From positions 1-40,214 of the IMG/VR virus record IMGVR_UViG_3300044825_002350: a stretch of 40,214 bases of DNA. The stretch is one strand, 5' to 3'. Positions 1 to 40,214 of this stretch are shown piece after piece (within the stretch, counting starts at the first letter, position 1; the number at the start of each line of letters is the position of its first letter). The notes beneath the pieces are model-generated. The model did no database searches, was not told where the DNA came from, and worked only from the letters and a program-made list of their open reading frames with translations. Position numbers and translations under genes: made by a program. This stretch comes from a virus.

Positions 1-120
1 ATTGGAAGGTGCAGAGACTACTGGGTGTAACACGATCTTGTTACGTAATACCAGATTTAGCGTCCGGCATCCCACAGGGATGAAGAGATAGTCCACCCCT
101 CTAAGAAACTAGAGACCAGG
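1..120 (+). ncRNA. 3' part of a group I intron in the major capsid gene
   Basis: The first 120 bases carry the 3' half of a group I catalytic core. GACTA at 16-20 (after GGTGCAGA) can pair with TAGTC at 89-93 to form P7. Between them lie a hairpin built from CTGG/CCAG (21-24/51-54) and GTAAC/GTTAC (27-31/40-44), resembling P7.1/7.2 of subgroup IA introns, and P8 from ATCCC/GGGAT (69-73/77-81). A P9-like hairpin CTCTA/TAGAG (99-103/110-114) follows. The core strings closely resemble those of cyanobacterial tRNA-Leu and cyanophage introns. Coding in the capsid frame resumes just after it, so the 3' splice site lies at a G near 119-122. The 5' half and any endonuclease gene lie outside the window. 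Confidence 0.85.
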
Positions 121-122
121 AG

Positions 123-1274
123 AACGACTTTCCAAAGATTCTGGGTGCGGAACTTTACCGTCCTCACCCTGCTTACATTGCTGAAATGGCAGTGGAGCCC
201 GTGGTGGTCCATGACTTCACTCGTCAGCCCGGTCAAACCGTTCAGTTAGACCGCTATAAGTTCTGGGGTACCCCTGGTACGAAGGACAGCCGTGAGCGTA
301 TTGCCGACCAAACGATCGGTACCGCTAACAGCCGTAACATCACCAAGGAGAAAGTCCTGGTGGTGCTTAAGGAATACACTGGTCCTGCCGACCCGGGTGA
401 TCCGACCCAGCCTTCGACCTTCAAGATTGCTCGTGAAACTCTGATTACCGCCCAGCGTCTTCTGCTGGACACCGGTAACCTCAACATGTTCCACCAGTCG
501 ATCGGTAGCCTGACGCTGCTGGACGATTATCGCCGTTGGCGTGACCGCGTCTTCATTGACGAACTTGCCAAAGCAGAAGCTAATGGTGTTGCTGGTACTA
601 CCCAAGGTGGTTACTACTTCGCTGGCGGTAAAACCAAAGATTCTCAGGGTCGTGTTTCTTACACCTCCACTGAGTATGGCAATGAGGTGCAGCAGTTCCA
701 GGTGCGTACCGACCTTCTGACCGTTGTTAAGGACCTGCGTAAGCGCAATACTCCTACCTTCGCTGATGGTCTGTATCGTTGCATCTGCGATCCCACCTTC
801 ATGATGCACCTGCGTCGTGATCCTGACTTCCGTGAGATCGCACGTTATAGCGGTAATCCTGGCCAAGGCATGTACATGGGTAACCCCATGATGCCTAACA
901 ACGCCAGCTTCTACATGGGTCCCCAAGCTGGTCAGGGTTATTTCCTGGCTGGTGAACCCGTGATGCCGACTGGTGTGCAGTTTGAAGGCGTCAAGTTCTT
1001 CGAGTCGACCAACTTCCCGACCAAGAACGTGTCTGCTTCCTTCGATGGTGGCTCCACCTATGCTTCCAAGGAAGTGGCCCAGGGTTACTTCTTCGGTCCT
1101 CAGTCTGTTGGTGTTGGTATCGGCGGTCCTAACGCTCAGGTGCTCATCAACAACAACGACGACTTCAGCCGCTTTATCATCCTGATCTGGCAACTGTACG
1201 CTGGCTTCGAGATTCTGAACAAGGACTTCGTGACCACTGCTTACAGCTTCGTGCAAGATGACGGCACTATCTGA
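123..1274 (+). CDS. Major capsid protein, 3' exon (partial)
   Basis: This is the shell-forming protein of the head, most likely HK97-fold and resembling the N4-gp56-like coat proteins. The first in-frame ATG is at 186, but the frame stays open upstream to the intron end and reads NDFPKILGAELYRPHPAYIA into it, so 186 is an internal methionine and this is a 3' exon. The exon has about 383 codons and is rich in Gly, Phe and aromatic residues, with a late segment (roughly DGLYRCICDPTF onward, then PVMPTGVQFEGVKFFES) typical of the capsid core. Third codon positions are strongly C-biased compared with most genes here, as expected for a highly expressed virion gene. A second virion gene follows after 36 bp. 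Capsid role is likely; the exact family is inferred. Confidence 0.8.
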   Translation, partial: NDFPKILGAELYRPHPAYIAEMAVEPVVVHDFTRQPGQTVQLDRYKFWGTPGTKDSRERIADQTIGTANSRNITKEKVLVVLKEYTGPADPGDPTQPSTFKIARETLITAQRLLLDTGNLNMFHQSIGSLTLLDDYRRWRDRVFIDELAKAEANGVAGTTQGGYYFAGGKTKDSQGRVSYTSTEYGNEVQQFQVRTDLLTVVKDLRKRNTPTFADGLYRCICDPTFMMHLRRDPDFREIARYSGNPGQGMYMGNPMMPNNASFYMGPQAGQGYFLAGEPVMPTGVQFEGVKFFESTNFPTKNVSASFDGGSTYASKEVAQGYFFGPQSVGVGIGGPNAQVLINNNDDFSRFIILIWQLYAGFEILNKDFVTTAYSFVQDDGTI

Positions 1275-1310
1275 TAACTGAACATAAACACTCAACATAG
1301 GAAAAGATAA

Positions 1311-2114
1311 ATGACCTATTTGTCCGCTAAGAAAATCTACCCAGGCAACTGGGCAGAACCCCTGAACGGTTGGTACAAGAACATTGATACCAACGATGAC
1401 GGTACCAATAACGCTTCCAAGGGTGGCCCCACTTCGGTGCTTGCCATCCCTGGCTACCGTTACTTCCAGCAGCGTGGTTACGTCCCCGTGACTGCCACCT
1501 CTGGCGCTGGCGCTGTTGCCGCTGCTGATGTGATCGTTCCCTCGCCTTACCGCCAGGACGACACCCGTCCCGACATCACCGGCATGGTGATCTCTGGTAG
1601 CAGCACCCTGCCTGCTTATGTGTATCGCGCTACCATCTCCGTTGCTTCTGGCTGGGGCGATGGGCGCGTTGCTTCCGGTGTGTATGCCGCAACCGGTAAC
1701 GTCATCTCCTTCGGTCGCAGCAACGGTGGTAGCCCCACCGCTGCTTCCGGTATCGGCGAAGCTGTTATCCAGGCAAACCTGACCTCCACCGTATCTGGTA
1801 CTCAGGCTGGCGAAATCTTCTTCGCCGCTGGTTCCGCTGCTTACAGCGCTAACCCCTTCCTGATCGCCTCTGGTGCCGCTGGCGTGACTGCCGGTAACGT
1901 GTACTACGCAGCTACCGCTTCCACTACTCTGAAGGTGTTTGCAAAGGAGACTGCAAATAGCACTGCAACCTCTGGTGGTTTCTATATCTCCAGTGGTGAT
2001 TCCACCGGTGGCCGCACTGGTTACCTCGTCGTCGAAGCCTGCTACATCCAACCTGATGAAGCTCCTGGCTACGAAGACATTGATGGTTACCTCCTGGGCC
2101 GCACCGTTAGCTGA
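1311..2114 (+). CDS. Virion structural protein, probable capsid decoration or head protein
   Basis: The 267-aa product starts at an ATG with a good AGGAAAAG ribosome site. It is rich in Ala, Gly, Ser and Thr and has long beta-strand-like stretches, with no membrane segment or catalytic motif. It has the same strong C-ending codon bias as the capsid gene 36 bp upstream, which suggests co-expression at high level. Position directly after the capsid gene fits a head decoration or accessory capsid protein; a tail-tube protein is the alternative. I do not recognise a named family. Confidence 0.65.
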   Translation: MTYLSAKKIYPGNWAEPLNGWYKNIDTNDDGTNNASKGGPTSVLAIPGYRYFQQRGYVPVTATSGAGAVAAADVIVPSPYRQDDTRPDITGMVISGSSTLPAYVYRATISVASGWGDGRVASGVYAATGNVISFGRSNGGSPTAASGIGEAVIQANLTSTVSGTQAGEIFFAAGSAAYSANPFLIASGAAGVTAGNVYYAATASTTLKVFAKETANSTATSGGFYISSGDSTGGRTGYLVVEACYIQPDEAPGYEDIDGYLLGRTVS

Positions 2115-2126
2115 TTGAGTTAAACT

Positions 2127-2149
2127 AAGACCAGTTAATCACTGGTCTT
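2127..2149 (+). promoter_or_regulatory. Perfect 9-bp inverted repeat abutting the next start codon
   Basis: AAGACCAGT (2127-2135), a 5-nt loop and ACTGGTCTT (2141-2149) form a hairpin that ends one base before the ATG at 2150. No T-tract follows, so it is not a classical terminator. It may protect the 3' end of the abundant capsid transcript or restrict translation of the next gene, which has no clear ribosome site of its own. Confidence 0.6.
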
Positions 2150-2578
2150 ATGTCAACCACGGCAGCAATGCTTTATCAGCATAAAAAAACAGGTGCTCGC
2201 GTCAAAGTTATTAGCGAATGGGATCAAGGCGATTGGTTCATGGTCGAAGATCAAGATGGTCGCCTTTTTACCGTTTACAGGACTGAGATTGAGCCCGACG
2301 AAGAAGCCACTAAAAAGGTAAAGACTCTTCAAGTAAAAGATAAGGCAGCGCAAGAAGAACCACGTACCTTTCCTCCTGATACACGTTTAAATATCAATGG
2401 CGCTACCGCTCAAATGATCGCTGATCATATCAAGGGTATCGGATTGAAAACGGCCCGAGAGATTAAAGATCTTCAGATGTCCTTATCGGGTGAAAGGTTC
2501 AACAATCTCGAACAGCTAAAACAGATCAAAAGAGTTGATTGGAACGCGGTCTTCGCCGCTGACTTGATCCGTGTATAA
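2150..2578 (+). CDS. Helix-hairpin-helix domain protein
   Basis: 142 aa. The N-terminal half (about residues 8-50, KTGARVKVISEWDQGDWFMV) looks like a small beta-barrel. After a charged linker, residues about 80-135 match a ComEA-like helix-hairpin-helix pair: LNINGATAQMIADHIKGIG followed by LKTAREI and a second helical pair. This domain usually binds DNA backbone non-specifically. Its place among virion genes suggests a head-completion or connector role, which is inference. The start may be 2150 or the ATG at 2168. A strong terminator follows at 2599. Confidence 0.7.
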   Translation: MSTTAAMLYQHKKTGARVKVISEWDQGDWFMVEDQDGRLFTVYRTEIEPDEEATKKVKTLQVKDKAAQEEPRTFPPDTRLNINGATAQMIADHIKGIGLKTAREIKDLQMSLSGERFNNLEQLKQIKRVDWNAVFAADLIRV

Positions 2579-2598
2579 CTAACTCCTTCTGTAGATAT

Positions 2599-2627
2599 AC
2601 CCCTGGGAAACCGGGGGTTTTTATTTT
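2599..2627 (+). terminator. Rho-independent terminator
   Basis: An 8-bp stem (ACCCCTGG with CCGGGGGT, one G-T pair) is closed by a GAAA tetraloop and followed by TTTTTATTTT. It ends the capsid transcription unit just before the gene at 2631. Confidence 0.92.
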
Positions 2628-2630
2628 AGA

Positions 2631-3398
2631 ATGGGAAATAAAACAGATATGTCATACTTAACCACACGAGCGGGATTCACTGGGCCAGCGGGGAAGATGG
2701 GCAGTGGTGCCCCGCACCATATCGACTTAAAGCTTTTGCAATCGCTTCCGATTGCTGAGCAAGTCAAAATGGTAGACGCGGTTGCTCGACAATATCAAAC
2801 TATTGGACGTGAATTAGAGTTTTCAAATGCAGCAGTCTCTGGTGCTCGTTGGAACCCAGCAGCCGATCTATCCGACAAGGTTGATTTATTAAATCGTGCC
2901 GCCAAAGCACATTCGCATAGTCAGCACAGTGGCTGGAACTCTTTAGATTTTTATGTACCTTTTAAAGGTAAGAGCCGTTTTGACAAAGGGGCAGTAGAAG
3001 ACGCTTCTATTTATTTGCCTGTTGTTGCAGGGGGTAAAGTTCGTCGAGGTAGTGGCGGCGGTTACGGATATTTTTCGGAAGCCCTGGATCCACAGGGACG
3101 CATGATCGCGCGTGTTGGACACGGCAATATTGACCGGCCCGAAAAAGATGGTGATATAACCATACCTTTAACAGGTGGCGCAACAAGTCCCCAGTCTTCT
3201 CAAAATCCAGAAGATTTTCAAGGTTTGTTGTCTGGTTATCTTCTTGGTTCTTTACTAAGGGGTGAACCAAAGGAAGATCCAAAAACACAGATGATGAGAG
3301 GGTTTGTTAAAGAGCTGGTACAACCGCAGCAAAATGACATGGCCGGTGCATTGTTCCAGCAGTTACTGTCGTCTTCTACAGGTGGACTGTTTGGTTAA
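2631..3398 (+). CDS. Virion protein with degenerate M23-peptidase-like domain
   Basis: 255 aa. The central part (about residues 95-175) has the layout of a lysostaphin-type M23 fold: HSGWNSLDFYVPF, then IYLPVVAGGKVRRGSGGGYG, then RMIARVGHGN. The usual H-x(n)-D zinc ligands and the final HxH are only partly kept (a single HGN), so catalytic activity is doubtful. The C-terminal third is Gln/Ser/Leu-rich and ends in GLFG, an ending similar to that of the 745-aa protein at 8697-10934 (GSFFG). The start could also be the ATG at 2649. A tail or internal virion protein is likely; the M23 relationship is by eye only. Confidence 0.6.
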   Translation: MGNKTDMSYLTTRAGFTGPAGKMGSGAPHHIDLKLLQSLPIAEQVKMVDAVARQYQTIGRELEFSNAAVSGARWNPAADLSDKVDLLNRAAKAHSHSQHSGWNSLDFYVPFKGKSRFDKGAVEDASIYLPVVAGGKVRRGSGGGYGYFSEALDPQGRMIARVGHGNIDRPEKDGDITIPLTGGATSPQSSQNPEDFQGLLSGYLLGSLLRGEPKEDPKTQMMRGFVKELVQPQQNDMAGALFQQLLSSSTGGLFG

Positions 3399-3409
3399 TT
3401 CAGTTCATC

Positions 3410-3415
3410 TATAAT
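3410..3415 (+). promoter_or_regulatory. TATAAT late-promoter-like element
   Basis: TATAAT lies 23 nt before the GTG start at 3438, after the end of the previous gene, with no recognisable -35 box. It is one member of a recurring set in this window. Confidence 0.5.
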
Positions 3416-3437
3416 TGAGAACATACGGAAGTAAGCT

Positions 3438-3899
3438 GTGCAGCTCAGCGATTTTGACAAGAGTAGAGTCCGGTATCATCTGGGCTACTTCACGGTTTCC
3501 GTGCCGGCGGGTGACTTTGCCCGTTTAGAAGAAGCTATGAACACCGTTCCGGATTCATACTTCTACGACAAAATCGTTATTCAGATTGGTCGTTGTGATA
3601 CGGCCGAAAAGAAAACAGAAGTTGCAACATCGCCTTCCACTCGGTTAGAAAGCATCGTTGGTGATGTGGACCGTACGATTCGGTCTAGTAATGCCAAAGA
3701 AGCTCTCAAGGTTTGGGATGAGATTTATCTCTACGAGACCAACCGTTTAGCCGGTATCCTTTACGTACCTAACTACAAGGATCCGTTCCAAGCTCGTTAC
3801 CGTTACGAGCGCTCTGGCGCTGAGTTTATTCAGGCGCTACCAGGCCCGGCTGACGTTTCAGTTGGCACTCGCATATTTTTACATGAGGTTTGGAGGTAA
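3438..3899 (+). CDS. Virion-associated protein, probable head-tail connector or neck
   Basis: 153 aa, starting at GTG after a GGAAG ribosome site. The protein is soluble, mixed alpha/beta, with no signal or membrane segment. It sits between virion genes and ends at 3899, just before the next start at 3902, so the two are probably translationally coupled. I do not recognise the family; a neck, completion or tail-terminator role is a guess from size and position. Confidence 0.6.
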   Translation: MQLSDFDKSRVRYHLGYFTVSVPAGDFARLEEAMNTVPDSYFYDKIVIQIGRCDTAEKKTEVATSPSTRLESIVGDVDRTIRSSNAKEALKVWDEIYLYETNRLAGILYVPNYKDPFQARYRYERSGAEFIQALPGPADVSVGTRIFLHEVWR

Positions 3900-3901
3900 T
3901 T

Positions 3902-4639
3902 ATGGCTGGTAATCCTGCGGGCAATGCGATTACTAATGAAATCATGTACATGGCCAACATGTTTGGGAGGGGTCGAATGCCTTATGGCGGCGCTTTCCAA
4001 GGTGTAACAGGAGCGCTGCAAGGTGCGGCAAATTTTTTAAATAGAAATCAGATTGGTACACGAGGGCTCCCCGCGCAGCGTCCTCCGATGCCGGGTTTAC
4101 CAACGAATTACAAACAGACTGAGTTAGCGACTGGCGCTGCTGCGGAAGCGTTTCGCCCTGGTGCCGGATTCCCTGGTCAGCAAGGGGCAGCAGAGCGGGC
4201 ATACCAACAGGAAAAGTCTCGGATAGCTCAGCAAACAGCTCAAGACCCAGAACTACAACGCTATGAAGCAGCTCGTCTAAAAGCCGTAGCTCCTGGAGCA
4301 ACTCCAGAAACTGTGCAAGCTGCAGAAGATATTGGTATGCAGATCTGGCGCCAGAAGTATGGCACCACTCCCATGGGGCAAACGGGTGGCGCAGTTGGAT
4401 CTTTTAACCCCTTGATGCAGAAAACTTTTGGCTATCAGTCCGGCATGGCACCGGATCAACTTACTGAGATGCAAAAGACGGCTGCTCCAATTCCCGTGGC
4501 TCCAGGGGCGCTTCCATACCAAATGGGCGATCTTGGCACCCGTGTTTCAGAAACAGGGTATGATCCTGCTGCTTACGGATTAACACCAGACAAAATTGAG
4601 GAAATGAAGAAAAAACTTCTTCAACAAGCAAGTAAGTAA
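3902..4639 (+). CDS. Hypothetical virion protein, Gly/Pro/Gln-rich
   Basis: 245 aa. The ATG at 3902 is preferred over the in-frame ATG at 3890 because a strong GGAGG site lies 5 nt before it. The N-terminal 80 residues are Gly/Asn/Pro-rich and probably disordered. A helical middle (residues about 85-150) carries many Gln/Glu/Ala, and the end is Lys-rich. There are no catalytic motifs. Its place in the run 3438-7939 suggests a virion or assembly protein; the function is unknown. Confidence 0.6.
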   Translation: MAGNPAGNAITNEIMYMANMFGRGRMPYGGAFQGVTGALQGAANFLNRNQIGTRGLPAQRPPMPGLPTNYKQTELATGAAAEAFRPGAGFPGQQGAAERAYQQEKSRIAQQTAQDPELQRYEAARLKAVAPGATPETVQAAEDIGMQIWRQKYGTTPMGQTGGAVGSFNPLMQKTFGYQSGMAPDQLTEMQKTAAPIPVAPGALPYQMGDLGTRVSETGYDPAAYGLTPDKIEEMKKKLLQQASK

Positions 4640-4852
4640 TTTAATTGGCATTGCTTTGCATGTAAGCCCAACCAACTGGACACGAATCTTTGATTCACGG
4701 GGGCCAGTGTTGTTGCTTTAAACCGATGATCCTTTGTCCCAATTTTGTTAAACGCCTTACGACCAAGCTCAGCCTTGTTGTTGCATTACAAACTGTTTTT
4801 ATTCCTGGTCTCAAAGCGAGTTCAAATTGGGTAGGAGAATGAGGCAATAAAA
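4640..4852 (+). other. 213-bp intergenic region with one hairpin
   Basis: No credible gene is seen. A hairpin at 4675-4708 combines ACTGG/CCAGT and GAATC/GATTC, with a 3-nt loop, but lacks a T-tract. The rest is unremarkable apart from a GGAGAATGAGG stretch that gives the ribosome site for the gene at 4853. Confidence 0.5.
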
Positions 4853-5560
4853 ATGACAGAGCGCGAACTACTACAGAGTTACGTATCAAAACCAGCTATT
4901 CAGAATGCATTGCGTGTTATACGTTTTGCGGAAGGTACTGAACGTGGCGGTCCTGACTCGTACCGCGTGATGTTTGGTGGCGGTCTTGCACCCGACTTAA
5001 AACGCCATCCAGATAAAGTTATTAAAGGCGGTAAATACGCAAGCGCTGCAGCAGGCGCTTATCAGTTCATGCCGCCTACTTGGGAAGCTCAGGCAAAAGC
5101 TTTAGGACTGACTGATTTTGGCCAACAAAGTCAAGATCTTGCGGCAGTGCGGCTCATGCGTAATCGCTTGATGCCGATTGGTGGTTTATCCGTTTTAGAA
5201 AAAGAAGGCTTTAGTCCTCGTGTTTCTGCTGCCCTGGCACCAGAATGGGCTTCTCTGCCAACAGAAAAAGGTGTAAGTTACTACGGACAGCCGGTTAAGA
5301 AACTTTCTGATCTTCAAAAAGTTTATAGCCAGCCTTCTAATGACCAAGCACAAACAACAACTACGGGGCAAGAGACATCTTCTACCGGTTTCCTCCAAGG
5401 GTTTTTATCGGCAATGTCCGGCAGTAATACCAAGGAAGTGTCCATGAAAGATCTCTTGGCACAGGAAGTGAAAGGCGAATTTATGAAGCAACTACTTGCC
5501 CCTCAGACCATGGCAGGTCCCCTTGATTTTCTGTCAAGCTACCTTAATCCGTACGCTTGA
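4853..5560 (+). CDS. GH104-type lysozyme / lytic transglycosylase, virion-associated
   Basis: 235 aa. Residues about 20-120 match the lambda-R-like endolysin fold (GH104): IRFAEGT with the catalytic Glu, SYRVMFGG, a conserved HP, AAGAYQFMPPTWEAQAKALG, and LTDFGQQSQDLAAVRLM. This enzyme cleaves the MurNAc-GlcNAc bond of peptidoglycan. The C-terminal 100 residues (Gln/Thr-rich, then helical) are an extension not needed for catalysis, suggesting a tail-associated enzyme that opens the wall at entry. It lies inside the virion gene run, apart from the GH24 lysozyme at 11677, which fits that split of roles. There is no signal peptide. Confidence 0.8.
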   Translation: MTERELLQSYVSKPAIQNALRVIRFAEGTERGGPDSYRVMFGGGLAPDLKRHPDKVIKGGKYASAAAGAYQFMPPTWEAQAKALGLTDFGQQSQDLAAVRLMRNRLMPIGGLSVLEKEGFSPRVSAALAPEWASLPTEKGVSYYGQPVKKLSDLQKVYSQPSNDQAQTTTTGQETSSTGFLQGFLSAMSGSNTKEVSMKDLLAQEVKGEFMKQLLAPQTMAGPLDFLSSYLNPYA

Positions 5561-5574
5561 TTGGAAACAAGCTT

Positions 5575-5580
5575 TATAAT
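5575..5580 (+). promoter_or_regulatory. TATAAT late-promoter-like element
   Basis: An exact TATAAT lies 23 nt upstream of the TTG start at 5604 and is followed by the ribosome site AGGAAG. No good -35 hexamer is present at the usual distance. Confidence 0.55.
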
Positions 5581-5603
5581 GTAAACAAGTAGGAAGTAGA
5601 ACA

Positions 5604-6386
5604 TTGTCGTCATCCGCAACGAACAAGCAACCACTGTTAATTGATCGTCCGTTATTCGATTCGGTTCGAGTAACAACGCAGACGGTTGGTAGCTCTACTG
5701 CTAATACCCTCTTTGTTCAAGGTGGACAGGCACCGTCGATCCTGGTCGACATGGATGCCGCTATCCAGGAAGACAACAACAATGGTGGCGTTGTTGATTC
5801 GATCACCATTAGTCGCAACGACTTCTATCGTGCACCGGACTACACCATCAATGCCTCGACTTCAGGCACTGTCATTTCCCTGGTCAGTGGACAAATTGTT
5901 TACGTAACAACCACAGGCGTCATCACTGCAACCACTCCGGCCAGTGGCGTTGGTTATTACACCTATACCGGTGCAACGACCTTAACGGGCGTCAATACCG
6001 CTCTACACTACTCAGGCGGTACATCGAGTGGTTTTACATACAACGGTGTTGCTTACGGCTATCAGCCTGCTGTTACTTTTGTGTTCTACCACACCCGTGG
6101 AACGACAGTACCCATTCCTGCGTCAGGTGACTACCGTGTTCTGTTCGCCAAAACGGTCCCTGCCAATAGCGGTACGGTTGATTGTTCGGATCTGATGCCC
6201 CAACTGGCAGCTCCTGTGGCACAAGCGGGCAATACTGCTGGCCTTGGCTCCACAGCTCCTCTGCGCAACAAAGGCATCTACCTGGAAAAAGGCGACCGTA
6301 TTTACGTCGGCGTGTTTCCGGATGGTCCTAATGCATCTGGTTATATCCCAGGGGCTCATATCATTGCGCAAGGTGGTCTCTTCTAA
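5604..6386 (+). CDS. Virion structural protein with TTG start
   Basis: 260 aa. It begins at TTG, supported by the AGGAAG ribosome site 8 nt upstream and the TATAAT at 5575. The protein is Thr/Ser/Gly-rich with many short beta strands, has no membrane segment, and shows the same C-rich codon use as the capsid genes, so it is probably abundant in the virion. The C-terminal part (GDRIYVGVFPDGPNASGY) looks like a compact beta domain. The next gene starts 3 nt after its stop. A baseplate, tail or decoration protein is possible; the family is not recognised. Confidence 0.65.
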   Translation: MSSSATNKQPLLIDRPLFDSVRVTTQTVGSSTANTLFVQGGQAPSILVDMDAAIQEDNNNGGVVDSITISRNDFYRAPDYTINASTSGTVISLVSGQIVYVTTTGVITATTPASGVGYYTYTGATTLTGVNTALHYSGGTSSGFTYNGVAYGYQPAVTFVFYHTRGTTVPIPASGDYRVLFAKTVPANSGTVDCSDLMPQLAAPVAQAGNTAGLGSTAPLRNKGIYLEKGDRIYVGVFPDGPNASGYIPGAHIIAQGGLF

Positions 6387-6388
6387 AT

Positions 6389-7939
6389 ATGGCTAGAAAG
6401 AGTGGAAGCTCTTTTGGTAATTTTGATCAGTCAATCGTAAAACCTCCAAATGGTGTAAAACCAATTACGACTGAGTTTTCAAAAGGTTCTGTTCCGGATT
6501 CTTTATACACTATTAACAGGGAATCGGCTTGGTCTCGCTGGAGACGAGGCTACGAGTTGGCGACTGCAACAACACACAACAACGATTACTCTTATCAGTT
6601 TGATTATGAGATACCAAATTCTTCCTCTACAGGCAATCCTGCGACTGTAATCTCGGGAGCTTTTGTTGGTTATCCAACGATAAGTAAAGATCTTGGTATG
6701 CATTGGGCCATTTGGCGTTACGCTGGATCAGTCCGGTGTGATCGACTAACAGATCCAGTCAGTAGTCAGAAACTTTTTATTGAGTCTGTTACGGAAGATG
6801 CTAATTACTGGTATGTAAAATTAGCGGGAACCTGGAGCCCAGCCAACCCACTTCCGGCACCTTTTTATATTCCAGTTCCAGGGGAACCAGATGGTTTAAA
6901 ACCCGCTAATACGGAGATTTTTGAAGACCGTATTATTACGGTTGACGGTCCAATCATCGATAAAGATACCATAAATCCACAAACTCAAACAAGGTACGGT
7001 TACGTACAAGCAGTCGTAGTTGCTATTAATCAAGACACTGGCATCCTTACTTTTAAAAAAGCTGGCTCCGTTCAAATTACGCCGGACGGTATTTTTACAA
7101 CACCATCATCTATTGGTTTTACTCCGGGGCGTTATCTAATTACTGGATCAAGATACTGTTGCACATGTCAAGATTTTACTCGTCGAGATTATTCATTTTT
7201 ATCAGCGAGTACAACAAGCAACAAGCGACAGTTCCCTCGTTCAGGCGTCACAAGCATTAAGCCTGGTCGTTTTGAATTAACAAAACGTGATGGAATTTTA
7301 GACAACAATGCAATGACAAGATCGGGACAAGATCGAACATTGGACGTTGTTTCACCAGAGGGGTTCGAGCTTGATTACGATGTAACAGATAACAGCATTG
7401 GAAGCCGTAAAGCAACAAGAGATAATCCTGGTGTATTTAGAGATTTTGGTTCTACTTATGTTAGGAGCACAACCGACATTGCGGTCACAGGCTCTAGAGC
7501 AGAAGGTCTCCCAGGCTACGAAGATTACTCTTCTGTTGTTTTCAACACTGATACGGACTCTATTCCGCAGATCACAATTACAGCAGTTGACGACTCTTGG
7601 ACGCCTTTGTTAGACGAGTTGAGATACTGTAAACACATCTATGCACTTAAATTCAAAGATCGAGTATTCCCCCCTGAACCGTCTGATTTTCCTGTAGGTG
7701 CAGGCAGTATGGCAGCTTGGGAGCAAACTCTTGTTGCTAAATCGCAAAAAGAAAAAGAAAGCATTGCAGAATTTTTACAAACACAGAGGGCGCTGTCTTT
7801 GATGGATGTGCCGCCCTACAACTGCCAATCTCCAATGATTTTTCCGATGTTACAGCGTATCTTTAACTTTGCTACGGATAAAATCTTGATTGAAAACTTT
7901 ACGATGTTTGATAAAGACGGCAGGCTATACAAGCCATAA
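6389..7939 (+). CDS. Large virion protein (probable tail or baseplate component)
   Basis: 516 aa, starting at an ATG 3 nt after the upstream stop. It is beta-rich with many Asp/Thr/Tyr and includes a Cys cluster (YCCTCQDF, about residue 254). The last 80 residues are helical. Codon use is more A/T-rich than in the capsid genes, suggesting lower expression. It is the last gene of the plus-strand virion run and is followed by a terminator. A structural role is inferred from position and composition; no family is recognised. Confidence 0.6.
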   Translation: MARKSGSSFGNFDQSIVKPPNGVKPITTEFSKGSVPDSLYTINRESAWSRWRRGYELATATTHNNDYSYQFDYEIPNSSSTGNPATVISGAFVGYPTISKDLGMHWAIWRYAGSVRCDRLTDPVSSQKLFIESVTEDANYWYVKLAGTWSPANPLPAPFYIPVPGEPDGLKPANTEIFEDRIITVDGPIIDKDTINPQTQTRYGYVQAVVVAINQDTGILTFKKAGSVQITPDGIFTTPSSIGFTPGRYLITGSRYCCTCQDFTRRDYSFLSASTTSNKRQFPRSGVTSIKPGRFELTKRDGILDNNAMTRSGQDRTLDVVSPEGFELDYDVTDNSIGSRKATRDNPGVFRDFGSTYVRSTTDIAVTGSRAEGLPGYEDYSSVVFNTDTDSIPQITITAVDDSWTPLLDELRYCKHIYALKFKDRVFPPEPSDFPVGAGSMAAWEQTLVAKSQKEKESIAEFLQTQRALSLMDVPPYNCQSPMIFPMLQRIFNFATDKILIENFTMFDKDGRLYKP

Positions 7940-7942
7940 AAA

Positions 7943-7970
7943 ACGGCCCTATCAGCGACAGGACCGTTTC
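7943..7970. terminator. Bidirectional terminator between convergent genes
   Basis: ACGG-C-CCT and AGG-A-CCGT pair around a 9-nt loop with one internal mismatch. A-rich sequence lies on the left and T-rich sequence on the right, so it could stop both the virion operon (+) and the HTH gene (-). Confidence 0.65.
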
Positions 7971-7989
7971 TGTATCCCCAGGCCGTTCC

Positions 7990-8208
7990 CTAGGCGGCCA
8001 TTGGCATCATACCAGCTTTTGCGAGTTGCTTGCGTACTGCCGTCACGTTCCAGCGGTAGCTATCCCTGGAGCGGGTCTCAGGGAATGCCGCATAGTGGGG
8101 TCCGAGCTTCAGGGTACCGTCATCGCGGAACTTGAAGAGTGTCTTACGGTCAATGCCAAGAAGCTCTTCTAGCTTCTGAGCAGAAACCCAACCAGGATGC
8201 GAGGCCAT
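7990..8208 (-). CDS. Small HTH DNA-binding protein (excisionase/MerR-like)
   Basis: About 72 aa from the ATG at 8208; a GTG at 8241 would add 11 residues. The core GWVSAQKLEELLGIDRKTLF is a winged-helix start (adapted to pick a DNA site), followed by a wing-like segment ending SYRWNVTAVRKQLAKAG. It is likely a phage transcription regulator or DNA-architecture protein. With no integrase gene in view, a role in excision is unlikely. It stands alone, convergent with the virion operon. A related but longer HTH protein is at 16291-16728. Confidence 0.7.
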   Translation of the reverse strand: MASHPGWVSAQKLEELLGIDRKTLFKFRDDGTLKLGPHYAAFPETRSRDSYRWNVTAVRKQLAKAGMMPMAA

Positions 8209-8241
8209 GCAGGCAGTAGTAGCAACCCCCTTACCATACAC

Positions 8242-8343
8242 AGGATCAGTGCGAAGTCAAGGGTCTTAACCTAAAATTTATCTTTATGCCTAAACCTGTA
8301 ACAGTGTGGACAACTTAAAATGAATTAACGGCAATTGAAGAGC
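8242..8343 (+). promoter_or_regulatory. Divergent promoter region
   Basis: This is the AT-rich gap between the minus-strand HTH gene and the plus-strand HNH gene. TAAAAT occurs twice (near 8273 and 8317). The second lies about 22 nt before the ATG at 8344, matching the spacing of the recurring late-promoter-like element. Confidence 0.4.
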
Positions 8344-8700
8344 ATGTTTTGCAGCCAGCACGAGCCTCTCGCCCTGCTAGTTGAAATAACTCCAAAACTT
8401 GCCAAGAAACGTTTCAGAGAAAGTATATATCAAGCCTGGGACTACAAATGCGGTTATTGCGGCAAGGACGCCACAAGCCTTGACCATGTGATCCCACGGT
8501 TTAAATCAGGGTGTTCTAATCGACACAACTTGATCCCAGCTTGTTGCCGTTGCAATGCAAACAAAGCTTCGTCACACATGGAAACCTGGTACAAACAACA
8601 AGAGTTTTTTGAGCAAGCTAGGTTGGATGCAATAAAAGCCTGGGTGCAACCAGGGAATGTAAACTTAATTGATATGCAAGAATATAAAGCGGCATCATGA
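8344..8700 (+). CDS. HNH endonuclease
   Basis: About 118 aa from the ATG at 8344. Motifs in order: YKCGYCGK (zinc CxxC), LDHVIPRFKSG (catalytic His region), NLIPACCRCNANKAS (Asn and second CxxC). This is the McrA-like HNH arrangement that nicks or cuts DNA with a beta-beta-alpha metal site. The stop overlaps the next start by ATGA, so it is embedded in the transcript of the 745-aa virion gene. It is probably a free-standing homing-type endonuclease; a packaging-associated HNH is less likely, given no terminase nearby. Confidence 0.8.
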   Translation: MFCSQHEPLALLVEITPKLAKKRFRESIYQAWDYKCGYCGKDATSLDHVIPRFKSGCSNRHNLIPACCRCNANKASSHMETWYKQQEFFEQARLDAIKAWVQPGNVNLIDMQEYKAAS

Positions 8701-10934
8701 TTCGTTTTACTGTATCTAATGGGCGCTTAACCCCTGCCTTTGCAAAAGATGTAACCTCGCAAGAAAAAGAAGCCGCAGAGCTTATTGCTGCACGTTTAAA
8801 TGCTTTTCAAGGATCGGCGGGAAACTATAGAACATTAATGGAGGGGATTGATAGAGATCTCCAAACCAAAGGTGTTGTACCTAAAGACATCATCGACGCA
8901 GATACCATTGGCGCTATCGAATCTTTTTACGAAAAAGCGGCAGGAATAAAACCTTGGGACTCAACTAAACAAGGCAAGAATCTTACTGATTTTGATCCAA
9001 AGTTTTACGCCGGTTTGGTACCAGATAAAGCTAAGACCTGGAAGGAAGCAAGTAAAGCAGTTACCTTTGCAGGGCAAAAGATTGCAGACGTTGATATCAC
9101 CAAACAATATCCCGACTTAGACAGTTACTTGCACGCAGACTATAGCTTTGTTGGCTCACCTGCTGGCTTACCTGGTAAACAACGACAACTTACGGATTAC
9201 CAAGAGACTCTTCGCCCTCCAACCGACAGAGAACGTCAGATCTTACGAGAAACTTTACTAGGTACCTCAACTGAGCAGCCAACTTCTTTGGTTGAGCTTT
9301 CTACGCAGCAATACGTTGACCGTCAAGGAGAGCAAACCTTTGGCGCTCTCTCCGCTGACGTACTCAAGCAAACCCTGGATCAGTACTCAAAAACGCTTAA
9401 GCAGGAACAAGTAAGCGCCCTGTTCCAAGGAATGGGCATGCCTGATGTTAATGGCTTTAAGCAAGACATCAAGAACTCTATTATTGGTGATCTGGGCGGC
9501 GGTGGATTTGCAAGTTTTGGTCAGGGTCTTTCCAAGTCTCTTGAGAAGAGTTTAGGAATTGGATCCTCTGTTAAATACAACTGGCAAAAGTGGTTTGACG
9601 AAACACTTGCTGAGCGTTATCGCAATATGCAAGAAATTAAAGACCCAAAAGATGCGGCAACAACGTACAAAATTGAACAAGAATTTGCGAACAAATTTAT
9701 CAACGATTACTTGAAGCCACGTTTTGATACCTCAAAGTCAATTACTGAATTTGTCAGCTACATGGATGTGGCTGAAAATGATCAAAACGTTTTGCAGACT
9801 CAGCTTGCATCAAGTGCGTTAAAAGATTTTGCCAACAAACAAGCCAATAATTATCTAAGTGACCTTGCAACAAAAACAACAAGTAAAGCGTTTGACCCTA
9901 AGTTTTATTTGAATCCTGAATTATTGAGTGGTACAGATGCCACAAGCAAGGCAAACCTATATGCTCAACAGAAAGCAAGCGTTAACGGAGCATGGGAAAA
10001 TAGAGCCTCTACTAATGCTGTAAAAGACGGAAAAACCTGGGCGCAATGGGCCTATGAATACGGACTAGACGTCAACAACAAAGATGATTTTGCAAGACTG
10101 CATTACGAATTGGTGGGTAAACCTCAGGGATATGATCCAGTAGCAGACTCTTATACACGAGATGATCTTGCTTCTTTCATTCAAAAAGATTTAGCAACAG
10201 CACTTCAAAACCAAAAAGCTTCGTACAGTAATCCGGTGTTTTTGGATTTTGTGTCGGCAGAGACAAAGACACAAGAGCTGGTCGATAAGTTAAATCTAAA
10301 AGACCTACCAAAGGAGTACTTAGATCAGCTAAAAGGTGTTGGCCTGGATCCAGATGAAACACCATCTGAACAAGTCAAGGCTTATCTTTCTGAATTCTTA
10401 CGAACAGAACCTGCTTCTGAGATACGTGAGAAAATTCGCATCCTTAATGAACAACAAATTAAACCTACACAAGAACAATTGGGTGCTGGATATATTCAGC
10501 GAGATACGGATGAAAAGCCAAAAGCTCCTGCCGGAGGTACAGCCCTATTTAACATCTTTAAAAAAGGCGGATACAACGGAACCGAGTCTGAGTTCTATCG
10601 TGATTTCTTTCCAGACGCAACAGAGGAAGATAAGAACCTTGCAAAAGTAGACGGCAAGTTATCTACTAAAGGAGGTGTGCAAGGTTTGTTCGGTTTCTCT
10701 ATGCCTGACATGTCTGATCCCTTTGCTGCCATGTCATCTATCGGTAGCATGTTTGAAGACAGCAGTGCAAAAGAACCCGAGTTGCCTACAAAGAAAAGTT
10801 ATTTCAGCATCTTTACAGACGAGAAGGATGAAGGTGCGCCCTCATACTTTAAAATAGGAAGTAGCAAGACAACAGTTAACAAATCTCCGTCTGCTCAAGA
10901 TTTTCTTGGTAGCTTTGGCTCTTTCTTCGGTTAA
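8697..10934 (+). CDS. 745-aa virion protein (probable internal or tail protein)
   Basis: 745 aa, translationally coupled to the HNH gene through ATGA. The protein is largely alpha-helical, Lys/Gln/Asp-rich, with no signal peptide and no clear catalytic motif. There is a Gly-rich patch near residue 265 (GDLGGGGFASFGQG). The C-terminus is low-complexity and ends in a Phe/Gly tail (GSFGSFFG) similar to the GGLFG end of the protein at 2631, perhaps a shared interaction tag. It is followed at once by small basic proteins. Size and composition fit an internal virion protein or baseplate protein; the function is unknown. Confidence 0.65.
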   Translation: MIRFTVSNGRLTPAFAKDVTSQEKEAAELIAARLNAFQGSAGNYRTLMEGIDRDLQTKGVVPKDIIDADTIGAIESFYEKAAGIKPWDSTKQGKNLTDFDPKFYAGLVPDKAKTWKEASKAVTFAGQKIADVDITKQYPDLDSYLHADYSFVGSPAGLPGKQRQLTDYQETLRPPTDRERQILRETLLGTSTEQPTSLVELSTQQYVDRQGEQTFGALSADVLKQTLDQYSKTLKQEQVSALFQGMGMPDVNGFKQDIKNSIIGDLGGGGFASFGQGLSKSLEKSLGIGSSVKYNWQKWFDETLAERYRNMQEIKDPKDAATTYKIEQEFANKFINDYLKPRFDTSKSITEFVSYMDVAENDQNVLQTQLASSALKDFANKQANNYLSDLATKTTSKAFDPKFYLNPELLSGTDATSKANLYAQQKASVNGAWENRASTNAVKDGKTWAQWAYEYGLDVNNKDDFARLHYELVGKPQGYDPVADSYTRDDLASFIQKDLATALQNQKASYSNPVFLDFVSAETKTQELVDKLNLKDLPKEYLDQLKGVGLDPDETPSEQVKAYLSEFLRTEPASEIREKIRILNEQQIKPTQEQLGAGYIQRDTDEKPKAPAGGTALFNIFKKGGYNGTESEFYRDFFPDATEEDKNLAKVDGKLSTKGGVQGLFGFSMPDMSDPFAAMSSIGSMFEDSSAKEPELPTKKSYFSIFTDEKDEGAPSYFKIGSSKTTVNKSPSAQDFLGSFGSFFG

Positions 10935-10940
10935 TAACAT

Positions 10941-11240
10941 ATGTCAGATAAACGAAAAAAAGCAGCAAAAGCCGCTAAGCTTGCAAAGGATTCAATGCCT
11001 TGCAACAAACCACAACGCACCCCTGGGCACAAAACTAAATCTCATGTGGTCAAAGCCTGTGAAGGAGGAGAAGAGAAGATCATTCGTTTTGGTCAGCAAG
11101 GCGTAGAAGGCGCAGGTAAAAATCCTCAAACCGCTAAAGACAAAGCGCGTAAGAAATCGTATTACGCTAGACATAACGCTCAAGATCCTAACCCGGACAA
11201 AATGTCAGCAAGGTACTGGAGCCATAAGGTGAAGTGGTAA
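10941..11240 (+). CDS. Small basic phage protein with SARYW...KVKW ending
   Basis: 99 aa, very Lys/Arg-rich. It has a pattern I associate with a short family seen in cyanophages and other large viruses: CEGGEEKIIRFGQQGVEGAG, then Ala-Lys-Asp-Lys-Ala-Arg, then a YYARH box and SARYW-KVKW at the end. The function is not established; a nucleic-acid-binding or virion role is plausible given the charge. It starts 6 nt after the 745-aa gene and shares TAATG with the next gene. Confidence 0.7.
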   Translation: MSDKRKKAAKAAKLAKDSMPCNKPQRTPGHKTKSHVVKACEGGEEKIIRFGQQGVEGAGKNPQTAKDKARKKSYYARHNAQDPNPDKMSARYWSHKVKW

Positions 11241-11491
11241 TGAAACTAGCGGGTAAGTATAAACAAATTAGCCAGGGGGCAGTTGATCCTTTCCTTAGTA
11301 GGCGTGATCTTGTTAACCGCCAACAATGGACGGAGTCAACCGATTTGTACACAACTGAACCAGCAATACGTCAAGAGTTAAATAAACTACTTGGTTACCT
11401 GGAACTTGCTGATCCCGGTTCTCAGCAGGCCCGGCAATTACAAACAGAAATCAATGCATTGCGCGGACGGGCATTCGGTGCCCTAAGCTGA
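11240..11491 (+). CDS. Hypothetical 83-aa protein
   Basis: The start at ATG 11240 overlaps the preceding stop by one base (TAATG), which argues for it over the GTG at 11234. The C-terminal half (REL-containing helices, SQQARQLQTEINALRGRA) is a likely coiled coil. It sits between two small basic genes in one transcript. No family is recognised. Confidence 0.6.
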   Translation: MKLAGKYKQISQGAVDPFLSRRDLVNRQQWTESTDLYTTEPAIRQELNKLLGYLELADPGSQQARQLQTEINALRGRAFGALS

Positions 11492-11515
11492 TTCACGTAA
11501 GCCATCCTGTTATCC

Positions 11516-11641
11516 ATGGCAAAACCCAAATCCACCACACTTCATATTGAAGGCAAGCCCAAAACCACCTCTATTGGTCAAGGCCAGAACAGTCGTCCTC
11601 AACGCCGAGGTAAGAAAAAGCTTAGGGGTCAAGGTAAGTAA
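11516..11641 (+). CDS. 41-aa Lys/Arg-rich protein
   Basis: The peptide starts MAKPKSTTLHIEGKPKTTS and ends RGKKKLRGQGK. The ending KK-RGQGK resembles a tiny conserved cyanophage protein. It is highly basic and probably binds nucleic acid. It has been placed in the operon with no gap larger than 25 bp on either side, which supports it as a real gene despite its size. Confidence 0.6.
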   Translation: MAKPKSTTLHIEGKPKTTSIGQGQNSRPQRRGKKKLRGQGK

Positions 11642-11656
11642 AATTTATGTATATTA

Positions 11657-11675
11657 GGAGTACTTGTTGTGCTCC
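11657..11675 (+). promoter_or_regulatory. Hairpin over the lysozyme ribosome site
   Basis: GGAGTAC (11657-11663) pairs with GTGCTCC (11669-11675) around a 5-nt loop, with one G-T pair, and ends one base before the ATG at 11677. The only AGGAG near the gene is inside the stem, so folding could limit lysozyme translation. Confidence 0.5.
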
Positions 11676-11676
11676 T

Positions 11677-12336
11677 ATGTCGGATCTTTCGCATGCGGTT
11701 AACTTAATCCGCAAATACGAAGGGTATAGCGAAAAAGCATACCCCGATCCGACAACTGGTCAAGATCCCTACACCATCGGGTTTGGAACTCAGTTCTATC
11801 CCGATGGTTCTCCCGTCAAGCGTGGTCAATGCTGTACTCGTGAAAAGGCCCTGGAATACCTCTTCCACGAGATCAATGTCATTGACAACCAGCTAGCTAA
11901 GCTCAATCTTGGCCTGGACAACAGCATGCGTCAGGCCCTAATCTCATTTATCCATTCAGTCGGCTGGGATCCTTTCTTGTACAGCCACGTCATCGACCGC
12001 ATCGAGGCAGAGGACTTCTGTGGTGCTACACAGGAGATGGGCCATTGGATCTGTGATGAGGAGCACAACGTCATTGGTGGCCTTCTGGACCGCCGCAGGG
12101 AAGAGATCAACCTGTTCCTCCAAGAGGTCGATGCCAATCCCTGGTCCTCCACTGAAGTGCTTCTGACAGCCTTCCGCAACTACAGTGCTGCTCCTCATGA
12201 GGTACGTGCAGTTCGTCAACTGGAAGAACGCATCAGTCCTTACATCCTGTCAGAGTTTGCCAATGCGTTTCGTGTAAACGAAAACAAGTGGGGCGATTTT
12301 CCAGACCAGGAACTTGATTTGCTATTCACTAGCTAG
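11677..12336 (+). CDS. GH24 lysozyme (T4-lysozyme-like muramidase)
   Basis: 219 aa from the ATG at 11677; an ATG at 11647 would add ten residues, YIRSTCCAP, that do not fit the family. LIRKYEGYSEKAYPD contains the catalytic Glu and, nine residues on, the Asp of the E-D-T triad; PYTIGFGTQ supplies the Thr. LISFIHSVGWDPF is the later helical segment, and LLDRRREEINLFL is the usual end of the fold. It cleaves peptidoglycan for host lysis. An extra C-terminal domain of about 60 residues (from TEVLLTAFRNYSAAPHEV) is not part of the standard fold. Translation may be held back by the hairpin at 11657. Confidence 0.88.
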   Translation: MSDLSHAVNLIRKYEGYSEKAYPDPTTGQDPYTIGFGTQFYPDGSPVKRGQCCTREKALEYLFHEINVIDNQLAKLNLGLDNSMRQALISFIHSVGWDPFLYSHVIDRIEAEDFCGATQEMGHWICDEEHNVIGGLLDRRREEINLFLQEVDANPWSSTEVLLTAFRNYSAAPHEVRAVRQLEERISPYILSEFANAFRVNENKWGDFPDQELDLLFTS

Positions 12337-12360
12337 GATTAGAATAATTGCAACAAGCAA

Positions 12361-12666
12361 ATGCAGAGTGGGATGGAGCGTTCGGTCGAGCCACGGGAAT
12401 TTGAACTCCCCCTGGAACTCCAGTTTTCCATGCGTAAAGCAGAGCTTCAATCTCAAGAGATGACTTGGGAAGAGCTGCGTTATGCCCTGCTTAGCCTTTA
12501 CCATCAACGCATGATGGAGTGGCACGCCATCAAAGACATCATGGCGTCGGAAAACATTGAGATTGACTGGGATCATCCCACTGATCTGGAATTAGCCGAA
12601 CTCGCCGCCGCCTGTATGGATGACGACGAGTACGACGATGATGAAGATGAACTTCAGCCCTTCTGA
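12361..12666 (+). CDS. nblA: NblA-like phycobilisome degradation protein
   Basis: 101 aa. Residues about 14-65 match the NblA two-helix pattern: FELPLELQFSMRKAELQ, then MTWEELRYALLSLYHQRMM and a following helix (compare host LSLEQEF-LR-x(n)-LYRQMM). Host NblA links phycobilisomes to the Clp protease. Phage copies are known in Microcystis phage Ma-LMM01 and others, where they are thought to dismantle the antenna during infection. This version carries an extra acidic C-terminus (DDDEYDDDEDELQPF) not present in host NblA. It lies next to the lysozyme gene and overlaps the convergent DUF3310 gene by 13 bp. Confidence 0.72.
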   Translation: MQSGMERSVEPREFELPLELQFSMRKAELQSQEMTWEELRYALLSLYHQRMMEWHAIKDIMASENIEIDWDHPTDLELAELAAACMDDDEYDDDEDELQPF

Positions 12667-12944
12667 GCTTCATCAAGCTGGATAAGGCGCTCCAGGTACC
12701 ACTGAGCTTTCTTCAGTGATTCTGTACCGCCTTTGTGACGCTCTCGCCAGCAATACTTTTGGATATTACCTTTTAGGTAGCCACGATACTCTTCGGTTGT
12801 AAGAGATGATTCGATGGCTTCGATACATTCCACACCACCACCTTCCGTGTAATGCGGAGGATGGTTTACTACATCTGGAAGAACGGCAGGTGCTTCTTCC
12901 TTGACTGCCCAGGGTACCGGGCAGACGCCATCCTTACATTCCAT
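12654..12944 (-). CDS. DUF3310 family protein
   Basis: 96 aa. The core VNHPPHYTEGGVECIEAI (one residue shortened here) with YLKGNIQKYCWRERHKGG and LKKAQWYLERL is the hallmark of DUF3310, a phage family with no settled function. The start at ATG 12944 is preferred: the frame stays open to 13172, but that extension overlaps the upstream gene (12977-13321) and is low in family-like sequence. CKDGVCPVPW near the N-terminus adds a Cys pair. Confidence 0.82.
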   Translation of the reverse strand: MECKDGVCPVPWAVKEEAPAVLPDVVNHPPHYTEGGGVECIEAIESSLTTEEYRGYLKGNIQKYCWRERHKGGTESLKKAQWYLERLIQLDEAQKG

Positions 12945-12976
12945 CACGGGCTGGTTCTCTGGTGCAGAATCGACTT

Positions 12977-13321
12977 TTATCGGATCAAACCACGACGTTT
13001 TGCCGACAGCATCTGTTCCTCCTCGTCCGGTTCCTCCAGCTCCAGTACTAGAGCCTTGGGTTTCGGAGAGGCTCCCATTGCCAAGCCCTGCTCCATCGAA
13101 GGGATATAGCCCGTCATTCCAGGACGTGCCCCCTCGAGATTCAACGGATTCCTTTCTAGCCCCTGTTCGCATGCGACCAAGCCTCGGTTGTACATGTCAT
13201 ATAAGGGTACATCATTTTGCTCGTTATCGAGAGGTGCACCAAAGTCTTCTTCATCTAAACAACGACACTTGACTTCATCTTGCACAAATGCGTCAAGAAA
13301 GCTTGCGGCGGAATGCATCAC
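12977..13321 (-). CDS. Hypothetical acidic protein
   Basis: 114 aa. It contains a Cys/Asp-rich N-terminal part (VKCRCLDEEDFG), a middle with DVPLYDMYNRGLVACEQGLE, and a strongly acidic LELEEPDEEEQ stretch near the end. It is chosen over the overlapping frame because its composition is protein-like and the gene order (30 bp before the DUF3310 ATG) is natural. It starts close to, and divergent from, the gene at 13357. No family is recognised. Confidence 0.6.
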   Translation of the reverse strand: MMHSAASFLDAFVQDEVKCRCLDEEDFGAPLDNEQNDVPLYDMYNRGLVACEQGLERNPLNLEGARPGMTGYIPSMEQGLAMGASPKPKALVLELEEPDEEEQMLSAKRRGLIR

Positions 13322-13356
13322 GGGATTAATTGATTCACTTCTCCTACAATGTTAAT

Positions 13357-13683
13357 ATGGCCAACAGATTTAAACCTACATACGATCCAGGCATCAACTC
13401 CGGTACCTCTGGAGCTGAAGTCTCAGACTTGCGCCCTGAGCAGGCCTATGACACAGACTTGCGTCGAGTAGATGCTGGCGATAGGCGTGCAGCGGCTTCT
13501 GTCAACAGCAATCAAGATCGAGTTGCAAAGTTTATGCGTGCTGCCCGTAGTGCTGGCGAGTACCAAAAACGTGCTTTAGTTCGTGAACCAACGAGTGCAA
13601 CCTTGGGAGATTCAGGTGGGCGTGCCGGTTCCGTTGGCTACGCCCGTAAACCTAAAGAGCAGTTTGGTAAGCCCTTCGGTTAG
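13357..13683 (+). CDS. Hypothetical Arg/Gly/Ser-rich protein
   Basis: 108 aa from the ATG at 13357 (MANRFKPTYDPG); an upstream ATG at 13330 is less likely. The protein is mostly polar and probably disordered, with many Arg and Asp, and ends KPKEQFGKPFG. It is convergent with dCTP deaminase and overlaps it by 4 bp. A small virion protein is possible; nothing specific is seen. Confidence 0.55.
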   Translation: MANRFKPTYDPGINSGTSGAEVSDLRPEQAYDTDLRRVDAGDRRAAASVNSNQDRVAKFMRAARSAGEYQKRALVREPTSATLGDSGGRAGSVGYARKPKEQFGKPFG

Positions 13684-14267
13684 ACCTGAGAAAAGACCAC
13701 ATTATTAGGCTGGTCTTGATACTTGCCTTTCCGGTCTTGGTACGTGGTATGACAAGGGTTGCCACGGTAGAACAACAATTGCGTAATCCCTTCATTCGCA
13801 TAGATGCGGTTGAAAAGTCCAGTGCAGTTACTGATCTCCAACGTCAGGTAACCCTCCCATCCGCTTTCAGCAGGCGTAATGTTGACCAGGATGCCTGAAC
13901 GTGCGTAGGTTGATTTACCTACGGCAACAACAGTGACATCTCTGGGAAGCTTCAGGCGTTCTTGCGCAACACCAAGACAGTATCCGTACGGAGGAAGCAA
14001 GAAGTATTGACCGCGTTCATCCTCCAAGAGATCAGCAGGCTTCAGAATGTCAGGATCGAAGTTCTTTGGATCGCAATCACCAGCTTGTACCTTACCAAAA
14101 ATCAGGCATTGGGAAGGGGATAGCCGAATGTCGTAACCGTATGAGCTGAGACCATAGCTCAGGAGCTTGCGGCCATCTTCCTTGCTGACCAAGTGATCAA
14201 CGAAGGGAGCGATCATCTCCTCTTCTTCAGCAAGTTTTTTGATTTCCCAATCGGCCAGGACGCTCAT
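13680..14267 (-). CDS. dcd: dCTP deaminase
   Basis: 195 aa, with ribosome site AAGGA before the ATG. It converts dCTP to dUTP and ammonia (or to dUMP if bifunctional), feeding dTTP synthesis for phage replication. Family landmarks: SYGYDIRLS in the N-terminal part, VVAVGKSTYARSGILVN with the Ser and Arg of the active site, and ITPAESGWEGYLTLEI with the catalytic Glu. Length matches the family. It is a trimeric, dUTPase-fold enzyme. It heads downstream of the Dam-like gene on the same strand with a 33-bp gap. Confidence 0.93.
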   Translation of the reverse strand: MSVLADWEIKKLAEEEEMIAPFVDHLVSKEDGRKLLSYGLSSYGYDIRLSPSQCLIFGKVQAGDCDPKNFDPDILKPADLLEDERGQYFLLPPYGYCLGVAQERLKLPRDVTVVAVGKSTYARSGILVNITPAESGWEGYLTLEISNCTGLFNRIYANEGITQLLFYRGNPCHTTYQDRKGKYQDQPNNVVFSQV

Positions 14268-14300
14268 AGATCCTTGTAATCGTCCTTCAGTATACAGAGA

Positions 14301-14897
14301 TCAGATGAGAATATGCCCGCGATCTTCGTAGATATCCTTAAAACGTTGGGTAGCATCATCTGTTAAATCGGTGGGGGGTAAGTAGACGACAAATGAAGTG
14401 CACGTCTGGCGACGCGAAAATTTCTTTCCGTCATACTCCTGCAGCACTGGTCGTGTACGCAAGATGCACATTGGAAAGCTAAAGATTTTAGGTTCGTAAC
14501 GAATCATGTCAGGGCAGTTGCTGAAATACAGGCCCTGCTCTATCTCACCAGAGATCCATGCATGGTACATCCGCCGAAACCATACGGCATGGGACGATGT
14601 CAGCGATACAGCAGAAGCCCTTGTTTTTTTCCAGCGTCCATTCTTCTTATCCCAGAAGTACATACCCGCAGGTGGAAACAAGTAAGCCTTGCCGTACCAC
14701 TGTTGGGCATTTAGTCCATCATCCGCTGGTGTGTAAAAGTTTTCGGCGCCAACAAATTCATTGGCTACCTTGGAACTGGCCACATCCAGTGTGATGCCAC
14801 CCATTAGTTCGTTTGCAGCAATGATCAGATCTGAGCTTGTGATCAGCTCAATACCTTCTCGTCGGTTCGATGTACGTTGAAGCCCTTCGTTACTCAT
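14301..14897 (-). CDS. Dam-like DNA N6-adenine methyltransferase fold with altered catalytic motif
   Basis: 198 aa. The segment ITLDVASSKVANEFVGAENF followed by YTPADDGLNAQQWYGKAYLF aligns with the phage N-6-adenine methyltransferase family (Pfam Dam), which normally continues with the catalytic (N/D)PPY. Here the motif reads FPPAG, so the base-flipping Asn and Tyr are missing. A C-terminal part with SHAVWFRRMYHAW and CILRTRPVLQ keeps the rest of the fold. It may be inactive, a DNA-binding relic or a methyltransferase with changed chemistry. Its start overlaps the stop of the GIY-YIG gene (ATGA). Confidence 0.65.
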   Translation of the reverse strand: MSNEGLQRTSNRREGIELITSSDLIIAANELMGGITLDVASSKVANEFVGAENFYTPADDGLNAQQWYGKAYLFPPAGMYFWDKKNGRWKKTRASAVSLTSSHAVWFRRMYHAWISGEIEQGLYFSNCPDMIRYEPKIFSFPMCILRTRPVLQEYDGKKFSRRQTCTSFVVYLPPTDLTDDATQRFKDIYEDRGHILI

Positions 14898-15469
14898 TGC
14901 TCCGCTACTTGAAGAGGTTGAGCATAAAGCCTCCAGCCCTTTACGGTATTTATTTCGCCTTTATATAGTTTTCCTATATTTGCTTGCCAGTCCCCCAATG
15001 CACGTGCTGCTTCAGATTGGCTTACAAAAGTTTTTACCTCTAAAGTTGTTACATTTTGAAGCGTTATCGGAATTCTTTTCTTTTTTGGAGATGTCAAGAG
15101 AGCGTTTTTGATTTTATGTTTTGTTTCTTCTGGCATTTTTTTGCCTAATCGTGCTAAACGCATTTTAAAACAGTCTTCTGCGCTACGTTTTTTACCTCGC
15201 CAATAATCGTTTCCCTCACCTCCATTTGTAAGATTTCTAAGAATGCCTGTTCCATTATCTTTTCTTCCTAGCACAGCTATCATGTAGCGTTCGTGTTTAT
15301 AGGCTTCTTTTTCTGTTAAATTTTTCTTGAGTATTAAAATTCTTTTTTTATTAGAAGGTACTTTTACAGAATGCGTTTTATCGTATGCACGCGTTTTTTT
15401 CCCTTTTCCTATGTAATAAGGAGTGCCATCTCTTCTAAGATAGGCATACGTGTAATAGACATTGCTCAT
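14894..15469 (-). CDS. GIY-YIG homing endonuclease
   Basis: 191 aa. YYTYAYLRRDGTPYYIGKGK holds the two GIY-YIG strands (here YTY and YIG), and the catalytic Arg follows in TRAYDKTH; the metal-binding Glu is in YKHERYMI. After the catalytic domain come NUMOD-type DNA-binding segments: KKMPEETKHKIKNAL and a helix-turn-helix SQSEAARALGDWQANIGKLYK. The gene is more A/T-rich than both neighbours and overlaps both by 4 bp, a seamless insertion between them. No intron core is visible around it, so it is probably free-standing. Confidence 0.88.
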   Translation of the reverse strand: MSNVYYTYAYLRRDGTPYYIGKGKKTRAYDKTHSVKVPSNKKRILILKKNLTEKEAYKHERYMIAVLGRKDNGTGILRNLTNGGEGNDYWRGKKRSAEDCFKMRLARLGKKMPEETKHKIKNALLTSPKKKRIPITLQNVTTLEVKTFVSQSEAARALGDWQANIGKLYKGEINTVKGWRLYAQPLQVAEQ

Positions 15470-15852
15470 TTCCTTTCTTGCACCTCAGAATAGTCCACCT
15501 CACAGTACCGAATACCGGCACCATCATTGATTAAATACCCAGCCTTTTCCTGTGGGTCAATTTTTTGAGCGGCAGATAAAATACGCCTAAAAGTTTCAGC
15601 AAGATCGCCGTTGTTATTGCGTTCTTCTTCTTCCTGAGCCGCATGTAATTCTTTGAGTGTCAAAAAGAACATCGTGCGTTCAGCCGTGGGTTGAAAACAC
15701 ATCACGCCAGGGCCTTCTGCCTCCCACATCTTGACGTAGTACTCGCCCATATCACCAAGCATCAACTTGACTGTTGCATCAAGCATCCTGGCTTTTGTTT
15801 CGTCCATCTCTGGGCCGATCACAGAAGCAATTAATTTTTCACGTCGGTTCAT
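15466..15852 (-). CDS. Hypothetical 128-aa protein
   Basis: Helical, acidic protein beginning MNRREKLIASVIG. The central segment AERTMFFLTLKELHAAQEEEE looks like a long helix, and the end has AGYLINDGAGIRYCEVDYSE. It overlaps the GIY-YIG gene downstream and the 15849 gene upstream by 4 bp each, so it is part of one tightly coupled operon. No family is recognised. Confidence 0.6.
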   Translation of the reverse strand: MNRREKLIASVIGPEMDETKARMLDATVKLMLGDMGEYYVKMWEAEGPGVMCFQPTAERTMFFLTLKELHAAQEEEERNNNGDLAETFRRILSAAQKIDPQEKAGYLINDGAGIRYCEVDYSEVQERK

Positions 15853-16307
15853 TTCTGCAACAATCCTTGTCGGTTTAAAGATTCTAAAAGCTTTGGCGTT
15901 GGTTGGTACATAACAACCAGCTTGCCAAGCACACCGCGTTTTTTGACGAGCTTACCAAAGTCATCCCTTACCTTATCAAATTCTCCAGAGCGGATCAAAT
16001 ACTCGGCAACGCAACGGAGTCTCCTCTTGAGAGGCAATTCAGCTTGGGGGAATTTACCGCAGATCGTATCTGCTTGTAAATCACAGAAAGCAAGACGCAA
16101 TCTGTTGGCAAGAGTCATGCCAGAATTGGCGTCTTCTTCTTCATAATTTTTTAAGTTTTCCAAGTAACGACGTAGGCACCCATCATCAAAGGAACCACTA
16201 GGCGGCAAAAACATCTCTACTTGTCTGACCAAGGATTCCGGAAGCAGGTCCGCATGGTTCTCTACGGTCACTGCATCGATATCAATACCATTAAAACGGT
16301 GCGCCAT
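15849..16307 (-). CDS. Hypothetical 152-aa protein
   Basis: The start is placed at the ATG 16307 (MAHRFNGIDID), overlapping the end of the HTH gene by 17 bp; the open frame runs further but the extra residues look non-coding. The protein is mainly helical with a basic C-terminal half (LKRRLRCVAEYLI, LVKKRGVLGKLVVMY). DNA binding is possible but not shown by a motif. Confidence 0.55.
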   Translation of the reverse strand: MAHRFNGIDIDAVTVENHADLLPESLVRQVEMFLPPSGSFDDGCLRRYLENLKNYEEEDANSGMTLANRLRLAFCDLQADTICGKFPQAELPLKRRLRCVAEYLIRSGEFDKVRDDFGKLVKKRGVLGKLVVMYQPTPKLLESLNRQGLLQK

Positions 16308-16728
16308 TCTCAGCAGGATCCCACGTTTTCTGGTACATTGGTTTGCGATCTTGACGTTGAGGGTTAAGATCAACCGTCAAAATTTCTGGGTTTTTAGAAA
16401 AGGATTGAATTAGTTGGTTCCAAGGGATTCGTAAGACTGCTTTCTTTTTTGGATCAGGGGAGACGTTGACATAATGAATGCCTTCTACCCAGCCTTTGCC
16501 TGGTTGTTTCCTGCCAATGGACATCCAGTTACGGATGGTTTGATCTGAGACACCAAGTCGCCTACCGCATTCTTCGGTCGAGATGTATTCATCGGCAAAA
16601 GCCTGGGGACTCAAGACGTCTGTTTCCCCGTTGGAATAGCGGGAATGCCACATGGAGCCAAGGATATTTCTGATTCCTTTTAGTTCATGCGCAATGTCTT
16701 CCAAACTTTTACGAAGTCCGTACTGCAT
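16291..16728 (-). CDS. HTH DNA-binding protein (excisionase-like fold)
   Basis: 145 aa. Residues about 48-70, YISTEECGRRLGVSDQTIRN followed by WMSIG, form a helix-turn-helix with the layout of phage excisionase/MerR domains; a wing-like segment (GIHYVNVSPDPKKKAVLRIP) follows. The N-terminal 35 residues are a helix (LEDIAHELKGIRNIL) that may dimerise. It is first in the minus-strand operon 16728-13680 and divergent from the gene at 16781, so it is a candidate regulator of that intergenic region. Confidence 0.7.
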   Translation of the reverse strand: MQYGLRKSLEDIAHELKGIRNILGSMWHSRYSNGETDVLSPQAFADEYISTEECGRRLGVSDQTIRNWMSIGRKQPGKGWVEGIHYVNVSPDPKKKAVLRIPWNQLIQSFSKNPEILTVDLNPQRQDRKPMYQKTWDPAENGAPF

Positions 16729-16780
16729 ACCTTCACACGCTTTGTTTAGATGCTAATCTGTGAGAAAACAATTTGTGACC
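16729..16780 (+). promoter_or_regulatory. Divergent promoter gap with extended -10
   Basis: The gap between the minus-strand HTH operon and the gene at 16781 contains TGCTAATCT (near 16751), an extended -10 type sequence about 25 nt before the ATG at 16781. Confidence 0.4.
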
Positions 16781-17098
16781 ATGGAAGAGCAAATTCCTAC
16801 CAGTCAACCGCCAATGTCAATGCCTCCGCAAATGGAGAATCAAATCACGCCTGAACAATTGGCTGAATTAAAGGCTCGTGCCAGGGAACTTGCCATTCAA
16901 CAAACCATTGCTCAGCAGGCAGCCATCCAACAACAGCAGCAGCCTCAACCGCCGCAAGTCATTTATTTGCGTCGTAATCTGACCGTCGCAGAAGTCCTTT
17001 TGGTACTGTTGCTTTCCTGTGGAATTGTAACAGGAATTCAATGGACTTGGAACGCATTATCCAATGTTTTGCCCCGTGTTGAGATTAAGATGCGCTAA
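16781..17098 (+). CDS. Gln/Pro-rich protein with C-terminal membrane anchor
   Basis: 105 aa from the ATG at 16781; a GTG at 16760 could add seven residues. The N-terminal 70 residues are a Gln/Pro/Met-rich, probably extended or coiled region. A single hydrophobic segment (about residues 76-95, EVLLVLLLSCGIVTGIQW) lies near the C-terminus, followed by a short basic tail. The topology suggests a tail-anchored inner-membrane protein. It could take part in lysis or in membrane remodelling; no known spanin or holin motif is seen. Confidence 0.6.
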   Translation: MEEQIPTSQPPMSMPPQMENQITPEQLAELKARARELAIQQTIAQQAAIQQQQQPQPPQVIYLRRNLTVAEVLLVLLLSCGIVTGIQWTWNALSNVLPRVEIKMR

Positions 17099-17109
17099 AT
17101 AAGCAGACC

Positions 17110-17115
17110 TATAAT
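17110..17115 (+). promoter_or_regulatory. TATAAT late-promoter-like element
   Basis: TATAAT lies 28 nt before the GTG start of the fibre gene at 17144, in a 45-bp gap. No -35 box is recognisable. Confidence 0.5.
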
Positions 17116-17143
17116 TGATACAAAGGATTGCGCAGTAAAGTAG

Positions 17144-18832
17144 GTGTCAAACCGTAGGATTTCAGAATTTCCCGCCATTAGCGGGATTGATATTGACGAG
17201 CAGGATCTACTTACTTTGGTTCACGTTTTTGAGGTGGACCCGACACTGCGCAACAAAAAAATTACCTTTACGCAGTTTCGTTCATATCTTGATCAGTACT
17301 ACGCAAATATCAGCGGTGAAACCATCAGTGGCAACATTGACATTGCTGGTAACTTATCTGTCTCTGGTAGTAGCACTTTCAATACCGTAACAGCGTCTGG
17401 CACTGGAACGTTCAGTGGCATCATCGTTCAAAATAATGCAACAGTCAGTGGCACCATCAGTGGAGCCACAATTACAGGCAATGCTCTTCAAGGCACAACA
17501 GTTAATGCAACTACCGTAACAATAGAGACTGCAACAGGTACAACAGCACTATTTACCAGTGGCCGTTACCAAGCCTTATCTGGCGCAACAATCACAGGAA
17601 CCACTGTGTCTGCAACCAGTGGTGTTTTTACCGCTCTAAGCGGCGCAACAATTACTGGTAACACTGTTTCCGCAACGACAGGTACATTCCAAGCTCTTGG
17701 TACTCCCATTCTTAATGTCAGTGGCAACCTCTCTGTTGCAAGCGGATTAACTGTCACTGGCGTCGGTCAATTTGCAAGTGGTGTTCAAGTCACCGGCACG
17801 CTTTCTGGAACAACGGTTACAGGAACTACGGCTCAATTTACAACTGTTACTGGCGTATCTGGAGTTTATACAACGCAGCTTTCGGGTGCGACAATTACCG
17901 GAAACACAGGACTTTTTTCAAACATTACTGGTGCATCCGGTACGTTTACCTCCAGGGTTTCGGGCGCAACTGTAACAGGAAATACGGGCGCCTTTGGTAA
18001 CGTCTCTGGTATTTCAGGTGTTTTTACTGAGCTTCTGTCAGGGCAAACCATTACAGGAGACACCGGAAAATACACAATAATTTCAGGTGTTTCTGGAGTC
18101 TATACAACACAACTTTCTGGGGCGACCATTACCGGAAACAATGTCAATGCAACATTTGTGTCTGGTGTATCTGGTGTTTTTACTAGCAATATATCTGGCT
18201 TAACTATTACAGGTGCTTCAGGTTTATTTGGCATCGTCAATGGAATTAGCGGTACATTTACTACTCAAGTAAGTGGAGCTACCGTCACCGGTGCCACGGG
18301 TGCGTTTGGTTCGCTCACCGGTATTACTGGTGTTTTTACAACTTCTTTATCAGGGCAATTAATTAGCGGTAATACCGGTCAATTTACAAATTTAACAGGT
18401 CAACAAGGAGTTTTCACAACAAGTATTTCTGGGGCAACAGTCACAGGTAATACGATCCAGGGTACGTCTGGTATTTATACATCTCTTAGCGGTTCTACGT
18501 ACACAGGCACAACAATCAATGTAACAACAGGTGTTTTTCAGACTCTTTCGGCAACTAACCTTGCCTTCACAAACACTACTGTTTCTGGTAACTTTAGCGT
18601 CCTTGGTTCCAGTACGTTTACCTCAGGTGTACAAGTAACTGGCACCCTAAGTGGCACAACAATTACAGGGACTACAATCCAAGCAACAACCGGTGTATTT
18701 AATTCGATTACTGGAAGCACACTAGCGATTACAACAGCATCTGGCGCAACACCTGCTTTTGTGTGTTCTGGTGTTGTTTCCGGTAATGCAAGCGGTTTTA
18801 TTATTAAAGGTCCATTGATTATCCTGCCTTGA
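17144..18832 (+). CDS. Fibre-like structural protein with 26-residue beta repeats
   Basis: 562 aa, GTG start. The N-terminal 65 residues (SNRRISEFPAISGIDIDEQD, then LLTLVHV and FRSYLDQYY) look like a virion-attachment domain. The rest is almost entirely Gly/Ser/Thr/Val beta repeats. Residues 238-419 are seven tandem 26-residue units with the core SGATVTGNTG, and looser copies flank them. Such repeats form triple-stranded beta-helices or solenoids in tail fibres. The last 30 residues lack the repeat and may cap the fibre. There is no S74 chaperone. The following gene shares its N-terminal repeat style, so the two may form one fibre. Confidence 0.75.
   Translation: MSNRRISEFPAISGIDIDEQDLLTLVHVFEVDPTLRNKKITFTQFRSYLDQYYANISGETISGNIDIAGNLSVSGSSTFNTVTASGTGTFSGIIVQNNATVSGTISGATITGNALQGTTVNATTVTIETATGTTALFTSGRYQALSGATITGTTVSATSGVFTALSGATITGNTVSATTGTFQALGTPILNVSGNLSVASGLTVTGVGQFASGVQVTGTLSGTTVTGTTAQFTTVTGVSGVYTTQLSGATITGNTGLFSNITGASGTFTSRVSGATVTGNTGAFGNVSGISGVFTELLSGQTITGDTGKYTIISGVSGVYTTQLSGATITGNNVNATFVSGVSGVFTSNISGLTITGASGLFGIVNGISGTFTTQVSGATVTGATGAFGSLTGITGVFTTSLSGQLISGNTGQFTNLTGQQGVFTTSISGATVTGNTIQGTSGIYTSLSGSTYTGTTINVTTGVFQTLSATNLAFTNTTVSGNFSVLGSSTFTSGVQVTGTLSGTTITGTTIQATTGVFNSITGSTLAITTASGATPAFVCSGVVSGNASGFIIKGPLIILP
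17855..18400 (+). repeat. Seven tandem 78-bp units (26-residue fibre repeats)
   Basis: Seven in-frame units of exactly 78 bp, consensus (V/I)SG(V/T)FTTQ(L/V)SGATVTGNTG, then F and a short variable end in (S/T)G. They are followed by a partial eighth unit. Units differ mostly at synonymous positions and at the surface residues, showing an old duplication rather than recent slippage. Confidence 0.85.
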
Positions 18833-18842
18833 TTCTTTCAGT

Positions 18843-18848
18843 TAAAAT
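18843..18848 (+). promoter_or_regulatory. TAAAAT late-promoter-like element
   Basis: TAAAAT lies 20 nt before the ATG at 18869, in the short gap after the first fibre gene. Confidence 0.4.
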
Positions 18849-18868
18849 AGACAAAAAGAGACAACAAA

Positions 18869-20326
18869 ATGGCGTACGGCACTATCAAGGTTGATACAAT
18901 TACCTTTACCGATGCTGGTATTGATAAAAGCGTTACAATTTCTGGTTTAGTCCAAAATCCAACCTTTACAGGAAACGTAACGGTAACCGGTACTGTTTCT
19001 GGCGCAACTGCTAATTTTGTATCCGGTGTTTTTACTACTCAAATTTCAGGTGCTACTGTCACTGGTGGAAACGCAAACTTTACTAGCGGCACTTTTACCA
19101 ATATTAGCGGTGGTGTTTATACCATTACATCGGGTGTTTTTGCATTAGGTACTTCAGGAACTCCATCGATTAGTTTTGCTTCAGATCCCAACACCGGCAT
19201 TTACTCCCCCGGCGCATACCAAGTAGCCATCTCGACTAATGGCACGGGGAAACTCTTCATTGACGCGAATGGAAATGTAGGGGTCGGCGCCAGCTCTCCA
19301 CAGCATCCTGTCCACATTGATGGAACCAGCGGAGCCGTTCAATTTAGGGCAGGTGTAACCTATGCTGGTACGGGACTGGACATCAAAGCGACAGAAAATA
19401 GTGACGTAACTATTGATGTTAATGACAGTACAAAAACTGTAGCTAGAGCCTTAATCTTTTCGCAAGCAGGTGCCGAGCGCATGCGCCTGGACTCCAGTGG
19501 CGGATTCCGGTTCAAAGGCGCCGGCACTGCAGGCGTAACGCAAGCCGTCAGCTTCAACGGCAGCGCACCAGTTGATAGCCTGGTGATTCTTTCCGACGGG
19601 AAGGTAGGTCTGGGGACTAGTAGCCCAGGAACTTTTGCTGGTTCTTGTGATCTTGCTATTGCACGTACCGGCGGATCCAGAATCGGCATTGAGTCTACAG
19701 GGAGGTTTTATTACATCGCGGGAGATAGTGGATCCGACCGTTTAGAAATTGGCCGCAGAATTAGCAGCAACACTACAGATAGCCCTGGGATTGTCCTGAA
19801 CGCCACAGGCAACGTTGGCGTCGGTACCACAAGTCCCAGCACAGGACTTGACTTGGTATCGTCGACTATTCCTAACTTTTACATTGGAAATACCAAGGCA
19901 GATGCAACGACGAAATTTGCATCTATTGCTGCACAACAATATGCATCTGCAACTGAACCTGAAGGCTTTGGACTGATTGGCGGCGAAGGAAGCTCAACGG
20001 CCAATAATTTACATATAGGCGGCTGGTTCGGAGAAGTAAATGCAGCTAATGTAATTGCTTTCCACACGGCAGCTAATACAACAACACGCAGTGGCTCCGA
20101 ACGCGCCCGCATCGACAGCTCCGGCAGGTTGTTAGTTGGCACGTTCTCGCAGTCTGGCGGATCACTCTTACAAGTAAACGACAATCGCATCAGAATTGCG
20201 ACGGCAAAAACACCGGCATCGGCTACCGATACTGGCGTAGCTGGCGAGATATGCTGGGATGCTAATTACGTCTATGTCTGCACTGCCACGAACACATGGA
20301 AGCGCACCGCAATCAGCACATGGTGA
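18869..20326 (+). CDS. Tail fibre / receptor-binding structural protein
   Basis: 485 aa. The first 90 residues carry the same SGVFTTQISGATVTGG motif as the preceding fibre gene. The body has repeated NTGIYSPGAYQVAI, NGNVGVGASSP and SGRLLVGT blocks typical of phage tail-fibre shafts, where 'GNVGVGTTSP' elements alternate with beta strands. The C-terminus (EICWDANYVYVCTATNTWKR) is a short WD-type cap seen in cyanophage fibres and lacks the S74 intramolecular chaperone. It probably contacts the host surface. Its stop overlaps the next start (TGATG). Confidence 0.82.
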   Translation: MAYGTIKVDTITFTDAGIDKSVTISGLVQNPTFTGNVTVTGTVSGATANFVSGVFTTQISGATVTGGNANFTSGTFTNISGGVYTITSGVFALGTSGTPSISFASDPNTGIYSPGAYQVAISTNGTGKLFIDANGNVGVGASSPQHPVHIDGTSGAVQFRAGVTYAGTGLDIKATENSDVTIDVNDSTKTVARALIFSQAGAERMRLDSSGGFRFKGAGTAGVTQAVSFNGSAPVDSLVILSDGKVGLGTSSPGTFAGSCDLAIARTGGSRIGIESTGRFYYIAGDSGSDRLEIGRRISSNTTDSPGIVLNATGNVGVGTTSPSTGLDLVSSTIPNFYIGNTKADATTKFASIAAQQYASATEPEGFGLIGGEGSSTANNLHIGGWFGEVNAANVIAFHTAANTTTRSGSERARIDSSGRLLVGTFSQSGGSLLQVNDNRIRIATAKTPASATDTGVAGEICWDANYVYVCTATNTWKRTAISTW

Positions 20327-20802
20327 TGACGTGTCCCGCGCTCCGTCAGTGCAATATCTGCAAGGAGCACAAACCGCAGACTGACTTCTACAAAGTCAAG
20401 CGGGCAAAGAAGGACATGCTCGGTGTGCCTCGTATTTCACGCTGCCGTCAGTGCGAGATGCAGAAGTACATGGAGCTGGATCCACGGCAGAAGATGGTCT
20501 ACGCAGCTCGCAATCGGGCTCGCATTGCCGGGCTGGACTGCACCATCACGAAGGACGACATTGAGATTCCCGAAACCTGTCCGGTGTTGGGCATCCCACT
20601 GTTCGCTCGTGTTGGCGCTGGCAGGTCAAACCGCGATCAAGTGGAGAACTCCCCGAGCCTGGATCGTATCGACAACAGCAAGGGGTATGTGCCCGGCAAC
20701 ATTGCAGTCATCTCAATGCGAGCCAACATGATCAAGAACAACGCCACGCTTGCTGAATTGAAAGCCATCGTGGCTTACATAGAAGCCAGCCAGCCCTCTT
20801 AG
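20326..20802 (+). CDS. HNH-type endonuclease with zinc ribbon
   Basis: 158 aa from the ATG at 20326, which overlaps the fibre stop; an ATG at 20320 is possible. The N-terminal zinc ribbon has QCNICKEHKP and SRCRQCEMQKY (CxxC pairs). The catalytic part contains ETCPVLGIPL, then PSLDRIDNSKGYVPGNIAVI and RANMIKNNATLAEL. This layout resembles endonuclease VII/HNH proteins common in cyanophages. In place of the His the family shows LDRID, so this may be a variant active site. It is another free-standing endonuclease placed right after a fibre gene. Confidence 0.75.
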   Translation: MTCPALRQCNICKEHKPQTDFYKVKRAKKDMLGVPRISRCRQCEMQKYMELDPRQKMVYAARNRARIAGLDCTITKDDIEIPETCPVLGIPLFARVGAGRSNRDQVENSPSLDRIDNSKGYVPGNIAVISMRANMIKNNATLAELKAIVAYIEASQPS

Positions 20803-20816
20803 CCCTACTCACTGCG

Positions 20817-20957
20817 ATGCCTGAAGAAATTACACCAGAGGAGAATGAGCGGCGTTTTACAGCCTGCCTTGAATCGATCCACAACCTCACCCGCGCAGAG
20901 CTGGTGGCGTTGATGGGCGAAGAATGGATTGAAGACTACCGCCGCCAGTTCTCGTAG
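20817..20957 (+). CDS. 46-aa acidic helical protein
   Basis: Begins MPEEITPEENERRF and ends EEWIEDYRRQFS. It is 14 bp after the HNH stop and is followed by a clear terminator, which supports it as the last gene of that transcript. It is predicted to be two helices. Function unknown. Confidence 0.5.
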   Translation: MPEEITPEENERRFTACLESIHNLTRAELVALMGEEWIEDYRRQFS

Positions 20958-20987
20958 TCACCTTCTTTAATCACATCCAAAAAGAAA

Positions 20988-21010
20988 GCCCCTTTACGGG
21001 GCCTTTTTTA
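20988..21010. terminator. Strong terminator, probably bidirectional
   Basis: GCCCC (20988-20992), loop TTTAC and GGGGC (20998-21002), flanked by A-rich sequence on the left and CTTTTTTATTTT on the right. It separates the plus-strand fibre/HNH unit from the convergent KilA-N gene. Confidence 0.88.
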
Positions 21011-21766
21011 TTTTCCAATAATGGACAATGTTTTAATTAACCAGTTTTTCTGGTAGCTTTTGACTTTTCTTGGTGCGCCGTCGACGTATTGAATACGTGT
21101 TGGCGGTTCTTGGTTAAACTCCTTGCGATACTCATTTGCTACAGTTTTTCCAATAGCACTGGATTTGCTACGCGCCAAGCGCTCTTGAAACACTTCTAGA
21201 TATGCATCACTAATTGTCATCTCTTCATCCCCTGGAGGAAGAAGAAAATCAGAATTGACACGCATAGCATTATTGCGTGCTAAATCAGAGAACAGAATTT
21301 TATCACGATCATCAAAGCAGCCAAGCTCTTTGATGAAGTCAGCCGATTCTTTTAGTAGATTTAGTACGTTGGTGCCAGAGATTTGTGGCTGAGAGGGCTG
21401 CGGTTCTGTTTTTTGTTGTGATTGACGCTCTAATTCTTGTAATAGCCATCCGTCCATCCAAACAGCGAAAGAGGGACTGACCCAACGGGCAAGATCAACA
21501 GCAACTCGTGGGTGAATCCATGTCTCGCCTCCATCGGCACCTCCCGTTCGGGACTCAATCAAAGCGTGGACCGAAATTCGGGCTTCGGTTGAAAGAGCCT
21601 CCAAATACTCTGCGGCGCGGTCGGACTCACGGTACTTGGTCCACCGTTTACCATTGGCTTTGCACATGGCGGTTGCGTTGACGTAGCCGTCAATACTGCG
21701 CCGTGCAATAGGCGTGTCATTCCAAGTGCGAACGACAAGCGAGTCCCCTGGTGCTAAGCTATCCAT
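21008..21766 (-). CDS. KilA-N domain protein
   Basis: 252 aa. Residues about 8-115 are a KilA-N domain: VRTWNDTPIARRSIDGYVNA followed by TAMCKANGKRWTKY, then WIHPRVAVDLARWVSP and FAVWMDGWLL. KilA-N is a DNA-binding domain widespread in phages and large DNA viruses, often in regulators. The C-terminal half (from SGTNVLNLLKESADFIKELG) is mostly helical and ends with a basic segment. It is a single-gene unit between two terminators. Confidence 0.88.
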   Translation of the reverse strand: MDSLAPGDSLVVRTWNDTPIARRSIDGYVNATAMCKANGKRWTKYRESDRAAEYLEALSTEARISVHALIESRTGGADGGETWIHPRVAVDLARWVSPSFAVWMDGWLLQELERQSQQKTEPQPSQPQISGTNVLNLLKESADFIKELGCFDDRDKILFSDLARNNAMRVNSDFLLPPGDEEMTISDAYLEVFQERLARSKSSAIGKTVANEYRKEFNQEPPTRIQYVDGAPRKVKSYQKNWLIKTLSIIGK

Positions 21767-21776
21767 GTTTGGTGTG

Positions 21777-21803
21777 AAGGGCGGGTAACGACCGCCCTTT
21801 TTT
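21777..21803 (+). terminator. Intrinsic terminator upstream of the 21878 gene
   Basis: AAGGGCGG and CCGCCCTT pair over 8 bp around a 7-nt loop and are followed by a run of T. It has a plus-strand orientation but no plus-strand gene ends nearby, so it may block read-through or insulate the promoter of the 21878 gene. Confidence 0.8.
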
Positions 21804-21851
21804 CATGGTATCAGATCAAAGGTGACCTGGGCGGCCAAAACACCTAAGTTG

Positions 21852-21857
21852 TAAAAT
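21852..21857 (+). promoter_or_regulatory. TAAAAT late-promoter-like element
   Basis: TAAAAT lies 20 nt before the ATG at 21878, in the gap between the terminator and the gene. Confidence 0.45.
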
Positions 21858-21877
21858 AAGAAAAAATATCATTGATT

Positions 21878-22201
21878 ATGGCTAATACTGTTTGGGATAT
21901 TGTCAACCTCGAACGTCATCTTCCTGATGGTGACACATGCCCTGATGGCGCTGTATACACCGTCCATTGGACTGCATCCTTGGAAGAAGACGGTGAAACT
22001 GCCGGTTGTTATGGCAGCATTGGTCTTGGTGAGCCCGACCCTGATAACTTCACTCCTTTCAGTGAACTCACCAAAGAAGAAGTAGTGAACTGGACTTTGG
22101 CAGCACTTGGTGTTGATCAAGTTGTTTCAATTGAAGAAGCACTGCACAATCAAATTCAAGCCAAACTGCACCCAACTTCTTCTGCTGGTGTCCCCTGGTG
22201 A
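21878..22201 (+). CDS. Small conserved cyanophage protein (DUF7936-like), copy 1
   Basis: 107 aa. It starts at ATG 21878 (MANTVWDIVNLERHLPDG). The pattern W-x(3)-NLER-x(4)-DG, then a VHWTAS strand, a middle GSIGL, and a C-terminal LHPTSSAGVPW is a short family I associate with cyanophages, where the last residues are ...P-x(4)-G-PW. The function is unknown. The gene at 22422-22805 is a diverged paralogue with the same ends. Confidence 0.68.
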   Translation: MANTVWDIVNLERHLPDGDTCPDGAVYTVHWTASLEEDGETAGCYGSIGLGEPDPDNFTPFSELTKEEVVNWTLAALGVDQVVSIEEALHNQIQAKLHPTSSAGVPW

Positions 22202-22208
22202 TTTTTGT

Positions 22209-22214
22209 TATACT
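22209..22214 (+). promoter_or_regulatory. TATACT late-promoter-like element
   Basis: TATACT is 21 nt before the ATG at 22236, in the 34-bp gap after copy 1. Confidence 0.35.
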
Positions 22215-22235
22215 TTTTGAAGTTATTGCTTCGTT

Positions 22236-22418
22236 ATGGCTTGCACTAAAGCTGAGCTAATCTCCGCTATCAATTCTTTTGGCGCTGCACGTGCCACTGG
22301 TGACGGCAACCTTGTGGCTTTTGCTGGCAACCTCATTGGCCAACTACTCGAAACCCTTGAGTTTTCTACTGAGAAACAAGAAGAAGCTCCTATTACAGAA
22401 ACAGAGATTGTTGAATAA
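22236..22418 (+). CDS. Small hypothetical protein between the two paralogues
   Basis: 60 aa, starting MACTKAELISAINSFGAARA. A single amphipathic helical pair is followed by an acidic tail. The next gene starts 3 nt after its stop, so it is translationally coupled to copy 2. Small proteins of this style often accompany the DUF7936-like proteins in cyanophages; the function is unknown. Confidence 0.6.
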   Translation: MACTKAELISAINSFGAARATGDGNLVAFAGNLIGQLLETLEFSTEKQEEAPITETEIVE

Positions 22419-22421
22419 TTT

Positions 22422-22805
22422 ATGACAGTAACAAAGTGGGGGATTAAAAATCTAGAAAGGAAGCTACCCGATAGCTTGTCTTACCCTGGTGGAGAAGTCA
22501 CGGCTATTCATTGGATTGCTTACCAAGTAGAAGGTAAACACACCGTTAGTGAATCTGGTGTTGTTGAGCTTTCTCCTGCCAAGCCAGAATCTTGGGTTCC
22601 TTATCAGCACATTGACAAGGAAACAGCAAAGGGTTGGTGCCAAGATGCTCTTGGTTCAGATGTTGTTAAAAACATTGAAGCTGAGTTGACGTCTCAAATG
22701 CAAGAGCTTTTACACCCTACGCGAGAGCTTGGTCTCCCCTGGAAAGTACCCGATCCTCTTCCTCCACTTCCTTATAGCCTTGGTTATGTGACACCAAGCA
22801 AGTAA
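22422..22805 (+). CDS. DUF7936-like protein, copy 2
   Basis: 127 aa, paralogue of the 21878 gene: KWGIKNLERKLPDS, then EVTAIHWIAYQVEGKHTVSE, WVPYQHIDKETAKGW and LHPTRELGLPW. About 20 residues of Pro-rich tail are added after the shared PW end. The shared N-terminal NLER and C-terminal LHPT-x(4)-PW show tandem duplication with the 60-aa gene between. Confidence 0.66.
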   Translation: MTVTKWGIKNLERKLPDSLSYPGGEVTAIHWIAYQVEGKHTVSESGVVELSPAKPESWVPYQHIDKETAKGWCQDALGSDVVKNIEAELTSQMQELLHPTRELGLPWKVPDPLPPLPYSLGYVTPSK

Positions 22806-22845
22806 ATAGACCTGCCCTAAAGTTGTAACAACGCTTTAGGTCGAT

Positions 22846-23865
22846 ATGTCTATTAAACTCACAGATGCAGCTAAGTTTTTTACCGAAGAACTGCATCAAA
22901 TTGAAGCATGGAATTGGCTCCAGGGGACTCTTACGCCAGAGACCCTTGACACTTTTGCGTCTAAGTACAGAACCAAGCCTGAACCTAAACCTTTTTTAGA
23001 AGTAGACAACACTTGGGACGGTGTTTACGCAGCAGCAAAACAAGCTGGCGCCAAATTCCCGGAATGCGTTAGCGCGCAGTGGGCACTTGAATCAGGGTGG
23101 GGTAAGCACACATCGGGTAAAAACAACTACTTTGGGTTGAAAGGATCTGGTACCAGTGTCAACACACAAGAGTTCATCAACGGAAAGTGGATCACAATCA
23201 AAGCTGGCTTCCTTGATTTTCCTGATCTTGAAACCTGTGTCACATACCTTGTAGATCGCTGGTACAAAGATTTTGGTCGCTTCAAAGGTGTTAACCGTGC
23301 GCAGTCACGGAATGAATGTGCACAACTTTTAGTCAAGGAAGGGTACGCAACTGACCCCGATTACGCGACCAAGTTGATCCAGATCATGGATCGCCAGTTG
23401 CAAAGCAGTGGCACTAAACAAGATCCTGCTGATCCACACAGCAATAACTTTAATCCTTGGAGCCCTTTCAACTACAAGATCACGCCTAACATTACGTATG
23501 GTGAGTTGACTCTCAACCAGGAGAAACGTCGTTTTACCAAGCAATACCAATGCGACACAGCAAAAGAACTCTGTTTATTCCTGGAGAAAGTCCGCAAACA
23601 ATTTGGCAACAAACCGCTGATCATCACCAGTGCTTCCCGTCCAGAACCCATCAATACACAAGTAGGTGGCGCCAAAAACAGCGAACACACTTATGATGCA
23701 CCGTCCAAAGGTGCTGTTGACTTCTACATAGAAGGCGCTGGGATCTATGCTGTGCAAGAATGGTGTGACAGAAATTGGCCGTACTCATTAGGCTATGGAG
23801 CACCAAAAGGATTTTGCCACCTTGGAATTCGACCAGGAAAACCTCGCGTCCGATGGGATTATTAA
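22846..23865 (+). CDS. Bifunctional wall hydrolase: GH73 glucosaminidase plus M15 peptidase
   Basis: 339 aa with two catalytic domains. Residues about 60-185 are a FlgJ-like glucosaminidase: CVSAQWALESGWGKHTSGKN with the catalytic Glu, then NYFGLKG and a YLVDRWY segment. After a linker, residues about 215-339 are an M15_3 D,D-carboxypeptidase/endopeptidase: LIITSASRPEP, NSEHTYDAPSKGAVDFYI with the zinc ligands His and Asp, and KGFCHLGIRPGKPRVRWDY with the second His (HLG instead of the usual HxD). It would cut both glycan and peptide parts of peptidoglycan. There is no signal peptide; it may act at lysis or on a tail. The neighbour at 24029 looks holin-like. Confidence 0.86.
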   Translation: MSIKLTDAAKFFTEELHQIEAWNWLQGTLTPETLDTFASKYRTKPEPKPFLEVDNTWDGVYAAAKQAGAKFPECVSAQWALESGWGKHTSGKNNYFGLKGSGTSVNTQEFINGKWITIKAGFLDFPDLETCVTYLVDRWYKDFGRFKGVNRAQSRNECAQLLVKEGYATDPDYATKLIQIMDRQLQSSGTKQDPADPHSNNFNPWSPFNYKITPNITYGELTLNQEKRRFTKQYQCDTAKELCLFLEKVRKQFGNKPLIITSASRPEPINTQVGGAKNSEHTYDAPSKGAVDFYIEGAGIYAVQEWCDRNWPYSLGYGAPKGFCHLGIRPGKPRVRWDY

Positions 23866-23866
23866 T

Positions 23867-24028
23867 GTGAAGAAACATAAGGATAAGCCCACGCGCATCA
23901 ACTTGTGCTGGCAGATAGGTGACGAAAAAAAATGCGCGACCCTACCAAGGGAACACGCATATGAAACAAGAGATTGGGTAGAAGAACAGGGTGGCGTCGT
24001 CTTCTGGACGCAAGTGCTGCCCGATTGA
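23867..24028 (+). CDS. Hypothetical 53-aa protein (GTG start)
   Basis: The GTG at 23867 begins right after the stop of the hydrolase gene and gives KKHKDKPTRINLCWQIGDEK followed by a small beta-rich end (GGVVFWTQVLPD). A longer frame upstream from 23795 would overlap the hydrolase and is rejected. It is convergent with the gene at 24029. The function is unknown. Confidence 0.55.
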   Translation: MKKHKDKPTRINLCWQIGDEKKCATLPREHAYETRDWVEEQGGVVFWTQVLPD

Positions 24029-24193
24029 TCAGCGTTGCTTGGCGCGACCAATGACAAAGCCTGCAATCTCAATTAATTTATAGAGCTTACCGACAAGCTT
24101 GTCATCGGAAGGGGTCGGCGTAAGAGCGCAGATCGCAGAAGCTGCAGCATGAATAACAAGCGCAGTTTCAAAGTACTGGTTAAGGTGAGCCAT
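24029..24193 (-). CDS. 54-aa holin-like / small membrane protein
   Basis: Starts MAHLNQYFETALVIHAAASA and continues ICALTPTPSDDKLVGKLYK with a C-terminal hydrophobic segment. I associate the phrase ALVxHAxASAICALTPTPxDD with a short phage family often found beside wall hydrolases, but the hydrophobicity is modest, so holin function is only inferred. It is the last gene of the minus-strand operon and faces the hydrolase gene. Confidence 0.5.
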   Translation of the reverse strand: MAHLNQYFETALVIHAAASAICALTPTPSDDKLVGKLYKLIEIAGFVIGRAKQR

Positions 24194-24228
24194 GGTTATA
24201 TTCCATTTCTTGTATTCTAAATTGCCTA

Positions 24229-24360
24229 CTATCGATCAAAGATATTGTCTTCTTGTGCTGCAAAAAAATCATCCCAATCACGTTGAGTCGCCTCAGTGAT
24301 TCTGGGATTTTCTTTTAAATCTTTAGATTGTTTTTCGTTTTGTTTTTCTTCAGACGTCAT
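24229..24360 (-). CDS. 43-aa charged protein
   Basis: Lys/Glu-rich peptide (MTSEEKQNEKQSKDLKENPR, then ATQRDWDDFFAAQEDNIF). Its start overlaps the end of the 40-aa gene by 11 bp. It is probably unstructured apart from a C-terminal helix. Function unknown. Confidence 0.5.
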   Translation of the reverse strand: MTSEEKQNEKQSKDLKENPRITEATQRDWDDFFAAQEDNIFDR

Positions 24361-24472
24361 AGTAACGACACTCAAGGGCACTTGGATTGCTAATACAATA
24401 CTGTGCCCAAGCCAATGCGGGCGAATGTTTTGCTACAGGTTTTTTAAACAGCTTTAACAAAAATTTAATCAT
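24350..24472 (-). CDS. 40-aa basic protein
   Basis: MIKFLLKLFKKPVAKHSPAL with a Lys-rich amphipathic N-terminal helix, then ALAWAQYCISNPSALECRYY. The ATG overlaps the stop of the 316-residue gene (ATGA), so it is coupled to it. Membrane interaction through the first helix is possible. Confidence 0.5.
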   Translation of the reverse strand: MIKFLLKLFKKPVAKHSPALAWAQYCISNPSALECRYYDV

Positions 24473-25386
24473 GGCCTGTTCGTTAGAGGAACAAAGAGTT
24501 CAGGGAAACGCTCAGTGTCTTGATGCTCCCTCTCCCATGCATTCTGCCATTCTGACAAGGAGTGATCGTGTATTGTGTCGTAATACGCATCATCTCCTAC
24601 CTCAAGAAGAATTTTATAATCATCGAATGTATCACTTGGGATGCGTTCACCGATATACCATGTTGAACCGGCTGATACTGTAACGGTCACGCCAGAGTTA
24701 ATCGTGCAGCTTGTTTCAGTAAAAGCATTAGCGCCAATAGGAATAAGCGTATCGACGGTTACAGGACTATCAATGTTTGGCGCATCAATTTCGGTTTCTT
24801 GCAAACAAACACTGCCATCAAGGTCTTCTAGCTCAAAGAAGGCTTCATCCGTTGGAAACTCAATGACAACACCAAGCTCATACGCAAGTGGTTCATTGCG
24901 TGTTGATGAGACACAGATGAGATAACTACCGGTTTCCAGGGGGTAGTAGCGATCATCACCACGATCAAGCCGTAAACGATCAAACGTGTTGTAAAGATCA
25001 GATTGAACACTCATCACCGTATCTAAATACGGGATATACATTGTTCCATTGGTTTGCGTTGTAACAGAATCCGCGCCAAAAATAGGATCACCTTGGATCG
25101 GAGTCTTATTAAGATCGTATGCAGAAACTTGAATGTACTTAGGGCGCGGCGGCCCTTTTGTCAAGATAATCCAAGCAGGTTCCGTCAAATTAACTTGGAA
25201 CCAATGGTTGTAAGTACCGCCGCCAATGCCACCGTTAGAAATTTGCCGTGTATCAGCACGTCCAATGGGCTTGTATTGAGCGCCAAGCGTCCCCTTCAAA
25301 TAGCGCAGCGTAGTCTGGCTAAACGTACCGAGTAGTAATGGGTCGTTTTGGGTGCGTTGCGACTGACTAAGTGCACTCCTCGACAT
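24469..25386 (-). CDS. Hypothetical structural-type protein
   Basis: About 305 aa from the ATG at 25386 (MSRSALSQSQRTQNDPLLLG). Beta-rich with several Tyr/Gly-rich strands (ISNGGIGGGTYNHWFQVN, WIILTKGPPRPKYIQVSA) followed by an acidic, Val/Thr-rich half. The middle (GSYLICVSSTRNEPLAYELG) has the look of a jelly-roll or carbohydrate-binding-type domain. It could be a minor virion protein. The start overlaps the upstream gene by 20 bp. Confidence 0.55.
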   Translation of the reverse strand: MSRSALSQSQRTQNDPLLLGTFSQTTLRYLKGTLGAQYKPIGRADTRQISNGGIGGGTYNHWFQVNLTEPAWIILTKGPPRPKYIQVSAYDLNKTPIQGDPIFGADSVTTQTNGTMYIPYLDTVMSVQSDLYNTFDRLRLDRGDDRYYPLETGSYLICVSSTRNEPLAYELGVVIEFPTDEAFFELEDLDGSVCLQETEIDAPNIDSPVTVDTLIPIGANAFTETSCTINSGVTVTVSAGSTWYIGERIPSDTFDDYKILLEVGDDAYYDTIHDHSLSEWQNAWEREHQDTERFPELFVPLTNRP

Positions 25387-26083
25387 ATGGTTCGTAACAC
25401 ATGGCCTTATCTTCATCATAATCCGGGGTATTTTTGTTTACCAACGGATGTTGAATTGTGCTTTTGTATTGTTTTTCTATGATCTGCTCTGGTTCCTCAC
25501 GCATTTGATTCCGTGCTGCGTACATTAGTTTTTCAGGGTTGAACTCATAATCAAACGGATGAATGACCTCCGGTGGGAACGTGCGGTTCCAACTTGAGAC
25601 CATATGGAGAGGGTTGAGACACGCTTTGTTTTTGCACAGACGAGTCACAAACATCTTGCCGACATCCCCCCAGGTGCATTGGTAAATCACCTTGTGGGCT
25701 GAGATGTTATCCGAAAGACGTTTGTCACCCACAGAACGGTACGAAGGGAACCGAATGCGAGCGTTAACAAGAGACGGAGCTTCCCAACAGTCTTCAAAGT
25801 GCCCAACCGAGATCTGCTTCCAGATCATCAGAAGACGTGTCTTGTACGCTGCATGGGCATAGTTCAAGTCAAAAGCACAGTTGTTGCTTTGGATCTTGCG
25901 CACACAGTCATAGCACCAATGCTGGCTGGTATCGCGTATTCGATGGCCATAGACACATGGAAAACCCACGTAATAGCCATGTGCTTCTAGTTGTTGAGAA
26001 GAGAGGCTTTCAATGTTGGGTACATGGCGAAAACCAGAGCGTGATTTAGCAATGTCCAACATGCGATTCAAGTTATTAGCCAT
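25367..26083 (-). CDS. Zinc-finger protein related to His-Me/HNH endonucleases, catalytic His lost
   Basis: 238 aa from the ATG 26083, which has a GAGGAA ribosome site. The N-terminal zinc ribbon has FPCVYGHRIRDTSQHWCYDC (C-x3-H and CxxC ligands). The C-terminal part ends with VTRLCKNKACLNPLHM, the zinc-binding loop of His-Me endonucleases (usual form H-x-C-x(n)-C-x-NP-x-H-x). Arg stands where the catalytic His is expected (VTRLC), so cutting may be lost. It is the second gene of the operon driven from 26526. Confidence 0.6.
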   Translation of the reverse strand: MANNLNRMLDIAKSRSGFRHVPNIESLSSQQLEAHGYYVGFPCVYGHRIRDTSQHWCYDCVRKIQSNNCAFDLNYAHAAYKTRLLMIWKQISVGHFEDCWEAPSLVNARIRFPSYRSVGDKRLSDNISAHKVIYQCTWGDVGKMFVTRLCKNKACLNPLHMVSSWNRTFPPEVIHPFDYEFNPEKLMYAARNQMREEPEQIIEKQYKSTIQHPLVNKNTPDYDEDKAMCYEPYVEECT

Positions 26084-26084
26084 G

Positions 26085-26525
26085 TCATTCCTCAATTTTG
26101 ATGCCTTGTTCCCGCTCGAGTTGCCTAACGGAGACGCCGTCTTTGGCGAGATGGCTGTACACAAGCTGTCCTTCTGCGTTTCGTACGCGCCTCCGCCACT
26201 TAGGTGCAGGCTTGGGCTTGCGTTGAAACAAGGTCAACTCAAGGCGGTTGTCACGAGTGGGGTTGTCGGCACCGTGCATCACGTCAGCAGTACCAGGATC
26301 CTCACCTGTGCGTAGGTAGTAGACGATCCGATGCGCTGTGTAGCGGGTGCCCGCCAGGAAGACGTAGTAGTAACGCCCATCTGACCGTTGGGTACCTGCC
26401 ATCTCTCCGGGCTTGTGGTAGCGCCCCTCTGAGCGCCACACCAAACCTGACGGGTAGTCGTCTGAGAGTTCCACCTGTTCTTGCAGCCACCAGAGCGGCA
26501 GCATCTCTTGGTAAGTACGGGCCAT
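26085..26525 (-). CDS. HNH_3-like homing endonuclease
   Basis: 146 aa from the ATG at 26525. PSGLVWRSEGRYHKPGEMAG with YYYVFLAGTRYTAHRIVYYL are the strands of the DNA-binding half; the catalytic pattern is DVMHGADNPTRDNRLEL (His and the Asn/Arg of a HNH_3 box). The tail is Lys/Arg-rich (RKPKPAPKWRRRVRN). It is the first gene of a minus-strand operon. The stop is 1 nt from the ATG of the next gene. Confidence 0.7.
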   Translation of the reverse strand: MARTYQEMLPLWWLQEQVELSDDYPSGLVWRSEGRYHKPGEMAGTQRSDGRYYYVFLAGTRYTAHRIVYYLRTGEDPGTADVMHGADNPTRDNRLELTLFQRKPKPAPKWRRRVRNAEGQLVYSHLAKDGVSVRQLEREQGIKIEE

Positions 26526-26890
26526 CAATGCCAGGGATGGGGTGTTGACACAGCATAGCAGGGGTTGTCACGTAAAACAGGGCGGAAAAAGGGCAAAAAT
26601 AGGTGTTGCAAGCACTCTATTTTTCTTATATAAGGTTTTACGACAACTTGCAGAAAGTGTCGCATTAGCTCTGTTGCATCACGTATCTACTGTCTCATCC
26701 CTTTCTCACTTTGAGAAACTACGACACTTTCGTGAAACTGTCGTATTGCTTATATAGGGTTATAGATCCGCCTTGTCACACCAATTTTTGCGCCCATAAG
26801 GATGGTTGCATCACCAGAGTCCCACCTTTCTCTTCTCCCTTTTCACATTCGTCTCGTGTTAGACGCACTCTTGACACCTTTTCAGGCCAT
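26526..26890 (-). promoter_or_regulatory. 365-bp regulatory region with dyad operator-like repeats
   Basis: No gene is seen here. Two 22-bp dyads of form CGACA-N12-TGTCG lie at 26641-26662 and 26722-26743; the arms pair exactly and the N12 parts are related (AAA/TTT core). A third related site, CACTTT-GA-GAAACT, lies at 26707-26720. A 13-bp direct repeat CTTATATA(A/G)GGTT occurs at 26625 and 26749. It probably carries promoter and repressor sites for the operon that runs leftward from 26525; a replication origin is the alternative. Confidence 0.6.
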
Positions 26891-26926
26891 AAAAAAGCCC
26901 CCACTGACGTGGAGGCCTGGGGCTTG
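26891..26926 (-). terminator. Terminator of the replication/glycosyltransferase operon
   Basis: On the minus strand AAGCCCC pairs with GGGGCTT, with an inner CCAC-GTCA-GTGG hairpin, followed by TTTTTT. It lies 12 bp after the glycosyltransferase stop. Confidence 0.85.
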
Positions 26927-26937
26927 TGACAATCTCA

Positions 26938-28218
26938 TCAATTGTGCAAACTGGCTAATTCTCGTTTGGGACTCTTGCGACGCTTTGGTTTCCGCTTTGG
27001 CTGCTCACTGATCTCATCTGAGACTGAGTGATCGACTTGATTCATGACGTCCTCGAAGATGCCGCCAAACTGAGACGCAACCGTATCCCATGAGAACTGC
27101 GGATCTGTCACCCGCTGGTAGCAGGCATCCCCTACTTGCCGCCTACGCTCCGGATCGTGGTACAGGGCATTGAGGATCTCGGTGAGGTGCTCAGCGGATG
27201 GGCAGGGCATCTCTCGTGCGTAGTTGACGTCCACATCAACGTGTTCAGTTTTAATCAGCTCTCCATAGCCTTCGAAGATTTCTTTGGTACTTGTATGATC
27301 TGGAACAATTTGAGGCACACCGCACGCTGCATGTTCAAAATTAACAAGCTCCCATCCGCCTCCTTTAGTTGTGTTTACGCCTACGTCGCAGGCGTTGTAA
27401 ATAATGTTCAGCATTTCCACTGATACATTCGGAGGGCCTTCACTTGGAGAAGTCATGATGATCCGCCCATTAGGATCAAGGCCAACTTTTGACATTTCAC
27501 GACCAAATAGATCCATTACACTCCAGCCTTGATCGCGACTTCCCATGTGCAAATACAGTTGCGCTTCTGGTTTACCTATTGCAAACTGAGCAAATGCTTT
27601 GATGGTGATATCAATCCTCTTTCTAAATTGATTGCGATTTGCGTTCAGCACAATAAACAAATCTTCTTTAAGGCCCAACTTGCGTCGGCAGTCAGCTTTG
27701 TCCATTGGATAGAACAGCTCTTTGTCGAGCCCGTGGGGAATAATGGCAATTGGTTTACGCACCCCACCTTTCACAAACTCATGCGCACCGAATTCTGTAA
27801 ATGCAATTAATGCATCCCACTCATTGACGTGAGGGTCAATTCCTCCAATCCAGTTGTAGCTATCCATGGTGAGATAGCCAACAAACTTAAACTTGTTTTG
27901 TTGATGTAGATCTTGTATTTGACGATATTGTTCCGCCACTATCCATGGATCGTTAAGGCTGAAAACAATGTCAGGCTGCTCCCTCTGAACCAGCTCACGG
28001 ATACGTTGTGAACCAAACGGTTCTTGCTGGAACCGATTGGAAGCAGGATAGATTTTAAAATCCTTTTGCTCCTCACATGGATCTCCATGATAATTGCATG
28101 CAAGAACAACAAACTCAAAGTCGTCCTTAAGCCTGGGCAGAATGGCTCCGGACACACGCCCAAAGCCAGTAAAAGCAACAAAATCTGCCACCCAAAGAAT
28201 TTTAGTTTTCTTGGTCAT
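26938..28218 (-). CDS. Glycosyltransferase, GT-B fold (GT4-like)
   Basis: 426 aa. N-terminal Rossmann half: KILWVADFVAFTGFGRVSGA, then a Gly/Ala-rich linker and DIVFSLNDPWIVAEQYRQ. C-terminal half: FIVLNANRNQFRKRIDITIK (the GT4 nucleotide-sugar region), ASEGPPNVSVEMLN-type segment (here TSPSEGPPNVSVEML) and NFEHAACGVPQIVPDHTS for the sugar-phosphate binding helix. It would transfer a sugar to phage DNA, a virion protein or host surface; the acceptor cannot be read from sequence. A Lys/Arg tail (KPKRRKSPKRE) ends the protein. The start overlaps the HNH stop by 17 bp. Confidence 0.85.
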   Translation of the reverse strand: MTKKTKILWVADFVAFTGFGRVSGAILPRLKDDFEFVVLACNYHGDPCEEQKDFKIYPASNRFQQEPFGSQRIRELVQREQPDIVFSLNDPWIVAEQYRQIQDLHQQNKFKFVGYLTMDSYNWIGGIDPHVNEWDALIAFTEFGAHEFVKGGVRKPIAIIPHGLDKELFYPMDKADCRRKLGLKEDLFIVLNANRNQFRKRIDITIKAFAQFAIGKPEAQLYLHMGSRDQGWSVMDLFGREMSKVGLDPNGRIIMTSPSEGPPNVSVEMLNIIYNACDVGVNTTKGGGWELVNFEHAACGVPQIVPDHTSTKEIFEGYGELIKTEHVDVDVNYAREMPCPSAEHLTEILNALYHDPERRRQVGDACYQRVTDPQFSWDTVASQFGGIFEDVMNQVDHSVSDEISEQPKRKPKRRKSPKRELASLHN

Positions 28219-28942
28219 TTAACAAGTTAGTTAGTTCTTTATCGAATCTATCGTAAACAGAACCCTTTTGGCAGTCGAGTTGACCAGGCCAAGTTCGGTT
28301 GCTTTTGGTGACATTATCAGCTTTGGTGATAATTTGCAGGTTGATTTCCACGTGTAGTCCGCACATGTAGTCACTCTGGAGTGGGTAGATGTGATCTACC
28401 TGGTGCGGAATACCCGTCGATTTTGTTAGTTCGGCTGCTTTGAAGTAAATCTGTTTGATAGCGTCTAGGTCAGCCCAGGCAGCGATAGCTTGCTTCTTGG
28501 CTGCTCGCCGTTTTGCTCCAAAGGCATTGACTTTTTCAGGGTTTCGCTCTCGCCATCGGCGGTCGTTTTTCTTTTGTCGCTCAGGATTTTGCTCTCGCCA
28601 TCGGCGGTTGTTTTCCTTGTGTCGTTCAGTATTCTGCTTGTACCATTGGTGGTCTTTTTCTTTCTGTCGTTCAGCGTTTTGTTCTCGCCATTGACGCTTG
28701 TACTCCTTTTGTTGTTCAGCGTTTTGTTTTCGCCATTGGCGGTTGTTTTCCTTGTGTCGTTCAGTATTCTGCTTGTACCATTGGCGATTGCGCTCTTTCC
28801 GTTGCTCAGCGTTCCGCTCGTACCATTGGCGCCTGCACTCCCTGTGACACTCAGGGCAGCGTTTCAGATCCGCATTGTATTGGTGCAGACCTTTGCGGCA
28901 AAGCTTGTAGCCCTCTCCAGGGCAATCATTTAGAATACTCAT
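28202..28942 (-). CDS. HNH endonuclease with zinc finger and 15-residue repeat region
   Basis: 246 aa in three parts. The N-terminus has a zinc ribbon (YKLCRKGLHQY, RCPECHRECRRQ). Residues about 40-144 are six to seven 15-residue units spaced at 15 residues between Trp, with the core QN-x-E-x(2)-KE and many Arg/Lys/Gln, a positively charged helix that may hold DNA. The C-terminal HNH is GIPHQVDHIYPLQSDY and MCGLHVEINLQIITKADN. It has a conserved RNA-like leader (28943-29003) shared with the unrelated HNH gene at 39529-40068. Confidence 0.85.
   Translation of the reverse strand: MSILNDCPGEGYKLCRKGLHQYNADLKRCPECHRECRRQWYERNAEQRKERNRQWYKQNTERHKENNRQWRKQNAEQQKEYKRQWREQNAERQKEKDHQWYKQNTERHKENNRRWREQNPERQKKNDRRWRERNPEKVNAFGAKRRAAKKQAIAAWADLDAIKQIYFKAAELTKSTGIPHQVDHIYPLQSDYMCGLHVEINLQIITKADNVTKSNRTWPGQLDCQKGSVYDRFDKELTNLLNDQEN
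28511..28825 (-). repeat. Tandem 45-bp repeat (15-residue units) inside the HNH gene
   Basis: Units W(Y/R)(K/E)QN(A/T/P)E(R/Q)(Q/H)K(E/K) and four further residues, with Trp at residues 40, 55, 70, 85, 100, 115 and 130. Unit 2 and unit 5 are nearly identical at the DNA level, indicating recent duplication or recombination. Confidence 0.85.
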
Positions 28943-29003
28943 GTGACCAGTGCAAGTGGTTGCCGTGGGCAGGGTGTTAGCGCACCGCTGCCTTTACATT
29001 TTA
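28943..29003 (-). ncRNA. Conserved HNH leader RNA element, copy B
   Basis: Read on the minus strand from TAAAAT (29003-28998): hairpin P1 is GGCAG-C-GGTG, loop CGCTAA, CACC-CTGCC (28968-28992) with one bulged C; then GGCA and hairpin P2 ACCA-N7-TGGT (28946-28960); then CAC and the ATG at 28942. Copy A lies before the HNH gene at 39529-40068 with matching layout and compensatory stem changes. Confidence 0.65.
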
Positions 29004-29007
29004 AGTT

Positions 29008-29358
29008 TTATTTTTGCACTTTGCGTTCTATTTCAAGTTCTTCTACTTCTTTTGTTTGTAGCTTGTGCTTGATAAAATCAGCAGCTTTTTTTGCGCTTAC
29101 GCCATCTGGGTTGCATGTGTACAAATCAACCGCAGCATACTGTTGAGCCGGCCACGTGTGAATGCTTGCGTGTGATTCAGCAAGCAAAGCAAGGATGGTA
29201 ACTCCTTCAGGTTCAAATTTATGACCAGTTATCCGCAAAAGAGATGCTCCCGACATGCGCACAGCAGTTTGAAGCATCTCTTCCAGATACCTGTAATCGT
29301 CCAATAGATGCTTTGGACAATTGTATAAATCTAAAATAAGGTGACAGCCGTTGCTCAC
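29008..29358 (-). CDS. speD: S-adenosylmethionine decarboxylase proenzyme
   Basis: 116 aa, the prokaryotic class. ILALLAESHASIHTWPAQQY carries the self-cleavage site Glu-Ser in ESH; the Ser becomes the pyruvoyl cofactor. YAAVDLYTCN matches the region after it, and LLDLYNCPKHLL-like (here HLILDLYNCPKHLLDD) the start. It makes decarboxylated SAM for spermidine synthesis; polyamines neutralise DNA and may help packaging or host metabolism. speD is a well-known auxiliary gene of cyanophages. The start overlaps the primase-helicase stop (ATGA). Confidence 0.93.
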   Translation of the reverse strand: MSNGCHLILDLYNCPKHLLDDYRYLEEMLQTAVRMSGASLLRITGHKFEPEGVTILALLAESHASIHTWPAQQYAAVDLYTCNPDGVSAKKAADFIKHKLQTKEVEELEIERKVQK

Positions 29359-31988
29359 GGTACTTCTACAGGTTCATTAATTATCGCATTATTATCCATT
29401 GTTGGATCAACCCCATACATAGGTGCATACTTTTCAGGATTAGCGGCCACCTCTACAACCGATGGGTAGTTCTCATATTTGGTTGGGTTGGACTCCCTGA
29501 TTGCCACATTAAAGATCTGTAAACCCTTGGTGGTCTTCTTGGAGAATACATTGATCTTGAGCTGGTGTTTACAGATATCAAAGAAGAGCACTTCAAAACG
29601 ACCACGACCAACAGAACCAATGTTGGTACCACGGCAGAACTCAGCGTAGCTGGGATATAACCATTGGTTCCAGTTGTTGTAGTAGTTGTTGGTTCCTTGT
29701 GCCGCTTTACAGATACCAAGGACCGACCTTACACCCGGATCAAAGACCAGATGCTTGTCCATCCAATCGAGTACAGGGTTTGAACGCAGGCTTTGCTCCT
29801 TCTCATACCGCTGGAAGAAATCAACATGCTTAGCGGTTTCCATCAGGTAGGAACGCATGTCTTCTTCCGACATGTCCAGGAGCCAGTTCACAAGCCCTGG
29901 CAGCAAAGGAGAAAAGATTCCCTGCGGATTCCCCTTGGCATCAAACTTGATCAGTTCTTTTTGTTCATGTTGTGCGCCCGTGAACGGACGATCGAATGGA
30001 ATGGTGAGACGACGGCGGGCAAGACCAGAGGTGTAGTCAGTGGACTGAATGGCTTCATTAGCAGTAATGATGACCATCCCGTGGTACTGAAAAGGATCTA
30101 ACGTCTCCCCCTGGTACTTACGCTCAGAACGAATCCAGTCACCACCCGTGATTGCTTTCAGTTTGGATACGGAGCCACCCCAACGATCAGCATCCTGGAA
30201 CAACAGGAGTTTTTTACCCATGTAAGCCGCTGCTTCAAATCTGTTTTTCTCCATATTTTCAAAGTCTGTGGAGTAGGTATTGCTCTTGCCGACCAGTGCT
30301 ACCGCCAGGTTTGCATAGGTCGATTTACCTGACTTACCAGGACCCACAATCTCAACAAACTTCTGAATCTCGTAGCAACCAAGCAGTGTTGCCCGCAGCC
30401 ATGCCCTAAGTACCTGGGTACGATTCCAGGAATTGTGTTGGGTGTGCTTCAGCCATTTAATAATGTCTTCACAAGTAGCCGATGCGTCGTATTCATACGG
30501 CATCTGTTGCGTCATATAAAAATCACGACGGAAAGCATGCAGCTCCCTGGTCGCTACTTCTAATACACCGTTGGTGAAGAGCAGGTATTCAGCACCGTCA
30601 TACCACTCATCAAACGGAATCATGGACTGGAGCTGCTTGTAGATGTCCTCCAGCAGGTTTTGCGTAAAACCGTTGGGCAGCCAATCGGTGGTGGAAAGAT
30701 ACTGCATTTTTGCCCGGATGGAGCCCATCATCTCTACCCTGGTCATACGCTCCCATAATCCTTTACGCTTGTCGTATAAAAAGAATTGATTATGAGGTTG
30801 ACTAAACCGGAGATCTCCGTTGAACATGGCGAAGACCTGATCCGCGATGACGCTCGATGGCAGTCTCTTCGGCTTTTCATTTTTTGAGTCTTCTTTCTTG
30901 CTGGAGTTCCATGACACCGGAGTCGTTGTCGATTGAACGCTACGTGCAGAAGGATCTACCAATTCAACAAGTGCTTCCATGTGGGCTGCAATGTCCTGTT
31001 CAAGTTGAGGAAGAATTTCAGATACAGCGGTTATTGTCTCATCATCAACACTTTGAACACGATGGTCTTCAGACTGAACCCACCCATACTCCTTTGCAGC
31101 ATGAATTAGAGAACCAATCCCACGACCACCATTCCGGCTAAAGGAAAGCCAACGCTTATGGCATTCACCCTCTTTGTACTTATCGGATTGTTTGGACCAT
31201 TCATCCCATACGTCCAGCAACGATTCATCCAACGAATGAAGCGTCTGACCAACCATGATCCAGATGTCATAGTCGTCAGTAGCTTCTGGAGGCATACCCC
31301 AAGTTGCTTCCGTAGCAAGCTTGATGTCCCGATCAAGGCCAACAACGGATTGGATAGCAAACGTGGGACCAATAACCCGTGATGTTTCCTGGGATGGCTT
31401 CCCTAGCTTGGCATTCTTGGTGATGATGCTATTCAGGATCCAATCCGGCAGCTCAGGCAGATCCTTGGCCCACTCAAAACCAAGGTTGTTTCCTGTGTAA
31501 TACCCATCCGTTTCCGGATGTACACCCATCAACACACCTTGGTGCCGCTTCCACAGGATCTCAAGCTTTTCTTTATCTTCCTCTGCGTGCCAGACGTATT
31601 TGTTGCGGAGGAAATGCTTGTGTTTCTCCCGATCTAGTTTGTAGAGCTTGCGTTCGCGGCCGATTTTACCGCTGAAGACGGTAAGGGTGGCAGGCAGCGC
31701 ATCTTGGAGGGGGACTCCACTGATCTGTTCGACGAGGGAGTATACGCTTGGACCATCAACATCAACCCAGACCAAACCAAAGGGGTGATTGTAGACAGGA
31801 CCACCAAGTACACCAATCGCTTTGCAGTCACCTGTTGCTAGCTCCTCTTCAATTTCTTTGACACTAAAGGGTTTGTTCTGCCATCCCTGGATGTAAGGAT
31901 CTTTGTTGCCACCGAGCGGAGTGAGAGGCCAATCCAGCGGGATGAGATCGAGGCGAATTTCGCCTGGCTTAATGGAGTGATTTGTCAT
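29355..31988 (-). CDS. Prim-Pol primase fused to SF3/D5-type helicase
   Basis: 877 aa. The N-terminal part (about residues 20-190) fits a bifunctional primase/polymerase: GLVWVDVDGPSVYSL contains the DxD metal site. A middle region follows, including DYDIWIMVGQTLHSLDESLL. The helicase part has Walker A GPGKSGKST near residue 546, then KKLLLFQDADRWGG, SERKYQGETLDPFQ and ITANEAIQ (sensor), and the Arg finger region LARRRLTIPFDRPF. This is the main replication enzyme of many phages, unwinding and priming. It heads a coupled operon with speD. Confidence 0.92.
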   Translation of the reverse strand: MTNHSIKPGEIRLDLIPLDWPLTPLGGNKDPYIQGWQNKPFSVKEIEEELATGDCKAIGVLGGPVYNHPFGLVWVDVDGPSVYSLVEQISGVPLQDALPATLTVFSGKIGRERKLYKLDREKHKHFLRNKYVWHAEEDKEKLEILWKRHQGVLMGVHPETDGYYTGNNLGFEWAKDLPELPDWILNSIITKNAKLGKPSQETSRVIGPTFAIQSVVGLDRDIKLATEATWGMPPEATDDYDIWIMVGQTLHSLDESLLDVWDEWSKQSDKYKEGECHKRWLSFSRNGGRGIGSLIHAAKEYGWVQSEDHRVQSVDDETITAVSEILPQLEQDIAAHMEALVELVDPSARSVQSTTTPVSWNSSKKEDSKNEKPKRLPSSVIADQVFAMFNGDLRFSQPHNQFFLYDKRKGLWERMTRVEMMGSIRAKMQYLSTTDWLPNGFTQNLLEDIYKQLQSMIPFDEWYDGAEYLLFTNGVLEVATRELHAFRRDFYMTQQMPYEYDASATCEDIIKWLKHTQHNSWNRTQVLRAWLRATLLGCYEIQKFVEIVGPGKSGKSTYANLAVALVGKSNTYSTDFENMEKNRFEAAAYMGKKLLLFQDADRWGGSVSKLKAITGGDWIRSERKYQGETLDPFQYHGMVIITANEAIQSTDYTSGLARRRLTIPFDRPFTGAQHEQKELIKFDAKGNPQGIFSPLLPGLVNWLLDMSEEDMRSYLMETAKHVDFFQRYEKEQSLRSNPVLDWMDKHLVFDPGVRSVLGICKAAQGTNNYYNNWNQWLYPSYAEFCRGTNIGSVGRGRFEVLFFDICKHQLKINVFSKKTTKGLQIFNVAIRESNPTKYENYPSVVEVAANPEKYAPMYGVDPTMDNNAIINEPVEVP

Positions 31989-32170
31989 GCGTCCACCGAA
32001 TTCTTGATTTCTACTTTAAAGGTTCGTTCCGGGAAAAAGTCCTCCTTCAGGATGTTGTAGGCATGGAGGTGCATAAGTGTGGGCAGATAAAAACAGTCCC
32101 CATCCATCGCACTTGTCATGCGACTCATGAGACTATTCATCCACTCACCCGTGCCGATGTTGATGTCCAT
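31985..32170 (-). CDS. Hypothetical 61-aa protein
   Basis: Starts MDINIGTGEWMNSLMSRMTS and ends VEIKNSVDA. Short mixed helix/strand protein overlapping the primase-helicase start by 4 bp, so its translation is coupled. No family is recognised; the tight coupling supports a real gene. Confidence 0.6.
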   Translation of the reverse strand: MDINIGTGEWMNSLMSRMTSAMDGDCFYLPTLMHLHAYNILKEDFFPERTFKVEIKNSVDA

Positions 32171-32240
32171 CGTGGGGAGGGCCTGGTTGTGTGTCCCTTT
32201 ATCCTACGGTCCCCAACTCGTGGAGCCCATCAAAACAACA

Positions 32241-32429
32241 TTAAGATCTTTGGGTCTCACTAGACTCACGTTCTTTGTATGCAGAGCGCTTATCCATCGA
32301 TTCAAATTCTTTCATCATCTTGTTGTATAACGTAATAGCGTCTTCTTTTGTGACAACCGCCCGCTCACACGCGATTGTCCATGCCAGGCGCTTCCTGCAC
32401 TCCATCTTGCCATTGGGGTTGTAGGCCAT
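32241..32429 (-). CDS. Hypothetical 62-aa protein
   Basis: Start placed at the ATG 32429 (MAYNPNGKMECRKRLAW); the open frame upstream adds eleven unlikely residues. Helical, charged, with TIACERAVVTKEDAITLYNK then MMKEFESMDK. It starts the minus-strand replication operon, though a 70-bp gap separates it from the 61-aa gene. Confidence 0.6.
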   Translation of the reverse strand: MAYNPNGKMECRKRLAWTIACERAVVTKEDAITLYNKMMKEFESMDKRSAYKERESSETQRS

Positions 32430-32517
32430 TATCTTACCAAAGACCAATAGGCTAGTACCCACCTTAAATCCTTAGCCTACAAATAGTATTATTAATGTAA
32501 GGGAATATGCGTAAATC

Positions 32518-33192
32518 ATGGCACTTTCACCAAAAAAACTTTCGTATCTTAGGTTAGCAAAAAAGAATCCTAATTATCAAAATCTTGCTAAAGCCATAAC
32601 TACCCCTGGACTACTTAACTCAGATGGTACGGCTGCTACTGGCGGAGTACCTAAAGTAATCAGCGCTCCCACGCGAGAAACTTCTGCAACCGCTTCAAAT
32701 GCTAATGTTCAACGTTTTGAAACACTGCTTAATGATTTAGCAAAAGCTGATCCTCGTCAAGCTGCAAGTACTGTTTCTTCTACCCCTGCTAGCACCCGTT
32801 CTGCTACTAGTTTTTCTCAGCCAGGCGTAAGTTTTAGCAGTGCATTACAAGGAGAAACAACGCAACAAGTTACACCACGTACTGTTGCATTTTTTTCTGC
32901 AGAACCTAGCGCACCCACTCAACAATCTACGCAAGAACCTTCTGCATTTGAAAAAGATCTTGCTTCAATCAAAGGCGCGTCAGGTATTAGCGCCGAAACG
33001 AAACAAGAACTATTAGACGCACGCTTTGAAAAAGAAGTTGGCGGCGGCATGTCTCGAGCCGAGCATCAGGACTTTGAAACACTTCTTGGCCGCCTTGAAG
33101 GTTCTAAGATGAAACAAGCTGATCAAGGTAATCGTGCTCGTCAACGCGAGGTAATGACCAGAGGCCTTGCTTCTATGATGCGTAACTTCTAA
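32518..33192 (+). CDS. Hypothetical Ala/Ser/Thr-rich protein
   Basis: 224 aa. The first 25 residues (ALSPKKLSYLRLAKKNPNYQ) and last 40 are basic helices; the middle 120 residues are low-complexity Ser/Thr/Pro. It ends in RGLASMMRNF. A TATTAT element lies about 26 nt before the ATG. A scaffold, virion or DNA-binding role is possible but nothing decides it. It is convergent with the nuclease gene by a 4-bp overlap. Confidence 0.55.
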   Translation: MALSPKKLSYLRLAKKNPNYQNLAKAITTPGLLNSDGTAATGGVPKVISAPTRETSATASNANVQRFETLLNDLAKADPRQAASTVSSTPASTRSATSFSQPGVSFSSALQGETTQQVTPRTVAFFSAEPSAPTQQSTQEPSAFEKDLASIKGASGISAETKQELLDARFEKEVGGGMSRAEHQDFETLLGRLEGSKMKQADQGNRARQREVMTRGLASMMRNF

Positions 33193-34043
33193 ATGAGATC
33201 TGGGTCGTAGACATTACAGTTTTCAACCTGCGTATAGTATTCTTCTACAATTTTGTACCAGTCATCACGCAAGGAATCTAAAAATCTGCGGGAAATTTTA
33301 AATACTTGGGTGCGAATCGGAGTTGATACCAAGATTGCTGCTTGTTGAACACGCATTCCTAAAGTTTGTTCAATAGCAATATCGTAGGCGGCAAGTTGTT
33401 TACATGTTTTTTTAAACTTAATATGGCCAGCAAGCAGATCCCTCCATTCTTGGGAGCCCTTCTCCAAGTCTTTAGGCCACTTGCGGCTGTAGGGTTTGAC
33501 ACTGGTCTTAAGATCGGCAAGCGTTAGCTTATTATTGGCAACAGCAATAATGTCAGGAGCGCCAGCCCAAGCACGGCCTTCTGAATCGCAACCCCAGACG
33601 CGAGCCACATCATCAGCACCAATAGTAAAATTAAAACGTTCCAATACAGGGGATTCTGCCCAAAGAACTTCCTGAAACTGATCAAGAATTGCTGGCATAC
33701 CCGCCCAAAAGTCCGCATAATCCTCTTTGATTTCTGGATTTTTATTTCCTTTGAGGTACTGTTCCATGCCATAGTGGATTGCTGTACCCCTTTCGGCAGC
33801 AGCTTCTTTGACACCTGGATTATTTTTGGACCACATTTCGAGCTTCCGTTTATTTGCTTCGGAAGCTGTCTCACCAATGATAGTAGTTACAGACGGCGCA
33901 GGTCCAGTGGGTAACGGCGTTGTGTAGTGTCTCTTACCGTTAAGCGTAATTCTGGCTGCGGTCTTATTGATTGACCGCATAACTTCTGGTTGCTCGTCCT
34001 TGGCCTTAATCCAAGGATCGGATGTATCTATCTTAGCAACCAT
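33189..34043 (-). CDS. PD-(D/E)XK nuclease (Cas4/RecB-like)
   Basis: 284 aa. AAAERGTAIHYGMEQYL supplies the first His/Glu motif, and GAPDIIAVANNKLTLADLKT provides the catalytic PD and DxK. The segment QLAAYDIAIEQTLGMRVQQA followed by ILVSTP is the Q-x(3)-Y motif typical of exonucleases of this clan. It probably processes phage DNA ends or degrades host DNA. It faces away from the photosynthesis-related cluster at 34077 and overlaps the gene at 32518-33192. Confidence 0.85.
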   Translation of the reverse strand: MVAKIDTSDPWIKAKDEQPEVMRSINKTAARITLNGKRHYTTPLPTGPAPSVTTIIGETASEANKRKLEMWSKNNPGVKEAAAERGTAIHYGMEQYLKGNKNPEIKEDYADFWAGMPAILDQFQEVLWAESPVLERFNFTIGADDVARVWGCDSEGRAWAGAPDIIAVANNKLTLADLKTSVKPYSRKWPKDLEKGSQEWRDLLAGHIKFKKTCKQLAAYDIAIEQTLGMRVQQAAILVSTPIRTQVFKISRRFLDSLRDDWYKIVEEYYTQVENCNVYDPDLI

Positions 34044-34076
34044 GGACGGTTTTGTATATTGCTGCTAGCTTAGCAG

Positions 34077-34199
34077 ATGAATCAACAGATTGGTATGGAC
34101 GGATTTAACTACGCGATTGCTTCGATCCTTGGCGCAATGCTTGTTGTGATTAGCATGGATGCCTACCTCTTCTTCACAGAAGTGTTGTCACGTCAATGA
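34077..34199 (+). CDS. 40-aa single-pass membrane protein
   Basis: MNQQIGMDGFNYAIASILGA followed by MLVVISMDAYLFFTE and a short polar tail. One clear membrane helix of about 22 residues starting near residue 11. It overlaps the Hli start by ATGA, which is strong evidence for a real gene. The size, single helix and pairing with Hli suggest a small thylakoid subunit (photosystem or NDH-type), but I cannot place it in a named family. Confidence 0.6.
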   Translation: MNQQIGMDGFNYAIASILGAMLVVISMDAYLFFTEVLSRQ

Positions 34200-34438
34200 A
34201 CAAGTTCTGGCTTGGTCTTCAAGGGTACCTTTCCTGCGTCTCCTGGATCCCTGGAGCAGTGCTTAAGTTTCTCGGAGAGGAGTACCCTGACCTCAAGTTT
34301 TGGAAACAACACACAAACCTTGACGATCACATCTGGTATGCCGAACGTGTCAACGGGCGCATTGCCATGCTTGCCCTCACCTTCCTCTTGATCTGGTGCA
34401 TCACCCATGACATCAAACTTAACGAGATTTTATTTTGA
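34196..34438 (+). CDS. hli: High-light-inducible protein (Hli)
   Basis: 80 aa. The pattern WYAERVNGRIAMLALTFLLI is the Hli/CAB-like helix with the conserved E-x(2)-NGR-x-AM chlorophyll-binding motif. A long N-terminal part (PDLKFWKQHTNLDDHIW) precedes it. Hli proteins bind chlorophyll and carotenoid in the thylakoid and protect photosystem II during infection; they are a signature of cyanophages. It is coupled to the membrane protein upstream and overlaps the 53-aa gene. Confidence 0.92.
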   Translation: MNKFWLGLQGYLSCVSWIPGAVLKFLGEEYPDLKFWKQHTNLDDHIWYAERVNGRIAMLALTFLLIWCITHDIKLNEILF

Positions 34439-34568
34439 GTTTGACGAGGACTGCCGCACTGGTTGCTTTGAAGGACTTTCTTTCCTAGACGTAGAAACTA
34501 TTGAGGCCGATCAGTACGAAAACGAGTTACAATCACAAGACATATCGTACACACGCATTGATCTCTAA
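34407..34568 (+). CDS. 53-aa acidic protein between hli and the methyltransferase-like gene
   Basis: MTSNLTRFYFEFDEDCRTGC and ends YTRIDL. It overlaps hli by 32 bp and the next gene by one base (TAATG), so it is embedded in the operon. Small beta-rich, acidic protein. Function unknown. Confidence 0.6.
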   Translation: MTSNLTRFYFEFDEDCRTGCFEGLSFLDVETIEADQYENELQSQDISYTRIDL

Positions 34569-35167
34569 TGTCTACTTCTTGGGATCGTTACTTTAGAGAT
34601 GTTTATCCCAAGCTGGGAGCCCGTGGCAGCACCTTCAAGCAAATCTTTAATTACTTAGACGAATTTAAGAATCCCCACATTATTGAAACTGGTACATACC
34701 GAGAAGAAAACAACTACACAGGCGATGGTTGTTCGACGCTTTTGTTTGACAACTACATTGCTTGCCGTGGTACTGGCACTGCTTGTTCCATTGATATTGA
34801 CCCTAAGGCTTGTAAGTTGGCTAAGGACAATACAACAGAAACCTCTGTATTTGAAGGAGATTCTGTTGAAGTCCTTGGCGGCATGTCCGACGCCATCAAG
34901 GTCAATCTTCTTTATCTTGATTCTTACAATATCACAGATTGGAACAATGATTGGGCACCGGCTGCCCATCACCTCAAGGAGTTATTTGCCGCCAAGAACC
35001 TGATTGTCCCTGGGACCTTGATCGTTGTGGATGACAACATCAAGACACCAGACGGCAAACGCCTGGGTAAAGGGCGTTTAATTTACGAACTGATGGACGC
35101 TCTGGGCATCGAACCTTTATTTGACGAATACCAGATCGGTTGGATTTGGTCAGAAGAATACGAGTAA
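34568..35167 (+). CDS. Class I SAM-dependent methyltransferase-like protein
   Basis: 199 aa. HIIETGTYREENNYTGDGCS is motif I; SIDIDPKACKLAKD is the acidic loop after strand 2 (motif II); NLLYLDSYNI is motif IV. The layout is that of Methyltransf_24-type Rossmann proteins. The final part ends in acidic residues (SEEYE). The substrate is unknown; similar genes in cyanophages are often linked with sugar or surface modification. A terminator follows. Confidence 0.75.
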   Translation: MSTSWDRYFRDVYPKLGARGSTFKQIFNYLDEFKNPHIIETGTYREENNYTGDGCSTLLFDNYIACRGTGTACSIDIDPKACKLAKDNTTETSVFEGDSVEVLGGMSDAIKVNLLYLDSYNITDWNNDWAPAAHHLKELFAAKNLIVPGTLIVVDDNIKTPDGKRLGKGRLIYELMDALGIEPLFDEYQIGWIWSEEYE

Positions 35168-35174
35168 ACCACAT

Positions 35175-35206
35175 GCCTTGGTAGTAGTATTACACCAAGG
35201 CTTTTG
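35175..35206 (+). terminator. Intrinsic terminator
   Basis: GCCTTGG and CCAAGGC pair over 7 bp around a 13-nt loop and are followed by TTTTGTCTT. It ends the hli-methyltransferase operon. Confidence 0.8.
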
Positions 35207-35289
35207 TCTTTATCGTGCAACAATACATTAGTTGCTACGATATTGACATGATCATTGTTCCTGTACTTCGTAAACCCAAGGAATCTGAA

Positions 35290-35496
35290 ATGGCTCTTTC
35301 CACTCAAGTCAAAGAAGCAGTCGATCAAGCTTCCAATTGCTTGCGCGACGCTCTTGCCTTTGCTGCACGCACTGAGCATCCGTTGACTGTTAACACGATT
35401 GCCGATTTGCTGTGCCGCCTTGAATCCCTGGAACAGGTGGACGAATTGATGCAGCATTTCTCCAGCAAGAACGATGCTCAGTCCCCAAAGCGATGA
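35290..35496 (+). CDS. 68-aa helical protein
   Basis: Start at ATG 35290 (MALSTQVKEAVDQASN); an upstream GTG frame at 35215 is less likely. The protein is helical with a Cys pair (SNCLRDALAF, LLCRLESLEQ) and ends in a Lys tail. It overlaps the next gene by 23 bp. The function is unknown. Confidence 0.55.
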   Translation: MALSTQVKEAVDQASNCLRDALAFAARTEHPLTVNTIADLLCRLESLEQVDELMQHFSSKNDAQSPKR

Positions 35497-35641
35497 AGAG
35501 CGCCTAGCCAAGTACTTTGCTCAACTGGAGCGAGAGTTTCCGTATATCACCAAGCGTGACGTTGACGATTCTCTGTTGCGTCCATGTAGGTATCGTAAAA
35601 TAATAGAAGAGAAAAAGAATAATCCTGATGCCTCAGGATGA
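35474..35641 (+). CDS. 55-aa Lys/Arg/Glu-rich protein
   Basis: MLSPQSDEERLAKYFAQLER, then KRDVDDSLLRPCRYRKIIEE. Overlaps both neighbours (23 and 14 bp) in a different frame, which supports a compact operon. Mostly helical. The function is unknown. Confidence 0.5.
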   Translation: MLSPQSDEERLAKYFAQLEREFPYITKRDVDDSLLRPCRYRKIIEEKKNNPDASG

Positions 35642-35912
35642 TAGCAAGTATTCAAAACCTGAGTTACGCGAGCGGATTAAAGACCGCATCATGGCAGGTG
35701 ATCGCGGAGGCAAAAAGGGTCAATGGAGCGCTAGGAAAAGTCAACTTCTTGTTCAGGAATATGAAAAATCTGGCGGTGGATACAAAGGTGGAAAGGGAGA
35801 AAAACAGAAGTCCTTGGAGAAGTGGTCGTCTGAAAAGTGGATGACAAAAGACGAATATGAAAAGCGTGGCAAAGCTAAAGCTGCCGCCAAGAAATACAAA
35901 GAAAGTAAGTAA
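35628..35912 (+). CDS. DUF5872-like basic protein
   Basis: 94 aa, very Lys/Gly-rich. It matches the DUF5872 pattern: KPELRERIKDRIMAGDRGGK then GQWSARKSQLLVQEYEKSGG and GYKGGKGEKQKSLEKWSSE. This family occurs in large DNA viruses and phages. It probably binds nucleic acid; the function is unknown. A second protein of related type lies at 36420. Confidence 0.72.
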   Translation: MPQDDSKYSKPELRERIKDRIMAGDRGGKKGQWSARKSQLLVQEYEKSGGGYKGGKGEKQKSLEKWSSEKWMTKDEYEKRGKAKAAAKKYKESK

Positions 35913-35944
35913 TGGTATAGAATGGCAGCTTAAGCAATTCAACC

Positions 35945-36430
35945 ATGGAAACGTTACCTTTAGATTTTGATTTTTTAAACGCACGCTTTGTGATTGACAG
36001 CTCCTCTCCTAGCGGTTTAAAAACTAAAGCAGGCAAAAATGTAGGTTATAAAAATAAACAAGGTTACTGGAAGACAAACATAAATAAAAAACAATACTCT
36101 GTACATCGAATTATTTATGTGTTAAAAACAGAAAAAGATCCCAAGAATTTGGAGGTGCATCATGTTGATTTTTTAGACAATTCTGGAGAGCTTGTAGCAA
36201 CGACGGCAAGCAATAATCGATTGGCTAGACGAAGTCATCGAGGATCTAGTAAGTATAAAGGTGTCCATTGGTTTAAACCTAGGAATCGATGGAAATCGCA
36301 ACTTCGCATTAATGGAAGAATTATTCATTCGCGTACATTTAAAACAGAAAGAGAAGCAGCCTTGGATTACAATGAAGTTTGCAAAAAATATATAGAACAA
36401 GAGTATTGGGTTTTAAACGATGTCGAGTGA
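35945..36430 (+). CDS. HNH-AP2 homing endonuclease
   Basis: 161 aa. NUMOD4-like start (FLNARFVIDSSSPSGLKTKA), the segment KNVGYKNKQGYWKTNI, then YSVHRIIYVLKTEKDPKN with LEVHHVDFLDNSGEL (HNH His-His), and a C-terminal AP2/ERF-like DNA-binding domain from SSKYKGVHWFKPRNRWKSQL to EREAALDYNEVC. It is A/T-rich relative to its neighbours and splits the DUF5872-like pair 35628/36420. A TATAGAAT element lies about 28 nt before the ATG. Confidence 0.86.
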   Translation: METLPLDFDFLNARFVIDSSSPSGLKTKAGKNVGYKNKQGYWKTNINKKQYSVHRIIYVLKTEKDPKNLEVHHVDFLDNSGELVATTASNNRLARRSHRGSSKYKGVHWFKPRNRWKSQLRINGRIIHSRTFKTEREAALDYNEVCKKYIEQEYWVLNDVE

Positions 36431-36629
36431 CAAAGCAATTCAAAAAGGATATACCAAGCGTTACCTCCCAGAGTCTGCGTGGGCATCACTGTCTAAAGAA
36501 GAACGTCAAAAGACCGACCAAAAGAAAAGAGATGGTAGCCGCAAAGGTAAACAGTTTGTACCTAACACAGAAACTGCAAAGAAAGCAGGACGTGCTGCTC
36601 GTGTAGCAAAACGCTACAAGGATAAATAA
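36420..36629 (+). CDS. Small basic protein related to the DUF5872 set
   Basis: 69 aa. KGYTKRYLPESAWASLSKEE then RKGKQFVPNTETAKKAGRAA. The pattern 'TKRYLP-x-SAW-x-L...GSRKGKQFVPNT' is one I associate with short proteins of large viruses. It overlaps the HNH gene by 11 bp. Function unknown. Confidence 0.65.
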   Translation: MSSDKAIQKGYTKRYLPESAWASLSKEERQKTDQKKRDGSRKGKQFVPNTETAKKAGRAARVAKRYKDK

Positions 36630-36633
36630 ACAC

Positions 36634-36639
36634 CATATA
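36634..36639 (+). promoter_or_regulatory. TATAAT late-promoter-like element
   Basis: TATAAT lies 24 nt before the ATG at 36664 in the 34-bp gap; no -35 is visible. Confidence 0.5.
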
Positions 36640-36663
36640 ATGGTTTAAGAAATACTTTTAATT

Positions 36664-36825
36664 ATGGCTGAAGGCAAAAAGTTTGTGCCTGGTAAAGGCA
36701 TGGTTTCTACTGACAAAGCAGGCCCTGGAAAAGGCGGCAAGAAAGAAGCTATTCCTTCCAAGAAAGGTGCGGTGCCCCCAGGCAAAAAACCCGTTAAAAA
36801 AGCAGTGCCTCCCAAGAAAAAGTGA
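36664..36825 (+). CDS. 53-aa Lys/Pro/Gly-rich protein
   Basis: MAEGKKFVPGKGMVSTDKAG, then repeated KK-x-P and GKK motifs, ending PPKKK. Highly basic, probably disordered and nucleic-acid-binding, like a histone-tail mimic. It lies alone behind its own TATAAT element and before a structured RNA. Confidence 0.55.
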   Translation: MAEGKKFVPGKGMVSTDKAGPGKGGKKEAIPSKKGAVPPGKKPVKKAVPPKKK

Positions 36826-36848
36826 CGCACGTGTTGTGATATCCTGAC

Positions 36849-36966
36849 ACGTGGAGCAATTCAGCTCTAGGGGTAATAGTCGAAACCCCTTTCACGTTAC
36901 AAATACGTAGTGCTCACAAGAGCAAGGAAGGAAGCTAGGATCCCGGTATAACAACCGGGATTTTTT
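36849..36966 (+). ncRNA. Three-way-junction RNA with intrinsic terminator
   Basis: Helices: P1 ACGTG (36849-36853)/CACGT (36893-36897); P2 GAGC (36854-36857)/GCTC (36864-36867); P3 AGGGGT (36869-36874)/ACCCCT (36885-36890). P1 closes a tight junction. A separate hairpin TGCTC-ACAA-GAGCA lies at 36911-36924. The terminator ATCCCGG-N8-CCGGGAT plus T6 is at 36940-36966 and directly abuts the GTG at 36967, so this could be a riboswitch-like or attenuator leader for that gene, or a small RNA. Confidence 0.6.
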
Positions 36967-37620
36967 GTGGCATATCTCAACCACAACCTACCAACCTTCA
37001 CTTGCTATATACGCAACGAGTTTTTATACAACCACAAACAGGGTCATGGCGAGGTGACGCCTTGCGACGTCCACTCCGTTGCATCCCTGGAGAAACGCGT
37101 CCCTTTGTTTGAGGTGTTTCTAGAGAATGGCGTTAATTGGACCCGTCGCCCGATCCATGCGTTGTGCTGGAAACCAGATGCGCTAGTCCCTGCGTTGAAC
37201 GAGTGCATGTGGTGGGATTGCTTCTCTCCCTACATTGATGTACAGGTGCGCTCACGTCTTGCCAACTTACGTGCAGAGCTAATTAACTATTGCGGAGAAA
37301 AAAATCAAGGCGTCTACATGTTCACTTTGGATTGGTCTTGGGAATCCAAAGCAACTCTTAATACCAACTTTAGTGAAACACCCGAGCATAAGTGTGCGCA
37401 TTTTTTTCGTATGGACAATGGAAATTTCTACGCGTACCCCAATAACAAAATCATTTGGTACGATGACGCCTGGCTACGCAACCGGATTGATAAAAACCCT
37501 GGATACGAGATTGACTTGAATGAGTACAGTGTTGAGAATTCACGAATGATTGAGACATCAGATCATTTTATGTATGACACAGCACGTTACAAAGACATTC
37601 TGTGTGTGTATAATAATTGA
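36967..37620 (+). CDS. Conserved hypothetical protein with GTG start
   Basis: 217 aa. Begins AYLNHNLPTFTCYIRNEFLY then KQGHGEVTPCDVHSVASL, with conserved-looking aromatic and His residues (WKPDALVPALNECMWWDCFS, HKCAHFFRMDNGNFYAYPNN). The N-terminal phrase LPTFTC-x-IRNEFLY is one I associate with a family of phage hypotheticals. The GTG has no clear ribosome site and lies directly after the terminator T-run, so translation requires terminator read-through or RNA control. No catalytic motif is identified. Confidence 0.65.
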   Translation: MAYLNHNLPTFTCYIRNEFLYNHKQGHGEVTPCDVHSVASLEKRVPLFEVFLENGVNWTRRPIHALCWKPDALVPALNECMWWDCFSPYIDVQVRSRLANLRAELINYCGEKNQGVYMFTLDWSWESKATLNTNFSETPEHKCAHFFRMDNGNFYAYPNNKIIWYDDAWLRNRIDKNPGYEIDLNEYSVENSRMIETSDHFMYDTARYKDILCVYNN

Positions 37621-37639
37621 GTTCCCCCTCTCTTTTCGA

Positions 37640-38100
37640 TGGGGCTCAGTTGGCCGCTGATGCGCCGGGGACCGATTCGGCAAGCGCGAAGGCCTGAGGT
37701 GACTCGTTAGGCAGATAGCCTAGAAGGAGAGCCAAGATAGAGGTGCAGTCACTGTCTGGATACGCCTGGTTAACTCACAGCCCGATTGTCGGTACGCCAG
37801 TCACACTGCATCCATCTATCAGCAACACCCCCTATGCTTAGCTCCGGGACGCTGGATGATGCACAAACCAGGGGGTCACTAATTAAGGGTGTAACAAGGA
37901 ACGTTGCATTAAACGAAGGATCCCCTCGGCCGCATCGTAGATTCACCGTTAAGTTTGTGGTAACACAGCCCTAGCGATGGTCGGTGAACGTAGGCGGACA
38001 TCCTTGCCCTTATTACAAAGGGGTTTTGCATGGTGCATGCTGAACTTAAATAACTGACGCCTCCCGCTGCAGAAAGCGTACCCATTAGGTCAGTGCCCTA
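37640..38100 (+). ncRNA. Large structured RNA candidate (GOLLD/ROOL-like or new class)
   Basis: About 460 bases without a credible ORF. A four-way junction: GGCTC/GAGCC (37643-47/37729-33) encloses a GGCC-GCGC hairpin (37652-37694), GAG-GTGA-CTC (37696-37705) and TAGGC/GCCTA (37708-37722). Then TGCAGT/ACTGCA (37744-49/37805-10); ACCCCCT/AGGGGGT (37827-33/37870-76); TGTAAC/GTTGCA (37890-95/37903-08); AAGGAT/ATCCTT (37916-21/38000-05) with nested CCGC/GCGG and TTCACCG/CGGTGAA (37942-48/37982-88); TGTG-GTAA-CACA (37956-37967); ACTGAC/GTCAGT (38053-58/38089-94). Two possible pseudoknots cross these. GNRA loops and U-G pairs indicate the plus strand. It lies beside tRNA-Pro. Confidence 0.7.
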
Positions 38101-38103
38101 CTC

Positions 38104-38175
38104 CGAGATGTAGCGCAGCGGTAGCGCTTCTGTTTTGGGAACAGAAGGTCACAGGTTCGATCCCTGTCATCTCGA
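38104..38175 (+). tRNA. tRNA-Pro (anticodon TGG)
   Basis: Complete cloverleaf: acceptor CGAGATG/CATCTCG; T8 A9; D-stem GCGC/GCGC; anticodon stem TCTGT/ACAGA with loop TTTGGGA, so anticodon TGG with G37, normal for Pro; T-arm ACAGG-TTCGATC-CCTGT. The discriminator is A73. No encoded CCA. The tRNA probably supports translation of proline codons rare in the host or survives host tRNA loss during infection. Confidence 0.93.
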
Positions 38176-38176
38176 T

Positions 38177-38252
38177 CACCTGGTCCGAGCTAATTGGATA
38201 AGACGGTTACTGCCGCTGCAGAACGATGTAGGTTCGACTCCTACCCAGGTGC
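38177..38252 (+). tRNA. tRNA-like element with degenerate anticodon arm
   Basis: Acceptor CACCTGG/CCAGGTG is perfect, T8 is present, the D-loop has ATTGGATA, and the T-arm GTAGG-TTCGACT-CCTAC is normal. But no 5-bp/7-nt anticodon arm forms; instead a bulged GTT-A-CTGC/GCAG-AAC stem with a 4-nt CGCT loop is seen, and the D-stem is only CCG/CGG. It lies one base after tRNA-Pro. It may be a decayed tRNA, a non-decoding tRNA-like RNA, or a tRNA needing unusual folding. Confidence 0.4.
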
Positions 38253-38265
38253 TATTAAGAATCTG

Positions 38266-38282
38266 AATAAACGTGGTTTATT
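38266..38282 (+). other. Perfect inverted repeat after the tRNA pair
   Basis: AATAAAC-GTG-GTTTATT forms a 7-bp hairpin with a 3-nt loop, 14 bp after the tRNA-like element. There is no T-run, so it may be a processing or weak termination signal. Confidence 0.45.
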
Positions 38283-38326
38283 GAGAAAACTGATAAATTA
38301 TAGATACACGTGACAAAAAACTATAC

Positions 38327-38584
38327 GTGACCTGGGGCACTGCTAAAAAACGTATCGATAAGAATCGACAGAAGCTTCTGGAGTACAAGAAGACTTTGCA
38401 GTGCAAGAAGTGTGGACTGAATGATCATCGTGTCCTTGAGTTCCACCACATTGGAGACAAGGATAACAACATCTCCAGCATGGTAAACCATGGTTATGCC
38501 TGGAGCAGGGTAGAGGAAGAGATCAGTAAATGTATTCCGTTATGTTGTAACTGCCACAGGCTTGAGCACTGGTCAACAAATTAA
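38327..38584 (+). CDS. Small HNH endonuclease (GTG start)
   Basis: 85 aa. LQCKKCGLNDHRVLEFHHIG (CxxC zinc and the catalytic HH) and KCIPLCCNCHRLEHW (second CxxC, NCHR). This compact HNH matches a group common in cyanophages; the spacing between the Cys pairs is normal. It follows the tRNA region and its stop overlaps the convergent metallopeptidase gene by 4 bp. Confidence 0.85.
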   Translation: MTWGTAKKRIDKNRQKLLEYKKTLQCKKCGLNDHRVLEFHHIGDKDNNISSMVNHGYAWSRVEEEISKCIPLCCNCHRLEHWSTN

Positions 38585-39441
38585 TACTTTGGCTCAATCC
38601 CTAGAGCTTCTATTTGTCTTGCCAAATTATTAAGTCGTTCCGATTCTTTCAAATTTTCTGGAGAAAGTTCCGTTTCCCTTCCAAAACGTTCCCGATAAAT
38701 AGGAAGTGAGCGTGATAATTCTTTTTGTAAAGCAGACGCCTGTTGTTGATTTATAAACCCAGTTACTTTTTCAGGGATTCCCCAAGGGTTCAGTATTTTA
38801 CTAACAGCATTTTTGCTCATCTCGCTGCCTTCCCTTCTTAGCCGGTCACCATAAGCAGAAGTTCCTTCAGGGCTTATTTGAGGAGCAGGGTAATTTCCTT
38901 GTGTTGCAAAACGAGCCGCAAAACGTTCTGCACGATCTTCTTCCGGCGCATCAAAATTTTTCATTAATTTGCCAGCTAGAAAATCAACAACAGGTAAGTT
39001 ACCAGTGCTATTGCTAACTCCTTGCAAGGCTCTTCCAGCCGTACCTAAATAGCTATAGATATCTTTATCGGCTGGGTTTAAATGACCAAGCTCATGAACT
39101 TCTAAATGCCTTTCTCTTGGTGTTACTCCTCCCCTGTAACCAGGGGCACCAACCTCGCCAAGCAAAGGGTTTGCATAAGGCTGTGATCCCCACAGTGGAG
39201 CTACTGCTTGTGCAACTTGTCGTGTAATGGTAGGAGTCTTATCAATATCTACAAAGCGTCCTTTGACGCCTGTCATTTGTTGAAGCTCCTTGCTTCTACC
39301 AGGAAAGTTTTGAGGAGGGAATACTGCACGGGTTACTGGAGAAGCAGTGCCGCCCCCTGGTAGCCATCCACCCAAACGTTTATCAGCTTCTTTATAACCA
39401 GAGCTAACTTGATTAAGAAATTGTTGAAACAAATTAGGCAT
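38581..39441 (-). CDS. Putative zinc metallopeptidase with HELGH motif
   Basis: 286 aa. RHLEVHELGHLNPADK contains HExxH (HELGH), the zinc-binding and catalytic motif of zincins, near residue 116; EEDRAERFAARFA about 60 residues later could give the third ligand Glu. The rest is Gly/Pro-rich at the N-terminus and helical at the C-terminus. There is no signal peptide. It may mature virion proteins or attack host proteins; the substrate is unknown. The ATG overlaps the stop of the short upstream frame (TAATG), so it is co-translated with whatever gene ends there. Confidence 0.68.
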   Translation of the reverse strand: MPNLFQQFLNQVSSGYKEADKRLGGWLPGGGTASPVTRAVFPPQNFPGRSKELQQMTGVKGRFVDIDKTPTITRQVAQAVAPLWGSQPYANPLLGEVGAPGYRGGVTPRERHLEVHELGHLNPADKDIYSYLGTAGRALQGVSNSTGNLPVVDFLAGKLMKNFDAPEEDRAERFAARFATQGNYPAPQISPEGTSAYGDRLRREGSEMSKNAVSKILNPWGIPEKVTGFINQQQASALQKELSRSLPIYRERFGRETELSPENLKESERLNNLARQIEALGIEPKY

Positions 39442-39509
39442 TAGCCATTCCTCAAAGTAGCTTTAATAAACCAAGCAGCTTTAAAGGCTTGACCACACAA
39501 CTCAGCCAT
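39441..39509 (-). pseudogene. Duplicated gene-end fragment (second C-terminal copy)
   Basis: The frame ending at 39441 reads NYMAELCGQAFKAAWFIKAT then LRNG and stop. The same 24-residue end, with only five conservative differences (19 of 24 identical) but many synonymous changes, is the end of the partial gene at 40140-40214. The HNH gene lies between the two copies. An ATG at 39509 inside the copy could start a 22-aa peptide, and one at 39587 a 48-aa one, but it is best read as the displaced old 3' end of the upstream gene. Confidence 0.55.
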
Positions 39510-39528
39510 GTAGTTCGTTAACGACCAA

Positions 39529-40068
39529 TTATTCACTGGGAAAATTAAGACAAACGAATGTGGAGTTAAACGCGTTAGCTTTTTCATCATAAGCTATAGC
39601 TGCTTCAAGTTCCGTTTTAAATGTACCTAGTCGATAGCATTTACCTTTGTACTGAATTTTAGCAGTCCATTTATTTGTACGCTTTTCAAAAGCAACTCCT
39701 TTATATTTACTTGTACTGTTTGTTCTTTTTGGTTTATTTCTATTTAGTTTGTTCGTTTGATGAGTTGCAAGTCTTAAATTTTCAATGTTGTTATTTGATT
39801 TATTCTGATCAATGTGATCAATTAACTTTTCTGCAGGGTCTTTTAAGCAAGATAAAAACCATACAATTCTGTGTGTTAAATACATTTTAGGAGTCGGAAA
39901 ATTAATTCCTACCAGCCAATAACCTTTTTTATTTTTATAACCAGCGATATCACCCGTTTTTAGTTTTTTAGATCTGGGATTTTTCCAGCGCAAACCACTG
40001 GGAGAATCCGGATCAACTGTAAAAAGATGTTTTAGTAATTCAAGGTCGGGAAGCTTTTTTGCTATCAT
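39529..40068 (-). CDS. HNH-AP2 homing endonuclease with leader RNA
   Basis: 179 aa from the ATG 40068. A NUMOD4-like start (ELLKHLFTVDPDSPSGLRWK), GDIAGYKNKKGYWLVGINFP, HRIVWFLSCLKDPAEK with IDHIDQNKSNNNIENLRLAT (HNH), then an AP2-type domain SKYKGVAFEKRTNKWTAKIQ to ELEAAIAYDEKANAF. It is a relative of the gene at 35945. It is A/T-rich and flanked by the duplicated 24-residue gene ends. It is preceded by leader copy A. Confidence 0.88.
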   Translation of the reverse strand: MIAKKLPDLELLKHLFTVDPDSPSGLRWKNPRSKKLKTGDIAGYKNKKGYWLVGINFPTPKMYLTHRIVWFLSCLKDPAEKLIDHIDQNKSNNNIENLRLATHQTNKLNRNKPKRTNSTSKYKGVAFEKRTNKWTAKIQYKGKCYRLGTFKTELEAAIAYDEKANAFNSTFVCLNFPSE

Positions 40069-40136
40069 TTGAAAGTGACCAGGAACATTGGTTGCCACGG
40101 AGCAGGAGGCTGCAACCTCGCTGCTCTTACATTTTA
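40069..40136 (-). ncRNA. Conserved HNH leader RNA element, copy A
   Basis: Minus strand from TAAAAT (40136-40131): P1 GAGCAG-C-GAGG, loop TTGCAG, CCTC-CTGCTC (40100-40126) with the same bulged C as copy B; then GGCA; P2 ACCA-N7-TGGT (40078-40092); then CAC, seven bases and the ATG at 40068. P1 differs from copy B by paired substitutions (GAGG/CCTC against GGTG/CACC). Confidence 0.65.
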
Positions 40137-40139
40137 TAC

Positions 40140-40214
40140 CTATCCGTTTCTGAGTGTGGCCTTTACGAACCAAGCGGATTTAAATGCTTGTCCGCATAAA
40201 TCACTAAGATAGTT
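40140..40214 (-). CDS. C-terminal end of a gene cut by the window edge
   Basis: 24 codons and a stop, reading NYLSDLCGQAFKSAWFVKAT then LRNG. Open to the right edge. It is nearly the same as the end encoded at 39441-39512, separated by the HNH gene. The rest of the protein is outside the window, so its function is unknown; it is the functional copy only if the gene was not disrupted. Confidence 0.7.
   Translation of the reverse strand, partial: NYLSDLCGQAFKSAWFVKATLRNG

Follow-up and report, generated by a model that had tools for sequence, protein, structure and literature searches.

GOLLD and ROOL are phage RNAs that are often found near tRNA genes. In phage T4, two small stable RNAs are annotated, rnaC (species 1) and rnaD (species 2), which lie 6 bases apart, rnaD being 1 base from tRNA-Arg. 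In cyanophages, manA and wcaG were described (PMC2864571), and abiF, manA, wcaG and glnA were listed in Synechococcus phage S-CREM1 by its authors, by Rfam only (PMC9964418). The AbiF protein is bound and neutralised by abiF RNA, which acts as its antitoxin (PMC12373285). Phage PhiTE uses pseudo-ToxI, a phage RNA mimicking an RNA antitoxin, against ToxIN (PMC3475682), and phage tRNAs counter Septu, a tRNA-cleaving defence (PMC13096335).

The locus described here belongs to a linear virus record (IMG/VR IMGVR_UViG_3300044825_002350), which was analysed over its whole length of 40,214 bases (the window) and whose host is probably cyanobacterial. A structured non-coding RNA region (37621-38098, plus strand) occupies the gap from an ORF that ends at 37620 (PHROG family annotation 'ferredoxin') to tRNA-Pro. 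An earlier note had read this stretch as one large RNA. The feature is real and of interest, but it had been misread: small phage RNA genes, very probably about seven to judge from comparison with homologues, form a modular array in the order M1-M2-M3-M4-abiF-B-M7-tRNA-Pro (Table 1).

Table 1. Positions of the promoter, RNA modules and tRNA elements of the array in the window.
Feature	Position	Strand	Description	Remarks
Promoter	37586-37614	+	sigma-70-like, GTTACA-17-TATAAT	10 of 12 matches; predicted transcript start at about 37620, directly 5' of M1
M1	37621-37645	+	5'-end hairpin GUUCCCCCUCUCUUUUCGAUGGGGC	directly after the promoter; 11 distinct sequences
M2	37649-37695	+	hairpin, core TGCGCCGGGGACC..GGCAAGCGC (37661-37687)	30 IMG/VR contigs
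M3	37697-37735	+	two-part hairpin, ANAUA loop, core CGTTAGGCAGATAGCCTAGAAGG (37705-37727)	
M4	37736-37816	+	hairpin, core GATAGAG.....GUCNCUG / CACA....UCCAUC with exchangeable apical hairpin	
abiF-like RNA	37828-37876	+	enlarged loop	Rfam RF03085, sub-threshold (23.0 bits; gathering score 37)
B	37887-38009	+	three-way-junction RNA GGGU..AACAAGGAACGUUG..UUAAACGAA..GCCC	variable insert of about 43 bases
M7	38020-38098	+	hairpin GCAUGGUGCAUGC and CUGAC..GUCAG stem, closed by GGG/CCC	
tRNA-Pro(TGG)	38104-38175	+		5 bases 3' of M7
tRNA-like element	38177-38251	+	conserved; short anticodon arm CTGC-CGCT-GCAG, without a 7-base anticodon loop	

Coding content, Rfam matches and folding energy

The longest ORFs in the gap were of 62 and 58 amino acids and neither was credible, so that a protein-coding reading was rejected, in agreement with the earlier note. 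At Rfam gathering scores, tRNA alone was matched. At E values up to 10, the abiF RNA match given in Table 1 was added, together with chance matches (HIV-1_SL3 and permuted tmRNA, E 3.5 and 3.9, respectively). GOLLD and ROOL were matched at neither level, which speaks against the suggestion that the stretch is a short form of these RNAs. The folding energy of the whole stretch was ordinary (z -0.24 and -1.04 for the two strands) and that of M2, B and M7 folded singly gave z near 0. Folding energy was therefore dropped as evidence, and structure had to be tested by comparing homologues.

The tRNA-like element next to tRNA-Pro, for which ARAGORN made no call in the window, has related elements at 17 other loci; most of these share its layout, and the normal acceptor and T arms are kept. 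Another tRNA-like family, with an anticodon arm ending in a GACAA pentaloop, was seen within tRNA arrays (L017, L064, L115, L219, L250 and others). Matches to tmRNA lie near tRNA arrays in viral contigs (L210:6326-6591 and L084:10251-10391, a cyanobacterial-type match and a permuted-tmRNA match). HNH endonuclease genes adjoin the array in the window (38327-38584 and 39529-40173; phrog_2255; HNH_3 with AP2) and could help to spread its modules.

Conserved folds of the modules

Homologue loci were retrieved with exact sequence patterns in IMG/VR and about 300 loci were compared; since exact patterns were used, invariance inside a search pattern is partly ascertainment, and the covarying columns lie mostly at pattern positions left unspecified or outside the patterns. 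In the covariation check on homologues, which had been set beforehand, compensatory changes were strong in M3, M4, the abiF-like RNA, B and M7, as expected of the plus-strand structured RNA that had been claimed. Paired cells and covariation, compared with shuffled alignments (values in brackets), which ignore the kinship of the sequences, were 94.0% (68.4 +- 1.4) and 0.630 (0.167 +- 0.019) for M3 (40 sequences), 99.2% (89.8 +- 0.6) and 0.293 (0.102 +- 0.010) for M4 (43 sequences), 96.9% (87.5 +- 1.6) and 0.294 (0.124 +- 0.021) for the abiF-like RNA (18 sequences), 99.8% (93.0 +- 0.4) and 0.300 (0.159 +- 0.009) for B (39 sequences), and 98.1% (90.3 +- 1.1) and 0.265 (0.108 +- 0.019) for M7 (11 sequences), respectively. 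In B, 9 of the 22 pairs were changed on both sides, and pairing fell to 31-46% when the partners were slid, a control that retains kinship. M1 and M2 had few base changes, and their support consists of conservation and a few exchanges: C-G to G-C in the stem of M1, and G-C/U-A in the outer stem of M2, the core of which was nearly invariant in 20 aligned copies.

The pairings that had been proposed to cross between helices were not borne out. The first (TGCATC 37807-37812 with GATGCA 37858-37863) would tie the M4 3' strand to the abiF-like RNA; in homologues the same M4 strand pairs, with covariation, with M4's own 5' strand (37742-37747), M4 and the abiF-like RNA are also found apart, and the complementarity is absent in M4 copies adjoining abiF (L072, L177). 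For the second (CATCG 37933-37937 with CGATG 37975-37979), the bases belong to helices 4 and 5 of B, where columns 47, 50 and 51 of the B alignment (A1) pair with columns 108, 104 and 103, respectively, 47/108 covarying, and the partner strand lies within the insert that most B copies do without. A GTGA tetraloop (37699-37702) would need CTC 37703-37705, which is paired with GAG 37727-37729 in the conserved M3 helix. The hairpin with a GUAA loop (37957-37966) is present, in the variable insert of B.

No Rfam family was matched by B, M3, M4 or M7, and a keyword literature search found no published description of them (an earlier one is possible). The idea of a new class thus holds in that these four are outside Rfam, and fails in that they are independent short RNAs and not a single class. 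The pattern scans of IMG/VR gave 40 contigs for B, 9 for M7, at least 119 for M3, at least 120 for M4 and 34 for the abiF-like RNA. The modules are restricted to phages: the M4 pattern had no match in 84,980 GTDB (bacterial and archaeal) genomes, and the M3 pattern had three matches there, one of them a true copy. This copy (L314:3069-3093) is on a contig of the Saprospiraceae MAG UBA7328, which is probably misbinned phage DNA, since the sequence on either side of the copy is matched by viral contigs, L080 among them. The module-carrying isolates are Synechococcus phages (S-CREM1, S-SZBM1, S-SRM01, S-RIM8, S-RIM32, DSL-LC02, DSL-LC03 and S-EIVl).

The modules occur almost always once per genome. 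Covariance models, to which several of the matched records had themselves supplied sequences, found B (R1, E 1.1e-19) once per record in 6 of 6 matching records, M4 (R2, E 2.6e-17) once in 17 of 17, and M3 once except in DSL-LC02, which has two copies. abiF was likewise present once in all 12 matching records.

M3 was also seen inside the apical loop of M4 in some loci. In two others (L176:3285-3353 and L184:12500-12568), the M3 hairpin forms the anticodon arm of a tRNA-like body, which ARAGORN calls tRNA-Ile(GAT); the likeness of the ANAUA loop to isoleucine anticodons may be a coincidence. One more module with an M3-like layout (TACCACTTGCGCTGGAAAGATAAACCAGAATGCCGTGGTAA and variants) lies 5' of M4 in L134, L210, L222, L240 and L272.

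The window's abiF-like copy has the RF03085 fold, with stems of 6 and 3 pairs and the conserved flanking bases; it aligns with canonical abiF copies, and its inner stem has a U-A/A-U exchange. Canonical copies in sister arrays scored 50-56 bits, and enlarged-loop relatives 24-30 bits, below the 37-bit gathering score. The enlarged-loop form recurs: of 35 distinct sequences, 19 have 55-105 bases versus the usual 43-44.

Arrangement of the modules among tRNAs and transcript starts

When phage records were searched by blastn, two separate parts of the stretch had matches in S-CREM1, one adjoining a degenerate tRNA and the other being the annotated abiF, with tRNA-Leu, manA and tRNA-Asn between them; S-CREM1 also carries B and M4, both unannotated. 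Among the loci compared, modules occur singly, in changing orders and next to a wide range of tRNAs, for example Met-His-B-Leu-Asn-abiF-Gly in S-CREM1, Arg-M4-abiF-Leu in L285 and Pro-M3-M4-abiF-Ala in S-SZBM1, and neighbours stand in both orders (abiF before B in 13 cases and after it in 4; M3 before abiF in 10 and after it in 4). The borders of the modules are set by these separate occurrences. One integrated RNA of a short GOLLD/ROOL-like or new large class, folding as a unit across 460 bases, would account for the order M1-M2-M3-M4-(abiF)-B being kept in close relatives, which means that the module set was inherited together in the window's phage lineage. However, such an RNA is very improbable given the single modules, the other orders and combinations, the inter-module pairings that are not conserved, the missing GOLLD/ROOL match and the ordinary z of -0.24.

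The association with tRNAs that had been pointed out was confirmed and extended. In all 236 module clusters containing tRNAs, these are on the modules' strand. For copies with a tRNA within 60 bases downstream, to which the counts were limited, the gap to the next tRNA was 0-7 bases in 58 of 61 M4, 27 of 28 B and 31 of 32 abiF copies, never exceeding 6 bases in those 58 M4 copies, and the median gap was 5 bases for B, abiF and M7. The end of M4 is 1 base from tRNA-Ala in S-CREM1 and 2 bases in S-RIM8, and M4 abuts tRNA-Thr in S-RIM32.

An in-register sigma-70-like promoter was present upstream of 16 of 24 M1 copies (0.3 expected) and 48 of 128 M4 copies (1.4 expected), and upstream of none of the B, abiF and M3 copies; M1 and M4 thus look like transcript starts and the others like internal beads. 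A hairpin-plus-T terminator stands just upstream in three relatives (L020, L087, L131). Between tRNA-Arg and M4, shortly before the latter, a TTGACA-17-TACTAT promoter was seen in L066, L085, L209, L211 and others, with its spacer part of a hairpin, which could be an operator.

Cis-regulatory leaders or riboswitches controlling the next gene or the tRNA operon would agree with the position of M1 and M4, often at a predicted transcript start, with those copies of B, M3 and M4 that lie just 5' of an ORF start (some copies within 60 bases), and with the presence in the same arrays of manA and wcaG, which were first classed as such. This reading is nevertheless unlikely, given that what follows a module differs greatly from copy to copy (numerous tRNAs, further modules or ORFs of no common kind) and is not of any one gene class, that no promoter signal precedes B, abiF or M3, and that B and M4 are often between two tRNAs. 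It is about equally improbable that the modules are parts for maturation and stability of the tRNA precursor, M1 or M4 shielding its 5' end and the rest being folded spacers for guiding RNase P or RNase E, with no later role. M1 and M4 at transcript starts, and M4 0-2 bases 5' of tRNAs, would suit such parts; the single-stranded cores, nearly invariant (alignments A1, A2 and A3), are conserved more than a spacer should need, many tRNAs of the same arrays have no such spacers, and several different families share one array.

Proposed roles and comparison with known systems

The preferred reading, towards which the balance tips slightly when it is taken as a whole, is that about seven separate small RNA genes are kept in phage tRNA arrays, processed like the tRNAs and trans-acting. 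One transcript would start at about 37620 and run through M1-M2-M3-M4-abiF-like-B-M7 into tRNA-Pro. Judging from the arrangement of the arrays, the modules are probably released by tRNA processing, much as for T4 rnaC and rnaD: the tRNA-maturing enzymes, with RNase P cutting at the 5' end of the tRNA, would together with other nucleases free them as stable small RNAs. Less surely, these might be trans-acting within the infected cell.

The abiF-like module would there bind and silence a host AbiF-type HEPN toxin, as pseudo-ToxI does for ToxIN. The Abi_2 protein, the sole toxin model used, was found in 0 of 52 records, most of them abiF-bearing and many of them fragments, so that the phage abiF copies look like orphans; with the PhiTE precedent, this makes an antitoxin mimic the simplest role for the canonical copies. 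For the module in the window, an orphan RNA-antitoxin mimic is given an even chance. Type III antitoxins are usually repeats, and the single copy of the abiF-like RNA in the window counts against a mimic. With its enlarged loop and sub-threshold score, it may have lost AbiF binding; the enlarged-loop form may be suited to another AbiF or to a new target. In mycobacteriophage Baka (L320), an orphan abiF RNA (95523-95558, 39.7 bits) lies about 270 bases 5' of tRNA-Gly; no Abi_2 protein was found there, and similar blastn matches occur in 43 mycobacteriophage records.

The other modules would act on further host defences that bind RNA, as decoys or inhibitors. That they are mainly anti-defence is put forward tentatively: for B, M3, M4 and M7 it is drawn solely from the company of abiF, tRNAs and non-decoding tRNA-like elements. 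It is rather unlikely that the RNAs are instead tRNA-mimic decoys for anticodon nucleases or other tRNA-targeting defences and not antitoxin mimics; tRNA-like elements without a normal anticodon loop in the arrays, the M3 hairpin in place of an anticodon arm in L176 and L184, and the action of phage tRNAs against Septu point that way, but B, M4, M7 and abiF are not tRNA-shaped. Returning to trans-acting RNAs of several kinds, an anti-defence function of the array would have a plausible mechanism. It is conceivable, although somewhat doubtful, that tRNA arrays are RNA counter-defence islands made of exchangeable cassettes of many unrelated small RNAs, every one of which mimics, or serves as a decoy against, a different RNA-binding host defence. 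If so, the abiF-like RNA would be the first recognisable member, and B, M3, M4 and M7 would hint at toxins or nucleases that are still to be discovered.

Structured RNA families outside Rfam, at least four in number (B, M3, M4 and M7), are widespread in phages, with unannotated copies in isolates. The modules are a second content of phage tRNA arrays and offer a concrete lead on why phages keep these arrays. Isolates with known hosts make the reading testable, namely S-SZBM1 and S-CREM1 on Synechococcus CB0101, and Baka, with its orphan abiF, on M. smegmatis.

Compared with known systems, GOLLD and ROOL are much longer single RNAs, whereas the stretch in the window splits into independent modules. 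manA (RF01745) and wcaG (RF01761) are likewise structured cyanophage RNAs in tRNA arrays, beside B and abiF in S-CREM1, and differ in sequence and fold, with no Rfam match in the window. With abiF RNA (RF03085) the window copy shares the 37-nt fold CCCNNNA-NGC...GC-NCAAA-NNGGG, in which the pairing and most of the flanking bases are conserved, and differs in its enlarged loop, its 23 bits (below 37), its single occurrence and a record that has no AbiF gene. In the T4 tRNA cluster, the B, M3 and M4 models (R1-R3) had no match and abiF was not found by Rfam, so that homology to rnaC and rnaD was rejected. The T4 RNAs are alike in being non-coding RNA genes set against tRNAs in the same orientation, with spacings of 1 to 6 bases in T4. 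Two such RNAs are present in T4, whereas the window has about seven and a tRNA-like element; the array revives the old question of the role of the T4 stable RNAs C and D. Pseudo-ToxI of PhiTE (PMC3475682) is the likeness for a phage RNA that mimics an RNA antitoxin, and consists of repeats of one ToxI-like RNA, whereas the tRNA array of the window combines RNAs that differ from one another.

Follow-up and report, generated by a model that had tools for sequence, protein, structure and literature searches.

A ferritin-like gene of S-EIV1-type cyanophages whose 3′ end was probably exchanged by a homing-endonuclease element

In a freshwater cyanobacterial virus of the Synechococcus phage S-EIV1 type, a free-standing homing-endonuclease element has probably given a ferritin-like gene a new 3′ end, while the old one stayed in place downstream. 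The stretch analysed (the window) spans an entire IMG/VR contig (40,214 bases), in which the S-EIV1 pairing of primase and S-adenosylmethionine decarboxylase genes as neighbours is also present. It was compared with about 100 related contigs carrying the ferritin-like gene, with a main census of 86 loci.

Read along the minus strand, the locus runs from one gene end (end 1) through a leader, an HNH-AP2 endonuclease gene and a 13-nt spacer to a second gene end (end 2) and a gene encoding an HELGH motif, which, the spacer apart, is the order given by the original prediction. End 1 (40140–40214; residues NYLSDLCGQAFKSAWFVKATLRNG and a stop, read from 40214 to 40140) is the foreign copy of the 3′ end of a ferritin-like (Dps-type) gene, which runs past the contig and was recognized from full-length homologues bearing Pfam PF00210. 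The leader (40069–40145), with two hairpins and a TATAAAAT-like box upstream, precedes an intact endonuclease gene of 179 aa (39529–40068; ATG at 40068, stop at 39529). The spacer TTGGTCGTTAACG (39516–39528) differs from the native gene upstream of N160, as judged against L006 and L005. End 2 (39441–39515; residues NYMAELCGQAFKAAWFIKATLRNG and a stop, read from 39515 to 39441) is the remnant of the native gene end, and the reading frame is open into it. Its TAA and the ATG of the gene behind it (38581–39441) overlap as TAATG, and it also carries the Shine–Dalgarno-like GAGGA of that gene (GAGGA...TAATG). On the plus strand, a small HNH gene of the C0 family lies just beyond (38327–38584).

The protein encoded downstream of end 2 is 87% identical to its counterpart in L004/L006, whose gene is preceded by a different HNH insertion. 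The name metallopeptidase, given to it earlier, has the HELGH motif as its sole basis; the motif is present, but Pfam, PHROG and NCBIfam returned no match for the protein, and a protein search with this HExxH gene against cultured phages returned nothing.

The two gene ends agree at 49 of 72 nt and 19 of 24 residues, whereas only six of the 24 codons are identical, 13 differing synonymously and five by replacement. The agreement in residues despite differing codons had been predicted and holds. Ungapped, the pair scores 117 with BLOSUM62, compared with a mean of 16.6 (sd 4.6, maximum 29) over 200 query shuffles; the duplicated end had been described exactly, and its score far exceeds what chance would give. 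Of the two copies, end 2 is the native one and end 1 is foreign, because end 2 matches the uninserted alleles of L038 and L039 at 69 of 72 nt and end 1 matches its best natural allele at only 53 of 72. The old end thus persists downstream, as had been proposed, and end 1 appears to have come with, or beside, the endonuclease.

The further proposal that the replacement end was recoded holds in part. Over its first 29 nt, end 1 is identical (29/29) to a natural uninserted allele, that of L012, which weakens the idea of a wholly recoded end. Strict recoding is possible for the last 43 nt or so, about 14 codons, for which the best relative agrees at 34 of 43 positions. Natural alleles reach a minimum of 33 of 43 to their nearest neighbour, so that the divergence of end 1 falls at the low edge of natural variation and deliberate recoding is not proven.

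The right end of the contig coincides exactly with the first base of the repeated stretch, so that neither the body of the ferritin-like gene nor the left edge of the insert falls within it. Such a coincidence would also suit an assembly artefact at the contig end, which we consider very unlikely. The two ends are not a k-mer repeat, because 23 of their 72 nt differ; the order of ferritin-like gene, leader and HNH gene is also found in an independent contig (L080), and the design of replacement end and remnant in L006, L176, L178 and L179.

A complete ferritin-like gene is provided by the close relative L004/L006 (183 aa; Pfam PF00210, phrog_3636). Among cultured phages, a protein search found the gene only in Synechococcus phage S-EIV1, and Megablast gave no match. 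In S-EIV1 the gene carries the annotation DNA-binding ferritin-like protein and runs into the start of a sulfate adenylyltransferase gene, so that the site is empty. Several of the 86 census loci are near-identical contigs, so the following counts are not independent: in 45, the stop of a single end overlaps (TGATG or TAATG) the start of the next gene, which is of many different kinds; in 14, the end is immediately followed by a small HNH gene of family C0 on the opposite strand; 11 have an opposite-strand EndoVII-type gene at the ferritin end; five have an opposite-strand HNH gene of the phrog_3377 type, here called class II; one (L080) has the leader and HNH-AP2 gene as in the window; and ten are arranged otherwise. 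Eighteen additional contigs fall into the same types. The HNH-AP2 insertion is optional: relatives lacking an endonuclease, which the original prediction had singled out for comparison, have one end joined straight to the next gene (45/86 loci and S-EIV1).

The existence of two homologous ends might alternatively reflect tandem ferritin-like paralogues with an endonuclease between them, the second copy being reduced to its end. This reading is extremely improbable and was rejected. Only 13 nt separate the HNH stop from end 2, so that no second gene body is present; end 2 abuts the next gene just as single ends do, and no uninserted relative among the census loci has both ends. The one exception among the relatives, L068, carries its second end behind another gene and a truncated C0 HNH gene.

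In the window, the protein encoded between the two ends combines an HNH nuclease with an AP2 DNA-binding domain, the two parts of the HNH-AP2 type of homing endonuclease. It matches Pfam HNH_3 (E 7.6e-12), Pfam AP2 (E 6e-7, below the curated cut-off) and the PHROG HNH endonuclease family phrog_99 (E 4.7e-57), and its relatives of known structure include I-HmuI (1U3E) and AP2 structures. A second AP2-containing HNH gene of phrog_99 occurs elsewhere in the window (35945–36430, plus strand), with a short stretch (36044–36070) of 93% identity to the end-linked gene. The gene between the ends has no splicing apparatus around it and sits between two genes like a free-standing endonuclease of the T4 type. 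In L080, a related leader and HNH-AP2 gene directly follow the ferritin-like gene, with TAAGCCT at both edges and no second end. The combination of HNH-AP2 gene and duplicated end was seen in the window contig only, and a degenerate search with NYLSDLCGQAF alleles found no second copy of the end 1 junction, only empty or EndoVII loci.

The leader folds as a bulged hairpin followed by a small second hairpin that finishes beside the ATG. An exact DNA search matched only the contig of L080, so a covariance model was needed; it was built from four copies and found nine convincing ones in S-EIV1-like and related phage contigs. Four precede HNH-AP2 genes (window 40069–40145, minus strand; L080 5544–5622; L102 1408–1491; L097 1369–1452) and five precede EndoVII-related genes (window 28937–29021, minus strand; L186, L188, L189 and L190). 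Of the 13 pairs, four vary in both partners, and the covariation score of 0.255, against 0.109 in shuffles, leans towards structure, given that the alignment was fitted to the model. We infer that the leader is a conserved RNA with compensatory changes that serves two kinds of endonuclease. No Rfam family matched it, even at a loose threshold, and no earlier description of this sequence, which different enzyme families share, was found in the literature searched. Weaker and shorter leader-like hairpins (GAGCGGCGAG..CTCCCGCTCC..TGGCCACAG) occur in L192 (1501–1593) and L191 (1501–1574, minus strand). Since the L192 copy stands before a gene that is not plainly a nuclease gene, the leader may have a broader regulatory role in phages. 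The EndoVII-related gene that follows the second leader of the window (28202–28942, minus strand) has an internal repeat-rich region of QW(Y/R)(K/R/E)QN.E..KE units; it lies between the S-adenosylmethionine decarboxylase gene and a glycosyltransferase gene, and is absent between their S-EIV1 counterparts.

HNH-AP2 enzymes can be encoded in introns. Together with the structured leader, this would be compatible with a self-splicing intron (or an intein) that holds the HNH gene, the repeat being exon sequence. We give this reading almost no weight and rejected it: each end has a stop codon of its own, leader copies also stand ahead of endonucleases that lie between other genes, and an Rfam search of the window, L006 and L080 found no group I or group II intron.

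The arrangement is not an accident of one contig, because an unrelated HNH family shows the same architecture at four distinct loci. Class II genes (phrog_3377) lie on the opposite strand at the ferritin gene end in five contigs (L006, L077/L176, L178 and L179) and are 78–87% identical to one another. Their replacement end, KA[TV]LR[TS]S and a stop, overlaps the HNH stop, and the end of the HNH gene, in antisense, supplies its last codons; in L006, L077, L178 and L179 it is in phase with a complete upstream gene. Beyond the HNH gene, a remnant of the native end begins at one fixed codon (AAAGC[CT]AC) in each contig. These remnants have eight codons only; what identifies them is their recurrence at a fixed position, more than the score by itself. 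They lie before an HELGH-type gene (L006, L178), a different gene (L077/L176) or a C0 HNH gene (L179). Where a gene follows, its start codon is overlapped by the remnant stop, and the mini-frame leading there is open; in L179, which has no following gene, the mini-frame is closed and there is no overlapping start codon. The closest pair by ferritin-like gene is L077–L179 (83.3%) and by HNH gene L077–L178 (87.4%), an incongruence that points to horizontal spread, as expected of a moving element. L256 is the scar of a former insertion, with a swapped end (RSS) beside a truncated HNH gene and the remnant lost. The predicted insertion of an endonuclease near the 3′ end of a gene, together with a replacement end, is thus supported both by the foreign end 1 and by a second HNH family that behaves alike.

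These loci also bear on a rival reading, in which illegitimate recombination within the ferritin-like gene joined a ferritin+HNH donor, such as L080, to a ferritin+HExxH phage, leaving the endonuclease as a passenger and the duplicate without a role. The match of the first part of end 1 to the L012 allele, with end 2 from another lineage, would agree with such a scar; L080 has the donor-like arrangement without a duplicate, and the region downstream of the ferritin gene is highly recombinant. A scar does not account for an unrelated HNH gene that repeats the arrangement at a fixed codon before different neighbours, nor for end swapping that follows the inserted endonuclease family, and we regard this explanation as unlikely.

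EndoVII-type genes on the opposite strand, with a stop overlapping the last ferritin codons, form a further family at the same gene end (L054, L026, L066, L074, L171, L226 and L247). The ferritin ends at these insertions are RNS or RNP, never RNG. The RNG end is present in 28 of 39 distinct uninserted genes and in none of 13 with HNH or EndoVII insertions (Fisher 4e-6, uncorrected for relatedness). Remnants downstream of the EndoVII insertions were looked for in relatives and not found. The C0 family is a cluster of small opposite-strand HNH genes in 38 ORFs of the relatives, where it is very common just downstream; its member in the window matches Pfam HNH at only E 0.005, below the cut-off. 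In many relatives, the C0 gene lies behind the ferritin end or behind the next gene, and the intervening gene is highly variable. This spot looks like a cargo-swapping site flanked by an endonuclease. A duplicated end linked to the C0 family was observed in L068 (2713–3440), in which the ferritin end is followed by a C4-type gene, a truncated C0 HNH gene and a second end, WFIKATLRND and a stop, in TGATG overlap with another gene.

Replacement of the gene end by an endonuclease element, the reading that we prefer, could proceed as follows. The HNH-AP2 enzyme would cut the gene end of an uninserted phage, and repair would copy the donor gene end with the linked leader and HNH gene, using left homology inside the ferritin-like gene; co-conversion of this kind agrees with the 29/29 nt that end 1 shares with a natural allele. 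On the right side, where the remnant architecture is seen and the neighbours vary from phage to phage, the insert would be joined to the cut recipient end, so that the last codons of the recipient stay as the remnant. The ferritin-like gene would then be read through its new end, and the enzyme's own site would be interrupted, which may protect against self-cutting. The remnant may persist through translational coupling, as it holds the ribosome-binding sequence and the stop–start overlap of the next gene. It could also act as the right homology arm for an incoming element: since downstream genes differ between phages, the gene end is the only right-hand homology common to every recipient.

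A broader reading is that the ferritin 3′ end is a common landing site for the HNH-AP2, phrog_3377 HNH, EndoVII-type and small C0 HNH families, that unrelated endonucleases independently evolved replacement ends there, and that the half-site serves as right arm and translational coupler, enabling moves between phages with unrelated downstream genes. Taken as a whole, we hold this tentatively, at somewhat less than an even chance. Judged from the gene arrangements, endonucleases seem repeatedly to settle at the ferritin-like gene end, to supply a fresh end and often to leave the old one behind to provide the start signal for the gene that follows.

The classical routes by which mobile elements avoid damaging a host gene are introns and inteins. 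A gene-end swap would be a third way to spare the target, for which the literature searched gives fungal mitochondria as the sole example, and is a possible mechanism for foreign ends on phage genes. A single phage group offers a natural series of empty loci, inserted loci and a truncated locus with the swapped end only (L256), in which cutting, protection of the site and the part played by the old end lend themselves to direct tests. No description of a phage endonuclease with a replacement gene end was found in the open-licence literature searched, which does not prove its absence.

Among known phage systems, the T4 free-standing endonucleases ('intronless homing') are similar in being optional genes between conserved phage genes, with co-conversion of flanks and hairpin leaders, for which T4 endonuclease genes are known; their insertions are intergenic or gene-splitting (mobE/nrdA, mobA/gene 60), and a duplicated, replaced gene end is not described in the available part of that source (PMC2988022). 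F-CphI is an EndoVII-fold homing enzyme in a cyanophage and resembles the third family at the ferritin end, but its site is protected by the psbA intron, whereas here the gene end itself is exchanged (PMC6083498). HEG islands likewise place endonuclease genes beside highly variable genes, as do the C0 HNH gene and its swappable downstream genes; for these islands and for exchange-boundary nucleases, the accessible portion of the source does not describe gene-end replacement (PMC10448857). The closest parallel is the mORFs of fungal mitochondria, which swap C-termini in Allomyces atp6 and in Glomus atp6, atp9, cox2 and nad3, the native ends being 91–98% like relatives at the nucleotide level and the inserted ends divergent (64–81%) (PMC3630166). 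In the mORFs, the endonuclease gene lies at the 3′ terminus of a protein-coding gene, behind a foreign end that is in phase with it and ahead of the native end (PMC3630166); in the phages, this order of foreign end, endonuclease and native end was found in the window and at the four class II loci, with the new end in phase at the latter. The phage elements appear to work like mORFs but are no members of that group, because they use HNH-AP2 and another HNH family in place of LAGLIDADG or GIY-YIG enzymes (PMC3630166). Unlike mORFs, they occur in dsDNA phages rather than mitochondria, several enzyme families share one gene end, and TAATG or TGATG links the remnant to the gene behind it.
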